Positions 1 to 64,000 of a stretch of DNA of 64,000 bases are shown here, one piece after another. The notes below the pieces were generated by a model that worked only from the letters and a program-made list of their open reading frames with translations, was not told where the DNA came from and made no database searches. The position numbers and the translations under genes are program-made. Each line of letters starts with the position of its first letter. Position 1 is the stretch's first letter. Source of the stretch: Desulforamulus reducens MI-1 (GTDB taxonomy: Bacteria; Bacillota; Desulfotomaculia; Desulfotomaculales; Desulfotomaculaceae); contig NC_009253.1 in assembly GCF_000016165.1 (NCBI RefSeq), positions 1,398,332 to 1,462,331 of the forward strand, written 5' to 3'.

Positions 1-654
1 CCCGAGCATTTGGAATACATTTCTTTAAACTTGATTATTATTGTAGTTAGTATTTTATTTGAGATTTACTCAATGACTATGGCTATTAAAGCAATCATGC
101 ATGAAGTGGGTGAACCCGCCAGGGGCATGGGAATGTATTTTAAGGTTATTCCAGCATTAACTAAAGCCACTCCGGCCACGCGGTTTATTTTTCTTGAAGA
201 CTCTGCGGCTTTAATAGGTCTCATTATTGCAGGGTTGGCTATTATTCTCTCCGTTGTAACAGGAAATGTTTTATTTGATGGTATGGCATCTATTATTATT
301 GGAGTTATCCTACTTCTAATAGGACTGGCTACTGCAAAGGAGAATGTCGCTGCAATTTTAGGTGAGTCTGCAGACCCGGAGTTGGTTCAGGAGATGGGAA
401 ACTATGTATTGACACTGGATGGTGTTAAGGATGTTCATAGTGTACGTTCTATGTCCATTGGGGCCAACAGTTACTTAGTAGAATTGATTATTGAAGCAAA
501 CGAACAAATCTGCCTGTTCGAGTGTGATAAAATTAATCAAAAAGTAAGGGATCAGGTTGGAGAAAAATACCCGGAGTTTGGGCAGGTAATTGTTAGCATC
601 ATAAGTGATAATAAAGTAAAGGATTGGCAAATCAGTAGGCCTGAGAACATCTAA
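1..654 (+). CDS. CDF-family cation efflux transporter, 3' part
   Basis: The reading frame is open from the first base, so the gene starts upstream of the window; the TTG at 10 is only an internal codon. What is visible is the second half of a cation diffusion facilitator: two hydrophobic helices (about residues 60-85 and 88-105 of the visible part), the first preceded by the FLEDSAALIG segment that corresponds to the metal-site helix of CDF proteins, then a soluble C-terminal domain (VKDVHSVRSMSIG) typical of the CDF cytoplasmic dimerisation domain. Such proteins export divalent metals (Zn, Fe, Mn) by proton antiport at the cytoplasmic membrane. The metal cannot be told from this fragment. 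The family call is firm. Confidence 0.85.
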   Translation, partial: PEHLEYISLNLIIIVVSILFEIYSMTMAIKAIMHEVGEPARGMGMYFKVIPALTKATPATRFIFLEDSAALIGLIIAGLAIILSVVTGNVLFDGMASIIIGVILLLIGLATAKENVAAILGESADPELVQEMGNYVLTLDGVKDVHSVRSMSIGANSYLVELIIEANEQICLFECDKINQKVRDQVGEKYPEFGQVIVSIISDNKVKDWQISRPENI

Positions 655-738
655 AATAATAGATTTTTCACCAATAAAAGCATAGATACTTCGCCCGGTG
701 ACCAAGCTAAAGTTAGCTAAAATTCCGGGGAGGTTTAT

Positions 739-1662
739 ATGAGAAAAAGAAGAGTGGAACGAGCCGTGGTTTCAATAACAAGAGATCCTATGGAAGGACA
801 GGCTGTTTGTCGTGCTATTGAAATGCTACCCCTAAAGGAAATATTTAAAACCGGCGATACGGTAGTCATTACTCCCAATTGGGTAAACACACGAGCTCCC
901 CAAACAGGGACTGTGGTGGGTCCAGAAACCTTACGGGAGCTAATAAAATTTATTAAGGGGCAAAATCCTGGTAGGCTTGTGGTGGCCTGTGGTTCGGGCG
1001 GGGCTCCCACTCCCCAGGTGCTTGAACAAACGGGTTATAAAGAAGTATTGCAACAAGAACAGGCGGAGTTTGTGGATACTAACTATGGACCCTATGTAGA
1101 ATTGGAACTGAATCATCCCTATCCACCCTCTACACCGATTAATAAACTAATAATGGAAGCCGATGTGCTAATATCTTTTACACAGATAAAACAACACGAA
1201 GAGGCCACTGTATCACTGGGCATCAAAAATATAGCCCTATCTTGGCCCCCGGCAGAGATTCATGGCTGGCCAAAGACGCAAAGGGGTATACACGAACGTT
1301 TACATGGCTTTATTGCTGCCATGGCAGAGAAAATTCCCATAGACCTTACAATCCTTAGTGGTAATAAAGGAATGATCGGTACAGGTCCCTCTAAGGGTAA
1401 GCCTGTTGATTCAGATATTGTCATTGCCGGTACAGATCCTGTGGCCACCGATGTGGTTGGAGCTAGATTACTGGGGTTTATGCCCCAGGCTGTACAGTAT
1501 CTGTATGACTTGGCTCTCAGAGGAGTGGGAGAAGGTGATTTAAAGAAAGTTCAGTTAAAGGGCGTTCCCTTATATGAAGCAGAAGAAGCATTTAGTTCTG
1601 CAGCCTATGGTCATCCGGTGGTGGTGGACCAGGGAAGACTAAAACCCTTTCAATTAAAATAA
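739..1662 (+). CDS. DUF362 domain protein
   Basis: A 307-residue protein with the features of DUF362: an early VVITPNWV segment, a glycine-rich VACGSGGAPTPQV stretch, the conserved ISFTQIKQHEEATVSLGIKN core where the family has its lysine-rich motif, and GTDPVATDVVGA near residue 230. Many DUF362 proteins carry a ferredoxin domain; this one has none. There is a good ribosome binding site (GGGGAGG, about 727-733) before the ATG. It is monocistronic or weakly linked to the next gene (75-base gap). The function of the family is not settled; roles with iron-sulfur or uncharacterised redox enzymes have been proposed. I can support the family, not the reaction. Confidence 0.85.
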   Translation: MRKRRVERAVVSITRDPMEGQAVCRAIEMLPLKEIFKTGDTVVITPNWVNTRAPQTGTVVGPETLRELIKFIKGQNPGRLVVACGSGGAPTPQVLEQTGYKEVLQQEQAEFVDTNYGPYVELELNHPYPPSTPINKLIMEADVLISFTQIKQHEEATVSLGIKNIALSWPPAEIHGWPKTQRGIHERLHGFIAAMAEKIPIDLTILSGNKGMIGTGPSKGKPVDSDIVIAGTDPVATDVVGARLLGFMPQAVQYLYDLALRGVGEGDLKKVQLKGVPLYEAEEAFSSAAYGHPVVVDQGRLKPFQLK

Positions 1663-1737
1663 ATTTGCTAAATATGGTGATTTACTGTACCTAACAATCC
1701 CTCTATGTTAACATGGGGATGATTGGAGGGATTAGAC

Positions 1738-2235
1738 ATGATTTTGGTAAGTGCTTGTCTGGCGGGGGTACAATGTAGATATAATGGAAAAGATAACTTT
1801 GTGGCATCTATTGCCGAATTAGTTAAGCAAGGCAAGGCTATTCCGGTTTGTCCGGAAGAATTAGGTGGTTTGCCCACACCCAGGGAACCAGTGGATATTG
1901 AAAAAGGAAATGGCTTTGATATTCTTAAGGGGAAAGGTCGTTTACTGACAGAAAGCGGCACAGAGGTAACGGAACAGTTTCTGCAGGGTGCAGAAAAAGT
2001 ATTACAAATAGCCCGTGAGCAAGGTGTAAAAATGGCAGTTTTAAAGGAACGGAGTCCATCCTGCGGCAGCAACAGAATTTATAACCGAATATCCAATTGT
2101 ATGGGTGATGTTAAAAGGGAACTGGTGCAAGGGATGGGAGTAACTGCAGCTATTTTAAAAAATGATAAAATTACGGTACTATCCGAGGAACAATTAGACC
2201 AGAATACCCTTAACCGAATTTTACAAGATCAGTAA
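1738..2235 (+). CDS. DUF523 family protein
   Basis: A 165-residue protein starting at the ATG 8 bases after GGAGGG (1725-1730). A TTG at 1723 is in frame but lies in the ribosome binding site itself, so I reject it. The N-terminus ILVSACLAGVQCRYNG and the segments CPEELGGLPTPR and LKERSPSCGSNRIY are hallmarks of DUF523, including several conserved cysteines that could hold a metal. Function is unknown; the family is common in anaerobes. It is encoded alone, on the same strand as DUF362 upstream and the BON protein downstream. Confidence 0.88.
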   Translation: MILVSACLAGVQCRYNGKDNFVASIAELVKQGKAIPVCPEELGGLPTPREPVDIEKGNGFDILKGKGRLLTESGTEVTEQFLQGAEKVLQIAREQGVKMAVLKERSPSCGSNRIYNRISNCMGDVKRELVQGMGVTAAILKNDKITVLSEEQLDQNTLNRILQDQ

Positions 2236-2308
2236 AAAGGATTTTCAATGATACCTCTCTTCATTAGGGGAATAATAGCATTAAGCTTATCCCGAAGGAG
2301 ATGAGAGA

Positions 2309-2848
2309 ATGTCAAAATTTCAAGACAAGGAATTGCAGAAAGACATACAGGCAATCATAGACAGAACAAATGGACTCAAGGATTATGGTATTAAGGTACA
2401 GGTCCAAAAGGGCGAAGTTCACCTCATGGGCTTAGTGGATACCTTACATGAAAGAAGACAATTGCATGAATTGGTTTCTCGGGTTTCAGGTATAAAGAGT
2501 ATTGAAAATGGCGTTACCATTAGTACCGATGGCCAAATCAATGATGGTGAAGTCACTGCAGAAGTTTACGAAGAACTTGAGAACAATGGTGTAAATCTAA
2601 AGCATATCGGTGCAGAAAGTATCGGTGGGACCGTCTACCTCCGGGGCCGCTCCAATAATCAGGAAGAAATTAACAATGCAATTGAAGCAGCCACCAGGGC
2701 AAGAGGTGTTCGAGATGTGATTAGTCAAGTTGACAGGGAAGAGATCTTTAGGGATAAGGATGTGGAGGAAATGTCCTTAAAAGAAATATTCCATAGTCAG
2801 GTTAATAATGACCGTGAAGAGGAAAATTATAAAGACGGTTTATCCTAG
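2309..2848 (+). CDS. BON-domain protein (two BON repeats)
   Basis: A 179-residue soluble protein with no signal peptide. It has two BON-like units: residues about 8-75 (IKVQVQKGEVHLMGLVDT... VSGIKSIENGVTI) and about 80-150 (VNLKHIGAESIGGTVYLRG... ARGVRDVISQVD). BON domains bind phospholipid or hydrophobic ligands and are often found in osmotic-stress proteins. The C-terminus is acidic and probably disordered. The ribosome binding site AAGGAGATG is clear (about 2295-2303), and a terminator follows at 2859-2882, so it is a single-gene unit. The precise role is unknown. Confidence 0.8.
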   Translation: MSKFQDKELQKDIQAIIDRTNGLKDYGIKVQVQKGEVHLMGLVDTLHERRQLHELVSRVSGIKSIENGVTISTDGQINDGEVTAEVYEELENNGVNLKHIGAESIGGTVYLRGRSNNQEEINNAIEAATRARGVRDVISQVDREEIFRDKDVEEMSLKEIFHSQVNNDREEENYKDGLS

Positions 2849-2858
2849 AAATTATCTG

Positions 2859-2882
2859 AAGGAATCCCAATGGGGTTCCTTC
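2859..2882 (+). terminator. Rho-independent terminator of the BON gene
   Basis: Inverted repeat AAGGAATCCC / GGGGTTCCTT with a very short loop, followed by CTTTTAT, just after the BON-domain stop codon. Confidence 0.8.
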
Positions 2883-2902
2883 TTTTATGTAGTAACAAAA
2901 GT

Positions 2903-2922
2903 CCCCACCCGGTGGGGTGGGG
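2903..2922 (-). terminator. GC-rich hairpin after the small minus-strand gene
   Basis: CCCCACCC pairs with GGGTGGGG across a short loop. Read on the minus strand it follows the stop of the 73-residue gene and precedes ACTTTTG, so it probably terminates that gene. Confidence 0.6.
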
Positions 2923-2928
2923 GCGTAT

Positions 2929-3150
2929 TTAGTCACGGTTAATATTATGTTTCATATCTCTTACACCTGTTTTGTAGCCCATCCCCATCTTAACACTCTT
3001 TTGGGTACCATGTTGGTGGACACTATTTAACTGGGCTTTTTGAGATTTTATTTCCCGTGGTTGTGTATGACCAACCGGCCGGTGCAGATAATACTCGATT
3101 TCAGGAAGTTCATGTTTTACACCTTTTTTATACTCATCAATTATTGACAA
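2929..3150 (-). CDS. small hypothetical protein, 73 aa
   Basis: Starts at a TTG (3150-3148) preceded by a near-perfect GGGAGGTGATAT ribosome binding site (about 3156-3166), which is the main reason to accept it. The product is basic and polar (many His, Lys, Gln), with no transmembrane segment and no motif I recognise; HRPVGHTQPREIKSQ is the most characteristic stretch. It is divergent from the histidine kinase at 3279, sharing the intergenic region, and followed by its own terminator. Function unknown. Confidence 0.65.
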   Translation of the reverse strand: MSIIDEYKKGVKHELPEIEYYLHRPVGHTQPREIKSQKAQLNSVHQHGTQKSVKMGMGYKTGVRDMKHNINRD

Positions 3151-3278
3151 CTTATATCACCTCCCTATTTAAATTTATTTTGCCCAATTATTAAGGACTA
3201 ATGATGTTATTTTCTGTTGGCTGAAAAAAAGGGAAGTGCTAAGATAAGTTAATACGCTAAATTCAAAGGTGAAATTTT

Positions 3279-5123
3279 ATGATTAATAAATTTAGAAATC
3301 AATTGATGGTTTTAATAGGCGTTTTATTATTACTTCCAGTGCTCATCATTGGTGCTATGCTATATATGGTAAATCATACGAAACCCATGGTTTTAGATGA
3401 GCAGAGACAGTTATTGTCCCTGGCAGTGGAAGAACTTAGTCAAACCATTCCCTCGAATGTTTCCGAACTTATGAGAAAACAATCCGTCATAAAGAAAAAC
3501 CGGACAGAGCAAATTAAAGGACTGAACAGGGAACTGGCCGGCGCAGTAATGAAAGTGTTTCAAAAATATCAAGGAATTGAGTTAGGATATTATTCCCCAG
3601 AAATGAAAGCTATACTGGTGCAAATGGGTCAGGATAGCCACCTTCCCTATATGGATTTTAAGGATCTTTTTCTGGATGTATCTGAAGATACCCTGTGGTC
3701 TGAACAAGCTCAATGGAAGGATGCCTTTGATAAAGTACTATGGGCCAAAAAACCTCTGGAGATTGTTTTAGGCCCCCCTGGTAATCAAAAACTGGTTATC
3801 TTTTCACCAATTATAGTGGGAGATCATGTTGAGGCAGTTATTTGGGCCGGGGAAAGACTAGGTGGTATTAATAAAGAAATTTTGCAGGCAGAGAGTTTTG
3901 CCTACACAGTCATTTTCTTTGGCTTTATGTTAGGACTTTGCAGTACATTCTTCCTTCTGAAAAATTATCTTGATACCGTAGCAAATATAAAAACAGGTGT
4001 ACAAAGATTAGAAAATGATCTTACTTATGTAATACCCCCCACCATGGGTGAACTGGGCGAAATATCCATAGCCATTAATAATTTGGCAGCAAGATTAGTT
4101 AATGCTCAAAATTATAATGAAATTATTATGGCCAGTATTGATGCGGGTATTGTGGCTGTGGACATGGAGGGTAAAATTGTCAGTGTAAATTCAACAGCCA
4201 GAAAGATATTTCGGCTGGAAGAAGATGTATTGGGGAAACATTTCCACAAGGTTTTTTCAAATAATCAAGACCTTATTAATTTGTTAACCAATTGTTTAAA
4301 AGGTCAAGAAACAAAAGAGTATATTACTAAACATTCTAGCCCACAAGAACTTCAACTAATGGCCAACACCTCCATATTATTTGACCCCCATAAAAAAGTA
4401 GTGGGAGCAATTTTAAGTTGCCGTGATGTTACTGCCCGTATGCGTCTGGAAGAACAAATGAGACGGCAGGAAAGGTTGGCTGCTTTGGGGAAACTTGTAA
4501 CAGGTGTTGCCCATGAAATTAAGAATCCACTAACATCAATCAGTGGATATATTCAATTCTGGTTAAAAAGCAAGTCTCCTACCACCAAGTCTTTAAACAC
4601 AATTTATCGTGAAGTAAGAAGGTTGGACTCCATTGTTAATAAACTTCTTTTTTTCAGCAGACCCACCCATGCAGTGATGTCAAAGGTTTCCCTAAATGAA
4701 TTTGTTGACAGAGTTTTAAATTTTTTTAAGGAAACACATGCAGATAATATTTGTTTTACAATTTGTTGCGAGGAGAATTTACCAAAGGTATATATTGATC
4801 CGGATCAGGTGGAGCAAGTACTTATGAATATTATTTACAATGGTGTTCAGGCGATGCCCGAAGGTGGCGAAATATCTGTGGAGACGGGTTCTAGTAAAAG
4901 TGATACTATGATTTATGTTGAAATTCGAGATACTGGTTTTGGGATAGAGAATGAATTATTAGAGAAGATATTTGATCCTTTCTTTACAACCCGTGCCAAA
5001 GGCACTGGGCTGGGCTTAACCATTGCTGATGAAATCATTCGGTCCCATGGTGGAAGAATTGAGATCAAAAGTCAAGTGGGAGTGGGTACTATTGTTCGTG
5101 TCCTATTCCCCATAGACAGTTAA
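3279..5123 (+). CDS. membrane sensor histidine kinase (HAMP-PAS-HisKA-HATPase)
   Basis: A 614-residue kinase. Transmembrane helix 1 is residues about 9-30, followed by an extracytoplasmic sensor region to about 205 and helix 2 at 207-227. A HAMP-like linker (to about 280) leads to a PAS domain (about 283-395, MASIDAGIVAVDMEGKIVSV). The HisKA H-box is GVAHEIKNPLTSISGY with His about 412; the ATPase has the N-box NIIYNGVQAM, the G1 box DTGFGIE and the G2 box GTGLGL. The layout is that of NtrB/AtoS-type kinases. The next gene, 35 bases on, is a sigma-54 activator and is almost certainly its partner. The signal is unknown; the neighbouring TSUP exporter suggests a sulfur oxyanion or organosulfonate. 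Confidence 0.93.
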   Translation: MINKFRNQLMVLIGVLLLLPVLIIGAMLYMVNHTKPMVLDEQRQLLSLAVEELSQTIPSNVSELMRKQSVIKKNRTEQIKGLNRELAGAVMKVFQKYQGIELGYYSPEMKAILVQMGQDSHLPYMDFKDLFLDVSEDTLWSEQAQWKDAFDKVLWAKKPLEIVLGPPGNQKLVIFSPIIVGDHVEAVIWAGERLGGINKEILQAESFAYTVIFFGFMLGLCSTFFLLKNYLDTVANIKTGVQRLENDLTYVIPPTMGELGEISIAINNLAARLVNAQNYNEIIMASIDAGIVAVDMEGKIVSVNSTARKIFRLEEDVLGKHFHKVFSNNQDLINLLTNCLKGQETKEYITKHSSPQELQLMANTSILFDPHKKVVGAILSCRDVTARMRLEEQMRRQERLAALGKLVTGVAHEIKNPLTSISGYIQFWLKSKSPTTKSLNTIYREVRRLDSIVNKLLFFSRPTHAVMSKVSLNEFVDRVLNFFKETHADNICFTICCEENLPKVYIDPDQVEQVLMNIIYNGVQAMPEGGEISVETGSSKSDTMIYVEIRDTGFGIENELLEKIFDPFFTTRAKGTGLGLTIADEIIRSHGGRIEIKSQVGVGTIVRVLFPIDS

Positions 5124-5158
5124 TAAACAAGGGACAGTCCTTTAGGGGGTGACGGTAA

Positions 5159-6526
5159 ATGGTCAAAAAGCGGGTTCTCGTAGTGGATGATGAAGAAAGT
5201 GTAAGACAGTTTCTGTATGACGTTTTGACAGAGGAAAAATACCAAGTGGCTACTGCAGCAAATGGCCTTCAGTGTCAGGATAAATTAATGCAATTCAAGC
5301 CGGATGTCCTTATTACAGATATACGAATGCCTGAAAAAGATGGTTTTGGCTTGTTGGAACAGATCAAATCAGCCGGTTTAAATATACCTGTTATTCTAAT
5401 GACAGCCTTTGGTACCACGGAAGTGGCGATAAAAGCGATGAAGCTGGGGGCCTTTGATTATATTGTTAAGCCCTTTGATTTAGATGAGTTTCTAGATCTT
5501 ATCCAACGGGCAGTGGCCCAATCAGATACGGTGGCTACGTTTCCCCAGGCTCAAGAACCAGCAAGTTCTACTGGCATTAATATAATCGGGAATTCTCCTA
5601 GTATGCGGAACGTGTATAAAGATATTGGGCGGGTAGCTGACAGTAACGCCACTGTTTTAATACAGGGAGAGAGCGGTACAGGGAAGGAATTGGTGGCCAG
5701 AGCCATCCACTATAATAGTTCACGACGGAATAACCCCTTTATCAAAGTAAATTGTGCAAACTTACCTGATAGTCTACTGGAAAGTGAGCTATTCGGTTAT
5801 GAAAAAGGAGCTTTTACCGGGGCCAGCTCTTTAAAGGTAGGGAGATTTGAGTTAGCCCATGAGGGTACTATTTTTTTTGATGAAATTGGTGAGATTAGTC
5901 TTGCAACTCAGGCAAAACTACTTAGAGCAATTCAGGAAAAGGAATTTGACCGGGTAGGCGGTACAAAAACCATCAAGGTTAATGTTCGTATTCTGGCTGC
6001 CACCAATCGAAAACTCAAGCAAAGTGTTAGAGAAGGAGAGTTTCGAGAGGATTTGTTTTTTCGGTTAAACGTAGTGAATATTGAAATACCTCCTTTGCGT
6101 GACAGAAAGGAAGATATTCCCTTACTAATTGCTCACTTTCTTGCCAAATATAACAAGGAATTTAACAAGGAAATTAAGGGTTTTTCAAAAGAAGCCATTA
6201 AATTATTAATTGGCTATGATTGGCCAGGCAATGTTCGGGAACTGGAAAATGTTGTTGAAAGATCAATCATTATGGCTAGGGGAGCGATCATTGTTCCGGA
6301 GGATATCCAACTGGGGGCAACGGTTTCACAACAACCCACTGAATTAGAAATCCTTGATGAAAATTTATCCCTAAAACAAATTATTTCGGATGTTGAGCGG
6401 AAGGTTATTTTAAAAGCACTGGAAGAGAATAATTGGTGCCGTACCACTGTTGCAAAGGTTTTAAAAATCAACAGAAGATCCCTGTATGCAAAAATGAAAG
6501 AGCTAGGCATTGAAGAAAATGGGTAA
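5159..6526 (+). CDS. NtrC-family sigma-54-dependent response regulator
   Basis: A 455-residue regulator with three domains. The receiver (1-125) has the acidic pair D10/D11, phospho-acceptor D54 and the VKPF lysine near 104. The AAA+ domain (about 145-380) has Walker A GESGTGKE, the sigma-54 contact loop GAFTGA, Walker B (TIFFDEIGE) and the arginine-finger region. A Fis-type helix-turn-helix ends the protein (AKVLKINRRSLYAKMKELG). All residues needed to remodel sigma-54 RNA polymerase are present. It follows the kinase by 35 bases after a GGGGGTGA ribosome binding site. A matching sigma-54 promoter lies 114 bases beyond its stop, in front of the TSUP gene, making that operon its likely target. 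Confidence 0.95.
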   Translation: MVKKRVLVVDDEESVRQFLYDVLTEEKYQVATAANGLQCQDKLMQFKPDVLITDIRMPEKDGFGLLEQIKSAGLNIPVILMTAFGTTEVAIKAMKLGAFDYIVKPFDLDEFLDLIQRAVAQSDTVATFPQAQEPASSTGINIIGNSPSMRNVYKDIGRVADSNATVLIQGESGTGKELVARAIHYNSSRRNNPFIKVNCANLPDSLLESELFGYEKGAFTGASSLKVGRFELAHEGTIFFDEIGEISLATQAKLLRAIQEKEFDRVGGTKTIKVNVRILAATNRKLKQSVREGEFREDLFFRLNVVNIEIPPLRDRKEDIPLLIAHFLAKYNKEFNKEIKGFSKEAIKLLIGYDWPGNVRELENVVERSIIMARGAIIVPEDIQLGATVSQQPTELEILDENLSLKQIISDVERKVILKALEENNWCRTTVAKVLKINRRSLYAKMKELGIEENG

Positions 6527-6588
6527 AAATTGCCCAGGTTGTGTATAATTTACTCACGTTTGTCATCACCTGATGGGGTAGTAACGAT

Positions 6589-6617
6589 AAAGAAACGGCT
6601 ATTACAGTCGTTTCTTT
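6589..6617 (+). terminator. hairpin after the response regulator (terminator or enhancer site)
   Basis: AAAGAAACG pairs with CGTTTCTTT across an 11-base loop, followed by TTATTTATTT. It fits a terminator for the kinase/regulator operon. Because it sits only about 25 bases upstream of the sigma-54 promoter, it could also serve as an activator-binding inverted repeat. Confidence 0.6.
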
Positions 6618-6639
6618 TATTTATTTAGAGATCAATTTT

Positions 6640-6655
6640 TGGCATTAAATTTGCT
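6640..6655 (+). promoter_or_regulatory. sigma-54 (-24/-12) promoter of the TSUP/TIGR02186 operon
   Basis: TGGCAT-TAAAT-TTGCT matches the sigma-54 consensus TGGCAY-N5-TTGCW with exactly ten bases between the invariant GG (6641-6642) and GC (6653-6654). Transcription would start near 6666, 28 bases ahead of the ATG at 6694. It lies directly downstream of an NtrC-type activator gene. The match is seen; activity is inferred. Confidence 0.8.
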
Positions 6656-6693
6656 AAGTAATAGATTAAATGCTTTAAGAGGGGCTGAGATGG

Positions 6694-7593
6694 ATGGAAC
6701 ATATTTTTTTCTCAGGATCATTTATATTTTTGTTCATTGGCATGCTTGGTGGCATTCTTTATCCGGTCTTGGGGAATGCAGGAATTTATATGATTGTTCC
6801 ACTTTTAATGTTGCTGACCGGTTTGCCGGCGGACATGGCAGTACCCATTGGTTTGGCTCATTTTGCTGCACTCATTATCCCTGCGGCAGTTGGCCATTGG
6901 CAGACGGGAAATCTTGATTACAAACTGTTGCTACTGATTATGATAGGATTCATTCCTGGCTTGTTCTTAGCCGAAAGAATACAATTAAACCTTTATGTAT
7001 TTATACCTTATCTTATTCTTCTGGTGGGAGCGATCATCTACAAAATTCGCCCCTTTGCTTTACTTCCAAAGCCCAACAATCATTTTAGGAAAATAACACT
7101 GCGTGTTATTAATCAATTGCCTGGCAAGACATTCTTAACTTTTAGTGGTATTAAGGTATCTTTCATTGTACCCATTATTGTGGGAGGGTTACTATCCTTT
7201 ACAGGTAAATTATTTGGCCCAATTGCAGCCCTTCTACTTTGTCCTATACTGATAATTTGTCTTGATATTCCGGTTATGGTTGCTGTTGCAACTTCAACAG
7301 TTTGTAATTTTATTGGTATGTTATCCTTTGCCATGTGGAATGATTTTTTGATGATACCATTGAACCTGAAAATATTACTTTGGTTGTTCCTGGGTTCTTC
7401 CATCACTGTATTGGTACTTTCTTCTGTGATAAAAAAGAAACTTTATCCGGTTCCAGTGGCTGCGTTACTTGTTCTAATTACATCCTTTACCCTTTGGACT
7501 CTTATGTTAGGCCAGCCCGGCCATCAAGTTCTTATCCAGCAGTTCAGCTTTCCCAGTAATCTTCTTGGCTGGTTTGGGGGTGTTCAGGGATGA
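6694..7593 (+). CDS. TSUP (TauE/SafE) family permease
   Basis: A 299-residue integral membrane protein with about eight hydrophobic helices in two related halves, as in the TauE/SafE family of sulfite, sulfoacetate and other sulfur-anion exporters. Typical elements are LGNAGIYMIVPLLMLLTGLPADMAVPIGLAHF in the first half (broken here: GNAG then VPIGLAH) and the second-half LSFTGKLFGPIAALLLCP and VAVATSTVCNFIGM. The chosen ATG at 6694 has AAGAGGGG about 10 bases upstream; an ATG at 6690 is out of frame. Its stop overlaps the start of the next gene (ATGA), indicating translational coupling. Predicted to be under sigma-54/NtrC control. Substrate unknown; a sulfur oxyanion is the best guess. Confidence 0.88.
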   Translation: MEHIFFSGSFIFLFIGMLGGILYPVLGNAGIYMIVPLLMLLTGLPADMAVPIGLAHFAALIIPAAVGHWQTGNLDYKLLLLIMIGFIPGLFLAERIQLNLYVFIPYLILLVGAIIYKIRPFALLPKPNNHFRKITLRVINQLPGKTFLTFSGIKVSFIVPIIVGGLLSFTGKLFGPIAALLLCPILIICLDIPVMVAVATSTVCNFIGMLSFAMWNDFLMIPLNLKILLWLFLGSSITVLVLSSVIKKKLYPVPVAALLVLITSFTLWTLMLGQPGHQVLIQQFSFPSNLLGWFGGVQG

Positions 7594-8387
7594 GAGGGAT
7601 TGTTGTAATGATGCTGGTTTCAATATTGTTCCCGGTGCATGCCCTGGCTTCCACTATTACTTGCCAGCTTTCCCGTAATGAGTGCGAGGTTGGTTTGGAC
7701 CCGGCCAAAGAGAAAATAGTTGTTTTTGGTGAGGGACCAGAGGATGCACCTATCATCATAAAATTACAAGGTCCTAAACGACCGGTATTAGTAAGTCTTT
7801 ATAAGGATCAATCCTTTATCAAATTTAATGAAATAGAAGTTCAGGGACTTCCTGGATATTACCAAATATTAACCTCTATCCCTATTGATAAGATAGATTC
7901 AGAGTTGTGGTATCAGCTAGGGGTATCATCTGGTTACGAACAGCTTAAGACAGATGCATGGATAAGAATGCGTCAGAATGCCGAAGATTCCTATAGCAAG
8001 CACCAACAGGACTATATAAACCTTGCCCTACAACAAAAGGAGAATGATCATCTCTATGCAATTAGGCAAGGAGTTGTGGAGAGGAATGGCAGAGAGTACC
8101 GGGTAGAAATCCCTCTGATTGCCGGTATGCCCATAGGTCAAATAAAAGTTACAACCATGACGGTGATGGATAATGAAATCCTTTATTCACAACCTCAACT
8201 TTTAAACATTAAACCAGCGTCCTTACTGTCCTTAGGTTCCCAAGAAGTGTCGATATCAGCCATGCTAGTTATTACTTTGTTTATGGTACCCATCATTCTT
8301 CTTACGGTGGCACAGATACTTGAGTTTATTGAGCAGAAAAGAGAACAAGAAAGAAGGGCACAGCTGCTGAAACAGATTTGGCAATAA
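7590..8387 (+). CDS. TIGR02186-like exported/membrane-anchored protein
   Basis: A 265-residue protein beginning inside the TSUP stop (ATGA overlap). It has an N-terminal signal sequence (about residues 1-20, ending ALAS), a long extracytoplasmic region rich in beta-type sequence (VFGEGPEDAPIIIKLQGPKRPV) and one C-terminal membrane helix (about 228-250) followed by a charged tail. This is the layout of TIGR02186 proteins, which are often found next to TSUP permeases. It probably works with the permease at the outer face of the membrane, perhaps in substrate capture. The pairing and coupling are seen; the role is inferred. Confidence 0.7.
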   Translation: MRGIVVMMLVSILFPVHALASTITCQLSRNECEVGLDPAKEKIVVFGEGPEDAPIIIKLQGPKRPVLVSLYKDQSFIKFNEIEVQGLPGYYQILTSIPIDKIDSELWYQLGVSSGYEQLKTDAWIRMRQNAEDSYSKHQQDYINLALQQKENDHLYAIRQGVVERNGREYRVEIPLIAGMPIGQIKVTTMTVMDNEILYSQPQLLNIKPASLLSLGSQEVSISAMLVITLFMVPIILLTVAQILEFIEQKREQERRAQLLKQIWQ

Positions 8388-8418
8388 ATAACCCGCATTG
8401 CCAGGCAATGCGGGTTAT
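8388..8418. terminator. bidirectional terminator
   Basis: A perfect 14-base stem (ATAACCCGCATTGC with its complement) around a 3-base loop, between the convergent TIGR02186-like gene and the CoA-transferase gene. Confidence 0.85.
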
Positions 8419-8440
8419 AGGGTATATTGTTATATATTTT

Positions 8441-9766
8441 TTATCTGGTTAGACCAAACTTTTTTGCAGCCTCTGTTAGACCATCTCGATGGTCCGGATG
8501 GGCAATGGCAATGAGTGATTCCGCCCTTTGACGGTAGGTTTTTCCTCTTAATCGGGCAAAACCATACTCCGTGACAACATAATCAACGTCATTTTTGCTG
8601 AGACTTACTACGGAACCACTCTCTAAGACGGGTACTATTTTTGTTCTTCCCTTAAGAGTGGAATGAAGTACGACAATGCTTTTCCCATTGTCAGCATTCA
8701 TGGCACCCCGTGCAAAATCAACCTGCTCTCCGGTTCCGGAATATAATTTAGGGCCTATTGGTTCAGAAGCGCACTGACCTAAAAGATCTATTTCTTCCAC
8801 GGAGTTGATTGCTACCATATTATTATTTTTTGCAATGACCATGGGGTCATTTGTATAAGAAACGGAATGAAATTCAAATAAAGGATTATTATTTATGAAT
8901 TGATATAAACGTTTGGTACCCACAGCGGAACTGCAGATAATTTTACCTAGGTGTAATTTTTTACGCCGATTCGTTATGGCGCCACATTCTACTAAGTCCA
9001 CTATGGAATCTGTAATAAAGTGACTATGAATACCCAACCCTTTTTTAACAGAGAGACACTGAGCAACAGAATTGGCTAAGGAGCCCAGTCCAAGTTGTAT
9101 TGTTGAGCCATCCTCCACGATCTGACATACATAGTCCCCAATTTTAGAATCATTTTTACTAAGGGTTGGTTTGGGAACTTCTAAAAGAGGGGAACTGTCC
9201 TCTACAATCATATCAGCCTGGGATACATGAATAAAGCTGTAACCCATGGTTCTAGGCATATTGGGGTTAACCAATAAGATTACCTTCTTAGCGCAACCAG
9301 CTGCGGCTATGGTGTAATCAACAGAAACACCAAAGCTGAAATAGCCATGTTCATCCATAGGAGAAACCGTACCCATAAAAACGTCGACTTCCATGTCCCG
9401 GATAAACTGTGGATACTCATATAAATAGCCGGGCATGACGCCGGCCCGCCCTTCTTTTACCCCTCTTTTTACTACACTACTTGTTAACCAAGAAACATGG
9501 CGAAAATGTTTTTCCATGCCAGGTTTTAGGTAACTGGCCTCGCGTAGAGGCAGCATTTGGTGAATTCTGACGTCCTTTAATTCTCCCTTCCGATTTGCCA
9601 GGCTTTCCATTAACAATTCTGGCTCGGCAGCACCGGGCGGTACTACTATATTATCCCCAGAAGAAATAACGGCTACAGCTTCCTTTGCTGAAATACGTTT
9701 TTCTTCATACATTTTGAGCAACTTATCAGAGTCTTCAAATAACGGACCCGCTTTAAACCATACCAA
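8441..9766 (-). CDS. acetyl-CoA hydrolase/transferase family protein
   Basis: About 441 residues, class I CoA-transferase of the acetyl-CoA hydrolase / 4-hydroxybutyrate CoA-transferase group. Supporting motifs: ISSGDNIVVPPGAAEP near the N-terminus, GYSFIHVSQADMIVED, LGLGSLANSVAQCL, and DYVVTEYGFARLRGKT near the C-terminus, where the family has the TEYG segment. It would move CoA between acyl-CoAs and free acids such as acetate or butyrate in the cytoplasm. Two in-frame TTG codons are possible starts: 9772, which abuts the GGAGGTGA ribosome binding site, and 9766, six bases from it; I prefer 9766. A single-gene unit ending at a strong bidirectional terminator. Substrate not assignable. Confidence 0.85.
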   Translation of the reverse strand: MVWFKAGPLFEDSDKLLKMYEEKRISAKEAVAVISSGDNIVVPPGAAEPELLMESLANRKGELKDVRIHQMLPLREASYLKPGMEKHFRHVSWLTSSVVKRGVKEGRAGVMPGYLYEYPQFIRDMEVDVFMGTVSPMDEHGYFSFGVSVDYTIAAAGCAKKVILLVNPNMPRTMGYSFIHVSQADMIVEDSSPLLEVPKPTLSKNDSKIGDYVCQIVEDGSTIQLGLGSLANSVAQCLSVKKGLGIHSHFITDSIVDLVECGAITNRRKKLHLGKIICSSAVGTKRLYQFINNNPLFEFHSVSYTNDPMVIAKNNNMVAINSVEEIDLLGQCASEPIGPKLYSGTGEQVDFARGAMNADNGKSIVVLHSTLKGRTKIVPVLESGSVVSLSKNDVDYVVTEYGFARLRGKTYRQRAESLIAIAHPDHRDGLTEAAKKFGLTR

Positions 9767-9772
9767 AAACAA

Positions 9773-10143
9773 TCACCTCCAGAGTGCAACTTTAAGTGAA
9801 TTATATCACTTTTAATCAGCTAATGAAAGAAAGATGTTGTCATATTTTAAAGAAATTACAAAGGGAAAAATTAAAAATCTTGCAATAAGATTTGTGTATT
9901 ATATAAAAGGATGCTAGTAAAAATATTGTGGAATTCTTATAAATCTTGATATCATTAAATAGATATGCTAGCATGGCTGTGAAAAGAGGCATAGGTTAGG
10001 GTTTTGATTCATCTTGTTCTAAGAAAAATAAGTGATAATAGTCACAAAGTTGTCACTACAAAAGGTCTAATCATACTTATGAAATCTTAACTCGATTAAT
10101 TAGGTTGTCATTACAATTAAAATTATTAAGAGGGGAGTTTTAC
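9773..10143. other. intergenic region between divergent genes
   Basis: AT-rich and without a credible reading frame. On the plus strand TTGCAA (9880-9885) and TATAAA (9902-9907) with a 16-base spacer form a plausible housekeeping promoter, which would give a leader of more than 200 bases ahead of the gene at 10144. TGCTAG words occur near 9912 and 9966. No riboswitch that I recognise. Confidence 0.5.
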
Positions 10144-10299
10144 ATGATTGACGCTTTGAATGAGTATATGATCGCAATATACCAGCTTCATAAAGCGCAA
10201 TACGGATTAATTGTGGTAACGGTAATGTCTATTGTGGGTGTTTCGGTAGGGCTCTTTACAGAAATTGTGCTAAGAATGCTGGGAATTAAAGGAGAGTAG
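10144..10299 (+). CDS. small single-helix membrane protein, 51 aa
   Basis: ATG at 10144 follows AGAGGGGAG (about 10129-10137). The product has a short amphipathic N-terminus (MIDALNEYMIAIYQLHKAQ) and one hydrophobic helix (about residues 21-43). It ends 17 bases before the TSUP gene and is surely co-transcribed with it. Small helices of this type often act as accessory subunits or assembly factors of a transporter, but nothing in the sequence proves that. An earlier in-frame start at 10105 lacks a ribosome binding site. Confidence 0.65.
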   Translation: MIDALNEYMIAIYQLHKAQYGLIVVTVMSIVGVSVGLFTEIVLRMLGIKGE

Positions 10300-10316
10300 A
10301 GAACGGAGGTGCTGCT

Positions 10317-11336
10317 TTGCTACATTTGCCGATTGCCAATGCAGATGTTAATGGATGGGCCTTGTTATTTCTGGGCTTTTTTGTTGGGGTACTGGGGGGC
10401 TTCTTCGGAATTGGCGGGGCTTTTATCGTAACGCCTGCCCTTAATATACTTGGCTTTCCAATGGTCTTTGCCATTGGGACCGATATTGCCCATATTTTTG
10501 GCAAGTCCATAGTAGCGACATTTAAGCACTTAATGCTAAGACATGTGGACATTAAGCTTGGTCTAATTATGGGTCTACTGGGTATGTATGGTGTTTCCTT
10601 AGGAAAAAAATCGGTTTTATATTTGGAGAAAATTGGTCAAATAGGACCCATCGTGAGGCTAGTATACATTGTTCTGCTCTTTGCATTAGGTTTTTTTATG
10701 ATAAAGGAATATCTCTTTTATTCCCGTCTGTCCGAGCAGCAACAAATAGAGGCAGAGGCAAAAAGGTCAAAACTTGCTAACTGGATACAAAACCTTAGAA
10801 TCGGGCCCTTTATAAGTTTTCCCACCTCAAATGTATATGGTATTTCCCTCTGGGTTGTTGTTTTCTTAAGTGTTACCAGTGGATTTATATCAGGCTTTCT
10901 TGGTGTGGGAGGGGGGTTTGTTAGAGTTCCTATGCTTATTTATTTTCTTGGTCTTCCTACTGTAATGGCAGTGGGTACGGACTTGCTTGCTATCTTAATT
11001 ACCAATTCCTGGGGGGCGTATATCTATGCCCTGGCAGGCAAGGTGGAAATTATGGGTGCTATCGTTATGTTAGTTGGAGCGGCCATAGGAGCACAAATTG
11101 GTTCGGTTGCCACTGCCTACATTAAAGGAATGAAAATAAGGCTTTACTTTAGCATAACTCTAATGCTGGCCGGAACAGCTGTTATTTTTAAACAGTTGCT
11201 GATGCCCACCCTGGCAGCCTATTTGATGCTAAGCACTGCGGCAATACTCAGCGGTGTTATTATTTTTATGTTGGTTCAATCGGTAAAGGCCAAGGGAATT
11301 AAACAAGATAATATAAACCAATATCACAGGATTTAG
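10317..11336 (+). CDS. TSUP (TauE/SafE) family permease
   Basis: A 339-residue permease starting at TTG with GGAGGTG six bases upstream. The two glycine-rich signature segments of the family are clear: GVLGGFFGIGGAFIVTPALN in the first half and SGFLGVGGGFVRVPMLIYF in the second, each followed by a VGTD motif (AIGTDIAHIF, AVGTDLLAIL). About eight to ten helices, with a charged cytoplasmic loop near residues 140-165 (EQQQIEAEAKRSK). Predicted to export sulfite, thiosulfate or an organosulfur anion. It differs clearly from the TSUP protein at 6694 and is paired with a tiny membrane protein. Confidence 0.9.
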   Translation: MLHLPIANADVNGWALLFLGFFVGVLGGFFGIGGAFIVTPALNILGFPMVFAIGTDIAHIFGKSIVATFKHLMLRHVDIKLGLIMGLLGMYGVSLGKKSVLYLEKIGQIGPIVRLVYIVLLFALGFFMIKEYLFYSRLSEQQQIEAEAKRSKLANWIQNLRIGPFISFPTSNVYGISLWVVVFLSVTSGFISGFLGVGGGFVRVPMLIYFLGLPTVMAVGTDLLAILITNSWGAYIYALAGKVEIMGAIVMLVGAAIGAQIGSVATAYIKGMKIRLYFSITLMLAGTAVIFKQLLMPTLAAYLMLSTAAILSGVIIFMLVQSVKAKGIKQDNINQYHRI

Positions 11337-11377
11337 TAAATATGTTTTGAAATTAACCCTTAAAAAAAGATAGAAAA

Positions 11378-11401
11378 ACACCACACGTATTTATGTGGTG
11401 T
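11378..11401 (-). terminator. terminator of uraA
   Basis: ACACCACA pairs with TGTGGTGT; on the minus strand it follows the uracil permease stop and is trailed by TTTTTCTATCTTTTTTT. Confidence 0.75.
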
Positions 11402-11450
11402 AAACTTTACTTATCCATAACAAATTTTTCAAAGCAGTAATTTTAAAGCA

Positions 11451-12719
11451 TTATTTATTCTCATTGCTAATATTGGCTTGTTCCAGCAAGCGGAAGAAGA
11501 GACTTAAAATCATAGCCACCACCGTTGCCAGCCCCATTCCTTTTAGGCTAACAGCACCCAATTGAATTTGAGCACCACTAACTCCGATGATCATGACAAT
11601 GGACGTTAATATTAAGTTTGATGCTTTACTATAATCAACCTTGGCTTCTACAAGCATACGGATACCAGATGCAGCGATTACACCAAAAAGCAGTAGGGAT
11701 ACACCACCCATAACTGGTGTGGGTATACTTTGAATGGCAGCGGATAATTTTCCTACGAAAGAAAGAATGATAGCAAGAATGGCGGCCCCGCCAATAACCC
11801 AAGTACTGTAAACCTTGGTCAGGGCCATAACCCCAATGTTTTCGCCATAGGTGGTGTTGGGGGTGGATCCAAAGAAACCGGAAAGCATGGTAGAAATACC
11901 GTTGCCCAGTAATGAACGGTGCAATCCAGGATCCTTTGATAAATCACGACTGACAATGTTACTGGTTACAAAGAGGTGGCCAACATGTTCTACGATAACA
12001 ACCAGAGCCGCTGGAATAATAATGATAATTGCATTTAAATCAAAGGTAGGGCGGTAGAAAGTAGGAACTGCAAACCAACTGGCCTGTGCAATGGCCTCGG
12101 TGCTTACCAGGCCCATAAAGATAGACAGAACGTAACCAGAGATGACACCCACTAGGATCGGGATAATGGCTAAGAAACCTCGGAACACAATATTGCCTAA
12201 AATAGTTACGCCCAAAGTAAACATGGATACGGTAATCACCTTTGGATCCGCAACATATTTAGTTGGGTCAGCAGCAGCCAAGCCGGCCATCTGGGCAGCA
12301 ACAGGTGCCAATTCTAAACCAATGACTGCAACAATAGCACCCATGGCAGCAGGTGGGAAGACAACATCAATCCATTTTGTGCCCACAGCCCCAATTAACA
12401 AGGCAACTGCGGAGAAAATCAAGCCTACTACGATAAATCCGCCAAGGGCAGCGCTATAATCATACTTACTAAGTACTGCAATTACCGGGGATATAAAAGC
12501 AAAACTTGAACCCAGGTATGCTGGGATACGACCTTTGCAGATAAAAATATACAGGAGTGTTCCTATACCGTTAAATAGTAGAATTGTTGCAGGGTCCACC
12601 TTGAACAGGATGGGTACCAGAACTGTAGCGCCAAACATTGCAAATAAATGCTGAAGACTCAGGGGCAAGGTTTGGAGTAAGGGGAGTCTTTCTTCTACCT
12701 GGATTTCACGTTTCTCCAT
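11451..12719 (-). CDS. uraA: uracil permease (NCS2 family)
   Basis: A 422-residue nucleobase:cation symporter with about 12-14 helices. Diagnostic stretches are LPLSLQHLFAMFGATVLVPI at the N-terminus, YLGSSFAFISPV, the VIVEHVGHLFVT motif with the acidic residue that helps bind uracil, and GFFGSTPNTTYGENIGV, the NCS2 signature. It imports uracil across the cytoplasmic membrane. The upstream minus-strand gene is upp, which converts imported uracil to UMP, so the pair forms a salvage unit. A PyrR-like attenuator lies in the 160-base gap. Ribosome binding site AAGGAGGAA just before the ATG. Confidence 0.95.
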   Translation of the reverse strand: MEKREIQVEERLPLLQTLPLSLQHLFAMFGATVLVPILFKVDPATILLFNGIGTLLYIFICKGRIPAYLGSSFAFISPVIAVLSKYDYSAALGGFIVVGLIFSAVALLIGAVGTKWIDVVFPPAAMGAIVAVIGLELAPVAAQMAGLAAADPTKYVADPKVITVSMFTLGVTILGNIVFRGFLAIIPILVGVISGYVLSIFMGLVSTEAIAQASWFAVPTFYRPTFDLNAIIIIIPAALVVIVEHVGHLFVTSNIVSRDLSKDPGLHRSLLGNGISTMLSGFFGSTPNTTYGENIGVMALTKVYSTWVIGGAAILAIILSFVGKLSAAIQSIPTPVMGGVSLLLFGVIAASGIRMLVEAKVDYSKASNLILTSIVMIIGVSGAQIQLGAVSLKGMGLATVVAMILSLFFRLLEQANISNENK

Positions 12720-12756
12720 TTAGTATTCCTCCTTAGTTAATATGCCTAAAAAACAA

Positions 12757-12788
12757 TTAGCTCCTTACAGAGTACTGTAAGGAGCTAA
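12757..12788 (-). terminator. attenuator/terminator hairpin between upp and uraA
   Basis: A perfect 14-base stem (TTAGCTCCTTACAG and its complement) with a 4-base loop. On the minus strand it is followed by TTGTTTTTTAGG, so it is a good intrinsic terminator lying 38 bases ahead of the uraA start. With the PyrR-like loop just upstream it is likely a regulated terminator. Confidence 0.8.
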
Positions 12789-12828
12789 ATAACTATAGGA
12801 ATATACTTATCCTGCTATCGCTACCTTA

Positions 12829-12846
12829 TTAGTCTCTCTGTACTAA
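12829..12846 (-). promoter_or_regulatory. PyrR-binding loop (anti-antiterminator) of uraA
   Basis: On the minus strand the RNA reads UUAGUACAGAGAGACUAA: a five-base stem UUAGU/ACUAA closing a purine-rich loop, with AGUACAGAGAGACU matching the PyrR consensus ARUCCNGNGAGGYU at 12 of 14 positions. Part of it (ACAGAG..ACU) can instead pair with AGUACUCUGU in the terminator at 12757-12788, giving an antiterminator. This is the three-way arrangement of PyrR attenuators. The match is seen; regulation is inferred from the known system. Confidence 0.65.
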
Positions 12847-12879
12847 TTTAAAGGTGCCAGACATAATATTAGATTGTCA

Positions 12880-13518
12880 TTAGAGTAAGTATAACCTGTC
12901 TCCTGCATCTCCGCAACCCGGGGAAATATAACCAATACTGGTAAGGACTGGATCTACTACCCCTGCCACAACTCTTACTTTTGGAAATTTATCAGCAATC
13001 TGATCTAATCCTTGTTTTACCGCAAAGGCACAAGCTACTTTTATTTTAGAAGAATCGGCTCCAAACTCTTCTAGGACCTCCAAAGCCTTTACACAACTGT
13101 TACCGGTAGCCAACATTGGATCAAGCACCAGAACTTGTTTAAAATCCTTTAAATTTTTCGGCAGGCTATTAACATAAAGCTTAGCCTCCAGTGTATCGTG
13201 ATCCCTGGACATACCAATATGGGCAACTTTGGCTTTGGGTAAAAAAGTTAGGAAACTTTCTACCAATCCTAATCCCGCACGTAAAATGGGGACCAAGAGG
13301 ATTTTATCGTCCTCTAAGGCGGATATAGTTGTTTCAACTTCCATAGGAGTGGTTATTTTCATTTCTTTGGTGGGTGCGTCCTTAGTAGCCTCAATGGCCA
13401 ACAAACACCCTAGGCGTGTCATAGCTGCACGAAAAATTGTTATGTCACTTTCTTTATTTCTTATTAATTGAAGCTGTTCATCCGCCAGTGGATGACGGAG
13501 AATCGTTACGGTTTCCAT
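12880..13518 (-). CDS. upp: uracil phosphoribosyltransferase
   Basis: A 212-residue enzyme of normal length. It makes UMP from uracil and PRPP. The N-terminal region has VTILRHPLADEQLQLIR; the flexible-loop and catalytic segments VPILRAGLGLVE are intact; the PRPP-binding loop is VLVLDPMLATGNS; and the uracil-binding C-terminus has GYISPGCGDAGDRLY. The start is ATG with AAAGGAGGC upstream. It is followed by a PyrR-like attenuator and the uracil permease gene. Confidence 0.97.
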   Translation of the reverse strand: METVTILRHPLADEQLQLIRNKESDITIFRAAMTRLGCLLAIEATKDAPTKEMKITTPMEVETTISALEDDKILLVPILRAGLGLVESFLTFLPKAKVAHIGMSRDHDTLEAKLYVNSLPKNLKDFKQVLVLDPMLATGNSCVKALEVLEEFGADSSKIKVACAFAVKQGLDQIADKFPKVRVVAGVVDPVLTSIGYISPGCGDAGDRLYLL

Positions 13519-13887
13519 TCTTTACACTGCCTCCTTTGTATTCCGGCAGTACCGTGCTTAGTAAGACTAATAGGATATGCCAGATCAATTTCCAAATACC
13601 CAAAATTCGATATAAATTTACAAATTCCTTTTTTATAAAGGGAAATTTATTTTTTATATGTATAATGGCGAAAGATAAATGCACCATAACAGGCGGGGAG
13701 GCTTCCCGCCTGTTTGTGCAGAGTTGTGTTAAAAACTTGGCAAATCAGAAAGTATAAAACTTTCCCAATTTGCATAAGGGCAACTAAGGCTTACTTGTGC
13801 CCTATAGGGTGTGCTGTCGCCTAAAGGCTCTCGTGCCCTAGAGGGTATGGCGTAAGCCAAGTTTTCTTTATCTGATACCAAGCTCTT
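13519..13887. other. non-coding region with an elaborate inverted-repeat structure
   Basis: Holds the upp promoter region, then AACAGGCGGG/CCCGCCTGTT (13688-13714), then a nested structure: AAAACTTGGC (13732-13741) can pair with GCCAAGTTTT (13856-13865), GGCTTAC (about 13788) with GTAAGCC (about 13853), and inside lie three small palindromes, CCCTATAGGG, GCCTAAAGGC and CCCTAGAGGG. No reading frame fits. It shares AGGGCAACTAA and AAGCCAAGTTTT with the element at 19236-19332, so it looks like a dispersed structured repeat. Confidence 0.6.
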
Positions 13888-14145
13888 CTAAGTAAGTTCT
13901 AAGGGTTCTTCACTAAGTAAGTGTTCCCACTTGTTTGGCAGATAGCCCACTACTGTATGACCATTCACAACAAGGGTGGGTGTATCTAAGCCACCTGTTT
14001 TCTTAATAAGTTCGCCCCGGGCTCCGTGATCCTGTGTGTTTTTCTCCACATATTGAATTCCTCTGTTTTCTAAAAAGTCTTTGGCTTCATCGCAACCGGT
14101 TTTGTTCCAGGGAGAAACAAAAAGTGTAACATGATAATCGCCCAT
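13888..14145 (-). CDS. glutaredoxin-like protein with altered active site
   Basis: An 85-residue thioredoxin-fold protein. The order beta-alpha (VTLFVSPW... CDEAKDFLENRGIQY), DTPTLVVNG with the cis-proline motif, and GYLPNKW matches small glutaredoxins such as NrdH or YruB. The usual W/P-C-x-x-C is replaced by W-N-K-T-G-C: Asn14 stands where the first cysteine should be and only Cys18 remains. It therefore cannot act by the usual dithiol route and might be a monothiol or a binding protein. Ribosome binding site AAGGAGGTATT before the ATG. Encoded alone. Confidence 0.75.
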   Translation of the reverse strand: MGDYHVTLFVSPWNKTGCDEAKDFLENRGIQYVEKNTQDHGARGELIKKTGGLDTPTLVVNGHTVVGYLPNKWEHLLSEEPLELT

Positions 14146-14322
14146 AGTAATACCTCCTTTAACTCAATAATAGTTTGCCCATAGAAAAGGAAAATCTTCA
14201 TAGTTAAATGGGACGTTAGTCCTATAGAAAATTAGCAAATATTTCCGCATAATAAAAATAAAGTATTATTATGTGGCAAATGGTATTTTTTATATTTGGC
14301 TGAGACGAAAGGAGAGTTTAGG

Positions 14323-14808
14323 TTGTCTAAGGCATTTTTAGACAAATTTCTTAATTTCATTGGATTCGAAGAAGTAGAAGATAGCGAAAAGGCACCTGAA
14401 CTGTCTTCATCCAGGGAGACTAAAACCAAAAATCAGAACCAAAGCAAAAGCCTCCTTCGGTCAGAACTGACAGCAGTTCCAGCACCTCGGAGTACAAAAA
14501 TTATCTCTACTCAACCCCGTACATTTACTGATGTACAGACTGTGGCAGAACATTTAAAAAATGGACAACCGGTGGTTGTTAATCTTTCACAGGTTCATCC
14601 AGAAGAAGCACAGCGAATTCTAGATTACACCAGTGGTGTTGCCTTTGCATTGGATGGTTCTGCAAAGAAGATAAATGGTGAGATATTCCTATTCGTTCCC
14701 AGTGGAGTAGACATCGTAGGAGCAGGAGATTTAAGAACCTTTAATGAGAATGTGGAGCCGCTAGAGGAAAAAGTAAACTCTCGGTGGTTTAAAACTGAAA
14801 CAGCCTAG
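14323..14808 (+). CDS. sepF: cell division protein SepF
   Basis: 161 residues from a TTG start six bases after AAAGGAGAG; an in-frame TTG at 14296 has no ribosome binding site. The N-terminus (SKAFLDKFLNFIGFEE) is the amphipathic membrane-anchoring helix of SepF, followed by a disordered polar linker and the conserved domain (about 70-145: RTFTDVQTVAEHLKNGQPVV, LDYTSGVAFALDGSAKKI, FLFVPSGVDI). SepF tethers FtsZ to the membrane during septation in Gram-positive bacteria. It is not in the usual ylm cluster, so it may be a second copy. Confidence 0.9.
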   Translation: MSKAFLDKFLNFIGFEEVEDSEKAPELSSSRETKTKNQNQSKSLLRSELTAVPAPRSTKIISTQPRTFTDVQTVAEHLKNGQPVVVNLSQVHPEEAQRILDYTSGVAFALDGSAKKINGEIFLFVPSGVDIVGAGDLRTFNENVEPLEEKVNSRWFKTETA

Positions 14809-14824
14809 AACTGAAAAAAGCTAA

Positions 14825-14852
14825 AGGCCGGAGGGATTAACCCCACCGGCCC
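14825..14852. terminator. bidirectional terminator after sepF
   Basis: GGCCGGAGGG pairs with CCCCACCGGCC around ATTAA, between the convergent sepF and TtcA-like genes; T-rich on the plus side (CCTTATTATT). Its edge overlaps the last codons of the minus-strand gene. Confidence 0.65.
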
Positions 14853-15595
14853 TTATTATTTTCTTTCACTGGCCATAGGTTTTTTGGATCAAAATTATGT
14901 AGCGAGGTTAAAAATTTTTGCCGAATATCTGGATATTGTTCTGAAAGCTGGTTAATTAAATTTTTTATTTCTTCCCGTTTGGTTTGTTTATTGGCAGGAC
15001 AGGGATTATGAATAACGGGAATATTTTCCAAAGGCAATAATGCCTTCACTTGATTTTCCGTCACATAAACGAAAGGGCGAATCAAAGTTAGGTCGGTGCG
15101 GTCAAGGTATGTTTTTGGTGAGAAAGTCTTCATATTTCCATTAAAAAGTAAACTCATAAAAAATGTTTCCATCACATCATCCAGATGATGGGCCAGGGCA
15201 ACCTTGTTAAAACCCAGTTCCAAAGCTGCACTATGAAGGGCCCCGCGACGGAGATTAGCACATAGTGAACAAGGGTTTGTTTCTTTTCTTATATCAAATA
15301 AGATGGTTCCAATGTCAGTATGCTTAAGGGTCAACGGAATGGCTAAACGCTGACATAACTCCTTCATGGGCTGTAAATCAGCGCCTAATCCCATATCCAG
15401 ATGAACAGCATGGAGTTCAAAGGGTACTTTTTTTAAATATCTTCGATGGTAAAGACTAAGACAATATAAGAGAGAATTACTGTCTTTTCCTCCGGAGACT
15501 CCTACAACAACTTTGTCCCCGGGTTCAATTAAATTAAAATGTGTGATGGCCCGAGTAACCTGAACCAGCATTGCTTTTTGTAAATTTTTATTCAT
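14837..15595 (-). CDS. TtcA-family PP-loop ATPase (tRNA thiolation type)
   Basis: 252 residues. The PP-loop SGGKDS (34-39) binds ATP, and CSLC (Cys109 and Cys112) with a later Cys in NPCPANKQTK (about 203) form the TtcA-type iron-sulfur cluster site. HHLDDVMETFFM is the typical helper motif. Family members put sulfur on cytidine 32 of tRNA or act in related thiolations. The exact tRNA position in this organism is not certain, since anaerobes carry several paralogues. Convergent with sepF; no operon partner. Confidence 0.88.
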   Translation of the reverse strand: MNKNLQKAMLVQVTRAITHFNLIEPGDKVVVGVSGGKDSNSLLYCLSLYHRRYLKKVPFELHAVHLDMGLGADLQPMKELCQRLAIPLTLKHTDIGTILFDIRKETNPCSLCANLRRGALHSAALELGFNKVALAHHLDDVMETFFMSLLFNGNMKTFSPKTYLDRTDLTLIRPFVYVTENQVKALLPLENIPVIHNPCPANKQTKREEIKNLINQLSEQYPDIRQKFLTSLHNFDPKNLWPVKENNKGRWG

Positions 15596-15725
15596 TTATT
15601 CTTTCACCTTTTCTTGTTTTAGCTTAAAAAAGAATATTATTCGAATTAATAGAGAAACCGAAAAATTTTACCCTGTATAGTATAACTATGATTAGGCTAA
15701 ATTAGCAATAAGGGAGGGTGAAAAC

Positions 15726-15884
15726 ATGGCTAAATACATGAGTGATGCCCTGAAGTACGAGCTTGCCCAAGAGATGGGTGTAGCGAACCGTATCCAAGGC
15801 AATGACTATGGTAACCTGACCTCGAGAGAGTGCGGTAACTTTGTTAAGCTGGCGATACAGAGGGCCGAACAAAGCATGTTGTAA
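15726..15884 (+). CDS. alpha/beta-type small acid-soluble spore protein
   Basis: A 52-residue protein: MAKYMSDALKYELAQEMGV at the N-terminus and LTSRECGNFVKLAIQRAEQ at the C-terminus. The first part carries the germination protease site region (KYELAQE, where family members have K-x-E-x-A) and the second the conserved GGxMVKxMI-like helix in divergent form. These proteins coat spore DNA and shield it from UV and heat. AGGGAGGGTG lies 6-15 bases upstream, and a strong terminator follows. This gene shows the organism makes endospores. Shorter than the usual 60-70 residues. Confidence 0.9.
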   Translation: MAKYMSDALKYELAQEMGVANRIQGNDYGNLTSRECGNFVKLAIQRAEQSML

Positions 15885-15894
15885 CTTCCCTAGG

Positions 15895-15924
15895 GCTGGT
15901 TCACGTAAAGTGAACCAGCTTTTT
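15895..15924 (+). terminator. terminator of the SASP gene
   Basis: GCTGGTTCAC pairs with GTGAACCAGC around GTAAA, then TTTTT. Confidence 0.9.
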
Positions 15925-16105
15925 ACCTTGCTTACACCTTTTTACAAGGTTGGTAAGTATGGTGGATATTGTATAATTATGCATTTTTTAAAGAAACCAT
16001 CTGAATTTTTTAAAATCTCTGTTAGTGCAGAGTTATAATGTAAAAGGGTGCTAAGGTATTTTTCAATAGCTTTATGACTAAACACTATTGTTAGGGGGCC
16101 ATTAG

Positions 16106-17056
16106 ATGAAAGTATTGGTTTTTGGACTGGGTGCCTTAGGAACTGTTTATTCTTGCCTACTTAAAAAACAGGGACATATGGTTGTTGGTTTTGCTCGTAA
16201 TTCGAAGGCTGAACAAATTAGAAAAAACGGAATTAAAGTATGCGGTATCTGGGGAAAACACGAAACAAAGCTGGATTATGTGGTATCTGGAACGGAGGAC
16301 ATTCAGGATATTTCCTTTGACCTTATAATTGTTACAGTTAAGTCCTTTGCAACGGAGGATGTTGCCAGTCAACTTACTAAAATACTGTCGCCGGAGACCT
16401 ACGTATTCTTAGCCCAAAATGGTTATGGTAATTTTGAATCTGCAGCAAAATATATTCCGGAAGAAAGAATTATCCTGGGCAGAGTGATTTTTGGGGCAGA
16501 GACCATCAGCACAGGTGTATCAAAGGTTTCTGCAATTGCGGATGATGTTATCCTGGGTAACCCCAAAAATCTTATTGGCTTAGAAATATTAAATTATTTT
16601 GCTGGATTATTTAATAGCGCCGGTGTACCAACCAGAACTTCAACAGAAATAATGAAATACATATGGGATAAAATTATATATAATTCAGCATTAAATCCAT
16701 TGGGAGCCCTATTGGATGTTAGTTATGGAGAATTAACTTCGGTTGATCATGCAAGGGTATTGATCAACGGCATAGTGAAAGAAATATTCGCCGTGATTAA
16801 TGCCATGGGGCAGGAACCACTTACGCCTAGTTTTGATGATTACATTCAGTTTTTTTACGAAAAACTATTACCCCCCACAGGCTCGCACCATTCTTCGATG
16901 CTGCAGGATATAAGAAATGGCAGAAAGACAGAGATAGATTCCCTGAATGGTGCCATCGTACGGCTTGGGAGAGAATACGGTGTCAGCACACCCTATAATG
17001 AAATGGTTACGCTATTGTCTAAAGCACAGGAAAAATTGAGTTTATCGGATAAATAG
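16106..17056 (+). CDS. 2-dehydropantoate 2-reductase family protein
   Basis: A 316-residue ketopantoate reductase. The N-terminal Rossmann motif is GLGALGTVYSCLLKKQGH, followed by FDLIIVTVKSFATEDV and QNGYGN, the family's substrate/cofactor segments. The C-terminal helical domain has the catalytic-lysine region (YIWDKIIYNSALNPLGALL), DIRNGRKTEIDSLNGAIV and the substrate-binding serine/asparagine set. It reduces 2-dehydropantoate with NADPH in pantothenate synthesis, though many paralogues act on other 2-oxo acids, so I give no symbol. A monocistronic unit: AGGGGG ribosome binding site and its own terminator. Confidence 0.85.
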   Translation: MKVLVFGLGALGTVYSCLLKKQGHMVVGFARNSKAEQIRKNGIKVCGIWGKHETKLDYVVSGTEDIQDISFDLIIVTVKSFATEDVASQLTKILSPETYVFLAQNGYGNFESAAKYIPEERIILGRVIFGAETISTGVSKVSAIADDVILGNPKNLIGLEILNYFAGLFNSAGVPTRTSTEIMKYIWDKIIYNSALNPLGALLDVSYGELTSVDHARVLINGIVKEIFAVINAMGQEPLTPSFDDYIQFFYEKLLPPTGSHHSSMLQDIRNGRKTEIDSLNGAIVRLGREYGVSTPYNEMVTLLSKAQEKLSLSDK

Positions 17057-17083
17057 CCCTTTCTTTTTGCTGCTATTATGATC

Positions 17084-17152
17084 AAAAAGCCACTCGCCTC
17101 AGTAAAATGTCCTTTACAAAGGGTACATTTTACAAACGAGTGGCTTTTTTCT
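17084..17152 (+). terminator. long terminator after the ketopantoate reductase gene
   Basis: AAAAAGCCACTCG pairs with CGAGTGGCTTTTT, and inside it GTAAAATGT pairs with ACATTTTAC; the 3' arm ends in a T run. Confidence 0.85.
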
Positions 17153-17156
17153 TAAC

Positions 17157-17426
17157 TGAGCTTGTAGGACAAATTTAGGTGTATTTTAATTATGTTCGAC
17201 AAAATTCTTAAAATCCTCAAATTAAGGGTGGTAAAATACTATTGTCCTGAATCCATGAATTACCTATTTTGGTAACCCCATCCTTTAGTATCTTATGGAA
17301 AATTTTATATCGTTGTCTCGCTGTATAATACTGTAATTATTACCTTAACGGTTTTAAACCTAAATTTGGCAATAACAATCTAAGCACTTCTTTGAGCGCA
17401 AAAACTTTATTGTTTTGTGGATATTT
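17157..17426. other. flank of the IS1380 remnant, no gene
   Basis: AT-rich DNA between the terminator at 17152 and the transposase remnant. It probably includes the old left end of the element, but I could not identify a terminal repeat. Confidence 0.4.
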
Positions 17427-18090
17427 CTACCTTGCTAAACACACAAAGTATGCTTGTTTAAATGTTTCAAACCAAGGACTGTGCTTTCCAAATTGTAATT
17501 TCTTTTTTCTTGTATGTGACACTAATCGTGATGCTAACGTGATTAAATTCTGAATCACAGTCCTAATCCTGCGGCGTTCTGCCTGCTTACGTAGAGGTAC
17601 ATGCTGCATCCTGGTTGTGGATTGACCAATCATCCTTAACAGATTGTAGGCCACTATACCAAAATGTAACACCAGGTTGTTAGTATCAAATTTACCAGAG
17701 GGTAGTCTTTCTAAATCTAGGTCTGTCTTAAGTTCACTGTGAAACTGCTCGCTGGTGCCGTGTTCATGGTATAGTCTTTCGATTACATGCGGTGGATCTG
17801 GCAGCGATGTCCAATAGGTTTCTGCCTCCACCTGAGGTACCAGAAATATTTGACCATCTTTGCCAAAGGTTCTTTCTGTAATCTTGTAAACCACCCTGAT
17901 TTCTCTTTTGAGTTCCTTTTTGTATTTCATCATGGAACCATAGTAGACTTTTTTACCTTCACGTTCCTGGCAGTAAATATCTTTGTTGTTCTTTGCCAAT
18001 ATGCTTTCGGCAACAAATTTCGAAGTGTTCTTTTGGCAATGTTCACTTCCTTGGCGTAACTCAGTATTTACGCAATAACCTTCCTTTGCT
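17427..18090 (-). pseudogene. IS1380-family transposase remnant (C-terminal part)
   Basis: On the minus strand the frame can be read from about 18090 (AKEGYCVNTELRQGSEHCQK, a stretch typical of IS1380 transposases) to the stop at 17427; further upstream it meets stop codons and the N-terminal half is missing. The visible part includes the RLYHEHGTSEQFHSELK segment with the third catalytic acidic residue and NLLRMIGQ. The normal length is about 450 residues; about 220 are left. There is no internal start with a convincing ribosome binding site. It belongs to a different IS1380 subgroup from the intact element at 29358-31183. Confidence 0.85.
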
Positions 18091-18634
18091 AGATATGTCT
18101 ACCTACAAATTATGGAGAGAAACAGAAAATTACTTTACGGATTCAGGTATATTTCTTTCTAAAAAAATTTTTTAATGTAAGTTACCATGTCGATTTATAT
18201 GGCCGGCTGCCTGACAATCCTGTTTGAGATGGCAATAGTCACAAATTTGTTTTTATATTCGCTCTCAAATAGTTTTAAAGCGAAACTATTGTCCGGCGAA
18301 TGACATTTGTTGATTTCGCCAGCGAAAATAGTTTTGGCGTAATAATTACTTATTTTTTACATAGAAGCAAAAAAATATATCAACCTAGAAATTATTATTG
18401 ACGTTTAAACCCTTATCAAATAAGGATTTAGGCGAAATCCTTACAACCCAAATTAAGCTGAGAAAAGTAATAGCGAGATAAGTTTTGAATCACAGCGAAA
18501 TACAATAAAAAATGGACCTAAATCCAAAATATAAAATAATTTCGGGTTTAGCCCATAAATGCCGTGGTTTATTCTAACTATAGCCTATGATAAACTTAAC
18601 TAAAGTAAAAGCGTAATAACAAGGAGGTGGACCT
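18091..18634. other. long AT-rich leader region of the hdr locus with GCGAAA hairpins
   Basis: No reading frame with coding character. It has several small stem-loops: AATAGTTT/AAACTATT (18268-18290), TTTCGC-CA-GCGAAA (about 18314-18327) and AAGGATTT/AAATCCTT (18422-18442). The word GCGAAA or its complement recurs six times. The hdrC promoter must lie here but no clean -35/-10 pair stands out; GGAGGTGG precedes the GTG start of hdrC. Confidence 0.5.
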
Positions 18635-19201
18635 GTGTATATTATAACCGAAGCTGGTCCGAAGGCGCTAGACCTAAATTTCACAAATGAAATAAGTGAA
18701 CGAAGTGGTCAGGAAATTGAGACTTGTTTTCAGTGCCAAAAATGTGCCTCCGGTTGTCCTGTGGCTGAGTATGGAGAAATGAATACCAACCAGATACTTC
18801 GGATGATTCAATTTGGCTTAAAGGATGAAGTGCTAAAGAGCAAAGCAATCTGGTTATGTGTTGGATGTGAGACCTGCGGTGCCCGTTGTCCCAATGGGAT
18901 TCGTATAGCTGCTGTCATGGATACATTAAGGGAAATGGCCATAGAAGCGGGGATAGCTCCTTCTGAAAAAGATATTTATTTATTCCACCAGTGTTTCTTG
19001 GATTCCGTTCAGTCCCTTGGCAGAGTGCATGAGGGTAGCATGTTAATGAAGTATAAACTAAAGAGTGGGCACTTAATGGATGATGTGGGGGTAGGTATAA
19101 AATTGTTCCTTAAAGGCAAGCTGGCCTTGTTTCCACACAGTGTTTCCAGTAAACAAGAGGTTCGACATATATTTGACTGGGCCAAGAAACACGGACAATA
19201 G
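18635..19201 (+). CDS. hdrC: heterodisulfide reductase subunit C-like protein
   Basis: A 188-residue iron-sulfur protein starting at GTG after AAGGAGGTGG. It has two CxxCxxCxxxCP motifs, CFQCQKCASGCP (about residues 32-43) and CVGCETCGARCP (about 79-90), each binding a [4Fe-4S] cluster, as in HdrC. It passes electrons between the flavin subunit HdrA and the catalytic subunit HdrB. It is the first gene of the hdr locus; hdrB follows after 146 bases that contain a structured repeat. It is cytoplasmic, with no membrane segment, so this is the soluble HdrABC type rather than HdrDE or Qmo. Confidence 0.93.
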   Translation: MYIITEAGPKALDLNFTNEISERSGQEIETCFQCQKCASGCPVAEYGEMNTNQILRMIQFGLKDEVLKSKAIWLCVGCETCGARCPNGIRIAAVMDTLREMAIEAGIAPSEKDIYLFHQCFLDSVQSLGRVHEGSMLMKYKLKSGHLMDDVGVGIKLFLKGKLALFPHSVSSKQEVRHIFDWAKKHGQ

Positions 19202-19235
19202 GATACAGGTTTTGACATATTTGAGTATCTATGTA

Positions 19236-19332
19236 TAGGGCAAACTAACCTTCCGCCTGTTTACGCTCGGAGAGTGCTTGTACTCGTAGGGGCGCGTAAA
19301 AAACTTGGCGGAAGCCAAGTTTTTTAACGGAA
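19236..19332. repeat. structured repeat with a perfect hairpin between hdrC and hdrB
   Basis: Begins AGGGCAAACTAACC and ends in a perfect 12-base stem, AAAAAACTTGGC-GGAA-GCCAAGTTTTTT (19298-19325), which is terminator-like. CTTCCGCC near 19250 can also pair with GGCGGAAG at 19307-19314, giving two alternative folds. It shares its beginning and its AAGCCAAGTTTT end with the element at 13731-13880. Confidence 0.7.
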
Positions 19333-19347
19333 AGTAGGGGATAACAG

Positions 19348-20193
19348 ATGAAATTGGCATATTACCCGGGCTGTTCTCTGGAGGCCACGGCCAAGGAGTT
19401 TGACATTTCTGTACGGGCTGTCTGTCAAGGGTTGGATATTGAGTTGGTTGAAATACCCGATTGGACCTGTTGCGGTGCAACCTCCGCCCACGCCACCAAT
19501 CATAGCCTTTCAGTAGGTTTGCCTGCCCTAACAGTTAAGCAAATACAGGACATGGGAATGGATTGTGTAGTGCCCTGTTCTGCTTGTTTTAATCGGCTTA
19601 AGACAGCGGAATATTATATGATACATGATTCCTCAAAATGTGAAGAAATGGAAAAGTTATTGAATTTCAAATTTGACGGCAAACCTAGGGTCTATGACTT
19701 ATTAGCCTATATGGTAGAAAAAATTGGCTTAAAGACCATTACCCAAAAAGTTCAGAAACCTTTGAAAAACCTGAAGATTGCCTGCTATTATGGGTGTCTC
19801 TCTGTACGACCAGGGGAAATAACCGGCATTGACAATACTGAAAATCCTATGCAAATGGATAAGTTACTGAAAGCCCTTGGGGCAACAGTAATTCCCTGGT
19901 CCTATAAGGTTGAATGTTGCGGTGCAGGACATTCGGTAGCTAAGTCACAAATGGTAACAAATCTTTCTGGCAAAATTCTAGTAAAGGCTAGGGAGGCCGG
20001 AGCAGATGCGGTGGTCAATTCTTGTCCTCTCTGTCAGACAAACCTAGAAATGCGTCGTCCCCCAGGGGAAGACCTGCCGGTATTCTTCTTCACAGAGCTG
20101 ATGGGTATGGCCTTTGGTATTCCTGAGGCTAACAGTTGGTGCAGTAAGCACTTGGTAGATCCCAGCAAGCTAGTTGACAAAATGTTGGGGTAA
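19348..20193 (+). CDS. hdrB: heterodisulfide reductase subunit B-like protein
   Basis: 281 residues with two cysteine-rich CCG domains. The first spans YYPGCSLEATAKEF, WTCCGATSAH and CSACFNRLK; the second YYGCLSVRPG, VECCGAGHSV and NSCPLCQTNLE. In HdrB these hold two non-cubane [4Fe-4S] clusters that cleave disulfides. All ligand cysteines are present. In methanogens the substrate is CoM-S-S-CoB; in non-methanogens the partner is unknown, with DsrC trisulfide or another thiol proposed. It lies between hdrC and the HdrA fusion gene (27-base gap, GGAGG upstream of the latter). Confidence 0.93.
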   Translation: MKLAYYPGCSLEATAKEFDISVRAVCQGLDIELVEIPDWTCCGATSAHATNHSLSVGLPALTVKQIQDMGMDCVVPCSACFNRLKTAEYYMIHDSSKCEEMEKLLNFKFDGKPRVYDLLAYMVEKIGLKTITQKVQKPLKNLKIACYYGCLSVRPGEITGIDNTENPMQMDKLLKALGATVIPWSYKVECCGAGHSVAKSQMVTNLSGKILVKAREAGADAVVNSCPLCQTNLEMRRPPGEDLPVFFFTELMGMAFGIPEANSWCSKHLVDPSKLVDKMLG

Positions 20194-20220
20194 CTTCGTT
20201 AGGGATGGAGGTTTAAGTAC

Positions 20221-23200
20221 ATGGGCAACATCCAAACCGATAAAAAGATAACGGGTGCGGTTATGGTTGTGGGTGGCGGTATCTCCGGTATGCAGTCGTC
20301 CCTGGACCTGGCTGAGTCCGGCTTTAAGGTTTATCTAATCGATGAAAAGCCAGCCATTGGGGGTACAATGGCACGTCTTGATAAGACATTCCCCACAAAT
20401 GACTGTGCTATGTGTATTATGTCGCCCAAATTGGTGGATACAGGACGACATAAGAATATAGAAATTATTACTGGAGCGAAAATTAAGGACGTAGACGGAG
20501 AACCGGGTAATTTTAAGGTAAAGATACATCAGAAGGCCCGGTATATTGATATTGCCAAGTGTACCGGATGTGGTGACTGTGCAAGGGCATGTCCAGTTGA
20601 GTTGCCGAATGAGTTTAATGGAAACATAGATACCCGCAAGGCAACCTATAAATTATATGCTCAAGCAACACCCAATGCCTTTGCCATTGAAAAGAAAGGG
20701 GTTGCCCCCTGTAAAGCTGCCTGTCCTGCGGGGGTCAATGTTCAGGGCTATGTACAACTGGTCAAGTCTGGCAAGCCTGTGGATGCCTGGAAAATGATTT
20801 ATAAAGAAATGCCCTTCCCAGCCGTTCTAGGCAGAATTTGTGCACATCCCTGCCAAACTGCTTGCAATCGCGCGAAAATTGATGATGCTGTGCAAATTAA
20901 AAATTTAAAACGTTTTGCTGCAGATGTGGCCTATGCCAATCTGGACAAACTCCCCTTACCGGAAAAGGCGGAACAAAGGGAAGAAAAAGTTGCTGTCATC
21001 GGTGCTGGTCCGGCAGGTCTTTCCTGTGCCCATTTTCTTGCTCTAAAGGGCTATCAGGTTACGGTATTTGAGGCTTTACCGATTACTGGTGGAATGATGC
21101 GGGTGGGTATTCCAGAATATCGCTTACCAAAGAAATGGGTAGATTTAGAAGTAGATCTGGTTAAAAGATTGGGCGTAGAAATTAAACTAAATACTGCACT
21201 GGGTAAGGATATCACCATTGATGAGCTCTTTAAGCAGGGTTATAAATCCATCTTCTTGGGAGTTGGTGCCCAAAAGGGTCTGCAACTTAATGTTCCTGGC
21301 AGTGACTCAGACGGTGTATACACCGCTGTGGAAATGCTTCGTCAAGTGGGCTTGGGAGAAAAGGTCCGGGTAGGGAAAAAAGTAGCCATTATCGGTGGCG
21401 GGAACGTAGCCATGGATGCTGCCCGAGTATCCCGACGCCTGGGAGCGGAAGTACATGTACTCTGCCTGGAATCCGAGGGGCAGTTACCTGCAGACATAGA
21501 AGAAATCCACGAGGCAATTGAAGAGGGGATCTCCTTCCACTATGCCCAGAGTGTTCAAAAAATCAAAAATAAGAATGGTAAGGTAAGTGGTTTGGTTACG
21601 GCCAATGTAACCAGCCTTTTTGATACAGAAGGACGTTTTGCTCCCCAGTGCGGCGATAAAGTTATTCACTGGGATGGTTTTGATGGTGTAGTTATTGCCA
21701 TTGGTCAAACAGCAGATTTGTCCTTTGCCGGTGACAAACCACTGGTCAATGAACGGGGGAATCGACTGGTGGCCGATCCAGATACACTGGCTACCCAGGT
21801 AGAGGGTGTATTTGCCGGTGGGGATGCATTTACAGGTCCCCGGCTGTTAATTGATGCAGTTGGCGCAGGAAAACGAGCAGCCGAAAGTATTCATCGTTAC
21901 ATACAAGGAGAAGATTTGAAAGCTGGCCGTGCCTTTAAGATACCCCAGGAGGAAATCTCTCCCCTGCGCCAAAAACCAAACGAAATACCTGTGGAGACAG
22001 CTTTAGCCCAAGGTTATGCAGCGGCAGATGTTAGGGCCAGTAACTTTGAAGAGGTAGCTTTAGGTTATAACGAAGAGCAGGCCAAAGCCGAGGCGGAACG
22101 ATGCTTGAACTGTGCTGTTTGCTCTGAATGTATGCAGTGTGTGGAAGCCTGCTTGCCTAAGGCCATTAATCACGATATGCAAGACCAGGAGTTGGAGATT
22201 GAAGTTGGCGCTTTGGTGTTGAATCCCGGCTTTAAACCCTACGATCCCACTGATTTAAGATTATATGGTTATGGGAAATATCCCAATGTTGTAACCAGCA
22301 TCCAATTTGAACGGATATTATCAGCCAGTGGACCCTTTGCTGGCCACATGGTTCGTCCATCAGATCATAAGGAACCCACAAAGATTGCCTGGATCCAGTG
22401 TGTGGGGTCCCGTAACGAAAGAATTGGCAATGGTTTTTGTTCATCTGTATGCTGTATGTATGCTATTAAGCAGGCAATGATAGCGAAGGAACACAGCCAT
22501 GATCCCCTGGATACAACTCTATTTTATATGGATATGCGTACGCCGGGTAAAGATTTTGAACGTTATCAGAACCGGGCCAAAGAAGAACATGGCATTAATT
22601 TTGTACGTTCCCGTATCTACGAAATCAGTCCTGCCAATGATGAAAGTGACGATTTAATCATTCGCTATGCCGATGAAGATGGATCTATTCACTATGAAAC
22701 CTTTGATATGGTGGTTCTTTCCATTGGTCTGGCTCCTCCGGCAGGTGCTAAAGACCTGGGGCATGCCGCGAAACTCGAACTTGATCAATATGGCTTTTGT
22801 CGAAGCAAGGAGTTTACTCCAGGATGTAGTTCTCGACCAGGTATCTTTGTAAGTGGAGCCTTTGGTGAGCCAAAGGATATACCGGAAACCGTTGTGGACG
22901 CCAGTGCAGCTGCGGCCATGGCCTCCCGTCTGCTGGCCCCAGCCCGGGGAACCCTAACTACTAAACAAGAGTTTCCACCTGAAAAGGATGTAGTAAATAA
23001 AGCTCCGAGGGTTGGTGTATTTGTTTGTAATTGCGGCATCAACATTGGTGCGGTGGTAAAAGTTTCTGAAGTGGCGGAGTTTGCCAAAACATTACCAGGG
23101 GTTGTGCATACGGAAGAATTCCTCTTTACCTGCTCGGCAGATAACATTATCAAAATAAAAGAACGAATTGGTGAGCATGATCTGAACAGAGTTGTTGTGG

Positions 23201-24666
23201 CCTCCTGCACCCCAAGAACCCACGCTCCCTTGTTCCAAAGCAGTATGAAAGAGGCCGGCCTCAATCCCTATTTGTATGAGCACGCTAATATTCGGGAGCA
23301 ATCCTCCTGGGTACACAGAGATCGTCCGCAGGATGCTACGGAAAAAGCCAAAGATTTAGTTAAAATGGCTGTGGCTAAGGTACGTTTACTAAAGCCAGTG
23401 CAAACTGCGTTTATCGATGTAAACCAGCGTACCTTGGTAGTTGGTGGCGGTGTGGCTGGTATGACCAATGCTCTTTCATTGGCTGAACAGGGTTATCCAG
23501 TTACGCTGGTTGAGAAAACCGATGTTCTTGGTGGACATGCCAGGGAATTGCGTTACAGCCTAACAGGCGAAGATATTCCAGCTTTTATTGCTAAGCTAAA
23601 GTCTGATGTAGAAGCAAACTTGTTAATTAACATTGAACTAAATGCTGAGGTGGATGAAGTCAGTGGTTATCTGGGGAACTATGTGACCACCCTGTTGAAG
23701 AACGATGGTACTAGGATAGAGGTCAAACATGGTGCTGTCATAGTGGCCACCGGTGCAGATGCCATGGCACCCACGGAGTACCTCTATGGAAGCAGTCCCG
23801 CTGTGCTAACGCAAACGAAATTGGAACAAAAATTGGCAGAGACGGGTCTAGGCGAAGCCAAAACCGTTGTAATGATCAACTGTGTAGGATCTAGGGAGCC
23901 AGAAAGGCCTTACTGCAGTAGAGTTTGTTGTACCCATGCCATTAAGAATGCCCTGAAGATAAAAGAGATCAATCCAGATGCAAACGTTATTATCCTCTAC
24001 AGGGATATTCGTACCTATGGCTTTAAAGAAGAGTTTTATACCGAGGCCAGACGCAAAGGAGTCATCTTTATCCGCTATAACGTAGACGATAAACCAGAGG
24101 TTAGGGCCAGCGGTGATAAGGTTCTTGTGACGGTAACGGATCATGTCCTGCAACAAAAAATCAAAATAGAAGCAGATATTTTGGCCCTTGCCAATGGTAT
24201 TCAGCCCCGCCCGGACATCGATCGTTTGAGCCAACTGTTTAAGGTACCCCTGAATGCTGACGGGTTCTATCTAGAAGCGCACATGAAACTTAGACCGGTG
24301 GACTTTGCAGCAGATGGCTTATATCTGTGCGGTACGGCCCATGGACCCAAGAATATTAACGAAACAATTTCTCAGGCCAATGCAGCCTCCATTCGTGCGG
24401 TAACCCTGCTATCGAAGGGGCGCCTGGAATCTTTAGGCATCACCGCTGAAGTGGATACAGAACTTTGTAAAGGTTGCGGCATATGTGTGAGTGCCTGTGT
24501 TTACGGTGCAAGGGTACTGGATGAGAGAAAGGGGATTGCTCTGGTACGGGAAGTTCTCTGTCAGGGCTGCGGGGCCTGCGTGGCAGCCTGCCCCAGCGGT
24601 GCTACCCAGCAGAAGGGCTTTGAAAAACAACAGCTGCTGGCCATGATGGATGCGGCTCTGGGATAG
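20221..24666 (+). CDS. hdrA: HdrA with inserted GltD/NfnB-like NAD(P)H module (1481 aa)
   Basis: Domains in order: an HdrA Rossmann FAD motif (VVGGGISGMQSSLDLAESG, about 16-34), the NDCAMC cluster site (about 60-64), a ferredoxin motif CTGCGDCARACP (about 115), then an insertion from about 160 to 640. The insertion reads like the GltD / NfnB flavoprotein: CKAACPAGVNVQGYVQL, a second FAD motif VAVIGAGPAGLSCAHF (about 257), an NAD(P)H Rossmann VAIIGGGNVAMDAARVSRRL (about 387) and GGDAFTGPRLLIDAVGAG (about 532). HdrA then resumes with CSECMQCVEACLPKAI, FVCNCGINIGAVV (930), ASCTPRTHAPLF (993), a third flavin motif VVGGGVAGMTNALSL (1072) and a C-terminal double [4Fe-4S] ferredoxin (1415-1465). The next gene encodes the same protein without the insertion. 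It is probably the bifurcating flavin subunit, able to use NAD(P)H directly. Confidence 0.93.
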   Translation: MGNIQTDKKITGAVMVVGGGISGMQSSLDLAESGFKVYLIDEKPAIGGTMARLDKTFPTNDCAMCIMSPKLVDTGRHKNIEIITGAKIKDVDGEPGNFKVKIHQKARYIDIAKCTGCGDCARACPVELPNEFNGNIDTRKATYKLYAQATPNAFAIEKKGVAPCKAACPAGVNVQGYVQLVKSGKPVDAWKMIYKEMPFPAVLGRICAHPCQTACNRAKIDDAVQIKNLKRFAADVAYANLDKLPLPEKAEQREEKVAVIGAGPAGLSCAHFLALKGYQVTVFEALPITGGMMRVGIPEYRLPKKWVDLEVDLVKRLGVEIKLNTALGKDITIDELFKQGYKSIFLGVGAQKGLQLNVPGSDSDGVYTAVEMLRQVGLGEKVRVGKKVAIIGGGNVAMDAARVSRRLGAEVHVLCLESEGQLPADIEEIHEAIEEGISFHYAQSVQKIKNKNGKVSGLVTANVTSLFDTEGRFAPQCGDKVIHWDGFDGVVIAIGQTADLSFAGDKPLVNERGNRLVADPDTLATQVEGVFAGGDAFTGPRLLIDAVGAGKRAAESIHRYIQGEDLKAGRAFKIPQEEISPLRQKPNEIPVETALAQGYAAADVRASNFEEVALGYNEEQAKAEAERCLNCAVCSECMQCVEACLPKAINHDMQDQELEIEVGALVLNPGFKPYDPTDLRLYGYGKYPNVVTSIQFERILSASGPFAGHMVRPSDHKEPTKIAWIQCVGSRNERIGNGFCSSVCCMYAIKQAMIAKEHSHDPLDTTLFYMDMRTPGKDFERYQNRAKEEHGINFVRSRIYEISPANDESDDLIIRYADEDGSIHYETFDMVVLSIGLAPPAGAKDLGHAAKLELDQYGFCRSKEFTPGCSSRPGIFVSGAFGEPKDIPETVVDASAAAAMASRLLAPARGTLTTKQEFPPEKDVVNKAPRVGVFVCNCGINIGAVVKVSEVAEFAKTLPGVVHTEEFLFTCSADNIIKIKERIGEHDLNRVVVASCTPRTHAPLFQSSMKEAGLNPYLYEHANIREQSSWVHRDRPQDATEKAKDLVKMAVAKVRLLKPVQTAFIDVNQRTLVVGGGVAGMTNALSLAEQGYPVTLVEKTDVLGGHARELRYSLTGEDIPAFIAKLKSDVEANLLINIELNAEVDEVSGYLGNYVTTLLKNDGTRIEVKHGAVIVATGADAMAPTEYLYGSSPAVLTQTKLEQKLAETGLGEAKTVVMINCVGSREPERPYCSRVCCTHAIKNALKIKEINPDANVIILYRDIRTYGFKEEFYTEARRKGVIFIRYNVDDKPEVRASGDKVLVTVTDHVLQQKIKIEADILALANGIQPRPDIDRLSQLFKVPLNADGFYLEAHMKLRPVDFAADGLYLCGTAHGPKNINETISQANAASIRAVTLLSKGRLESLGITAEVDTELCKGCGICVSACVYGARVLDERKGIALVREVLCQGCGACVAACPSGATQQKGFEKQQLLAMMDAALG

Positions 24667-24682
24667 GGAGGGTGGAAAACCT

Positions 24683-27600
24683 ATGACGGATCAAAAATAT
24701 TTCGGTTCAGTACTGGTTGTGGGGGGCGGCATCTCCGGGATGCAGTCCGCCCTGGACCTGGCCGAATCCGGTTACCGGGTTTATCTAGTTGAAAAAAAAC
24801 CTGCCATTGGTGGAACCATGGCAAGACTGGATAAAACCTTTCCAACAAACGACTGTGCCATGTGTACCATGTCTCCTAAACTGGTAGATGTAGGTCGGCA
24901 CCTGAATATTGAGATTATCACTGGGGCGGAACTGATAGGCCTGGAAGGAGAAGCCGGTAATTTTAAGGCAAAGGTATTGCAGCAGGCCCGCTGTGTGGAT
25001 ATTAGCAAGTGTATCGGTTGTGGGGCCTGTGCGGAAGTGTGTCCTGTTAAAGTACAGGATGATTTTGATGCAGGTTTGGGTCAACGCAAGGCCATTTACA
25101 AACTGTATGCCCAGGCCACACCAAACGCCTTTGCGGTGGATAAAACGAAGTGCCTAAAAATTAAGAACCCCAAGGCCTGCGGCAAATGTGCCAAAGAGTG
25201 CCCTGCCGGAGCCATCGATCATGCAATGGCGGACACCACGCTGGAACTGGAAGTGGGAGCGGTCATTCTGAGTCCCGGCTTTGAACCCATGGATGGAGAT
25301 TTGCGAGGGGAGTTTGGCTGGGGCATTTACCAAAATGTTGTCACCAGTTTACAATTTGAGCGCCTGCTATCAGCCAGTGGACCCACCATGGGTCATTTGG
25401 TTCGCCCCTCGGATCATGTAGAACCCAAAAGGATTGCCTTTTTACAGTGCGTGGGTTCTAGGGATAAGGCCAAGGGAAATCCCTATTGTTCGGCTGTCTG
25501 CTGTATGTATGCTACCAAGCATGCCATCATTGCCCAGGAACATGAGGCCGGACTGGAAACTAAAATTTTCTACATGGATATTCGGGCCTATGGGAAAGAC
25601 TTTGAAAAATATTACGACCGGGCCAGAATTCAGCACGGAGTTAAATATGAGAAGGCCATGATTTCCTCTGTTAAAGAGGACCCGCAAACCAAAAATATTA
25701 TTGTGAAATACCGGAATCCCGATGGCTCATTCAATGAAGAACAATTTGATATGTTGGTGCTCTCTGTTGGCCTAAAGCCTTCGGCAGGAAACCAGAAGTT
25801 AGCAGAAGCTTGCCAAATCCAATTGGATGATTTTGGATTCTGTAAAACCGTAGAATTTAGCCCTGGGTTAACAACAAGGGAAGGTGTGTTTGCCGGCGGT
25901 GCCTTTTGTGCACCAAAGGATATCCCCGAGACTGTGGTGGATGCCAGTGCAGCCGCTGCCAATGCCTCCCGTTTGTTGAGTCAAGTTCGGGGGAGTTTAA
26001 GTAAAAAGAAAGAATACCCGCCAGAGCGTGATGTAACTAGCGAAGATCCCCGAGTGGGTGTGTTTGTCTGCAACTGCGGAATTAATATCGGCAGTGTGGT
26101 TCGGGTGCCGGAAGTGGCTGAATTTGCTAAAACCATTCCCAATGTCGTACATTCCGAAGAATTTCTATTTAGCTGCTCCCAGGATAGCATTGAAAAAATT
26201 AAGGAACGGATTAAGGAACATCAATTAAACCGGGTGGTGGTGGCCTCCTGTACACCCAGAACCCACGCACCGTTATTTATGAGCAGTTTAAAGGAAGCAG
26301 GAATCAACCCTTACCTTTTTGAACAGGCCAATATCCGGGAACACTCCTCCTGGGTACACCGGGATAACCCCGCTGCAGCCACTGAAAAGGCCAAGGATTT
26401 GGTAAAGATGGCAGTGGCCAAGGTTAAATTGTTGAAACCCGTCTATACCTCCTTTATGGATATCAACCGTAAGGCTTTGGTTATCGGTGGGGGAGTGGCT
26501 GGTATGGCCAACGCCCTTAACTTAGCTGGCCAGGGATTCCAGGTTATTTTAGTTGAACGGACTGACAAATTAGGTGGCCATGCCCTGGACGGCAGGTATA
26601 CCATGAAGGGTAACAATCCAGCAGAACTGGCGGCTAAGCTTGCCGGGGAGGTTCAGATTCACCCTAACATTGATTTAAATCTAAACTCCACCATTAAAAA
26701 AGTGGCCGGTTATTTGGGAAATTACAAAACAACCCTGACTACACCAGCGGGTGAAAGAGACGTGGAACACGGTGTGGTTATCATTGCCACCGGTGCCGAT
26801 CAGGCAACAACTTCAGAATATTTGTATGGCCAACATGAAGCAGTATGTACCCAAAGGGAATTGGAGCACAAACTGGACGGTTCCGGGATTGGCGGTGCCA
26901 AAACAGTTGTTATGATTCAGTGTGTTGGCTCCAGGGATGAAAACCGACCCTACTGCAGTAGGATATGCTGTTATAATGCCATCAAGAATGCTCTAAAAAT
27001 GAAAGAACTTGACCCAACCGTTAATATCTTCATTATATACCGAGATATCCGGACCTATGGCTTCTACGAGACCTACTATGCTGAAGCAAGGCGCAAGGGA
27101 GTTGTATTTATCCGCTATACCTTGGATAACAAACCTAGGGTAGAACCCAGAAGTAATGGGTTAAAGGTTCATGTTAAAGATCCAATTTTAAATAAAATAC
27201 TGGAACTGGATACCGATTTGCTTGTTTTAAGTACTGGCATAGAACCGGCAAAGGGAACAGACACCCTGAGCCAGTTGTTCAAGGTATCTCTTAACGCAGA
27301 TGGTTTCTTCTCCGAAGCACACATGAAGCTGCGCCCGATAGATTTTGCTGCGGATGGTCTATACCTCTGTGGTCTGGCCCACTCGCCCAAATTGATAGAC
27401 GAGTCCATTGCCCAGGCCAATGCTGCCGCTGTACGCGCAGTTACCATGTTATCGAAGGACAAGTTGGAATCCTTAGGCAATGTTGCCATGGTAAATCCCA
27501 AGTGGTGTAAGGGGTGCGGCTTATGTATTGAGGCCTGCTCCTATGGGGCCCGGGTAATGAATGAAATGACCCATGTTGCCGAGGTATTAGATGTGCTGTG

Positions 27601-27706
27601 TCAGGGTTGTGGAGCCTGTGTGGCAGCATGTCCCAGCGGGGCTTGTCAGCAAAAGGGCTTTGAGAAACAACAAATCATAGCTATGTTGGATGCCAGTAAC
27701 AGCTAG
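24683..27706 (+). CDS. hdrA: HdrA-like flavoprotein, double-module form (1007 aa)
   Basis: Start ATG 24683 follows AGGGAGGGTGG; an in-frame ATG at 24650 lies inside the preceding gene and has no ribosome binding site. Modules: FAD motif VVGGGISGMQSALDLAESG (about 13-31), NDCAMC (about 57-62), ferredoxin CIGCGACAEVCP (about 111), CGKCAKECPAG (about 167), the CNCGINIG and ASCTPRTHAPLF segments (463, 522), a second flavin motif VIGGGVAGMANALNLAGQG (about 598) and a C-terminal pair of [4Fe-4S] motifs (943, 973). It lines up almost from end to end with the upstream HdrA minus its insertion, so the two arose by tandem duplication. It gives HdrBC and MvhD a flavin partner. Confidence 0.93.
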   Translation: MTDQKYFGSVLVVGGGISGMQSALDLAESGYRVYLVEKKPAIGGTMARLDKTFPTNDCAMCTMSPKLVDVGRHLNIEIITGAELIGLEGEAGNFKAKVLQQARCVDISKCIGCGACAEVCPVKVQDDFDAGLGQRKAIYKLYAQATPNAFAVDKTKCLKIKNPKACGKCAKECPAGAIDHAMADTTLELEVGAVILSPGFEPMDGDLRGEFGWGIYQNVVTSLQFERLLSASGPTMGHLVRPSDHVEPKRIAFLQCVGSRDKAKGNPYCSAVCCMYATKHAIIAQEHEAGLETKIFYMDIRAYGKDFEKYYDRARIQHGVKYEKAMISSVKEDPQTKNIIVKYRNPDGSFNEEQFDMLVLSVGLKPSAGNQKLAEACQIQLDDFGFCKTVEFSPGLTTREGVFAGGAFCAPKDIPETVVDASAAAANASRLLSQVRGSLSKKKEYPPERDVTSEDPRVGVFVCNCGINIGSVVRVPEVAEFAKTIPNVVHSEEFLFSCSQDSIEKIKERIKEHQLNRVVVASCTPRTHAPLFMSSLKEAGINPYLFEQANIREHSSWVHRDNPAAATEKAKDLVKMAVAKVKLLKPVYTSFMDINRKALVIGGGVAGMANALNLAGQGFQVILVERTDKLGGHALDGRYTMKGNNPAELAAKLAGEVQIHPNIDLNLNSTIKKVAGYLGNYKTTLTTPAGERDVEHGVVIIATGADQATTSEYLYGQHEAVCTQRELEHKLDGSGIGGAKTVVMIQCVGSRDENRPYCSRICCYNAIKNALKMKELDPTVNIFIIYRDIRTYGFYETYYAEARRKGVVFIRYTLDNKPRVEPRSNGLKVHVKDPILNKILELDTDLLVLSTGIEPAKGTDTLSQLFKVSLNADGFFSEAHMKLRPIDFAADGLYLCGLAHSPKLIDESIAQANAAAVRAVTMLSKDKLESLGNVAMVNPKWCKGCGLCIEACSYGARVMNEMTHVAEVLDVLCQGCGACVAACPSGACQQKGFEKQQIIAMLDASNS

Positions 27707-27727
27707 GCTGAAAAGGAGGGTTATGGA

Positions 27728-28180
27728 ATGAGTGTTCCAGAAGAAAAAGTTCAAAACAACAGTGAATATGAACCCAAAATTATCGCCATACTCTGTAACT
27801 GGTGTTCCTACACCGGTGCAGATTTGGCTGGTACAGCCCGGATTCAATATCCCCCGAATGTACGCATTATTCGGGTCATGTGCAGTGGCTCAGTGGACCC
27901 ACTTTATATGATTAAACCTATCCTAGACGGCGGCGATGCCGTCCTGGTGGGTGGCTGACACGAAGGTGACTGCCACTATGGTAGTGGCAATTATAAAGCC
28001 CGTCGTAAGGTAGCCATTGCTAGAAATGTACTCCAACAATTAGGTATACCGGAAGAGCGGTTATGGTTACGTTTCATCAGTGCTTCCCAGGGGGCATACT
28101 TTGGTGAAGTCATCAGCGAAATGACCGAGAAATTGAAAAAGTTAGGACCTAACCCGCTGCGCAAGAACTGGGAAATCTAA
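27728..28180 (+). CDS. mvhD: MvhD-type electron-transfer protein, predicted selenoprotein (Sec77)
   Basis: The frame runs from ATG 27728 (after AAAAGGAGGG) through an in-frame TGA at 27956-27958 to TAA at 28178-28180, giving 150 residues. Before the TGA come the cluster cysteines C23, C26 and C52 (ILCNWCSYTGADLAG, VMCSG); after it, HEGDCHYGSGNYKARRK and ISASQGAYF, exactly the MvhD family C-terminal half. The TGA falls where the family has the Cys of GGCHxGDCHY, so it is read as selenocysteine. A hairpin TGCCAC-TATGGTA-GTGGCA starts 13 bases downstream. MvhD carries electrons through a [2Fe-2S] cluster between a hydrogenase or other donor and HdrA. Selenium versions are known in methanogens (VhuD). 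Truncation is very unlikely given the perfect homology beyond the codon. Confidence 0.9.
27971..27989 (+). promoter_or_regulatory. SECIS-like hairpin of mvhD
   Basis: TGCCAC and GTGGCA form a six-base stem, extendable past one mismatch, around the seven-base loop TATGGTA. The loop, which holds G and U residues as bacterial SECIS loops do, lies 19-25 bases after the TGA, inside the usual distance for SelB recruitment. It is within the coding sequence, as expected in bacteria. Confidence 0.7.
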
Positions 28181-28198
28181 GGTGGGAGGCGTAATAGC

Positions 28199-29311
28199 AT
28201 GAAAACATATACGATAAAATCAGGGGACACCCTGAGTGCAGCCCGGGGTTTTTTAAAAGCGTTAATTACATCGGGAAAAGTAAGCTCCATTTTGGTGCCG
28301 CAGGAAGTTTTGTCGAAAACCAATGTGGTTCCTACATTAATAAAGGATCCTGCAATGTTCGATGCGGCAAATCCCTTTGCCCCTGTAAACGGCCTTAATG
28401 CCGCCAGGCTGGTGGCAAATCTTTCCCGCAATCTGCCGGAGAAGATTGCCGTGGTGCTTCGTTCCTGTGAAGTGCGTGCTTTGATTGAGTTGGTTAAGCT
28501 TCAGCAGGCTAAATTAGACAACTTAGTTATCATTGGTGTGGATTGTGTGGGAACATTTCCTGCCAGTGACTATGCAAATATGGTTAAAGAAAACAAAATT
28601 GATGCAAGTAAATGGGTAACCCAGGCCGCCGACGGTAATAACCCCATTGGCGTGCCATTGCGCCGGGCCTGCACCGTGTGTGCGTATCCCGAGGTTGGTA
28701 ATGCAGACATTGTCTTGGGCTGGTTGGGGATGGGCGGTAATTTGCTTATCTCTGCCAAAGATGACGTGGATCTAGCTGATATAGCTGGTTTAGATAGTAT
28801 ATCCGTACCGGATACTCGGATAAAATTATTAGAAAAAATTATCACAGAAAAGGCACAAGCCAAGACCAAGGCCATAGATGAGTTCAAGAGTTCTGTTAGC
28901 AGCATGGAAAAGCTGGCAGAAGTATTGGCAACCTGTATAAAATGCCAGAATTGTCGCCAGGCCTGCCCCATTTGCTTCTGTCGAGAGTGTGTATCAGCGG
29001 GTCCCATTTTTGATCACAATGGGGATAAATATCTGGAATATGCCAAGAGAAAGGGAGCCATAGAGTTACCCACCGATACCACACTATTCCATCTAACCAG
29101 AGTGAATCATATGGGGCTGTCCTGCGTGGGCTGTGGTCAATGTGAAAATGCCTGCCCCATGAATATTCCCGTGGGATTAATGTTCCAAGCGTTGTCTCAA
29201 CCCAATCAGGATCGTTTTGAGTATGAGCCAGGACGTTCATTGGAGGAGCCCATTCCTTTAACCGTTTATAAAGAACATGAACTTGAAGAATTAAATACCG
29301 GTAAACACTGA
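28199..29311 (+). CDS. FrhB/FdhB-like iron-sulfur flavoprotein of the hdr locus
   Basis: 370 residues, start ATG after GGTGGGAGG, 18 bases beyond mvhD. The N-terminal half (AVVLRSCEVRALIELVKL, LVIIGVDCVGTFP) matches the coenzyme F420 hydrogenase/dehydrogenase beta-subunit family. The C-terminal half has iron-sulfur motifs CIKCQNCRQACPICFCREC (about 244-262) and CVGCGQCENACP (about 306-317). Such subunits deliver electrons from formate dehydrogenase, F420 or another donor to HdrA/MvhD. No formate dehydrogenase or hydrogenase gene adjoins, so the donor is unknown. It ends the operon at a good terminator. Confidence 0.85.
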   Translation: MKTYTIKSGDTLSAARGFLKALITSGKVSSILVPQEVLSKTNVVPTLIKDPAMFDAANPFAPVNGLNAARLVANLSRNLPEKIAVVLRSCEVRALIELVKLQQAKLDNLVIIGVDCVGTFPASDYANMVKENKIDASKWVTQAADGNNPIGVPLRRACTVCAYPEVGNADIVLGWLGMGGNLLISAKDDVDLADIAGLDSISVPDTRIKLLEKIITEKAQAKTKAIDEFKSSVSSMEKLAEVLATCIKCQNCRQACPICFCRECVSAGPIFDHNGDKYLEYAKRKGAIELPTDTTLFHLTRVNHMGLSCVGCGQCENACPMNIPVGLMFQALSQPNQDRFEYEPGRSLEEPIPLTVYKEHELEELNTGKH

Positions 29312-29315
29312 TACA

Positions 29316-29347
29316 AAAAGGGAGTTATCCAGTGGGTAACTCCTTTT
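29316..29347 (+). terminator. terminator of the hdr operon
   Basis: AAAAGGGAGTTATCC pairs with GGTAACTCCTTTT around a short loop, directly after the FrhB/FdhB-like gene. Confidence 0.85.
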
Positions 29348-29357
29348 ATCTTCAAAT

Positions 29358-31183
29358 CGGAAAGTAACTTTCCGAGCCAAGTTAAAGCTCCAAAATAACC
29401 AATTTTTGGTTATACCGCTTGAGCTGCTATGTTGCCTGAATGCCTAATCACTCGGAAAGCGTTATCACTGCTGTATACTCCAATAAAAAGCTAGATTTTA
29501 GGGTGCAGTTAATAAGACCCATCTTTTTTGGATCAGTGATATCATATTTGATTAATTCGATTAGTCTCGAGTTTGTTTAACCTGAACTTACGGCAACCCA
29601 TGCCTGTATGCAAAGGAATTCTTGTAATTTTTCCTTAGCATTCTTCAATGCCTTTTGCAGCCAGGGATTAGGGGCTAACTTTATATGGCGGTAACGGTTG
29701 TTGCCTACAATGTTCCCAGGTACATTCAGTATTTTACGGCGGATAGTGGGCACTTCAGCACGGCTGTCTTTGCCATCCAATAAGGCCAAGCGAAACCAGT
29801 TGAGAAGGTTATACGATAATACTTTGAGCCACATAAAGGCTTTGTTTCGATCCATCTCTGCTTGGCTCATTTTTTCAAAGCCTAAGCCAACCTTGAGTTC
29901 ATCAATTTTGTTTTCGATATTGCAACGCTTATTGTATTCGTGCCATACCTCCTCTGGGTTGTGCTCGTCACTAGAAGTAATTATCACCTGGTAGTCGAAT
30001 GTCTTCAGGTCAAAGTTAAGTTGATCGCCGCATGCCTTAGGTTCTTGAGTTTCACGGATAAATACAAACCTGCGGGCTTTGGACCATTTAGGTAATGGAA
30101 TGGTGATTTCTGCTGCAGCATAATGGTTGCTCAAAGACTGCCACTGGTTCTGGTCATCAAGGTATTTAATGACCTTTCTCATATTACTGGTGAGTTTAGC
30201 CTTACAAATATACTCGATGCCCTGTTCTTCCAGGTAGGCAAAGTTATCCTCATCAAAGAAACCTTTATCTATGCGGATACCTTTTACGAGGATATTCTGG
30301 GCAGCTAAGATCTCTAATGTCTCTTTAAGGAATTCCATAAATTGGCCATTGCTGGCGACGTTCCCACTATATAACCCGGCATTGACTAGTTCGCAAGTTC
30401 CAGAGATAAATGCTACCTTTACCTTGTAGGAAGGCCTCCCGTGGTACCGAGGATTGTAACCGACTTTTGATCCTTCCTGTTTCCCAAAAACAGTGAGGAC
30501 ACTGTCATCAATATCTAGCCAGACTTCACGGGGCTGATCGGATTTGGCCTTTAAGGACAGCATTTCCTGATTCACCAGAGGCAATTGGTTTAATGCCTCC
30601 TGCTCACAGATAAGAGATAGAAAGTTCCGCAAAGTGCTTTCGTCAGGCACTTGTGTTACTTCTTTAATTTTCTGGTATCCAGGGTCAGTTTGCAGAGCAT
30701 TCATATGAGAAAACCGTAATAATCCCAAGGAAAGGGCATCAATGATTGTATCTAACAACCCTGTATCAGAGTATTTACAGTTATGATGTCGCTTAAGGGA
30801 AACCCCTTTAAGCATACCCTTGAAATCAATGGCTTGCTTAAACGCCTCTAGTATGCCAAAATTTCCATAAGCAGTTACAGAAGTATTGTCAAAGCTAATC
30901 GGAAGATCACTTTTGCTAGTCAGGCGTTGAAGAGAATGTAATTTCTTCTGATATTTACGTTCCAAATCACGTCGTTGTTGACGGGTCAAAGTTTCAAGTT
31001 GATTTGTGGTAATAAATTGTGATACCATCATTTCAGAGGGTCACCATCCTTTTGGAATGTTTTGTTTGGACGCTAAACAATTCCGTAGAAGGGGCGGTGT
31101 ACCCTCTTTTTCTGTCAAATTTTTTACAACAAAAAATGGTTATTAGACCTTGATGTTATTGGGTTTTTAAACTTTACTTTCCG
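29358..31183 (-). mobile_element. IS1380-family insertion sequence, intact
   Basis: About 1.8 kb bounded by inverted repeats CGGAAAGTAA (29358-29367) and its complement TTACTTTCCG (31174-31183), holding one full-length transposase gene on the minus strand. The length suits IS1380 elements. I saw no clear target duplication, so the exact ends may differ by a few bases. It sits just after the hdr operon terminator. Confidence 0.75.
29577..31031 (-). CDS. IS1380-family transposase
   Basis: A full-length 484-residue DDE transposase. EVWLDIDDSVLTVFGKQEG contains the first catalytic Asp of the family, followed by GYNPRYHGRPSYKVKVAF, the typical IS1380 stretch. The second Asp is in GIRIDKGFFDEDNFAYLE, and the third acidic residue is near YNKRCNIENKIDELK. 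No frameshift or internal stop, so it could be active. The ATG start choice is uncertain by one codon (two adjacent Met). Confidence 0.9.
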   Translation of the reverse strand: MMVSQFITTNQLETLTRQQRRDLERKYQKKLHSLQRLTSKSDLPISFDNTSVTAYGNFGILEAFKQAIDFKGMLKGVSLKRHHNCKYSDTGLLDTIIDALSLGLLRFSHMNALQTDPGYQKIKEVTQVPDESTLRNFLSLICEQEALNQLPLVNQEMLSLKAKSDQPREVWLDIDDSVLTVFGKQEGSKVGYNPRYHGRPSYKVKVAFISGTCELVNAGLYSGNVASNGQFMEFLKETLEILAAQNILVKGIRIDKGFFDEDNFAYLEEQGIEYICKAKLTSNMRKVIKYLDDQNQWQSLSNHYAAAEITIPLPKWSKARRFVFIRETQEPKACGDQLNFDLKTFDYQVIITSSDEHNPEEVWHEYNKRCNIENKIDELKVGLGFEKMSQAEMDRNKAFMWLKVLSYNLLNWFRLALLDGKDSRAEVPTIRRKILNVPGNIVGNNRYRHIKLAPNPWLQKALKNAKEKLQEFLCIQAWVAVSSG

Positions 31184-31286
31184 TATCTAAGTTTATATAT
31201 TTCTCCATTTATTAGATAAAGATAAAAATGAATAGGTTTTATGCAAGAGGGCATAATAAAAGAGACTATAAAAGAGGAGGCTCATT

Positions 31287-31565
31287 ATGCAACAAGACAT
31301 CTATATTGTAGGTTTAATAGTGGATGAGAGGGGGTCTAAGGCTCCAGAAGTGCAGCAGATCATTACCCGCTATGGTAATAGCATCCTTTGTAGAAATGGC
31401 ATTCCAAGCCCCAGCAGGGAGCGAGGAATAATCACGTTAACAATGGAAGCTACGCCGGAAGAGTACGGTAAAATGAAAAGCGAATTAAATAGTATTGACG
31501 GAGTAACTGTAGAGAGTATTCATTTTAGCCAACAAGAAACCTTTCAAGTTTGCAAAAGCAACTAA
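31287..31565 (+). CDS. TM1266-family (ACT/NikR-C-like) regulatory protein
   Basis: 92 residues, ATG after AAGAGGAGG. The layout DIYIVGLIVDERG... RYGNSILCRNGIPSPSRERGIITLTMEATPEEYGKMKSEL... GVTVESI matches the small ferredoxin-fold family annotated as putative iron-only hydrogenase system regulators (TM1266-like). It has no DNA-binding domain, so it may sense a metal or small molecule. No hydrogenase maturation genes are nearby. It is flanked by the IS1380 element upstream and a weak terminator downstream. Confidence 0.7.
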   Translation: MQQDIYIVGLIVDERGSKAPEVQQIITRYGNSILCRNGIPSPSRERGIITLTMEATPEEYGKMKSELNSIDGVTVESIHFSQQETFQVCKSN

Positions 31566-31576
31566 ACAAACAAGCT

Positions 31577-31620
31577 AAAGAATGCTACCAAACCGCATTG
31601 GGTTAAGGGAACCGTTCTTT
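31577..31620 (+). terminator. probable terminator after the TM1266-like gene
   Basis: Imperfect stem (AAAGAA...TTCTTT with an inner AACC-GCATTG-GGTT) followed by TTTTTTT. Confidence 0.5.
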
Positions 31621-31717
31621 TTTTATGTAAATTATTATTTTTAGGGGTTTTCCTAAGGGAAAAATGGTATTAAGATTTCTTTAGGAGAATTTTTAGACTT
31701 AATACTGGAGAGATTTT

Positions 31718-33118
31718 ATGCTATCGCTACAATATTACTTAAGTTTTTTCATTACCTTAGCCATCACCACCGCAGTGGGGGTCTATTCGTTACGTTTTGT
31801 CAGGACTGCCTCAGACTTTAATGTGGGTGGTCGGCAATTACCGTGGTTGCTGGTTACGGGTTCCTTAGTTGGTTCCTTTATCGGGGGCACCTCTACGGTG
31901 GGAACGGCCCAGGTTGCTTATCAATATGGTATAAGCGGCATTTATTTCACCCTGGGAGCAGGCCTGGGGTGTTTGGTTATGGGGCTTTTCTTGGCCAAAC
32001 CCATGAGGCAGGCGGAAGTTGATACAATTCCCCAATTTTTAGGTAAACATTATGGCAGAGGGGTTATTCATTGGTCCAGTACCTACACAACCATTGGTAT
32101 ATTTATTCAAGTTGTGGCCCAAATATTGTCAGCTGCTCCACTATTGATGGCCATGCTCCCCATTTCATTTATGGAAGCGGCTGGACTTTCCGCAGGTTTA
32201 ATCGTAGTTTATATTTTGTTTGGGGGGTTCTGGGGAGCCAGTTTAGTGGGCCTTTTTAAAACCCTATTAATTTGCGGTTCTTTAGGTGTTGCAGGAATTA
32301 TGAGTTATCAAATGTCCGGGGGATTTATGGGTTTAACCCAGCAACTGCCCATTTTTGCCTGGCTTACCCCTTTTCCGGCAGGAGTAGGCAAAGAATTAGC
32401 ATCCATCTTTTCAGTGGTGATTGGTTTTATCTCAACCCAAACCTACATGCAGGCAATATTTGCCGGAAAAGATGTGCCATCTTCCAGAAAGGGAGTGTTG
32501 TTGGCAGGATTATTCATACCGGCCATAGGGGCCGCCAGTGTTGCTATCGGGGTCTTTATGAGAATAAATTACCCCGATATGAATGGCAGCTTAGCTTTAC
32601 CTTTATTTATCATTCATCATTTACCCCAATGGTTTGGGGGGGTTGTGTTAGCAGCTTTACTGATATCACTGGTCACCACTGGGGCTTCCCTGACTCTGGG
32701 GGCCTGTACTATGTTTTCCCAGGATATTTATAGGAGGATGCGTCCACTGGCGGATGATAAAGAGATACTCTCTATTTCTCGCATTTTTATTCTGCTTTTT
32801 TCCGGCGGCGCGTTACTGGTGGCAGCCAGCAATGTCAATTCAATGATCTTACAGTGGGCCTTTTTATCAATGGCCCTAAGGGGTGTAACGGTCTTTTTTC
32901 CACTGCTGGCAGCCATTTTTTATCGAAACAGTATTAATCGCACAGCAGGCTTCATAGCCATTTCAATGGCACCGCTGGTTGCTATAACCTGGCCCCTATG
33001 GCAGCCCTTTTCTATGGAACCCCTGTATATTGGGATGTTGCTAAGCTTAGCTTGTTTATTAGTTGGCGGACTTATGAAAGGAAAAAGAAATAAGCTATTA
33101 AAAGACAAGACAGTCTAA
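31718..33118 (+). CDS. sodium:solute symporter family protein
   Basis: 466 residues with about 12-13 membrane helices. Family features: VRTASDFNVGGRQLPW in the first loop, GSFIGGTSTVGTAQVAYQYG with the small-residue helix that lines the Na+ site, and SVVIGFISTQTYMQAIFAGKD, the SSS signature region. It imports a small solute (organic acid, amino acid or similar) with Na+. The C-terminus ends in a short basic tail. No neighbour gives the substrate. Its stop codon lies within the terminator. Confidence 0.88.
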   Translation: MLSLQYYLSFFITLAITTAVGVYSLRFVRTASDFNVGGRQLPWLLVTGSLVGSFIGGTSTVGTAQVAYQYGISGIYFTLGAGLGCLVMGLFLAKPMRQAEVDTIPQFLGKHYGRGVIHWSSTYTTIGIFIQVVAQILSAAPLLMAMLPISFMEAAGLSAGLIVVYILFGGFWGASLVGLFKTLLICGSLGVAGIMSYQMSGGFMGLTQQLPIFAWLTPFPAGVGKELASIFSVVIGFISTQTYMQAIFAGKDVPSSRKGVLLAGLFIPAIGAASVAIGVFMRINYPDMNGSLALPLFIIHHLPQWFGGVVLAALLISLVTTGASLTLGACTMFSQDIYRRMRPLADDKEILSISRIFILLFSGGALLVAASNVNSMILQWAFLSMALRGVTVFFPLLAAIFYRNSINRTAGFIAISMAPLVAITWPLWQPFSMEPLYIGMLLSLACLLVGGLMKGKRNKLLKDKTV

Positions 33119-33144
33119 ATAACTTCTTAGACCGTGTTGTCTTT
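33101..33144. terminator. bidirectional terminator after the symporter
   Basis: AAAGACAAGACAGTCTAA pairs with TTAGACCGTGTTGTCTTT around ATAACTTC, between convergent genes. Confidence 0.8.
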
Positions 33145-33151
33145 TACCAGT

Positions 33152-33385
33152 TTATTTTTTCCTAGCGGTAATTGTATATGTTTTACCGTCATGGCTGCCA
33201 ATGGGTTGAAAATCGAAATCATTTCTGGCTAGCAAATCGGAGATTTCATCTGAATGGTGGGCATCAATGGCAGCCATTTTAATGGTTAATTCCTCACCCA
33301 AACCAACCTCGTCCATGGCCTCTTCTATCTTTTCTAAGGCATCTGCTCCATCCACCCGATCTAAATCTATAGAAATTTTTGTCAT
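33152..33385 (-). CDS. small hypothetical protein, 77 aa
   Basis: ATG preceded by CGGAGGTGG. An acidic, soluble alpha/beta protein (ADALEKIEEAMDEVGLGEELTIKMAAIDAHHSDEISD in outline, broken here: KIEEAMDEVGLG then MAAIDAHHSDEI) that ends GSHDGKTYTITARKK. The size and the pattern of a helix followed by a C-terminal strand recall TusA-like or small ACT-like folds, but there is no CPxP motif, so I do not assign one. A single-gene unit with its own ribosome binding site and terminator. Confidence 0.65.
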   Translation of the reverse strand: MTKISIDLDRVDGADALEKIEEAMDEVGLGEELTIKMAAIDAHHSDEISDLLARNDFDFQPIGSHDGKTYTITARKK

Positions 33386-33587
33386 ACAACCACCTCCGGG
33401 TTTAATTTATCCTTAAGGCTATTTAAATATTCATCGGTGCCATATGGCAGTTTAACCACTATTTGTGTGTTTATTCCTTGGCTAAATTATGATACTTTAG
33501 TAAAAGTTCCACTCGGGTTAATTATTTGCGAAATATGAGGTAAACTCCAGACAATAAGCAGCTTAGCATTGAAAGGAGTGTAAACCT

Positions 33588-34193
33588 GTGCAGCTAAAAA
33601 GAAGTGATTTATTATGGATGACCTTTGTGATGGCAGCTTTCCTTATGTTAATGGCACAATTCAGTGTTATTAATGCTAAAAAAAATGAAATTGAGAATAA
33701 GCAAATAGCGAAGACCCTTTATGAAACAAACAAGTCAATGCAGCGGGCTGAAACCGTTGTAGAAAATTCTGGAGTTTACAAAGTAAAACCTCAAAAAAAA
33801 CGACCTGAGAACAATATAACGGTATCCCGTGGTAACTTAAAACGTGACGAAATAACTTTGATGGCAAGAATTATCGAAGCTGAGGCTGCCAATGAGCCCT
33901 ATGAAGGAAAGATTGCAGTTGGAGCGGTTATTTTAAACCGAATCGAAGACGATAAGTTTCCAGATAATCTGCATGAAGTGATTTACCAGAAGAGGGCCTT
34001 TGAGTCGGTGGCAAACAATCACTATAAAAGAGATTATAGTACCGAGTCCATTCAGGCGGCCCAGGCAGCCATTGCAGGACAGGACCCTACCAATGGGGCA
34101 TTGTTTTTCTGGAACCCATCTGTAGCGAAAAGTGGCTGGATTTGGTCCAGGCCTGTGACAGGTAAAATTGGTAACCATGTATTTGCAAAATAA
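33588..34193 (+). CDS. SleB-type cell wall hydrolase
   Basis: 201 residues from a GTG start after GAAAGGAGTG. One N-terminal helix (about 9-28) is a signal anchor; a basic linker follows; the Hydrolase_2 catalytic domain fills about 80-200: LMARIIEAEAANEPYEGKIA with the catalytic Glu, AVGAVILNRIEDDKFPDNL, VIYQKRAFESV, GALFFWNP. Relatives SleB and CwlJ are lytic enzymes that open the spore cortex at germination. This one lacks a peptidoglycan-binding domain, so it might work in vegetative or sporulation wall turnover. Confidence 0.88.
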   Translation: MQLKRSDLLWMTFVMAAFLMLMAQFSVINAKKNEIENKQIAKTLYETNKSMQRAETVVENSGVYKVKPQKKRPENNITVSRGNLKRDEITLMARIIEAEAANEPYEGKIAVGAVILNRIEDDKFPDNLHEVIYQKRAFESVANNHYKRDYSTESIQAAQAAIAGQDPTNGALFFWNPSVAKSGWIWSRPVTGKIGNHVFAK

Positions 34194-34218
34194 ATAGGAC
34201 GGATCAACCGTCCTATTT
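34192..34218. terminator. bidirectional terminator
   Basis: AAATAGGACGG pairs with CCGTCCTATTT around ATCAA; it separates the convergent SleB-like and asparaginase genes. Confidence 0.85.
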
Positions 34219-35223
34219 ATTTTTGAAATTAAAGGCAACTTCTAAATGACCAATCTCATCACCACGGTGATTTTTTAGTATGGGGCGCCAGAGATGACGC
34301 AGTTTCTCAAATTCAGCTTGTGAGATATACCCCAGGTGTTTTAAAACCTCAATGATCACGGGGTCGATGGCCCGGGAACTACCATCTTCAATTTTTAAAG
34401 CCAGCCCGATGCCATGATCTACAATTCCTGCACAGTAAATTCCTTCGGAACCTATCTTGGCAACTATTCTACCCTGAGTTACTTCCATCAGAATACTATC
34501 TAGGCGGTCAGTGCCTGCCACATAATAGGGATACTCGGTCATGGCATTACGAATGGTATGCAAGGCTTGCACCCTTTCCGCTGAGAAATATCCTTCGGGC
34601 AGGGATAAGCGGGCATAGGCCATAGCCATGTTGCCTAAGGGTAATCCAAAAACCGGGACCCCACAGCCATCAACACCCATATGAACCCTATCCGGGGATA
34701 AGGATGTACATTGGCAAATGGCCTTTAGCATTTCCTGCTGAACGGGATGGTCCTTTTGTATATAGCCGGTTAAAGGGGCATTTAAGAGCAGTGCTAGGGC
34801 CAGCATACCGGTATGTTTGCCGGAACAGGCATTATTTAAGGTACTAAAATTATTACCTGATGCAAGAATGTTTTTTGCACTGGGCCTGTGCATAGGGGCA
34901 GAGACTCCACAATCCAGAGCTGAATCTGATAACCCTAATTTATGTAGGATTCCACGAATTGCCTCCACATGGTTTTCTTCTCCGCCGTGGGATGAAGTAA
35001 AAAGAGCTATTTCTTGTTCAGTAAAGTTAAAAATATCTTGACAATGATGTTCGATTAAAGGCAGAGCTTGAAAGGGTTTTGCTGACGAGCGCCAATAGGC
35101 AAGGTGTTCAGGATTACCCAAACTAAGTAAAATAGCACCCTCTCGATCGGCAACAACCAGATCCCCACGGTGTTGGGATTCAATAAGACTACCCCGAACG
35201 AGGTTGACAAGTAGTTCTGACAA
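34213..35223 (-). CDS. L-asparaginase II-type protein (PF06089 family)
   Basis: 336 residues from a TTG at 35223, ten bases after TGGGAGGT; the frame stays open to an upstream ATG-like codon at 35295 but that part has no ribosome binding site and reads as leader. Motifs: LVRGSLIESQHRGDLVV, YWRSSAKPFQALPL, FTSSHGGEENHVEAIRGIL, LNNACSGKHTGMLAL and MGVDGCGVPVFGLPL are those of the Rhizobium-type AnsA family (PF06089), unrelated to classical asparaginases. It hydrolyses Asn to Asp and ammonia, or a similar amide. It lies 78 bases after the chromate transporter gene, on the same strand. Confidence 0.87.
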   Translation of the reverse strand: MSELLVNLVRGSLIESQHRGDLVVADREGAILLSLGNPEHLAYWRSSAKPFQALPLIEHHCQDIFNFTEQEIALFTSSHGGEENHVEAIRGILHKLGLSDSALDCGVSAPMHRPSAKNILASGNNFSTLNNACSGKHTGMLALALLLNAPLTGYIQKDHPVQQEMLKAICQCTSLSPDRVHMGVDGCGVPVFGLPLGNMAMAYARLSLPEGYFSAERVQALHTIRNAMTEYPYYVAGTDRLDSILMEVTQGRIVAKIGSEGIYCAGIVDHGIGLALKIEDGSSRAIDPVIIEVLKHLGYISQAEFEKLRHLWRPILKNHRGDEIGHLEVAFNFKNK

Positions 35224-35301
35224 TTTTATTTTACCTCCCAGAGTAATATTACTTAATTTAAGATTAGTATAAAATATTATATGAAAGCCGGGCAAGGTGC
35301 C

Positions 35302-35928
35302 TTAACGGGATAAGAAAAATAACCCATAAAGCATGGATGAAACGATTAATATAATGGGATGCAACTTAAATTGAAACAGGGCGATTAAAGCAACTAAAGC
35401 GATAAGCCACGTAGTTGGTATAGGGAATGACTTGGCACCCATTTCCCAGACAGTTTGTATAAGAAGAACAACAACTACCGGACGAACGGCCTTTAACATA
35501 CCTCCTATTTGTGGCGTATCTTTGTATTTAAAATATAGTCCGGCCAGTGCCAGCATGGCCACAGCGGTAGGAATTACTGTTCCAATAAGGGCGGAGGCAG
35601 CACCACCTATGCCGGCAATTTTATAACCTACATAGGCTGCCATTTTGGTAGCAATGGGGCCAGGTAAGGCATTTCCCATGGCTAAGGCGTCTGTAAACTC
35701 TTCGGTGGTCAGCCATTTGTAGTTATCGACAACTTCTTGCTGAATTAGAGGAATAACACTGGGGCCGCCTCCAAAACCAAATATATTGGCCCGCCCAAAG
35801 GCAACAAAAAGCTGCCATATCGCAATGTAAAAGGGGACTGTTATGACAGCGGCCACTGCGGCTGTCCTGGTCCTGTTCGGGTTTCCAGCAGAGGGGTTTA
35901 AAAATTTCTCGTCTTCTTTAGCAGACAT
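35302..35928 (-). CDS. chromate transporter family protein, single CHR domain
   Basis: 208 residues with about six helices and one CHR domain: WQLFVAFGRANIFGFGGGPSVIPLIQQE is the family signature in outline (FGFGGGPSVIP), followed by ALAMGNALPGPIATKMAAYVGY. Family members export chromate or take up sulfate-like anions. Short CHR proteins usually come in pairs; here only one is encoded, so it may form homodimers. Ribosome binding site AAGGAGTGA; a 26-base perfect palindrome lies just upstream. Confidence 0.88.
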   Translation of the reverse strand: MSAKEDEKFLNPSAGNPNRTRTAAVAAVITVPFYIAIWQLFVAFGRANIFGFGGGPSVIPLIQQEVVDNYKWLTTEEFTDALAMGNALPGPIATKMAAYVGYKIAGIGGAASALIGTVIPTAVAMLALAGLYFKYKDTPQIGGMLKAVRPVVVVLLIQTVWEMGAKSFPIPTTWLIALVALIALFQFKLHPIILIVSSMLYGLFFLSR

Positions 35929-35949
35929 ACAAACTCACTCCTTACGAAT

Positions 35950-35975
35950 CATATGGTATACTGGTATACCATATG
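35950..35975. promoter_or_regulatory. 26-base perfect palindrome before the chromate transporter gene
   Basis: CATATGGTATAC-TG-GTATACCATATG, each half an exact complement of the other. It ends 22 bases before the start codon, upstream of the ribosome binding site. No T run follows, so it is more likely an operator (the GGTATACC core recalls GntR-type sites) than a terminator. Confidence 0.6.
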
Positions 35976-36130
35976 AGGAATATTCTACTTAGAGAACTTT
36001 ATTCCTCTTGATAAGAAGGAGATATTTTAAGGTTTATACTATCTTTTCCATACCCTAGCAAAGAAATAGAACAACTCTCATGATTAAAGTTTTATGGTGT
36101 TCTAAATTGTAATAGCTCTCTAAAAATAAA

Positions 36131-36153
36131 GGCTTTCGCAGGAGCGAAAGCCA
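36131..36153 (-). terminator. terminator of the DUF1294 gene
   Basis: GGCTTTCGC-AGGA-GCGAAAGCC, followed on the minus strand by TTTATTTTT. On the plus strand the 3' arm runs into AAGTTTT, giving the same AAGCCAAGTTTT word seen in two other repeats. Confidence 0.8.
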
Positions 36154-36167
36154 AGTTTTATAAAAAT

Positions 36168-36425
36168 CTATAGTTGCCAAATTACAAAGATCAATTGAAG
36201 AATACCTATTAAAGGAATTCCGACAAAGAACAAGGTCTTTTTAGTCTTGTGATGTGCATATTTCATACCAAGAAACCCACCTAGGGCACCGCCTGCCAGG
36301 CAAGCTAATATGAGACTCCTTTCGGAAATTCGCCACCCCCCAGTGGCGGCATACCACTTATCAAGGTTAAACATAATGAATGTAAGGATATTAATGGCTA
36401 ACAAGTAATAAACAAAGATTTCCAT
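36168..36425 (-). CDS. DUF1294 membrane protein
   Basis: 85 residues from ATG 36425, eight bases after GAGGAGGT; an upstream in-frame start would overlap the ribosome binding site. Three hydrophobic helices surround the DUF1294 signature: FNLDKWYAATGGWRISE, LAGGALGGFLGMKYAHHKTKK. Function unknown; small inner-membrane protein. Followed by a terminator. Confidence 0.88.
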   Translation of the reverse strand: MEIFVYYLLAINILTFIMFNLDKWYAATGGWRISERSLILACLAGGALGGFLGMKYAHHKTKKTLFFVGIPLIGILQLIFVIWQL

Positions 36426-36545
36426 CAAGTGATACCTCCTCACTAATCCATTAATTAACTATTACTTATAGTATAAAGGAATACTGTGGATTTTGTCTAA
36501 TAATTTTTAATAAAGGCTAATTTAAGGCTGAAAGGATGAAAAAAC

Positions 36546-36734
36546 ATGAAACGTCTGGTTCGTTCCCAATCCCATAGGATGATAGCGGGCGTCTGTGGAG
36601 GGATTGCAGAATATTTTAATATGGATCCTACCATCATAAGGATTATCTATGTAATAGGCTCTATCTTATCTGTGGCATTTCCGGGAATTCTTGTTTATCT
36701 GATCTTGATTTTTATTATTCCCTCTGAATATTAG
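36546..36734 (+). CDS. PspC-domain protein, 62 aa
   Basis: A minimal PspC domain: KRLVRSQSHRMIAGVCGGIA, EYFNMDPTIIRIIYV and a hydrophobic helix (about 37-58) ending IIPSEY. PspC proteins sense or respond to membrane stress; short forms like this are common in Firmicutes. Ribosome binding site GGCTGAAAGGATG about 8 bases upstream. Single gene. Confidence 0.9.
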   Translation: MKRLVRSQSHRMIAGVCGGIAEYFNMDPTIIRIIYVIGSILSVAFPGILVYLILIFIIPSEY

Positions 36735-36775
36735 ACCAAATAAAATAACACCATAAGTATGATATTTTTAGTAGT

Positions 36776-36811
36776 TACAGCGAAAGTTTAATTTGAACTT
36801 TTCGCTGGCAA
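36776..36811. terminator. hairpin after the PspC gene
   Basis: CAGCGAAAGTTT pairs with GAACTTTTCGCTG around AATTT (about 36778-36808); T-run quality is poor, so it may be a repeat element rather than a terminator. Confidence 0.4.
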
Positions 36812-36848
36812 ATATAAAACAATATAGAAGCTTCGCTAGAAAAAAAGT

Positions 36849-36877
36849 TTGACATATGTGTATATTTGATATACGAT
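36849..36877 (+). promoter_or_regulatory. promoter with embedded operator for the DUF134/NifX pair
   Basis: TTGACA (36849-36854), 17-base spacer, TACGAT (36872-36877). An inverted repeat GTATAT-TTG-ATATAC (36860-36874) fills most of the spacer and overlaps the -10, a good place for a repressor. It lies 36 bases ahead of the DUF134 start. Confidence 0.6.
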
Positions 36878-36912
36878 TATTATGAACGCATGTCAATAAA
36901 GGGTGATGGAAG

Positions 36913-37311
36913 ATGGCGAGACCTCCAAAATGTCGGCAGGTGGCAAGGTTGCCAGTGGTAACATATTTTAAACCCCAGGGGATTCCCATGAGCCAGCTTT
37001 CCGAAGTCATAATACCCGTTGAGGAACTGGAAGCAGTTCGTCTCTGTGATCTTGAAGGTTTGGAGCAAGAGGACTGTGCCGAGAAAATGGCAGTATCAAG
37101 GCCTACCTTTCATAGGATCATCACCGCAGCCAGAAAAAAAATTGCAGAGGGGCTTATAAATGGCCTGGCAATTCGAGTTGAGGGGGGGAACTATCAGGTT
37201 TCTTTATCCAAGCTGAAGTGTAAGGCATGTGGTTTTAAGTGGGAGGGGACCTTTTGTAAACGTCATACCAAATGCCCAAAATGTAATTCAAGGGATTGGG
37301 ATGGATCATAG
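36913..37311 (+). CDS. DUF134 DNA-binding protein with zinc ribbon
   Basis: 132 residues. The N-terminus MARPPKCRQVARLPVVTYFKP and LEAVRLCDLEGLEQEDCAEK are the DUF134 signature, followed by a sigma-70 region 4-like helix-turn-helix (AVSRPTFHRIITAARKKIAEGL). The C-terminus is a zinc ribbon, CKACGF...CKRHTKCPKC. DUF134 genes usually sit beside NifX/NifB-type cofactor-binding genes, as here, 35 bases ahead, and probably regulate them. A GGGTGATGGA stretch precedes the ATG. Confidence 0.9.
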   Translation: MARPPKCRQVARLPVVTYFKPQGIPMSQLSEVIIPVEELEAVRLCDLEGLEQEDCAEKMAVSRPTFHRIITAARKKIAEGLINGLAIRVEGGNYQVSLSKLKCKACGFKWEGTFCKRHTKCPKCNSRDWDGS

Positions 37312-37346
37312 AAATGGTTATTTTATATTGATGGAGGAGAGAAAAT

Positions 37347-37727
37347 ATGAAAATTGCTATGCCTGCAAGAAATGGTCAAGTAAACGAGCACTTTGGAACA
37401 ACCCAAGAATTTGCCATTGTTGAACTGGAAAACGGCAAGGTGAAGGAAACTCGTATTTTATCCAATGAAGGTCTTCAGCATAACCATGGTGGGATTGCCA
37501 ATATGTTAAAGAATGAGCAAATTGAAGTGATCATTTGTGGTGGTATTGGTGGTCATATGATTACAGCCCTTGAACAATTAGGTTTAAAAGTAGTGAATGG
37601 TGCTGCTGGTCCATTAGAAAGTGTTGCAGAAGCCTATGCAGCAGGAACCTTAGTCACCCGCCCTGTAAGCTGTGGATGTGGCGGTGGCCATCATCACCAT
37701 CATCATGGTGGCGGTTGTGCCCACTAA
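37347..37727 (+). CDS. NifX/NifB-C-type iron-molybdenum cofactor-binding protein, His-rich tail
   Basis: 126 residues: KIAMPARNGQVNEHFGTTQEF is the start of the Nitro_FeMo-Co domain, with VIICGGIGGHMITALEQLGLKV toward its end. The C-terminus is CGCGGG followed by six histidines and GGGCAH, a likely metal store. In non-diazotrophs such proteins are thought to handle Fe-S or molybdenum-containing clusters. ATG after GGAGGAG. Second gene of the DUF134 operon; terminator follows. Confidence 0.9.
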   Translation: MKIAMPARNGQVNEHFGTTQEFAIVELENGKVKETRILSNEGLQHNHGGIANMLKNEQIEVIICGGIGGHMITALEQLGLKVVNGAAGPLESVAEAYAAGTLVTRPVSCGCGGGHHHHHHGGGCAH

Positions 37728-37770
37728 AAAATAGTAAGCAGTTTGTTTTGGAATTTATATATTTTTTCTT

Positions 37771-37800
37771 AGCACCCGTAAAAGCGGGTGCTTTTATAAT
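37771..37800 (+). terminator. terminator after the NifX-like gene
   Basis: AGCACCCG-TAAAA-GCGGGTGCT followed by TTTATAATTTTTTT. Confidence 0.85.
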
Positions 37801-37884
37801 TTTTTTATAGCTTAGTTGGATAACATAATGAATATTAGGAGCAAAATACGCCATAATACCTTTATTAGGGAAAGGTGAGATACT

Positions 37885-38343
37885 ATGCCGTGGTTTATAA
37901 CAGCCATTGTATCCTGGACTATTTTTTATTTTTTAGTGGATGTGCGTTATCTAAGAAAAACAATATTTGGCGGGATATTTACGTTAATTCTAGGGTCTAT
38001 GGTGGATTGGGGAGGACAACAACTGGGACTTTATAAGTTTTATGATGTGATTATTCCTTGGGCTGGCTGTTCTATCTTTTATAAGTTTGGGCCCATCTTT
38101 ACCATGGGGGTACTCTTTACACAATATTTGCCAAGAAAAAGAGCCTTGTTGGTTCTCAATATCTTGGTGGTATCACTTTTGTACTTAGGCCTGGAGATGG
38201 TTATTTTACAAACCAATGCAGCAGAGTATAAACAATGGCATTTTTTAGCAAGTTTTATCGTTGACCTGGGTGCTTTTACAACCCTTACCTGGGTTGCTCA
38301 GACCTTTCACTTGGCACCTGCTTATCAAGGATGGCGTGTCTAA
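37885..38343 (+). CDS. CBO0543-family membrane protein
   Basis: 152 residues with about four to five helices. Features of the Firmicutes-specific CBO0543 family: FYFLVDVRYLRKT at the end of helix 1, GSMVDWGGQQLGLYKFYDVIIPW and YKFGPIFTMGVLFTQYLP. No catalytic motif. Probably related to sporulation or membrane structure, since the family is limited to spore formers, but that is inference. GGAAAGGTGAG upstream of the ATG. A very strong terminator overlaps its stop. Confidence 0.8.
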   Translation: MPWFITAIVSWTIFYFLVDVRYLRKTIFGGIFTLILGSMVDWGGQQLGLYKFYDVIIPWAGCSIFYKFGPIFTMGVLFTQYLPRKRALLVLNILVVSLLYLGLEMVILQTNAAEYKQWHFLASFIVDLGAFTTLTWVAQTFHLAPAYQGWRV

Positions 38344-38381
38344 TAATCAACCCCCTGGGATTGCCAGGGGGTTGATTATTA
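38341..38381. terminator. very strong hairpin after the CBO0543-family gene
   Basis: An 18-base perfect stem TAATAATCAACCCCCTGG and its complement, loop GATTG, beginning at the stop codon. Confidence 0.85.
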
Positions 38382-38561
38382 ATTTATTGGTAGTGAGACT
38401 AACCAACGTAGGTATTGTTGGGGTAGACCAAAAAATTGAGCACCACTGTACATCTTCTCTATGTACTTGCGGTCCGGTAAAAAAATACCTTCTGGTTCTG
38501 TGTTTAGGCTGTCGCAACAAAGAAGACCAAAACTGGTTTTTACAGCTGTGAACTTTTTCAT
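38379..38561 (-). CDS. possible small protein, 60 aa
   Basis: On the minus strand an ATG at 38561 opens a 60-residue frame (MKKFTAVKTSFGLLCCDSLN... EGIFLPDRKYIEKMYSG... YLRWLVSLPIN). Composition is protein-like, but the ribosome binding site (AAAGAGAA) is weak and the stop runs into the hairpin at 38341-38381. No family recognised. The rest of the stretch to 38679 holds nothing else but the hslO promoter. Confidence 0.3.
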   Translation of the reverse strand: MKKFTAVKTSFGLLCCDSLNTEPEGIFLPDRKYIEKMYSGAQFFGLPQQYLRWLVSLPIN

Positions 38562-38679
38562 TTCTCTTTAGTATATAGGTATTTCTGCAATTTATATTGC
38601 ATTCATAGGGGTAAAAATTGACAGGCTGTTTATCTCATTGATAGAATAACTCTGTTAAGAATAATTCGGAGGGAATTGC

Positions 38680-39564
38680 ATGCAGGATTATTTGGTTAGG
38701 GCAGTTGCTTCAGATGGCAACTTTCGCATATTTTCAGCAAGAACAACCAATACCGTAGAAGAGGCCAGAACCCGCCACAATAGCTGGCCGGTGGCAACAG
38801 CTGCCTTGGGCCGTACCATGACGGCAGCCCTTTTAATGGGGGCCAACCTAAAGGGAGAGGATACCCTCAGCATTCGTGTATTAGGGGACGGCCCACTGGG
38901 TGCCATTATTGTAACAAGCAATGCGAAAGGTGAGGTAAGGGGTTATGTTCAGGAACCCCAAATACACCTACCCAGTACCCCTGAGGGAAAATTAGCAGTG
39001 GGGGCTGCTGTTGGTAAAGGACATCTTCATATAACAAAAGATTTGGGGCTGAAGGAACCCTTCACTGGTAGTGTAGAATTAGTTTCCGGAGAAATTGCAG
39101 AGGATTTCGCTCATTATCTTACCACTTCGGAGCAAACCCCATCAGCTGTTTCCTTGGGAGTTTTGGTGGATACAGATAATTCTGTGGTAGCTGCAGGTGG
39201 ACTTATCCTTCAACTTTTGCCTGGGGCCGGTGAAGAGGTGCTGGAAATTTTAGAACAGAATCTGAGACAGTTACCCCACCTGAGTTCGCTAATAAAAAAC
39301 GGAGAGACACCCGAAGATATAATAAAAAGAGTTACAAAGGGTATCGAGATGAAGTTTTTAGAAAGTAATCCGGTGGGTTTTTCTTGCCAATGTTCCAGAG
39401 AACGTTTAGAGAATTTGTTAGTGGGAATTGGCAAAGATGAGGTTACATCGATGCTGCAGGAGCAAGGAGCAGCAGAAATAAACTGTCATTTTTGTGCAGA
39501 GAACTATCATTTTGATAAAAAAGATTTGCAAAGGATTCTTAAACGAATTGAAGAGAAAGATTAA
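38680..39564 (+). CDS. hslO: Hsp33 redox-regulated chaperonin
   Basis: 294 residues of normal length. N-terminal domain motifs LVRAVASDGNFRIFSARTTN in outline, ALGRTMTAALLMGANLKGED and GDGPLGAIIVTSNAKG; the C-terminal zinc switch has C-x-C (SCQCSRE, about 236-238) and C-x-x-C (NCHFCAENY, about 269-272). Hsp33 holds zinc when reduced and becomes a chaperone holdase under oxidative and heat stress. TCGGAGGG precedes the ATG. The Dabb gene follows after 36 bases and may be co-transcribed. Confidence 0.97.
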   Translation: MQDYLVRAVASDGNFRIFSARTTNTVEEARTRHNSWPVATAALGRTMTAALLMGANLKGEDTLSIRVLGDGPLGAIIVTSNAKGEVRGYVQEPQIHLPSTPEGKLAVGAAVGKGHLHITKDLGLKEPFTGSVELVSGEIAEDFAHYLTTSEQTPSAVSLGVLVDTDNSVVAAGGLILQLLPGAGEEVLEILEQNLRQLPHLSSLIKNGETPEDIIKRVTKGIEMKFLESNPVGFSCQCSRERLENLLVGIGKDEVTSMLQEQGAAEINCHFCAENYHFDKKDLQRILKRIEEKD

Positions 39565-39600
39565 GCATAAATCAAAGGTACAAAAAAGGAGAGAAAGAGC

Positions 39601-39882
39601 ATGATTACACACATTGTATTCTTTAAGTTTAAGGACTCTGACAGTATCCCGATTGTAAAGGAAAAGTTGATGGCTTTAGAGGGAAAGGTTCCCCAACTGC
39701 GTCATCTGGAGGTAGGGGTTGATGTTATTCGATCCGAAAGATCCTTTGACCTGGCTCTGGTGGCCAAGTTTGAAAATATGGATGATCTGAATGCATATCA
39801 GGTTCATCCGGAGCACCAGGAAGTTGTAAAATACATAGGAACAGTTAAGGAATCCATTGTTGCAGTGGACTACGAATCCTAG
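39601..39882 (+). CDS. Dabb (stress-responsive A/B barrel) domain protein
   Basis: 93 residues: MITHIVFFKFKDSDSI, KLMALEGKVPQLRHLEVGVD, SFDLALVAKFENMDDLNAYQVHPEHQEVV in outline (LALVAKFENMDDL then HPEHQEVVKYI). This is the ferredoxin-like dimeric Dabb fold found in stress proteins and small enzymes. No catalytic assignment. AAGGAGAGAAAG upstream. Downstream of hslO; terminator at 39911-39935. Confidence 0.9.
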   Translation: MITHIVFFKFKDSDSIPIVKEKLMALEGKVPQLRHLEVGVDVIRSERSFDLALVAKFENMDDLNAYQVHPEHQEVVKYIGTVKESIVAVDYES

Positions 39883-39910
39883 AATAGAATATTTTGGAGA
39901 AGATACAAAG

Positions 39911-39935
39911 GAGCAGTAACGCTGGGTTACTGCTC
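39911..39935 (+). terminator. terminator of the hslO-Dabb unit
   Basis: GAGCAGTAAC-GCTGG-GTTACTGCTC, then TTAAATTTGTTTTTGTTTTT. Confidence 0.85.
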
Positions 39936-40026
39936 TTAAATTTGTTTTTGTTTTTTATAGGTAACAGGGTAGTCCTGTATGTTCCAGTTACTGGGAACCT
40001 GATTCGGTGTGGAGGGGTAAAGGGAT

Positions 40027-42027
40027 CTATTGATGGGGTTCTATTCTGCACAGACAATCATAGTAGGGAGTACCTTGTCCCATATCCGGCATGTATTGGG
40101 GGGTAAGTACATTTACCCCGTTGCCATGGATAGCCCAAGAACCCTGGTGAATCAGGATGGTGTCCCGTCGAAGTTTTTTACTTAGGACAGCAGTGAAAAT
40201 AGCTTGACCCCTTTGAGTAGCCACCACAACTTTATGGTTTTCCATAATTCCAGCAACAGCTGCCGTTTCTGGATGAATATAGACCGGTTGAATAGACAGT
40301 CCCTTTTCTGAAAGATTCCAGAATTGTGAGTGCAGGTGTTCCGGGTGGTGTGCTGTTATCAGATGAAGCGGGAACTCCTTCGCTAAAATAGGATCCCTGA
40401 GGGCACTTTCCATTGGCTCAACATATTCTGGCAAAGGATTAATGCCATCAGCCTCTGCCAACTGTGAAAAAAGCTCATATTTCCCACTGGGAGTAGCAAA
40501 GATACCGTCTTGCCAGGGTACTTCTGGGGCAAAGGGATGTCTGACAGGGCCGCTCTTAAGTTTTTCCAGAGTGATATTAAAAGGTTTCAATGGATTTATA
40601 GCTTTTTTTATCCACTGTTCGGCAGTAAGGTTGGGAAAACCTGTTAAACCCATATGCTGGGCCAACCCTGAGAAGATATGGTGATCTGATCTGCACTGAC
40701 CTAAGGGTTCCACAACCTGTGGTGAATAGGCCATAAAATGATTCCAAGATGAAAAAACCAGATCTTCTTCTTCAAGAAAAGTTGTACAGGGTAAAAACAA
40801 ATTAGCATACTGGGCAGTGTCATTGAGAAACATATCAACTACAACGGTGAATTGCGATTGGGAAAAAGCTTTGCGAATTTCTGTTGTATCAGGCAACTGT
40901 GTTACAGGGTTAGAGCGAGTTACAAAGATGCTTTTTATAGGTGGATTATCGGCTTTTTGTAGAGCCTTTCCCAAAATAGGCCAGGGTAGAGTACGATTTT
41001 TTTGTGGTAGTTCATCACCTTTAATAGAAGCAATGCAACCTTTCCAATGACCACCGGCGTAGTTGACACCGCTCCCTGCTACACCGATGTTTCCGGTAAT
41101 GGCTGCCAGAGCATCAATGGCCCGTATGGTTTGCCCTCCGTTGGTATAACGTTGTAAACCGTAGCCCAAAAAGATACTGGCTGGTTTGGCATTAGCATAT
41201 GCCTGGGCCAGATAACATATTTGGTCGATGGAAACACCAGTGATATCAGAGACTACTTCGGGTGTGTAACGTTGCACCAGTTCAACATATTGAGAATAAC
41301 CATATACGTGTTTTTCAATGTAGTTTTGGTCGGTCCAGTTGTTCTTTATGATTTCCTGTGCCACACCAAGGGCCAGTGCACCATCACTGCCCGGTCGGGG
41401 TGCTATATGAATATCAGCCAAAGTACAGCTAGCAACCTTTACAGGGTTTATTACGATAATTCGACAGCCCTTTTTTTTAGCCTGTTTTAAAAGTGGTATC
41501 ATTTGAATGTTAGTACTGGCAGGATCTCTGCCCCAGAGAACAATCAGGCGGGAGTTAACCATATCTTCCCAACTGTGTAATTGCAACCGGCCAAAATCAT
41601 ACTGCTGGGCTTGGTAACCGCTTCCCCAGCAAATACTACCGGATGGACGGGTACAGCCACCGAGGGCATTAAAAAATCTTGCGGCAAGTGTTTTCAGAAT
41701 CCCCTCGGAACCATCGTTATCATGGTGCAATATGGCTAAAGGTCCATAAATACTTATAATTTTGGATAATTCTAAAGCAATGGTTTCATAGGCTTGGTCC
41801 CAGGTGATTGGTTGCCAGCCAGCAGCTGTTTTTCGTAAGGGGGTGGTGATACGTTCAGGACTATATAGTCGCTGCAGGTGTTTATTTCTTCCTTTACTAC
41901 AGATAACACCTTTACTAACCGGGTGACTTTCATCCCCGGAAATGCTAACTACTTTCCCGTTATCTAAACGGGCGATTAGGCCACAATGGGCAAAACAATC
42001 TAAAGGGCAATTGGTTTTTATCTGCAT
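40027..42027 (-). CDS. molybdopterin (bis-MGD) oxidoreductase
   Basis: 666 residues of the DMSO-reductase family. An N-terminal cluster motif CPLDCFAHCGL...GVICSKGR binds [4Fe-4S]. Cofactor-binding segments include CTRPSGSICWGSGYQAQQYDFG in outline (SICWGSGYQ, where the metal-ligand loop lies), LIVLWGRDPASTNIQ, INPVKVASCTLADIHI and VTRSNPVTQLPD. The C-terminal molydopterin dinucleotide-binding domain starts near 545. There is no Tat signal, so it is cytoplasmic. No electron-transfer partner is encoded beside it. Substrate unknown; the family includes formate, polysulfide and acetylene enzymes. ATG preceded by GGGAGGGACA. Confidence 0.88.
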   Translation of the reverse strand: MQIKTNCPLDCFAHCGLIARLDNGKVVSISGDESHPVSKGVICSKGRNKHLQRLYSPERITTPLRKTAAGWQPITWDQAYETIALELSKIISIYGPLAILHHDNDGSEGILKTLAARFFNALGGCTRPSGSICWGSGYQAQQYDFGRLQLHSWEDMVNSRLIVLWGRDPASTNIQMIPLLKQAKKKGCRIIVINPVKVASCTLADIHIAPRPGSDGALALGVAQEIIKNNWTDQNYIEKHVYGYSQYVELVQRYTPEVVSDITGVSIDQICYLAQAYANAKPASIFLGYGLQRYTNGGQTIRAIDALAAITGNIGVAGSGVNYAGGHWKGCIASIKGDELPQKNRTLPWPILGKALQKADNPPIKSIFVTRSNPVTQLPDTTEIRKAFSQSQFTVVVDMFLNDTAQYANLFLPCTTFLEEEDLVFSSWNHFMAYSPQVVEPLGQCRSDHHIFSGLAQHMGLTGFPNLTAEQWIKKAINPLKPFNITLEKLKSGPVRHPFAPEVPWQDGIFATPSGKYELFSQLAEADGINPLPEYVEPMESALRDPILAKEFPLHLITAHHPEHLHSQFWNLSEKGLSIQPVYIHPETAAVAGIMENHKVVVATQRGQAIFTAVLSKKLRRDTILIHQGSWAIHGNGVNVLTPQYMPDMGQGTPYYDCLCRIEPHQ

Positions 42028-42110
42028 GGAATGTCCCTCCCAAATTATTGTAGCATAAAAATATGGCCGAAACTTCGGCTATTAAATTACATCAGATCAG
42101 TTTTTGGGGA

Positions 42111-45100
42111 TTAGCAGAATAACTTGGTGTTATTGGATAAGTATTTTTGTTCCAGTTCTCGGACAGGGAGAGGTTTTGTAAACAGATAGCCTTGCATTAG
42201 GTCGCATTGTTGCTGTCGCAAAAACATTAACTGTTCTTTGGTTTCAACACCCTCTGCAACAACCTTCATTTTTAAATTGTGCCCTAGGGTAATGATGGCA
42301 CTTATAATGGCAACATCATCGGATTCAGTATTCAAATCATGAATGAAGGACCGATCAATTTTTAATATATCAATTGGTAAACGTTTTAAATAATTGAGGG
42401 AAGAATAACCGGTACCAAAGTCGTCAATGGCTAAGGTAATTCCCATTTTCCTCAATTCAATAAGGGTTTTTTCTGTGAAAGCAACATCTTTCATGGCTAA
42501 ACTTTCCGTTATTTCTAACTCCAACCATTGTGGGCCAAGGCCAGTATCCTCTAAGACGTTGGAAATGTATTGGGGCAGATGTGGCTGCAGAAATTGTCGA
42601 GCCGATAGATTCACCGTTACCCTCATGGGAGAGAATCCCCTATCCTGCCAGGCTTTGTTCTGGGCACAGGCACGACGCAGAATCCATTCACCAATAGGAA
42701 TGATCAGACCGGTTTCTTCAGCCATCGGAATAAACTCAGCAGGGGAAATCATACCTCGCTGGGGATGTTGCCAGCGAATAAGGGCTTCTACTCCAACAAT
42801 TTTACCAGTATGAATCTCCACCTGTGGTTGATAGTAAATGACAAATTCCTTTCGATCCAATGCCCTGCGAAGATTGTTTTCTAACTCAAAGCGTCGTAGG
42901 GTCTGGGCATTCATGGTAGGTGTGTAGAATTGATAGTTGTTTCGACCCATTTCCTTAGCCTGATACATGGCGGCATCTGCATTTTTTAGCAAGGACTCGG
43001 CGTCGGTGCCGTCATCGGGATACAGGGCTATGCCAATGCTTGTGGTAATATGGAACTCATGGTTACCGATTATCCAAGGGTTGGCAAGGGTATCAATGAT
43101 TTTATCGGCAACAATGGAAGCATTTTCAGCCCGTGTGATATTGTGTAGTAAAATAGTGAATTCATCTCCGCCAATACGGGCAATGGTATCTCCTTTACGA
43201 AGTAATTTGGAAAACCTTTGTGCAATACCTTTTAACAGTTGATCTCCTATGTCGTGCCCCAAAGTGTCGTTGACTTTTTTGAAATGGTCCAAATCTAAGA
43301 ACATAACTGCCAATTTATTTTTATTTCGATGTGCCTGATTAAGGGCCATGGAAAGACGGTCATTAAACAATGTCCGGTTCGGTAGCTCTGTTAAAGAATC
43401 ATGGTATGCCAGATAGCGTAGGATTTCCTCTATACGTTTTCGTTCTGCCAGTTCCTGTTGGGCGGCCTGATACAAATTGGCATTGTCTAGGGCAATGGAG
43501 GCAAGTTGAGCGAAGCCTGTAAGAAGAGATAAGTTGTTAGACTCTAAATTTTGATTCTTTTCTATATAAATGATGCCCAATATACCATTTATCTTGCCTT
43601 CCGATTTAAGAGGTAAGGCAATCCCCCCGTGGATTTTAATATGAGAGAATATAGATGATTTGCCTGGCCAGGATGAATAATCTTTTACAATTAAGGGTTC
43701 ACCGGTTTGCCAGACTGTTCCCACCATGCCCTCTCCTGGTTTCAGCCTGATCCCGACCATTTGTTTATAGGTGCCGGTGCCAAACCTTAATACAAGTTCA
43801 GAGGGGTTATTGTTGTCGATGAGAAAGATAAATCCATGATCGGTTCCGGAAAGCTCAGCAGAACGAGTTACAATTGCTTTCAGTAATTCATCCAGATTCA
43901 GTCGATTCATTAAGGCTAGTGTTGTTTCGTGAAGTGAGGATAAATATTGGTTTTGTAGGGACATTTTTTCCTGAACAAGTTTATACTCGGTAATATCGTG
44001 AAAGTAGATAGATAGACCGTCAGATGAAGGGTAGGCATGAATATTAAACCACTTACCTGTAGGCTGAAAGAAATATTCAAATTGCTGATAAATTTGTTCT
44101 GACATCACCTGGTGGAGTATGTGGTAAAACTTTGTATGAACCATTTCGGAGAATTCTTGCCAGATATTTTTGCCAATAATATCAAGCCTTTTCTTATGCA
44201 GTAGTTTTTCTGCCTCGGTATTAACATAGGTTACTTCCCATTGGTGGTTTACCGCATAGAAGGCATCGGTGATACTCTCCAGAATATTATTAAGCCTTTC
44301 ATGGGCAAGATATATTTCTTTATTGGATATTCGCAACTCTTCTTCAATGGATATAAGCTCTTCATTGGCAGCAACTAATTCCTGGTTTGTTGAAATCAGA
44401 TCCTGCTCAATCATTTTTCGCTTGGTGATATCACGACCCTCAGCCACCAGATAAATAACTTCGTTATTTTTATTTAGTACAGGGTTCAGTGTAAAATAAA
44501 TGTATATCTTTTTCCCGGAAACTAGATGATTTATTGTTTCGTAATAAATAGTTTGGCCTGTTGCTGCCTGTTTTACAGCATTTTTTAGTTGAGTATGAAG
44601 GTCAGCATCGTAGCTCCACCAGGGAGTATCCCAGAGTTTTTTGCCAACTACTTCCTCCGGTTGCATGTGAAAGGTTCGGAGGGCTGTTTCATTAATCAAT
44701 AATACAGTGCCATCTGTAGATAATTTAGCATTTAACGTAATTAGGTTATCAATATAGTCCTTAAGACCCTGTTCTTCCTGCTTTAGGTTCTCCAGAGAAG
44801 ATACTTCTGTTGTTATTTTATTTTCTTCCTGCATTAAGCAGTTCTTTTTGTCATTACATTTTTGCGGCAGTTGTTGGATAAAATAATGATTCCCGAAATC
44901 TAGAACTGTGAATTTGTTAAAGGGAAAGAAAAGATGTCGGGTTGAGGAAATCATTTTAAAAAGAAAGTAGATAATAATAAATCCACCAATCAGAAAAATT
45001 ATCGGGGATTTTTCAATGGCAATAAAATGCCAGGGGATCGTAACTCTTTGGAAAAACAGAAGTATTCCACCAAGGATTGTGGCAAAAAGAACCATTATGA

Positions 45101-45125
45101 ATAAAAATATAGTTCTTTTTCTCAT
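42111..45125 (-). CDS. PAS-PAS-GAF-GGDEF-EAL cyclic-di-GMP signalling protein
   Basis: 1004 residues. Two N-terminal membrane helices (about 6-27 and 40-58); PAS1 (about 115-230); a short coiled coil; PAS2 (about 285-395); GAF (about 405-555, HGFIFLIDNNN, RLKPGEGMVGTVWQTGEPL); GGDEF (about 570-735) with intact RIGGDEF; and EAL (about 745-1000) with EALIRW, LEITES, DDFGTGYSSL and KIDRSFI all present. Both the diguanylate cyclase and phosphodiesterase halves look catalytically complete, so the sensory domains likely decide the net direction. It is encoded alone. No RBS of note beyond GAGGTTTAT before the ATG. Confidence 0.95.
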   Translation of the reverse strand: MRKRTIFLFIMVLFATILGGILLFFQRVTIPWHFIAIEKSPIIFLIGGFIIIYFLFKMISSTRHLFFPFNKFTVLDFGNHYFIQQLPQKCNDKKNCLMQEENKITTEVSSLENLKQEEQGLKDYIDNLITLNAKLSTDGTVLLINETALRTFHMQPEEVVGKKLWDTPWWSYDADLHTQLKNAVKQAATGQTIYYETINHLVSGKKIYIYFTLNPVLNKNNEVIYLVAEGRDITKRKMIEQDLISTNQELVAANEELISIEEELRISNKEIYLAHERLNNILESITDAFYAVNHQWEVTYVNTEAEKLLHKKRLDIIGKNIWQEFSEMVHTKFYHILHQVMSEQIYQQFEYFFQPTGKWFNIHAYPSSDGLSIYFHDITEYKLVQEKMSLQNQYLSSLHETTLALMNRLNLDELLKAIVTRSAELSGTDHGFIFLIDNNNPSELVLRFGTGTYKQMVGIRLKPGEGMVGTVWQTGEPLIVKDYSSWPGKSSIFSHIKIHGGIALPLKSEGKINGILGIIYIEKNQNLESNNLSLLTGFAQLASIALDNANLYQAAQQELAERKRIEEILRYLAYHDSLTELPNRTLFNDRLSMALNQAHRNKNKLAVMFLDLDHFKKVNDTLGHDIGDQLLKGIAQRFSKLLRKGDTIARIGGDEFTILLHNITRAENASIVADKIIDTLANPWIIGNHEFHITTSIGIALYPDDGTDAESLLKNADAAMYQAKEMGRNNYQFYTPTMNAQTLRRFELENNLRRALDRKEFVIYYQPQVEIHTGKIVGVEALIRWQHPQRGMISPAEFIPMAEETGLIIPIGEWILRRACAQNKAWQDRGFSPMRVTVNLSARQFLQPHLPQYISNVLEDTGLGPQWLELEITESLAMKDVAFTEKTLIELRKMGITLAIDDFGTGYSSLNYLKRLPIDILKIDRSFIHDLNTESDDVAIISAIITLGHNLKMKVVAEGVETKEQLMFLRQQQCDLMQGYLFTKPLPVRELEQKYLSNNTKLFC

Positions 45126-45234
45126 ATAAACCTCACACTTTTAATTTAAACTATGTTATTTATTGGTAATTAATACTACAAACAACCTAAGATTACCTTT
45201 ATATTTATATGTGTTTATAGATTAAAAAAGATAC

Positions 45235-45257
45235 CCCCCGGGTAAAAAACCGGGGGA
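45235..45257 (-). terminator. terminator of the YpiB-like gene
   Basis: CCCCCGG pairs with CCGGGGG; on the minus strand it is followed by TATCTTTTTTAATC. Confidence 0.75.
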
Positions 45258-45264
45258 CAAAACA

Positions 45265-45810
45265 CTAATTATTTTCGCAGATTAATTTTTGCAACTCTCC
45301 TGTCAGACGCTGAAATTTGTGTATATTTTTTTCATCTAAAGATTGATCAATTTCTAATAACAAGGTTCTTTTTTGGGCTTCTTTACGGTTTACTGTTTTT
45401 ACTGCCTCCACTAACAATTTATGTGCCATAGAGGCAGGATTAGGCAATGGTCTAACCTGTTTATTATTCCTATGGGAGCACAGGGCACAACTAGGTGGAC
45501 TTGCGAAAGATAACCACATAAATAACTTATGAGGTGGATTTGTCTTAAGTTGGTAGAGGGCTTCATCCACAGAACCATAATGGTTATTATTTAGGCGGAA
45601 GTCAAAGGGGAAAGTATTGGTATATACTGCAGAAACTAGTAGAGCATCCTTCTTGTCAGATAACTTGTTGGTAAACTCTATTCTGGACAACAGACTCTTA
45701 TTATCCTTGATAAACTCAAGAATTCGGGCTGCTTCAGGTTTTTTTAACCGATTGGTACGTAGAAACCAAACGATCAATTCCTTTTTTTCGGCCAGATTAT
45801 TGGCTAGCAT
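45265..45810 (-). CDS. YpiB/UPF0302-like protein
   Basis: 181 residues. The N-terminal half (KKELIVWFLRTNRLKKPEAARILEFIKDN in outline, with FLRTNRLKKPEA and LLSRIEFT) and TFPFDFRLNNNHYGSVDEALYQL resemble the UPF0302/YpiB family of Firmicutes. A CALCSH pair of cysteines in the middle is not usual. The C-terminal 60 residues are helical and charged. Function unknown. Start ATG after GGGGGGAGC. I am fairly, not fully, sure of the family. Confidence 0.6.
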   Translation of the reverse strand: MLANNLAEKKELIVWFLRTNRLKKPEAARILEFIKDNKSLLSRIEFTNKLSDKKDALLVSAVYTNTFPFDFRLNNNHYGSVDEALYQLKTNPPHKLFMWLSFASPPSCALCSHRNNKQVRPLPNPASMAHKLLVEAVKTVNRKEAQKRTLLLEIDQSLDEKNIHKFQRLTGELQKLICENN

Positions 45811-46006
45811 GGTGCTCCCCCCTTATTAAGTTTTATTACCTTAAATATAACTATTTGACTTGAGTTGATTTAAATCCTGCTTTTTAAAGGTAGAAAAATG
45901 TGCCATATAATATTTTCAGGGGTATTAGCCATGGATTTACCTTTGTTCACGTAATAGGAAAGACTTGTCTAATATAATAAAATTTTACCATTTTGGGAGA
46001 TTGTAA

Positions 46007-46918
46007 ATGGAAAATAAATGCATTATAGAAAAGTTGCAGTTGATTATCCCCCAGACAATGGATGGGTGGACGGTAGAAAGGGTATTAAGACGGGAAGTTG
46101 GGGTTTCCCGTACTTTATTGCGCAGGGCTAAAAGAAATAGAGTTATTTTATTAAATCAGCTACCCGTTAAAACCAATGTGACAGTGAAAACTGGAGAGGT
46201 TTTGGAACTATGGATGGGAAGTCAGGAGACCCAGGTGGTACCAGAAAGAATGGAATTAAATATTCTCTATGAAGATGCTCATCTACTGGCAGTTAATAAG
46301 CCACCCGGTATGCTGGTACATCCTTTAACCAATGAAACTTCGGGCACATTGGCTAACGGTGTGCTTTATCACTGGCTGCAGCAGGGAACCATTGACCGAT
46401 TCAGACCTGTACATCGCCTGGATAGAAATACCTCTGGAATTGTTTTAATCGCAAGGAATCCCTATGTCCAACAACAATTACAAATCCAGATGAAGCAAGG
46501 ACAGTTTGTTCGTCGTTACTTAGCCCTAGTAAAAGGGAAAGTACAACCCGAGCAAGGAGTTATTCAAGCACCCATTGCTTTAGAGGAAGGCAGTTTTATA
46601 AAAAGAATGATCTCTCCGGCAGGAAAAGAGGCCATCAGTCATTATCAAGTTCTTCGAACTTTTAACCAAGCCAGTCTTGTTAGGGTAGAACTGGAGACGG
46701 GCAGAACCCATCAGGTTAGGGTCCATATGGCCCATATGGGACATCCTTTGCTGGGGGATTCTTTGTACGGAGGAGATACTTCAAATATTAAACGCCAGGC
46801 ATTGCATTGTGCGTACCTAGCATTTAATCACCCTGTGCAGGGAAGCCGTATTAAAATTTCCTGTTCAGTTGCCGGAGATATTAGGCAATTGATGGAAGAA
46901 CACAGTAAAAAAGCTTAA
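46007..46918 (+). CDS. RluD-family pseudouridine synthase
   Basis: 303 residues. An N-terminal S4-like RNA-binding domain (WTVERVLRREVGVSRTLLRRAKR) precedes the catalytic domain: LLAVNKPPGMLVHP, RPVHRLDRNTSGIVLIAR with the catalytic Asp in HRLDR (about 138), and LETGRTHQVRVHMAHMGHPLLGD. It isomerises uridines in rRNA or tRNA. The RluD/RluC/RsuA-like subgroup is RluD. Target position not assignable. Its last four bases overlap the end of the convergent MFS gene. Confidence 0.93.
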   Translation: MENKCIIEKLQLIIPQTMDGWTVERVLRREVGVSRTLLRRAKRNRVILLNQLPVKTNVTVKTGEVLELWMGSQETQVVPERMELNILYEDAHLLAVNKPPGMLVHPLTNETSGTLANGVLYHWLQQGTIDRFRPVHRLDRNTSGIVLIARNPYVQQQLQIQMKQGQFVRRYLALVKGKVQPEQGVIQAPIALEEGSFIKRMISPAGKEAISHYQVLRTFNQASLVRVELETGRTHQVRVHMAHMGHPLLGDSLYGGDTSNIKRQALHCAYLAFNHPVQGSRIKISCSVAGDIRQLMEEHSKKA

Positions 46919-48114
46919 TGTGTTAAGGAAGTTTCCAGGGAAGCTTCCTTAGTGGTATGAATACGGAAGGCAGTAATCAGATTTAACAGGGCAATAAAGG
47001 CTGCAGCAAGGAATACGTATTGATAGCCTAATTGCATCCATAACAATCCACCAAAGAACGGTATGGTCATAGATACTAGGTGGTCGATAGTTAGGCCCAT
47101 TGATAAGGTGGGGGTTAAATCTTCAGGTGAGTCTATGATTTTATTTAGATAGGTGGCCCGGGCCATGTTACAGGCGAAAAGAAGCTGGTCTCCGATATAA
47201 CAAAAAAAGACCAACCAAAGGGCATAATGACCCAACCCAAAATATTGAGCATAGCCGTAACCAATGCAAACGAAAACCAGTAAGATGGATTCAGTGGCAA
47301 TGATCATCCTTTCACCAAAGGTGTCAATGGCTTTACCCAGTAGTGCACGAAAGGGAATGCCAGCCACGGTACCAATAAGTCCGAGAACAGCAAAGGTAGT
47401 AACCGGTTGATTAAAAATTTTTATTAAAACCCAAGGGGCAAAGGTTAGAAATATTTGCTTGCGGGCACCAAAGAGAATATTTAAACCATAAAACAGAAGA
47501 TATTTTCGTTTAAATACTAATTTTTGTCTTCTTGAACTGCTTTTACGCGATTCCATTAGCAAAAGGCACAAGCAAGAGGCAAGAACACTTAGACCTGCCA
47601 GTGCAAAGATAGCGCTATAGCTTAAGTGAAAATAACGTATCCCTAGGTACACCACAGAGAATCCAACCAGGGACGCCGCAGTTTTAATGGCCCCTAACTG
47701 ACCTAGACGTTTCCCTTCTTCACCCGGCTTGGCTAAAGCCACGCCGATACTTGATTCCACAGGCATATAAAGGTGGGCACCAACACTCCAAATGATCATC
47801 CAGACAACCACCCAGGAAAAACTAGGGGAAACAAAACCAAGGCCAAATAATCCAAGGCATAGGATCAGGTTGGCAACCAGGGCTATACGTACATCGGAGA
47901 GAAAGATTAAAAGACCAGTGGTAAAAACAACAAGAAAACCAGGGAACTCCCTGGGAAATTCAAGGCCTCCCCTAGCTACTTCACTGATATGAAATACATC
48001 ATTTAAGTAGTTGTTAAAGGAGGGGTCATAAAGTCCTGTATAAAGTCCCATAAAAGAACCTGCTAAGATAAAAAGAAAAAGGTCCCGTTTTCTTCGGGCC
48101 TCTGTATTGTCCAT
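46915..48114 (-). CDS. MFS transporter
   Basis: 399 residues with 12 predicted helices and a cytoplasmic loop near 190-200. Features: FILAGSFMGLYTGLYDPSFNNYL at the N-terminus in outline (GSFMGLYTGLYDP), EEGKRLGQLGAIKTAASL in the loop 4-5 region and GTVAGIPFRALLGKAIDTFGERM, the major facilitator loop motif. Likely an exporter of drugs or small metabolites; substrate unknown. No gene in its operon except perhaps the 49-residue protein upstream. Confidence 0.85.
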   Translation of the reverse strand: MDNTEARRKRDLFLFILAGSFMGLYTGLYDPSFNNYLNDVFHISEVARGGLEFPREFPGFLVVFTTGLLIFLSDVRIALVANLILCLGLFGLGFVSPSFSWVVVWMIIWSVGAHLYMPVESSIGVALAKPGEEGKRLGQLGAIKTAASLVGFSVVYLGIRYFHLSYSAIFALAGLSVLASCLCLLLMESRKSSSRRQKLVFKRKYLLFYGLNILFGARKQIFLTFAPWVLIKIFNQPVTTFAVLGLIGTVAGIPFRALLGKAIDTFGERMIIATESILLVFVCIGYGYAQYFGLGHYALWLVFFCYIGDQLLFACNMARATYLNKIIDSPEDLTPTLSMGLTIDHLVSMTIPFFGGLLWMQLGYQYVFLAAAFIALLNLITAFRIHTTKEASLETSLTH

Positions 48115-48194
48115 TTCGTAAACCTCACTTTATTACATTTATTAACTTTTATTTTAACACCTATGTCCAAAAAGGCAATAAAAAAAGGCCTTTA

Positions 48195-48344
48195 CTAAGC
48201 CTGGTGTAGGGTTTCGATCGCCTTTAACAGATCCCGGTTCAAACGAGTAAACCAATCACGTAATTCGGTCTGTTTTTGCAATCGAGCTTCGTTTTGTGCA
48301 ATCATCTGGGTTAATGCCATTATTGCCTTTTCTTTTTCGGACAT
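48195..48344 (-). CDS. small helical protein, 49 aa
   Basis: ATG 48344 after GGGAGGAATTTAG; stop TAG at 48197-48195. Product begins MSEKEKAIMALTQMIAQNEA and ends RDLLKAIETLHQA; it is a single charged amphipathic helix with no hydrophobic segment. No family recognised. The strong ribosome binding site and coding composition argue it is real. It lies 80 bases upstream of the MFS gene on the same strand. Confidence 0.6.
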   Translation of the reverse strand: MSEKEKAIMALTQMIAQNEARLQKQTELRDWFTRLNRDLLKAIETLHQA

Positions 48345-48738
48345 AGACTAAATTCCTCCCTCAATAAAATAAATTTTTCTTTCATTTACTCACTCATTCT
48401 TACAATTTCAAGCACATACAAACAAGGTTCAAAGGAATAATTTTAAATAAATTACATTATATGGTTGGTGGGGGTGTAGCCAATCAAAGGCTACGCCTAA
48501 TTTTACAGATTATGGTTGCACAATGGATCTCCACATGTACCCTTGTGGTTTACCCTCCCACGTCTCACGGGGTCCAATATATGGCCCTTACATTCCTTCG
48601 TTCTACCTCTCAAGGGGTGGAGGCCAGGTATGCTCCTTTGCTGGGTCATGCCCGTATGGAAATATTAGTTCCCGGCTTCTCCGTGCTTCGTTTGTCTATC
48701 CAATTCATTGTGAATAAGTGTTAATATTTAATAGCCTT
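48345..48738. ncRNA. long 3' non-coding flank of the IS110 element, candidate bridge/seek RNA region
   Basis: About 300 bases (roughly 48440-48738) downstream of the transposase stop hold no supported gene although several short open frames cross them. It has a hairpin GTAGCC-AATCAAA-GGCTAC (about 48475-48495) and stretches that fold into more. In the IS1111 branch of IS110 elements the guide RNA is encoded downstream of the transposase gene, so this is where to expect it. Ends of the element are not defined by repeats, as usual for the family. Confidence 0.4.
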
Positions 48739-50022
48739 TTAAGCAGCTTCCTGTAATTGCTCTTGGCGTACAACGCCTAATACTTGCTCCGCGTCATATG
48801 GAGTTTGTTTACTGCCTATGGTGAACAAAATACGAATCAATTTTCCACAGAGGGCAACTATGGATTGCTTTTTCTTTAAGGGATTTCCATGCCTTGTTAT
48901 TAAATATTGGTGGATGGCCTTAAACTCTCGGTTTTTTGCAACCATGACTAACACAGTCTTAAATAACAAGGCCCGCAGCCGGGGGCGCCCCCGTTTACTG
49001 ATTCGTGATTGTCCCTTGTGTTTACCAGAACTGTTCTCTTTTAGGTTTAGGCCCGCCAACTTTATGATTTGTTGCCCATGTTCATATCCTTTTAAGTCGC
49101 CTACTTCTGCAAGAAATCCGGCTACTGTAACCAAACCGACTCCTGGAATGGTCATCATTTCTGTGCTTCCAGGTATTTGTTGCAGTAACTCTTGAACTGC
49201 TTCCATCAGGATTTCCATCTGTTTGCACAGGATGTCATATTGTTCAAGTAGCATCCTTATTTCATGACGGGCAAACTCTATCCCTGTGGATAGTCCGATG
49301 GATTCTCTAGCAACCTGCATTAGTTTGTTAGCTCTTTTTATACCAACTGCCCGTTTAATCTCAGTTTTCCACAGGGTTACAATTGCCTCTGTGCCTGTTT
49401 TGATGACTTCCCGGGGGAGTGGACAAGTATTTAATATCATCAAGGATGCTTTGCCTTCCCAATCTTTGAAAACACTTGTGTACTCGGGGAAGTACCGGTC
49501 AAGCCAGTTGTGGATTCTACCTTTTACTCGGTTAAGGTCTTGATTAAGACGGTCCCTTTGAACCATTCCCACCCGCAGTTCCGCATAGACACCTGTGGGT
49601 AAGTTGGGTTCTGAGTAACGGCCATCTTTTACTAATTGGGCAATTACCCTTGCATCTTTGATGTCGTTCTTTGTGGGCGAGTTATCATCTAATTCCTTGC
49701 TTCTCTTAACATGCAACGGATTTACAACTACAACTGGTACACCTTCTTTGCGCAAAAACTCAGCCATTGGTAACCAGTAGTGTCCTGTGGGTTCGATACC
49801 TACCAGAGCATGATCCTTACCGTGCTCTACCATCAAGGTTCTAATCCAATGCATCAGCTTGGTTAAGCCCGCCCTAGTGTTGTCAAAGACCAAGCGTTTC
49901 CCCAACTCGATACCCCTAAAATCCTGGGCACGTGCCACGTGTTTAGATTTGGCAATATCGGCTCCAATAATTAAAGTTGATTCAGTGAGTTGCTCAATTC
50001 TTTGTTTTTGTTTATAATTCAT
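48739..50022 (-). CDS. IS110-family transposase
   Basis: 427 residues, intact. The N-terminal DEDD RuvC-like domain has LIIGADIAKSKHVARA (first Asp), ALVGIEPTGHYWLP (Glu) and NDIKDARVIAQLV (the last two Asp). The C-terminal Transposase_20 domain has TIPGVGLVTVAGFLAEVGD and the serine region GKHKGQSRISKRGRPRLR. All catalytic residues look present. It would make a guided cut-and-paste circle. ATG preceded by AGGAGGT, which can be masked by an upstream complementary sequence. Confidence 0.95.
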   Translation of the reverse strand: MNYKQKQRIEQLTESTLIIGADIAKSKHVARAQDFRGIELGKRLVFDNTRAGLTKLMHWIRTLMVEHGKDHALVGIEPTGHYWLPMAEFLRKEGVPVVVVNPLHVKRSKELDDNSPTKNDIKDARVIAQLVKDGRYSEPNLPTGVYAELRVGMVQRDRLNQDLNRVKGRIHNWLDRYFPEYTSVFKDWEGKASLMILNTCPLPREVIKTGTEAIVTLWKTEIKRAVGIKRANKLMQVARESIGLSTGIEFARHEIRMLLEQYDILCKQMEILMEAVQELLQQIPGSTEMMTIPGVGLVTVAGFLAEVGDLKGYEHGQQIIKLAGLNLKENSSGKHKGQSRISKRGRPRLRALLFKTVLVMVAKNREFKAIHQYLITRHGNPLKKKQSIVALCGKLIRILFTIGSKQTPYDAEQVLGVVRQEQLQEAA

Positions 50023-50309
50023 TTTGAAGTACCTCCTGTGTGATTAAATTAGGGGTCGGTCGCCTAGATAGCTCGACACCCAGTATATTACAGGAGGTGC
50101 TTTTCTTTTACAAAGACCATTTTATTTCCTTACAGGAATGCTCCTTTCTTGAATATATTGTATCATTCCAACATTAACACACTATTAATATTGCATTAAG
50201 TTTAAAAAATGTAGGTATTTGTGTCAAGTACAAAAAAAATCCTCCATCAAGGCCCATGGGTGTTATAATGTTAACAAGAAAGTGTTTATTTTTCTAAGGA
50301 GGTCTTTTT
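50023..50309. other. 5' flank of the IS110 element and glpX promoter region
   Basis: From 50023 to about 50110 the flank contains TACCTCCTGT (50031-50040) and ACAGGAGGTG (50090-50099), which can pair and mask the transposase ribosome binding site. Beyond it lies AT-rich DNA with TATAAT at about 50266, a plausible -10 for glpX, but no good -35. Confidence 0.5.
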
Positions 50310-51278
50310 GTGGATAGAGAACTAGCTCTGGAAATTGTAAGGGTCACAGAAGTGGCAGCCCTTGCATCTTCTCGTTGGATGGGGAGAGGCAAAAAGAATG
50401 AGGCAGATCAGGCGGCTACCAGTGCCATGAGGGCGATGTTTGACTCTGTTAATATAGAAGGAACCGTTGTTATTGGTGAAGGCGAGCTGGATGAAGCCCC
50501 CATGCTGTACATTGGTGAAAAAGTCGGCACCGGGCATGGTCCTGAAGTGGATGTAGCTGTTGATCCCTTGGAGGGAACCAATATTGTAGCTAAGGGCTTA
50601 ACCAATGCTTTGGCTGTTGTGGCGATTTCGGACAAAGGAAACCTGCTTCATGCGCCGGATATGTATATGGAAAAGATTGCTGTCGGTCCCAGGGCTGCAG
50701 GCCTTATTCATATTGATGATCCAATCCCCAGGACCTTGGAAATTGTTGCACGGGCTAACCGCAAGAGAATTCAAGACTGTACAGTGATGATTCTGGAAAG
50801 AGAAAGACATAGTCAAATTATCGAAGCTGTTCGCTGTATGGGCGCTAGGGTAAGATTATTTAGCGATGGTGACGTTGGTGCAGCTATTGCTACATGCTTT
50901 GAAGATACTGGGATTGATCTTTATATTGGAACCGGTGGTGCACCGGAGGGTGTAATTTCTGCGGCTGCCATTAAAGCACTGGGTGGCGAAATGCAAGGAC
51001 GCTTGGTACCAGATAATCAGGCAGAGTATGACCGTTGTGTTAAAATGGGACTGAAGGATCCTAGACAAATCCTCATGATGGACGATATGGTTCGGGGTGA
51101 AGATGCCATCTTTGCTGCCACCGGGGTTACTGATGGTGAATTGTTGCGTGGGGTTCGTTTTGTGGGTAATGATCAAGCAGAGACCCATTCTCTGGTTATG
51201 AGGGCCCGCACTAAAACCGTTCGATGGATTAAAGCACTGCATAGCATTCCCAATAAACCTCACTTAGTGATGGAGTAA
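50310..51278 (+). CDS. glpX: class II fructose-1,6-bisphosphatase
   Basis: 322 residues from a GTG start after AAGGAGGTC. Motifs of Glp[24 protein letters not shown] (in outline, [11 protein letters not shown]), [15 protein letters not shown] and the metal site [11 protein letters not shown], then [16 protein letters not shown]. It hydrolyses fructose 1,6-bisphosphate in gluconeogenesis. It is complete and normal in length. Terminator at 51300-51330. Confidence 0.97.
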
Positions 51279-51299
51279 GTTTTTAACAGACTGATAAAG

Positions 51300-51330
51300 A
51301 AGTCCGCCCCAATAATTATGAGGCGGGCTT
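51300..51330 (+). terminator. terminator of glpX
   Basis: AAGTCCGCC / GGCGGGCTT stem around AATAATTATGA, then TTTTAT. Confidence 0.85.
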
Positions 51331-51350
51331 TTTATATTAAGCTTTGTGCA

Positions 51351-51403
51351 ACGCTAGTCTGGTTTTTTCAAAATGGATGTTACATAATGCCCTGAGCTAG
51401 CGT
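51351..51403 (+). promoter_or_regulatory. inverted repeat in the ECF operon promoter region
   Basis: ACGCTAG (51351-51357) and CTAGCGT (51397-51403) are exact complements 39 bases apart, upstream of the sigma gene. GTGCAACGC at 51345 resembles an ECF -35, and CGTC at 51401 an ECF -10, but their spacing (about 50) is wrong for one promoter. Confidence 0.35.
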
Positions 51404-51451
51404 CTTAAAAGGTGAGTACTCAATATTGTGGTGTTGAAATGAGGTAGAAGG

Positions 51452-51991
51452 ATGACCCCGGCAACTAAAAATCGTCACCCTGATGGTGATTTATCCTTTG
51501 AGGAGCTTTATGACCGTTATTTCGAACCAGTTAATAGGTATTTGCGGTACCGGATGGATAGCGCCTGGGATGCGGATGACCTGACAACAACAGTTTTTAT
51601 GAAGGCATTAGAGAATTTTAGCAAATACCGGGCAGAGGGTCCCTTTTCAGGTTGGCTTTTCCGCATTGCCCATAATGTTTATGTGGATTATATCCGGGGA
51701 AGACGGGAGTATGCAACCAATGATGTCATGTTGGAACTTGCGGCAGGATCCGATGACGGACCTGAGGAAACGGTGTTACAGGGGGAAGAAATAACCAGAC
51801 TTCGCCAACTTCTCAAAGGACTCTCTCCTGATTACCGTGATGTTGTGTCCCTTCGTTATGCTGCTGAACTGAGATTTGTACAAATCGCAGAAGTTCTTGG
51901 GAAATCTGAATCGGCTGTACGAATGCTACATCACAGAGCTATTAAGCAGTTAAGGCAAAGATATGTCCGGGAAGGAGGGAGTGCCCGATGA
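51452..51991 (+). CDS. ECF-type RNA polymerase sigma factor
   Basis: 179 residues. Region 2: YDRYFEPVNRYLRYRMDSAWDADDLTTTVFMKAL in outline (DRYFEPVNRYL, DADDLTTTVFMKA, WLFRIAHNVYVDYIR). Region 4: LPEEL-type helix replaced by LKGLSPDYRDVVSLRYAAEL and FVQIAEVLGKSESAVRMLHHRAIKQL. It lacks regions 1 and 3. It overlaps the next gene by four bases (ATGA), which strongly suggests the partner there is its anti-sigma factor. First gene of a five-gene operon to 57600. The preceding ribosome binding site is GAGGTAGAAGG. Confidence 0.9.
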   Translation: MTPATKNRHPDGDLSFEELYDRYFEPVNRYLRYRMDSAWDADDLTTTVFMKALENFSKYRAEGPFSGWLFRIAHNVYVDYIRGRREYATNDVMLELAAGSDDGPEETVLQGEEITRLRQLLKGLSPDYRDVVSLRYAAELRFVQIAEVLGKSESAVRMLHHRAIKQLRQRYVREGGSAR

Positions 51992-53457
51992 CAGAAGAAC
52001 GACATCATGAGCCGGATAATAAGGTTCTTCCCTTTGAAAATTATTTAAAAGTTAAAGAAGAATGGGAAGATGACATTTCCCAATTACTGACCCATATGAG
52101 GCAGGTAAGGGAAGCTGTCCCAGTAAATCGCCGCTTGCAGGTGGAATTACGGAAGAAATTACTGAGCCGACAAAAGGAGATAATGAACCAGAATGGGATA
52201 GTAACTTCTCCAGAAGAAGCCACAAAACGAAAAATCGCACAAACTGGTTTATGGCAGTCAAGATTAGCACCGTTCCTGGGAGTATTGGCCGCCATTTTTA
52301 TAGTAATGTCCTTAACGTGTCTTTGGCGTTATGCCAATGGGCAATACCATTTGGAGGTCACAGGGTCACCCCAAGAGATCACTCGCTTTTGGACGGAAGA
52401 TGCACCCTTACAACCGGCAGTGAGTCCTGATGGTACAAAGATTTTGGTGGTAAGAGGCGGTAGTTTGGTGCTCCTATCCCATACGGGTGTTCAACTGGCT
52501 TATCTGGAACCTCCTGAAGGGGCCACTTTCCAATCACCCACCTGGTCACCGAACGGAGAACAAATTTCCTTTGTGTTTAGTCAGCAAGGGAAAGAAGAGA
52601 TTAGGCAACTGGCAGCAGAGAAGATTATAACTGCGACAAAGATGAGTAATGTTTATTCCCAGACAACGGCACGAGGTGCAGAAAAAAAAGGTCAGGAAGC
52701 AAAAGATTCTTTGCAAACCTTTGCTGGAAAAAAGCTAAAAGCAGCAGACCTAAATCATAAAAGTATTCACTTTTCAAACTTGGTGTATTCGCCTGACGGT
52801 AATAGATTGGCCTATGTAATGGGTAGAATCGGGGAGCCAACTGAGGTTTGGGTTCGGTATTCTAACGGAGAAGAAAAACGAATTACCAATGGTGATGCTC
52901 CAACTTGGTCACCCAATGGGAAGTATTTAGTGGTCCAGCGTCCTGGTAAATCTAAAACCTATGATCTCTGGCTGGTTAATGTTGAAACTGGCGGGGCAGA
53001 TCTCTTAGGTCCCGGAGAAAACCCAACCTGGAGTAAAAATGGCTATCTTGCCTTTAATACAGTCATTGTCCAAGAGCGAGTTCTAACCTTTTTGCCAAAT
53101 GGAGACCCCCAGTATACGGTCCGTCAGCAAGTAGCCGAGGGACGCTCAACCTATCTAGGGGAGGATGGGTCAACTGTTTTGAAACAATTAAAAGAAGGGG
53201 AAGGCTGGCTGGCCACAAGCCATTTATTGATAGCACCGGAAAATCGAATTTCTGGTGTTGAACTTAGCTGGCTACGCCAACAGGAACTTAGTGGTACCCT
53301 TGAGCCAAAGACATTGGTGTTAAACGAAATATCAAAATGTGAGGGCCAGGTCTTTGGACCGGATGATAAGTGGTTACTGTATGCCCGCCGTGATGGCGAT
53401 ACCGTTGCCTTGCTTAAACTGAGGTTAGGGGAACAATGGGAGAAGGAGAGGAACTAA
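51988..53457 (+). CDS. membrane protein with TolB-like beta-propeller, probable anti-sigma factor
   Basis: 489 residues. The N-terminal cytoplasmic part (1-90) is short, charged and helical, as in sigma-binding domains; one membrane helix (about 92-113); then an extracytoplasmic part with repeats of the WD40-like/TolB type: QPAVSPDGTKILVVRG, SPTWSPNGEQISFVFS, NLVYSPDGNRLAYVMG, APTWSPNGKYLVVQ, NPTWSKNGYLAFN. This layout, coupled to a sigma factor, fits a sensor anti-sigma with a propeller ligand-binding head. There is no CHCC zinc motif, so it is a different class from ZAS anti-sigmas. The role is inferred. Confidence 0.75.
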   Translation: MTEERHHEPDNKVLPFENYLKVKEEWEDDISQLLTHMRQVREAVPVNRRLQVELRKKLLSRQKEIMNQNGIVTSPEEATKRKIAQTGLWQSRLAPFLGVLAAIFIVMSLTCLWRYANGQYHLEVTGSPQEITRFWTEDAPLQPAVSPDGTKILVVRGGSLVLLSHTGVQLAYLEPPEGATFQSPTWSPNGEQISFVFSQQGKEEIRQLAAEKIITATKMSNVYSQTTARGAEKKGQEAKDSLQTFAGKKLKAADLNHKSIHFSNLVYSPDGNRLAYVMGRIGEPTEVWVRYSNGEEKRITNGDAPTWSPNGKYLVVQRPGKSKTYDLWLVNVETGGADLLGPGENPTWSKNGYLAFNTVIVQERVLTFLPNGDPQYTVRQQVAEGRSTYLGEDGSTVLKQLKEGEGWLATSHLLIAPENRISGVELSWLRQQELSGTLEPKTLVLNEISKCEGQVFGPDDKWLLYARRDGDTVALLKLRLGEQWEKERN

Positions 53458-53461
53458 ACCT

Positions 53462-55816
53462 ATGAATACCAAACGAAAGAGGCAAGGCGAAAAGTATTTA
53501 TTCTCCGGCCTCTTACTTACACTGGTTATGCTAATGTTTCTAATAACACCAAATCCAGTGCTGGCAAGCGATACGGGTGTCATACGATTGGCAGTGCAAC
53601 CCGGTTTAAGCGGTATCTACAAGTTGGATTTTCCCGCAGGCCTTGTAATAAGTGTGTCCAACCAAGGGAAGGCCTGCCAAGGGGTGCTGGTAGTTGAACC
53701 GGACGTTAAATCCCGAAATAACCAACAAAACCGCAATGAAGACATCCAGTATCGAAAAACGATTGATATGCCGACAAAAAGTCTGGTTACTACCAATCTA
53801 ATGGTACCCAGTGAGCTGCTAAATAAAGGGGCTCAGGTGGTATTGCTGGTAAATGAGCAACCGGTGGCTGTAACGCCTATCCAAGGGACCGCAGTAAATG
53901 GTGGCCTGATAGCCTTAAGCCTAGGAGAAAAGCCTCTAAACGGAGGCTTTCCGGCATGGTTGGATCAAACCTTTGGTGGGCAGACTGCCATAAAATATAT
54001 GGAACCCACTTACCTGCCGGATGATCCCATAGAATTGCTTCAAGCGAATATTATTATAGTTGATGATGTTGCTCTCAGGGAGTTAAATAAAAAACAACTT
54101 ACCACATTGAAGGATTGGGTTTCCCTGGGTGGTATGCTATTACTTTCTGGAGGGGCAGGATCTTCTTCGGGAGGATCCTTGACGGATATATCGCCTGTGG
54201 TTGCAGAAAAGCAAGAGGTTATACCAGCTGATCTTGGTGGGTTGCAAGAGGTTAAGGGAAACATGACCATTTCATCCGGTCCACTAACCGAGGGGGAAAT
54301 CTTGGCTCAGGTGAAGGATACTATCCTGATTGCAGCTAGGGATTTTGGGAAAGGTCGGGTGATTTTCAGCGGTATTCCCCTTGAAAATCTTACATCAGAA
54401 TCCAATAGGGTGTGGTCACTGATTTTTGGTAGGGCGGATAGTCCCTCCAAGGCTGATACTAAAATGCAAATGACCTGGGACAAAAGAAGTTTGGACAACA
54501 ACTTGTTACATGCTTCAACCTACTTACCTCAAATAAAAACACCGCCGGTTCCCCAAGTGGCTCTGGCTTGGGTAGTGTATGTACTGGTCATTGGACCAGT
54601 ACTATATCTCGTTCTGAAACGTTATGATCGGCGGGACTGTATGTGGTGGATCATACCAACCTGTGCAATGATCACAACTGGTGCAGTGTATTTTATGTCA
54701 CCAGCCCAAAAAATCCATGCACCAATTAGTCAAACCCTGTCAGTGCTTGAAATATTGGATAACGAAAGGGCAGAATTGAATGCTACAGCATCTTTTATCA
54801 GCCCCTATGGTGGAACTTTGCGGGTAGAAGGGGCCAGGGGATCTGTTGTTTGGCCAGCTAATTTTAATCAGACAAATAAAATGCCTATCATCCACTATGA
54901 TAGGACAACAACCCCGAGCCTATCCTTTCCCGATGTAGAATACTGGTCCATGCGTCAGGCCAGTGCCACTGCCTTTAAAAAGAATGTAGGAAGCATTCAA
55001 GGGAATTTGACATTAGAGGACGGCTATATTACTGGCAAAATTCAAAACAATACGGATATGGAACTAAAGAATTGTAAAATTCTACTAGGAGGACGTCCTC
55101 TAGTATTAAAAAATATACCTGCGGGAGGTTATGTTACGGTTAAACAATCCCTGGCAAAATGGCCTGAAAGTCTGGGTCCCAATGAGTTTAGAGACCTGCT
55201 AGTACCTCCCGTAAATCCTGGTCAAAGTGATAACTATATCAGAGAGAGGCAAATGGTAGATGCAGTGCTGGAACCATCGGAGTTTGGTCAAAGTAATCAG
55301 CCAGTATTCTATGGTTGGAGTGATGATTCCCAGGAAATATTTAAAATCCTTTCTGATCGTGGAAATGTTCGTAACTATAACCTAACACTGGTAACACAAC
55401 GCCTTAACTTAGAAATTGCAGATGGACAAGTTATTAAATTGCCCTCCGGCATGTATAGACCTAAAATCATAGAGACTAGAGGAGCCTTTAATGAAACACC
55501 TCTGGGTTTTACCCTCTATGAAGGGAAAATTGTACTAAGCATTAATTTGGCAAGGCCCTTGAAAAGTCAAAAGATTAAGGTAGAAACTGTTGAAATACCG
55601 GCACAAACCAATAAAAATCTGGTATTAAAAATTTACGATTGGCAAAATAAAAAGTGGCTGAATGTTCCTGTGGGTGGATTAAAGCTTAAGCAAGATCAGC
55701 TTAAACAGTATGGTGCCACAGGAGAACTGCGTATTCAGATTGAAAAAGTCTCTAATCTTGGGCAAACAGATCGTGTAGACCTGCCGGCCGTGTCAGTTAA
55801 AGGAGGGAAATCTTAA
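53462..55816 (+). CDS. large exported membrane protein of the ABC operon
   Basis: 784 residues, ATG four bases after the previous stop. A signal sequence (about 13-36, ending VLA-S) leads to an extracytoplasmic region with a GAT-like fold (YLPDDPIELLQANIIIVDDVA, GGMLLLSGGAG), then two membrane helices (about 364-383 and 393-410), and a second exterior region (to 784). The overall layout resembles uncharacterised proteins beside ABC-2 exporters, including GldG-type ones. No enzymatic motif recognised. It may couple the exporter to a surface partner. Confidence 0.7.
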   Translation: MNTKRKRQGEKYLFSGLLLTLVMLMFLITPNPVLASDTGVIRLAVQPGLSGIYKLDFPAGLVISVSNQGKACQGVLVVEPDVKSRNNQQNRNEDIQYRKTIDMPTKSLVTTNLMVPSELLNKGAQVVLLVNEQPVAVTPIQGTAVNGGLIALSLGEKPLNGGFPAWLDQTFGGQTAIKYMEPTYLPDDPIELLQANIIIVDDVALRELNKKQLTTLKDWVSLGGMLLLSGGAGSSSGGSLTDISPVVAEKQEVIPADLGGLQEVKGNMTISSGPLTEGEILAQVKDTILIAARDFGKGRVIFSGIPLENLTSESNRVWSLIFGRADSPSKADTKMQMTWDKRSLDNNLLHASTYLPQIKTPPVPQVALAWVVYVLVIGPVLYLVLKRYDRRDCMWWIIPTCAMITTGAVYFMSPAQKIHAPISQTLSVLEILDNERAELNATASFISPYGGTLRVEGARGSVVWPANFNQTNKMPIIHYDRTTTPSLSFPDVEYWSMRQASATAFKKNVGSIQGNLTLEDGYITGKIQNNTDMELKNCKILLGGRPLVLKNIPAGGYVTVKQSLAKWPESLGPNEFRDLLVPPVNPGQSDNYIRERQMVDAVLEPSEFGQSNQPVFYGWSDDSQEIFKILSDRGNVRNYNLTLVTQRLNLEIADGQVIKLPSGMYRPKIIETRGAFNETPLGFTLYEGKIVLSINLARPLKSQKIKVETVEIPAQTNKNLVLKIYDWQNKKWLNVPVGGLKLKQDQLKQYGATGELRIQIEKVSNLGQTDRVDLPAVSVKGGKS

Positions 55817-56745
55817 TGAATGCAGTGGAGATAAAGGGGCTAACAAAGGTCTATGGCGATAATTTTGCCTTGCAGGATTTCTCCCTTAATATTTCAAGGG
55901 GTCAGGTATGTGGCCTAATTGGACCTAATGGTGCTGGTAAAACCACTGCCATGTCTATCCTTGCCACCTTACTGGCGCCGGACGGAGGAACAGCCTTTGT
56001 ATGTGGGCATGACGTTATGCAAGAACAAGCAATGGTCCGTCGGTTAATTGGTTATATGCCGGATTTTTTCGGTGTATATGATGGACTTAAAGCAACGGAG
56101 TATTTAGATTTCTATGCAGCAGCCTATCGGATTCCTATGGCCGACCGGAACCGCTTAACCCAGGACCTGTTAGAACTGGTAAACCTTTCGGAGAAGGCAA
56201 ACAGTTATGTTGATTTACTGTCCCGGGGCATGAAACAAAGGCTGGCCATGGCCCGCTGTTTAGTACACAATCCCGAAGTTTTAATTCTGGATGAACCTGC
56301 CTCGGGACTGGACCCCAGAGCCAGGGCAGAAATGAAAGAAGTTATTCGCCATTTGCGTCGTATGAATAAAACCATCTTAATTAGTTCGCATATATTACCG
56401 GAACTGGCCGAGATGTGTGACAGTATAGCCATTCTGGAACAGGGACGCTTAGTGGCCCATGGGATGGTGGACGAGGTTACTGCCGCTCGTCAAGGTACGA
56501 GAACATTGAAAGTTGAAGTGGCTGAAAGATTGAACGAATTACTGGAGGTTTTAATGATGAAGCCGGGGGTCGTTAGTGTTGATGGAGATGCCGGCTGGGC
56601 CCGGGTGGCCTTTAGGGGAAGTAAAGCTGCCCAAGGTCAAATGTTGCGAGAAATTATGGAGCAGGGTTGGACTGTCATAGAGTATGCAGAGATAAAAGGG
56701 AACTTAGAAGATGCTTTTATGGCTATGACCGGGGAGGGCGAATAA
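55816..56745 (+). CDS. ABC transporter ATP-binding protein
   Basis: 309 residues; start overlaps the previous stop (TAATG). Walker A GPNGAGKTT (about 36-44), Q-loop region, signature LSRGMKQRLAMAR (about 136), Walker B VLILDEPASGLD (about 155-166) and a switch His in SSHILPEL. The C-terminal 90 residues are the regulatory tail common in ABC-2 exporters. It powers the permease encoded next. The four-base gap to that gene shows tight coupling. Confidence 0.95.
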   Translation: MNAVEIKGLTKVYGDNFALQDFSLNISRGQVCGLIGPNGAGKTTAMSILATLLAPDGGTAFVCGHDVMQEQAMVRRLIGYMPDFFGVYDGLKATEYLDFYAAAYRIPMADRNRLTQDLLELVNLSEKANSYVDLLSRGMKQRLAMARCLVHNPEVLILDEPASGLDPRARAEMKEVIRHLRRMNKTILISSHILPELAEMCDSIAILEQGRLVAHGMVDEVTAARQGTRTLKVEVAERLNELLEVLMMKPGVVSVDGDAGWARVAFRGSKAAQGQMLREIMEQGWTVIEYAEIKGNLEDAFMAMTGEGE

Positions 56746-56748
56746 TAA

Positions 56749-57600
56749 ATGAAAGAATGTAACCCGGTATTACTGAAAGAATTGCGTCAAAGATTTCGCT
56801 CCTACCGATCACCATTGATCATTGCACTGTATTTAATGGTACTAGGCGGATTCTTGCTGGGAATTATGTATTTGGAGTGGAGAGATGCAGCTTACTATTT
56901 TCAACCCGGTAGTAGCAAAGGGACCTTCACCATACTTAGTGTGGCACAACTGGGGCTTTTAGCCTTTGTGGTACCTGGTTTGACTGCAGGTGTTATCAGT
57001 GGGGAAAGGGAGCGCCAGACCTTAAATGTGCTATTAACAACCGAGTTAAGTCCACTTAGTATTATCGTAAGTAAATTAATATCGGCTTGTTCCTTTACAG
57101 CCTTGCTGCTCATAGCCACATTGCCTCTCTACAGCTTGGTGTTTATGTTTGGTGGTTTAGCTCCGGTTCAGGTTTTAGGGGTGTTGGGGTTCTTTTTAGT
57201 GACCATGCTTATGTTTGCTGCCATTGGTGTTACCTGCTCCACTTATTTTAAAAGAACAGGTGTAAGCACCCTAACGACCTATGGCGTTGTATTTTTTCTA
57301 ATTGCTGGCACTGGTTTTTTAGCCGGTTTTATCTATGAACTTTACGATCATAACGCCCGTATAGCTATGTTGAATATTCAAGAAACTCCTTTGATTGTGC
57401 AACTGTTGCAGGACACCAACCCATTTCTAGTGATGCTAAGAATTTTGGGTGAGCAGGCAACTATTGGACCGGGGCGGGATATGTGGCTGCCCTATTGGGG
57501 TACCTTTACACTGACCTACCTGGTCTTAAGTGTAACCCTTATACTTTGGAGTGGCTACAAGCTAAACCCTGTTAAAAGCAATCGAAAATTATTTCGTTAA
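56749..57600 (+). CDS. ABC-2 type permease
   Basis: 283 residues with six to seven helices. The N-terminus NPVLLKELRQRFRSYRSPLI is the usual amphipathic start of ABC-2 permeases, followed by GLTAGVISGERERQTLNVLLTTELSP, the conserved coupling segment. It forms an exporter with the preceding ATPase. Last gene of the ECF operon. No terminator of note on this strand, but the hairpin at 57667-57690 may serve. Confidence 0.9.
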   Translation: MKECNPVLLKELRQRFRSYRSPLIIALYLMVLGGFLLGIMYLEWRDAAYYFQPGSSKGTFTILSVAQLGLLAFVVPGLTAGVISGERERQTLNVLLTTELSPLSIIVSKLISACSFTALLLIATLPLYSLVFMFGGLAPVQVLGVLGFFLVTMLMFAAIGVTCSTYFKRTGVSTLTTYGVVFFLIAGTGFLAGFIYELYDHNARIAMLNIQETPLIVQLLQDTNPFLVMLRILGEQATIGPGRDMWLPYWGTFTLTYLVLSVTLILWSGYKLNPVKSNRKLFR

Positions 57601-57666
57601 CAGGGATTCTTTGGGCGCCGTTGAAAAGCCTGATACATGGTGCCTAGTTAGATAGAATATAAAAAC

Positions 57667-57690
57667 GAGGTCGTTCTTAGGAACGACCTC
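57667..57690 (-). terminator. terminator between convergent genes
   Basis: GAGGTCGTTC-TTAG-GAACGACCTC; on the minus strand it is followed by GTTTTTAT, so it mainly ends the radical SAM gene. Confidence 0.8.
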
Positions 57691-57711
57691 AATGATGTTA
57701 CCGAAGTAAAA

Positions 57712-58668
57712 TTAAAAATTCAATGCCTTACCATTTAAATAATTACATTTCTTGCCCTGCCAGGTGTCCTTTTCCTCCAAGGCCTTTTCAATGGACTGCT
57801 TAATCTTCCACCAACTGGTGCTCCAATTTGAAAACAGCTGATTATCCTGAGGTCCCTTACCCACTAAGCGTTGCACCACTGTATCCGGGTTCAAGTATTC
57901 CAAAAAGGTTACAACCCGGGTGATATACTCCTCCAGGGATATGATGCTGAATTCGTCCCTCTCATACATATCTGCCAATACAGTTCCTTTTACAACATAA
58001 AGAGAATGCAATTTTACATAATGGATATCCATGGCAGAAAGAATTTTAGCATTCTCAATTACGTCTAGCAGGTTATCCCAGGGTAAATTTAAAATAATAT
58101 GGACACAAATTTCAAAGTTTCTCTGCTTGATTCGTTGCACAGCATCAATAAACTCTGCCAGGGTATGACCCCGGTTTACTTTTGTCAGGGTATGGTAATT
58201 AACCGTTTGTAGTCCCAATTCAATATTAATATCCAATCCTCGCTGGTTCTGTATATCCTTTAAAAAGTCCAGATAGACATCGTTGATACAGTCTGGACGG
58301 GTGGAAATGGATATGCCTATCACATCCTCTTCGTTAAGGGCAGCCCGGATGTTTTCCTTGAATTGTTCTAGGGGCATATAGGTGTTGGTAAAGGCCTGGA
58401 AATAGACAATAAACTTTTTAGCATTAAATCGTTTGACAAAAAACTCACGGTTTTTTTGGATCTGTTGTTTAACACTTAGGGTGTTGGGCAAGCACTCAAA
58501 GCCAGCCCCCTCTTCATCACAGAAGATACAGCCACCACGTCCCACAGTGCCATCTCGGTTTGGGCAGGAGCCGGGTAGGTTAACAGGCAATTTATATACT
58601 TTTTGGCCAAATTTTTTTACCAGGTGTTCTGAATATTGACGATAGCGATTTGTTTTTTCAAACATCAT
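57712..58668 (-). CDS. TIGR01212-family radical SAM protein (YtqA-like)
   Basis: 318 residues. The cluster cysteines are Cys35, Cys47 and Cys50 in CPNRDGTVGRGGCIFC, an unusual Cx11Cx2C spacing that marks this family. FDEEGAGFECLPN-like and IGISISTRPDCIND (SAM-binding region) and NIELGLQTVNYHTL follow. The reaction is unknown; the family resembles Elp3/HemN-type radical enzymes. Start is one of two adjacent ATG codons. Convergent with the ABC operon. Confidence 0.92.
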   Translation of the reverse strand: MMFEKTNRYRQYSEHLVKKFGQKVYKLPVNLPGSCPNRDGTVGRGGCIFCDEEGAGFECLPNTLSVKQQIQKNREFFVKRFNAKKFIVYFQAFTNTYMPLEQFKENIRAALNEEDVIGISISTRPDCINDVYLDFLKDIQNQRGLDINIELGLQTVNYHTLTKVNRGHTLAEFIDAVQRIKQRNFEICVHIILNLPWDNLLDVIENAKILSAMDIHYVKLHSLYVVKGTVLADMYERDEFSIISLEEYITRVVTFLEYLNPDTVVQRLVGKGPQDNQLFSNWSTSWWKIKQSIEKALEEKDTWQGKKCNYLNGKALNF

Positions 58669-58776
58669 AGATACCTCAGCATACTATATATTAATTTTAT
58701 ACCTAACAGTTAGTATATCATAGTTGTTTTATGATCAACAACGTCTCATAAAAAGGGCAAATGAAGAAGGAGTCGG

Positions 58777-61200
58777 ATGAAAGAAAGTGTATATTTCAGA
58801 AAAAGGGGGTGGAGGGTTTTTATGGAACTTAAGAATACCATTTTAAATTCAAGTCGTCTGCGTCGACGCTGCCAAACGGACGAATTAGGGTTTTGTAGTA
58901 CTTCTGCTGATGTGCCGCCCTTAAAGGATTTTATTGGTCAGGAGCGGGCTGTACGGGCCATGCAATTTGGTCTAAGTATGCAGGCCTATGGGTACAATAT
59001 TTTTGTGGCCGGGCCAGCTGGAACCGGGAAAACTACCTATACGCAAACCGTGGTTCATCAGGCAGCTATCAGAGGGGAGATTCCCGGTGATTATTGTCTT
59101 CTATACAATTTTCAAAACCCGGATGTTCCTTTGGCTGTTATCCTGCCCCCAGGCAGGGGAATTAAATTTCAACGGGATATGACCCATCTGACAGGGCAGA
59201 TGAAGGTTGCCATTAATAGGCTTTTTGAAGGTAAAGATTACATTCAGAGAAAAAATACTATTATTCAGGAAAAGCAGCAGGAGCTAGATAATGATGTCAA
59301 TCGTTTAAGAGAAAATGCTGCGTCACTGGGTTTTGTAATGAAAGTTAATGAACAGGGGATTGCTTTTTTACCCGTAAAAGATGGAAAAACCCTATCAAAG
59401 GAACAGTATAATGAGTTAACCAGTGAAGAAGTTTTCTCTTTTGAAGAGCGATTGAAGGTGCTCCAGGATCGAACGGAGGAAATTGCCTTTAAAAGTAAAG
59501 AATTGGAGAAAGAAGCAGACCGGGTGGTAAGGGAATTGGATCAACAGTTAATATTGGAAACCACGGTCCCGTTGGTGATGAAGCTACAGGAGAAATACCA
59601 GGAATATACTAAGATTGTTTGCTACCTCCATGATCTGGTGAAACATTTAACTGAAAATATTGGCAGTTTAGCGAATCGGGAAAACCAGGAAAAAGAAAAA
59701 GTACAGAATGATTTATTTACACTTTATTGTGTACATTTACTGGTTAATCATACAGATACCACAGGTGCCCCTGTGGTTGTTGAAACAAATCCCAACTACT
59801 ACAATTTGTTTGGTAAAATTGAATATCGAAGTCAAATGGGTACTGTGAACACTGACTTTACCATGATTAAACCCGGAGCCATTCATAGGGCAAACGGAGG
59901 GTATCTTATTGTCCAGGCAAAGGATTTATTGACTGATCCCAACTCCTGGGAAACTTTAAAAAAAGCCCTAAAAAACCGGCAGGTGATTATTGAAAACATT
60001 GGCGAGCAGTATCGCTCAGTACCAACCATTAGCCTGAGGCCGGAACCCATTCCTCTGAATGTGAAGGTTATTCTTATTGGATCCCAGAGGATCTATCAAT
60101 TGCTACAGCATGCGGATGAAGACTTTGAAAAACTTTTTAAGGTAATGGTGGATTTCGAGGTAGTGATGCCACGTACACCGGATAACCTAAGAAATTACGT
60201 AGCCTTTGTGGGGTCGGTGTGCCGTAAAGAAGGACTACTTCATTTTGACAAATCAGGCTTAAGTGAAATCATTGAGTACGGTTCTCGATTGGCGGCTAAC
60301 CAAAATAAGTTATCAACCCAATTCAACGAAGTTGTAGAAATAATTCTTGAGGCATCGGCCTGGGCCCAAACAAATGGAGCCCCGTTAGTGGGGGCAGAGC
60401 ATGTACGTCAGGCCATTAATGAAAAACTTTATCGGTGCCGCCGGGTAGAAGAACGCCTGCAAGAATTAATTCTGCGGGATAAAATTCTAGTGGATACCGA
60501 TGGAGCAGTGGTGGGGCAGGTCAATGGCCTGGCAGTTCTGGATGTGGGAAACTATGTCTTTGGTAAACCCTCTCGTATTACAGCCAAAACCTATATGGGA
60601 CAGGAAGGGCTAATTAATATTGAAAGGGAAACACAAATGAGTGGCAGCATCCACTCCAAGGGGGTTCTCACTTTAACCGGTTATCTGGGCGGTATGTTTG
60701 CCCAAAATAAGCCCCTTTGCTTGTCGGCCAGCATCACCTTTGAGCAGTTGTATGAAGGGGTAGAAGGGGACAGCGCTTCCAGTGCGGAACTTTATGCGTT
60801 ACTTTCCAGCCTATCTGGTATTCCCATCAGACAGTATCTGGCAGTCACTGGATCAGTAAACCAAAATGGGGAAATCCAACCCATTGGGGGGGTTACTGAA
60901 AAAATAGAAGGATTCTTTGGTGTTTGTCAAGCCAGAGGATTAACGGGAGAACAGGGAGTGATTATACCCGTTCAGAATATAGATAATCTGATGTTAAACC
61001 ATGAGGTATTGGAGGCAGTGGAGAAGGGTATCTTTCATATTTATGCTATTTCCCAGGTTGAGGAGGGTATTGAGCTTCTTACTGGAATGCCTGCAGGAGA
61101 GCTTCAGGCCGACGGTAGTTACCCGAAAGGAACAATATTTCAACTAGTCGATGATAAACTAAAACAATATGCTCAGGGAATTAGTGAGTTTGCTAAATAA
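58777..61200 (+). CDS. Lon-like ATP-dependent protease
   Basis: 807 residues from ATG 58777 (GAAGGAGT upstream) or 792 from ATG 58822, which has GGTGGAGGG about seven bases before; both are plausible. An N-terminal AAA part has Walker A GPAGTGKTT (about 77-85) and a long coiled coil (160-270). A Lon-type proteolytic domain ends it: GDSASSAELYALLSSLSG with the catalytic Ser (about 668) and GGVTEKIEGFFGVC with the catalytic Lys (about 708). It is the AAA_32/LonB-like type of Firmicutes, different from LonA and without the LonA N-domain. Substrates unknown. Single gene. Confidence 0.92.
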   Translation: MKESVYFRKRGWRVFMELKNTILNSSRLRRRCQTDELGFCSTSADVPPLKDFIGQERAVRAMQFGLSMQAYGYNIFVAGPAGTGKTTYTQTVVHQAAIRGEIPGDYCLLYNFQNPDVPLAVILPPGRGIKFQRDMTHLTGQMKVAINRLFEGKDYIQRKNTIIQEKQQELDNDVNRLRENAASLGFVMKVNEQGIAFLPVKDGKTLSKEQYNELTSEEVFSFEERLKVLQDRTEEIAFKSKELEKEADRVVRELDQQLILETTVPLVMKLQEKYQEYTKIVCYLHDLVKHLTENIGSLANRENQEKEKVQNDLFTLYCVHLLVNHTDTTGAPVVVETNPNYYNLFGKIEYRSQMGTVNTDFTMIKPGAIHRANGGYLIVQAKDLLTDPNSWETLKKALKNRQVIIENIGEQYRSVPTISLRPEPIPLNVKVILIGSQRIYQLLQHADEDFEKLFKVMVDFEVVMPRTPDNLRNYVAFVGSVCRKEGLLHFDKSGLSEIIEYGSRLAANQNKLSTQFNEVVEIILEASAWAQTNGAPLVGAEHVRQAINEKLYRCRRVEERLQELILRDKILVDTDGAVVGQVNGLAVLDVGNYVFGKPSRITAKTYMGQEGLINIERETQMSGSIHSKGVLTLTGYLGGMFAQNKPLCLSASITFEQLYEGVEGDSASSAELYALLSSLSGIPIRQYLAVTGSVNQNGEIQPIGGVTEKIEGFFGVCQARGLTGEQGVIIPVQNIDNLMLNHEVLEAVEKGIFHIYAISQVEEGIELLTGMPAGELQADGSYPKGTIFQLVDDKLKQYAQGISEFAK

Positions 61201-61526
61201 GCAGATATGTATAAGATTTTATGTAATTGCGGCCAGGCAAGGTTGCCAATTTTAATGGGTGTAACTAAGCCCGGCAGCAGTATGTAATGCCCCCTGGCAT
61301 GAAGATAAGTTTGTTCAATTAGTAGTTGGTACGATACTAACAGTAATATAGGAACAAGATTTTCTTAAGAGGTGAGTCTCTCTAGTTTTCTAAAACTGAA
61401 GAGGCTCACCGCTACTCGACAATAGAATTGCCCGAAAAAGTTACGATCTTTCACCAGCCGCATTTAAACAAAGCTACATACACTCCCCACTCCCCTACAG
61501 TCCTGCCGGTATTTCCATACTTAAAT
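61201..61526. other. gene-free region
   Basis: No supported gene or recognised RNA. A GCCAGGCAAGGTTGCC-like inverted repeat occurs near 61231-61250. Confidence 0.4.
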
Positions 61527-62281
61527 CTATTTCAAATTGATCGTCCAGTTGCCGTTCATTACGAACTCCGGCCAGGAGATTTCCAGATTGGATGTATTCA
61601 CATTCTTGTTAAACTTAAGGGTTATGACAGCCATATCTCCTTTGAATTCCGAAGATATCTTCTTGATGTCTTTGCTGTCTGCCTGGAAGGATATGATCTG
61701 GACATTTTTATCAGTTCCCGTATTGAGCTGGAATGCTAGCTTGGCAGATGTCGGAGAAAGCCGTTGGACGCTCTTTAGTACTGCCTTCTGAGCGAACAGA
61801 TCCACATTCTGATTGAGGATTTTTTCGCCATCTTTGGGTATGTCGATTTTAATATTATCAACTGATTTTTGATAATTGGCCAGCAGAGCAGGAACGTTAA
61901 CCGTAAGCTGGCTATCTTTAGCCCGCATCGGTTTCAAAGGTTGTTACTGGCCAGGCATTGGCATCAGCCGATACTTTAAGTTGGTACCTGGTACCGTTTT
62001 TGTCAGTCGTTCCGGTTTGGAGCTGGTTCCACTGCCTATCACGCTGTCCTCACCACGATTTTCGAAGGTAGTATTGACCGTTTTGTAGAGTGGCTGTCCA
62101 AATGCTGCAAGCTTCACGTTCTTGTTTTATTTTTCTTGTTGTGCTTTTCTAGTTTTTGGTAGGCCTTTCTTTTTATACATTACATATCACAATCAACTCC
62201 GTTCATAAGATTGTCAATCTCCTTTTCTATCAGATCATCATCAAGGTTGTTTAATAACTTGATTAATTTATCTTCATTCAC
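61527..62281 (-). pseudogene. DUF4179-type anti-sigma protein, decayed
   Basis: On the minus strand a GTG near 62281 opens VNEDKLIKLLNNLDDDLIEKE, the usual start of DUF4179 proteins, but the frame ends in TAA near 62189. Downstream, one frame reads TDKNGTRYQLKVSADANAWP then ends, and a third continues AKDSQLTVNVPALLANYQKS to the stop at 61527 (ISWPEFVMNGNWTINLK). At least two frameshifts and several stops separate these. It is a remnant of the membrane anti-sigma partner of the sigma pseudogene just upstream. Confidence 0.75.
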
Positions 62282-62298
62282 AACTTAATCCCTTACTC

Positions 62299-62841
62299 AA
62301 TGAAATAAGTTTTTCTCCTTTATAACTTTTCTGCCCCTTAGGAGTCTATTATCTATGGCAGATCTCGATAAATTAAAAGCATTTGCCAAATCACTTATTT
62401 TGTCACCAAAGAAGTATCTTCTAATGAATATTTTTTTGTCTGTTTCGTTAAAGGAGCTTATAATTTCCAGAACCTTTTCTTGGTCTTGTTTTAAAATAAT
62501 TTATTTCTCTAGACTAAAGTTCTCTTTTATTTCTAATCCTTCGATAGTAACAACATTTGTAGAACTTTTTTGCGTTTATATATAAGTGCTTTGCATTTTG
62601 TTAAAATTAAAAGCCATGTTCTAAAATTCCCTTTTTCTTGATCAAAATCATTAATTTTAACCCATGCATCTAAAAATACATCAGACACACATTCTTCAAT
62701 ATCTTCTCTATTAAGTGACTGGCACAAAATATTATAAGCCAAGCAGTAAATTGTTTTTGTGTACTTATTTATCATATATTCATATGCAAGTACGTCTTTA
62801 TTTTTTATTCCTTCCACAAGTGCACTTTGTGAGTAGCCCAA
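62299..62841 (-). pseudogene. ECF sigma factor, frameshifted
   Basis: From ATG 62841 region 2 is intact (MGYSQSALVEGIKNKDVLAY, REDIEECVSDVFLDAWVKI), but the frame fails after KALIYKRKK at a run of six A (about 62570), where a shift leads into TNVVTIEGLEIKENFSLEK, then a stop codon, then region 4 in the same frame (EIISSFNETDKKIFIRRYFF, LANAFNLSRSAIDNRLLRG) to TGA at 62299. One homopolymer frameshift and one nonsense change therefore separate the halves. It is followed by the broken DUF4179 gene. Confidence 0.8.
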
Positions 62842-62971
62842 GTTTTATTCAACTCCTCTCATATATTACTACGTCCTTAATAAATTTTTCTCTTAATGAA
62901 TTTTAAGTTTTTGATTAGACAACTGGCTTCTGCCATACCAGCAGGATATGAGAAACTTTCTTATAAGCAAA

Positions 62972-62998
62972 AAACCGACCTACAAAAAGGTCGGTTTA
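62972..62998 (-). terminator. terminator of trpB
   Basis: AAACCGACCT pairs with AGGTCGGTTT; on the minus strand a TTTTTTGC run follows. Confidence 0.85.
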
Positions 62999-63014
62999 GT
63001 AAACTTTTTCAATT

Positions 63015-64000
63015 TTATTTTAACATGTAAAAAACTTGCTCCACATCCTTATCCCCACGTCCGGAGATGTTAACGATGATAATTTGATCTTGTTGCAGGG
63101 TAGGAGCGATTTTAATGGCATGGGCCACAGCATGGGCACTTTCAAGTGCCGGTATAATACCCTCTGTTTTAGATAATTCTTTAAAGGCATCTAATGCTTC
63201 GGTGTCATTAATGGCTACATACTCGGCCCTGCCCGTAGCCTTTAAATAACTGTGTTCCGGCCCAACACCAGGGTAATCTAATCCAGCGGATATTGAATGC
63301 GTTGTTAATGGTTCCCCATTTTCATCCTGCATTAAGTAGCATTTAAAGCCATGTAAAATTCCTGGTTTTCCTGCACATAAGGGTGCGGCATGTTGACCTG
63401 TTGCCAGACCTTTACCGCCTGGTTCTACGCCAATAATATTAACTTCTTTATCCTCCACAAAGGGATAAAACAAACCAATGGCATTACTACCGCCGCCAAC
63501 ACAGGCCATTATATAGTCCGGTAAGCGTCCTTCAATTTTTCGAAGTTGGTCCTTCGCTTCTATGCCAATTATCGACTGAAAATGTCGAACAATTAGAGGG
63601 TAAGGATGGGGACCTACGGCAGAACCTAACATATAATAAGTATTTTCGTGGTTCTCTACCAGATCTTGTAAAGCCACATCAACAGCATCTTTAAGGGTTT
63701 TTGTGCCTGTAGTTACTGTTACTACTTTAGCACCTAGCAATTCCATACGAAAAACATTTAGTGCCTGACGCTTGGTATCTTCTTCACCCATATAAATAAC
63801 ACATTCCATATTAAACATAGCACAGGCCGTAGCCGTGGCTACTCCGTGCTGACCAGCCCCGGTTTCGGCGATAACTCTTTTAATGCCCATTCTTTTGGCC
63901 AGTAAAACCTGACCAAGTACATTGTTGATCTTGTGTGAGCCAGTATGGTTAAGATCTTCTCTTTTAAGGTAAATTTTGGCTCCGCCCAGTTTTTTGGTCA
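63015..64000 (-). CDS. trpB: tryptophan synthase beta chain, partial
   Basis: The frame stays open to the right edge, so the N-terminus is missing; the ATG at 63890 is internal. Visible are the PLP lysine motif [14 protein letters not shown] (near 63940), [33 protein letters not shown] (phosphate-binding) and [14 protein letters not shown], then [13 protein letters not shown] at the end. TrpB joins indole and serine to make tryptophan with PLP. It is the TrpB1 type. It ends at a terminator, so it is the last gene of its operon unless trpA lies elsewhere: trpA is not downstream here, which is unusual. Confidence 0.95.

Follow-up and report, generated by a model that had tools for sequence, protein, structure and literature searches.

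We found that the window, by which we mean the whole 64,000-nucleotide stretch of Desulforamulus reducens MI-1 DNA analysed here, carries a six-gene Hdr operon on the forward strand. The gene under study encodes an HdrA-type protein with a GltD-type insert, hereafter HdrL, and is very probably Dred_1327 of the operon Dred_1325-30 of Desulfotomaculum (Desulforamulus) reducens MI-1. The genes and features are as follows (coordinates, strand, description, basis).

18635..19201, +, HdrC-like protein, 188 aa, Dred_1325 by operon order (NCBIfam HdrC, Fer4_8/Fer4_17)
19348..20193, +, HdrB-like protein with CCG domains, 281 aa, Dred_1326 (Pfam CCG, 7e-20)
20221..24666, +, HdrL, double HdrA with GltD-type insert, 1481 aa, Dred_1327 (family matches, alignments, model)
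20248..20697, +, N part of the first HdrA half, residues 10-159, aligned with 5odc HdrA 142-291; FAD motif, C62/C65 and C114-C124, cluster 1 of the inserted ferredoxin domain (alignment, conserved Cys)
20698..22119, +, inserted GltD/StnC-type NAD(P)H dehydrogenase, residues 160-633 (alignment, PDB matches, model)
20908..20910, +, Lys230 at the place of StnC K170 and NfnB E117, fourth ligand of the flavin-proximal cluster (alignment)
21370..21720, +, NAD(P)-binding subdomain, residues 384-500, presumed exchanged cassette (alignments, trees)
21463..21471, +, CLE, residues 415-417, replacing YRR and predicting NADH (alignment; DsrL rule, PMC7596348)
22024..22113, +, NFEEV...RCLNC tail, residues 602-631 (alignment)
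22120..22938, +, remainder of the first HdrA half, residues 634-906, aligned with 5odc 293-566; C634-C644, cluster 2 of the inserted ferredoxin domain, and E697 and K750 of the bifurcating signature
23002..24663, +, second HdrA half, residues 928-1481, made up of an HdrA N-domain, a flavin domain lacking the inserted ferredoxin, and the ferredoxin domain C1416-C1457 at the C-terminus (sequence comparison, motifs)
24683..27706, +, double HdrA without insert, 1007 aa, Dred_1328 (alternative in-frame start 24650)
27728..28180, +, MvhD/FlpD with in-frame TGA at 27956-27958, probable selenocysteine, Dred_1329 (Pfam FlpD)
28199..29311, +, iron-sulfur protein, 370 aa, Dred_1330, annotated as formate dehydrogenase and here labelled FlxB (4Fe-4S families)

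The HdrC-like and HdrB-like proteins match NCBIfam HdrC (4e-22, 78.8 bits) and HdrB (150.1 bits) under the respective cut-offs of 160 and 345, and the 370-aa iron-sulfur protein scores slightly under the cut-off of FrhB_FdhB_C (22.6 against 23.3 bits). The mvhD gene near HdrL, with its TGA read through, covers the entire Pfam FlpD family (1-123 of 123, 1.1e-48, at 27707-28177). This match across the TGA, together with the selB gene found in the genome, makes a selenocysteine in MvhD probable; the sequence following the TGA has no better fold than its shuffled versions (z -1.26; 21/200 equally good), and no Rfam match at gathering score was obtained between 17000 and 30000. The operon ends with the iron-sulfur protein, followed by an IS1380 transposase, and metV and metF are absent beside it. 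No ORF of the FlxA kind lies between 18635 and 29311, and PMC4759654 likewise describes Dred_1325-30 as lacking FlxA. According to the same source, the Dred_1327 product was detected by mass spectrometry and all six proteins of the operon are up on sulfate, with the exception in the proteome table of Dred_1325 compared with Fe(III)-oxide (log2 0.06).

The HdrL reading frame is open from end to end. Both flanks of the insert align collinearly with 5odc HdrA, hence the 474 residues 160-633 form a single insertion, between the positions matching 5odc 291 and 293. This point lies at or within HdrA's inserted ferredoxin domain, directly before the first cysteine of its cluster 2. A preliminary description had placed the insert at about residues 160-640, between two iron-sulfur motifs, which proved correct to within a few residues. 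It had also credited the insert with FAD and NAD(P)H Rossmann motifs of its own, and these we recognised as VIGAGPAGLS (259-268) and IIGGGNVAMD (390-399), accompanied by the insert's own cysteines. Its view of the scaffold as one HdrA has to be corrected, as sequence comparison reveals two HdrA halves in one chain, one of them opened by the GltD-type module. FAD-type motifs occur three times in the complete chain (18-25, 259-268, 1075-1083), and there is a single NAD(P) site. The adjoining paralogue, whose ORF starts at 24650 or 24683 and ends at 27706, is indeed uninterrupted, i.e., a double HdrA without insert. Position 65 of HdrL is a Cys and not a selenocysteine; U occupies it in 10/50 aligned rows and appears to be an optional trait of HdrL.

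For the comparison with relatives, a first set of 50 HdrL rows was assembled from which duplicates between two collections (L010, L011, L013, L027) and rows truncated at contig ends or by stops were excluded; the final 65-row set comprises these 50 and 15 of 20 further stretches, the others being repeats (L148, L151, L152, L153) or not HdrL (L156). Of 59 related genomes, at least 29 encode the near-full-length form, D. putei and D. aeronauticus being among the named isolates. Cys is conserved at 35 positions in 65/65 aligned relatives. These matches and the mass-spectrometric detection of the matching protein (PMC4759654) rule out that HdrL is a sequencing or assembly chimera, an explanation of practically negligible probability in favour of which we found nothing. 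An MvhD homologue is encoded at 52 of the 57 HdrL-holding loci found among 99 loci, a count in which L150 and L151 represent the same genome, and four of the five loci without it are on contigs of just 5.6-8.6 kb.

The insert is similar to PDB chains of StnC/NfnABC and NfnB (E 8e-104 to 8e-79). An AlphaFold model of HdrL residues 1-925 (mean pLDDT 82.4, pTM 0.59) shows both folds: residues 157-643 fold as the StnC type (Z 45-49 over 474-476 residues for the four best StnC-type rows), while residues 4-908 match HdrA 5odc (Z 39.0 over 407 residues). The pLDDT drops below 50 at residues 48-65, 128-143, 147-156 and 641-646, which are the junction and cluster loops, so the position of the insert relative to HdrA is insecure in the model.

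The insert had been labelled GltD/NfnB-like; its best fold matches are of the StnC type. It might nevertheless be a genuine NfnB-like, NADPH-using second bifurcation site, so that the chain would bifurcate twice, as has been suggested for ANME-1 HdrA9-11. The NfnB fold is shared (Z 37-38 over 396-403 residues), and R301 occupies the place of NfnB R201 in 65/65 rows. However, this arginine is common to StnC too, which does not bifurcate there (PMC10482914), and the StnC-type chains give the better fold match. Moreover, two NfnB hallmarks are absent: the Glu ligand of the flavin-proximal cluster is replaced by Lys230 (K in 62, H in 2 and R in 1 of the 65 rows; ligand roles at the StnC K170/NfnB E117 place according to PMC10482914 and PMC7596348), and CLE stands where YRR is expected. 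Both StnC-type hallmarks are present, i.e., the Lys ligand and the NFEEV...RCLxC tail behind the NAD domain, which is N-terminal in NfnB and C-terminal in StnC and the HdrL insert, a circular permutation. In StnC, the Lys-ligated module passes electrons on from NADPH with no bifurcation at its own FAD (PMC10482914). Given this StnC-likeness, a second bifurcation site is improbable and we set it aside as very unlikely; the GltD FAD is probably an input flavin rather than the bifurcating one.

Measurements on DsrL link YRR with NADP(H) and the loss of YRR with NAD(H) (PMC7596348). With CLE instead of YRR, the cofactor of HdrL is predicted to be NADH and not NADPH. The GXGXXG/A rule given in PMC12054007 would assign the GGGNVA of HdrL to NADP and contradict the YRR rule. 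We rejected it as a guide because the last motif residue is G only in L098 and A in the other 64/65 rows, RR and LE alike.

The putative bifurcating signature E/K is present on both HdrA halves and is strictest on the first, where E697 is kept in 65/65 and K750 in 64/65 rows, as compared with 43/65 for E1202 and 49/65 for K1242 on the second. Taken together, we consider it likely that HdrL is the flavin core of a cytoplasmic Hdr complex, composed of HdrC, HdrB, HdrL, HdrA, MvhD and the iron-sulfur protein, which is fed by NADH via the built-in GltD module. NADH would reduce the GltD FAD, from which electrons would pass to two GltD clusters, by analogy with NfnB a flavin-near one at C168, C207, C211 and K230 and an outer one at C164, C215, C628 and C631. 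From there they may proceed to the C114-C124 and C634-C644 clusters of HdrA's inserted ferredoxin domain and on to the first HdrA FAD, the bearer of the bifurcating E/K pair. One branch would then lead through HdrCB to a disulfide, for which the DsrC trisulfide formed in sulfite reduction is the probable candidate, by analogy with FlxABCD-HdrABC. The other, low-potential branch would reach ferredoxin, probably through the intact ferredoxin domain of the adjacent HdrA. According to the preliminary description, one chain with three flavins combines NAD(P)H oxidation with HdrABC-type chemistry; sequence, model and literature are consistent with this proposal, bifurcation and the reduction of ferredoxin and disulfide being what we infer.

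The GltD module may hinder ferredoxin docking (PMC12054007). If the insert closed the ferredoxin site altogether, HdrL would be a plain NADH:disulfide reductase delivering electrons to HdrCB without bifurcation, a reading favoured by the proposal that the module blocks ferredoxin access (PMC12054007) and by the available accounts of the Moorella enzyme, in which no ferredoxin reduction was seen. Yet the first half retains its bifurcating pair almost without exception, and an uninterrupted double HdrA adjoins HdrL in the same operon; we regard this reading as unlikely.

HdrA systems are in principle reversible, which counts in favour of a complex that runs backwards in the cell, confurcating ferredoxin and dithiol to yield NADH. 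Although reverse directions have been proposed for relatives (PMC12054007, PMC12142623), the operon is up during sulfate reduction, when sulfite reduction requires electrons (PMC4759654), and reverse running seems to us quite unlikely.

The NAD(P)-binding subdomain falls into two types, represented by 34 RR and 31 LE proteins among the 65 hand-picked relatives, a ratio which does not reflect natural frequency. In trees, the RR/LE label changes 2 times in this subdomain versus 5-13 times in each of 14 further blocks of comparable length; the four tree sets were quick, and three of them, including the NAD-subdomain tree and the block comparison, were run without a mixture model. In three genomes of the genus Desulforamulus, an RR-type and an LE-type HdrL lie near each other. 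The HdrL backbone of D. putei and its relative G004 nests among RR proteins, yet the subdomain within it is LE. The history of the subdomain conflicts with that of the rest of HdrL, which suggests repeated exchange of a cofactor cassette. We lean slightly toward regarding HdrL as a set of nested exchangeable cassettes, in which the GltD module would have been inserted, removed or swapped several times at the same HdrA point, and its NAD(P)-binding subdomain of ~120-160 residues would have moved between backbones, each swap switching NADH (LE) and NADPH (RR) use. A single clade of the five RR rows outside the NAD subdomain is not rejected (p-AU 0.064, with groups defined after inspection of a first tree), so that in Desulforamulus a single import of the RR subdomain may suffice and a swap back is unnecessary. 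The subdomain alignment has ~106 columns, with motif 412-424 excluded, and long branches meet in it; co-adapting NADH/NADPH residues could mimic shared descent even without that motif. We could identify no donor for the RR subdomain; beyond the five, its nearest row is an LE row (60%).

How NADH oxidation is joined to ferredoxin and disulfide reduction in sulfate reducers and acetogens is a central question of anaerobic energy metabolism, and HdrL would be a single-chain case of an NADH link to Hdr chemistry. The sharp RR/LE split permits a cofactor prediction for each HdrL, including close paralogue pairs of one genus. If cassette exchange is true, the electron donor of a bifurcating complex could be switched by replacement of one subdomain, which would be useful for annotation and enzyme design. 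We found no earlier description of HdrL cassette exchange in the open-access PMC literature.

The fusion highlighted in the preliminary description is real, but of a kind already in print: HdrL (2009), the Moorella HdrA, ANME-1 HdrA9-11 and type III HdrA have all been published. In the HdrA of Moorella thermoacetica MetVF-HdrABC-MvhD, GltD likewise interrupts a TrxR-like domain that is followed by a second TrxR half, and the 1487-aa protein has three FAD and one NAD(P)H site (PMC9430772). NADH oxidation is reported for this Moorella protein, whose architecture is that of HdrL (PMC9430772, PMC13040438). Our Moorella-like rows (L139, L140, L146, L154) have an HdrL of 1487 aa with CLE in 4/4 and E696/K750/E1204/K1246, in agreement with the published M. 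thermoacetica residues, and the Moorella-type HdrA is ~47% identical to the present HdrL. The Moorella operon includes metV and metF and no second HdrA, in contrast to the HdrA and iron-sulfur protein, and no adjoining metVF, of the present one; among our loci, metVF was found in L139, where metV and metF lie behind mvhD, and in L141. HdrL of Desulfobacterium autotrophicum, compared by description, is a heterodisulfide reductase/glutamate synthase fusion with an NADH site, encoded beside mvhD, but 2/3 of its HdrL proteins are selenoproteins (PMC2702500). Type III HdrA and ANME-1 HdrA9-11, whose archaeal representatives were also compared by description, have a single-HdrA (type I) scaffold instead of a double one (PMC12054007, PMC9012536), while type III HdrA shares the insert at or within the inserted ferredoxin domain (PMC12054007). 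StnC of the Stn transhydrogenase (8oh5, 9bov), the best fold match of the insert with the same Lys ligand and permuted tail, is mounted on a NuoG-like body alongside StnAB and binds NADPH (YRR), whereas the present module lies inside HdrA and has CLE (PMC10482914). FlxABCD-HdrABC shares HdrABC, an MvhD/FlxD-like protein and a further iron-sulfur protein, but in the present operon FlxA is missing and the NADH module sits within HdrA (via PMC4759654). The operon Dred_1325-30 comprises the identical six genes in the identical order (PMC4759654). In that source, Dred_1327 is described as a large polypeptide in which several partial HdrA domains occur together with putative NADH-binding domains, and it was proposed in 2016 to oxidise NADH coupled to DsrC and ferredoxin. 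To this account, which is without insertion point, cofactor choice and StnC comparison, the present analysis contributes, besides the mapped insertion, the StnC-likeness of the insert, the NADH use predicted from CLE and a putative exchange of an NAD(P)-binding subdomain of two kinds.

The ORF at 20221-24666 (+) encodes HdrL, that is, an HdrA with a GltD-type insert (residues 160-633), in 1481 residues with no internal stop. In a phmmer search against the PDB, residues 10-159 aligned with residues 142-291 of 5odc, the Methanothermococcus HdrA structure, and residues 634-906 with its residues 293-566; since these flanks all but adjoin in 5odc, the 474 residues between them represent an insertion at a single point. 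The insertion splits HdrA's inserted ferredoxin domain between the two cluster motifs:

First cluster motif of the inserted ferredoxin domain: C114, C117, C120, C124
Second cluster motif of the inserted ferredoxin domain: C634, C637, C640, C644

The neighbouring ORF, ending at 27706, has two HdrA halves like those of HdrL and lacks the insert. The 5odc alignment and this neighbour bear out the preliminary description of an HdrA interrupted by a GltD/NfnB-like insert beside an uninterrupted paralogue, and the architecture is confirmed; the scaffold, however, is a double HdrA.

Proteins of this kind are already known, and the HdrL gene of the window very probably is as well. The name HdrL dates from 2009, for a heterodisulfide reductase/glutamate synthase fusion (PMC2702500); GltD insertions have been described in the HdrA of Moorella (PMC9430772) and ANME-1 (PMC9012536), and type III HdrA is a published class with a GltD insertion (PMC12054007). 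The gene order in the window, within a closed genome of 3,608,104 bases, is HdrC, HdrB, HdrL, HdrA, MvhD and an iron-sulfur protein, i.e., that of Dred_1325-30. Relative to Desulfovibrio HdrA, Dred_1327 was reported to be far larger and to contain several partial HdrA domains along with putative NADH-binding ones; all six proteins were reported to increase on sulfate, except that Dred_1325 did not do so against Fe(III)-oxide (log2 0.06; PMC4759654). MvhD is probably a selenoprotein, as its FlpD family match (1-123 of 123) spans an in-frame TGA where the family has a cysteine, and selB was found in the genome with a score above the family cut-off. No SECIS element was recognised by Rfam over 17000-30000 or by folding of the stretch behind the TGA. 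The features concerned, and two flanking the operon, are:

27956-27958 (+): in-frame TGA of MvhD
29577-31031 (-): IS1380 transposase directly behind the operon (345 bits against a cut-off of 180)
17427-17999 (-): ORF ahead of the operon, a transposase piece by eye

Elsewhere in the genome, a GltD-like gene (G000:C1:3225571-3226755, L182) contains an internal TAA.

An HdrA match of some kind occurred in 60/60 genomes searched, the window's included, and among the remaining 59 no fewer than 29 had a match across nearly the whole HdrL query (47-82% identity); a contig scan gave at least 79 loci, full HdrL among them. Among the matches listed, hosts of full HdrL include Desulforamulus, other Peptococcaceae, Thermodesulfobacteriota, Calditrichota, Symbiobacterium, a planctomycete MAG and a Thermoplasmata MAG. 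At 52 of 57 loci, HdrL has an MvhD homologue close by. Two copies carry internal stops, one TGA and two TAA in G007 (L022) and one TAG in G045 (L017).

An E/K pair marks bifurcating HdrA flavins (PMC9430772). In the first half of HdrL it is nearly invariant among 65 aligned rows (E697 in 65, K750 in 64), and it is less well kept in the second (E1202 in 43, K1242 in 49), which makes the first half, carrying the inserted module, the stricter candidate for bifurcation. C65, which corresponds to HdrA Cys197, is confined to the first half and the HdrA N-domain to the second, so that, by analogy, the cluster can be completed within the chain, an argument made for fused archaeal HdrA (PMC9012536). 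In 10/50 rows (L037, L040, L044, L047, L048, L059, L063, L098, L100, L106) a TGA codon, translated as U and probably specifying selenocysteine, stands in for C65.

For DsrL, of the same superfamily, work on purified enzymes associated a YRR motif with exclusive use of NADP(H), and another sequence in its place with NAD(H) (PMC7596348). HdrL has CLE at this place (residues 415-417). Four genomes of one genus encode HdrL of 1487 residues with E696, K750, E1204 and K1246, the residue numbers reported for Moorella thermoacetica HdrA (PMC9430772), and in one of these Moorella-like genomes (L139) hdrC, hdrB, hdrL, mvhD, metV and metF are consecutive. Because CLE is also present in 4/4 Moorella-like rows and the Moorella enzyme oxidises NADH (PMC9430772, PMC13040438), NADH is the predicted cofactor of the window's HdrL. 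A rival guide, in which GXGXXG denotes NAD (PMC12054007), would give NADP (GGGNVA), opposite to the YRR rule; it does not track the split of the YRR-place motif among HdrL rows.

This motif ends in RR in 34/65 rows and in LE in 31/65, with no third kind. The label changes 10 times on the tree of the HdrA part and 6 times on that of the insert minus its NAD(P)-binding subdomain (residues 384-500), yet only 2 times on the subdomain tree, motif excluded. Length was controlled for with 14 further blocks of 104-106 columns, some of which overlap; on these the label changed 5-13 times (5-8 in four insert blocks, 9-13 in ten HdrA-part blocks). The subdomains of D. putei (L030) and G004 (L012) are LE, 79-81% like other LE rows (D. 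putei against RR rows, 53%), while most of their sequence beyond it is closer to RR rows. Within Desulforamulus, a clade of the six LE rows was rejected outside the subdomain (p-AU 0.003), a clade of the five RR rows was not (p-AU 0.064), and inside it grouping D. putei and G004 with RR was rejected (p-AU 0.023). These results suggest that the subdomain has been exchanged among HdrL, switching the predicted cofactor. The main doubts concern convergence of subdomain residues, the quick trees and the picked rows. RR and LE HdrL lie at most 15 kb apart in three genomes (L029, L043, G008). At L029, L043 and L150/L151, where an RR gene and an LE gene are close neighbours, an HdrA-like protein of 784-785 residues with one flavin domain comes after the LE copy. 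No report of such an exchange was found in a search of open-access literature.

The module as a whole may be a second such cassette, with the subdomain nested in it. On the HdrA-part tree (58 rows, insert excluded) insert presence shows 9 changes, of which starred branches account for at least 7, and the window's insert-free HdrA (Dred_1328) falls within the HdrL of its order. A single clade of 28 HdrL inserts was rejected (p-AU 0.00073) in a tree with 16 GltD modules of NuoF, NuoG/StnC, dihydroorotate-dehydrogenase and HdrD-like fusions and others, judged non-HdrA by reading, ten sequences being read. At L169, one 854-residue frame fuses a GltD module to iron-sulfur and, by reading, CCG (HdrD-like) parts.

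In the PDB search, the insert ranked StnC/NfnABC chains (9bov, 9n5u, 8oh5) ahead of NfnB (4ylf, 5jca). Its predicted fold gave Z 45-49 over 474-476 residues with StnC-type chains, against 37-38 over 396-403 with the best NfnI/NfnB rows (5jfc, 5vj7, 5jca) and 36.4 over 403 with 4ylf; the insert also matched PRK12771 (NCBIfam; 532.8 bits, cut-off 516). We group the insert with StnC because of two features. The NFEEVALGY...RCLNC segment is C-terminal, as in 9bov and 8oh5, whereas its NfnB counterpart is N-terminal (4ylf 14-43); and Lys230 (K in 62/65 rows, H in 2, R in 1) occupies the place of the fourth ligand of the flavin-proximal cluster, which is Lys170 in StnC (PMC10482914) and Glu117 in NfnB (PMC7596348). 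HdrL also has, in 65/65 rows, the arginine corresponding to R201 of NfnB, but this residue occurs in StnC as well. As the StnC flavin is reported to be non-bifurcating (PMC10482914), the insert would most simply be an input module. A StnC-type NADH module would then feed a bifurcating double HdrA, refining the 2016 proposal that Dred_1327 oxidises NADH, Dred_1328 reduces ferredoxin and DsrC becomes reduced (PMC4759654).
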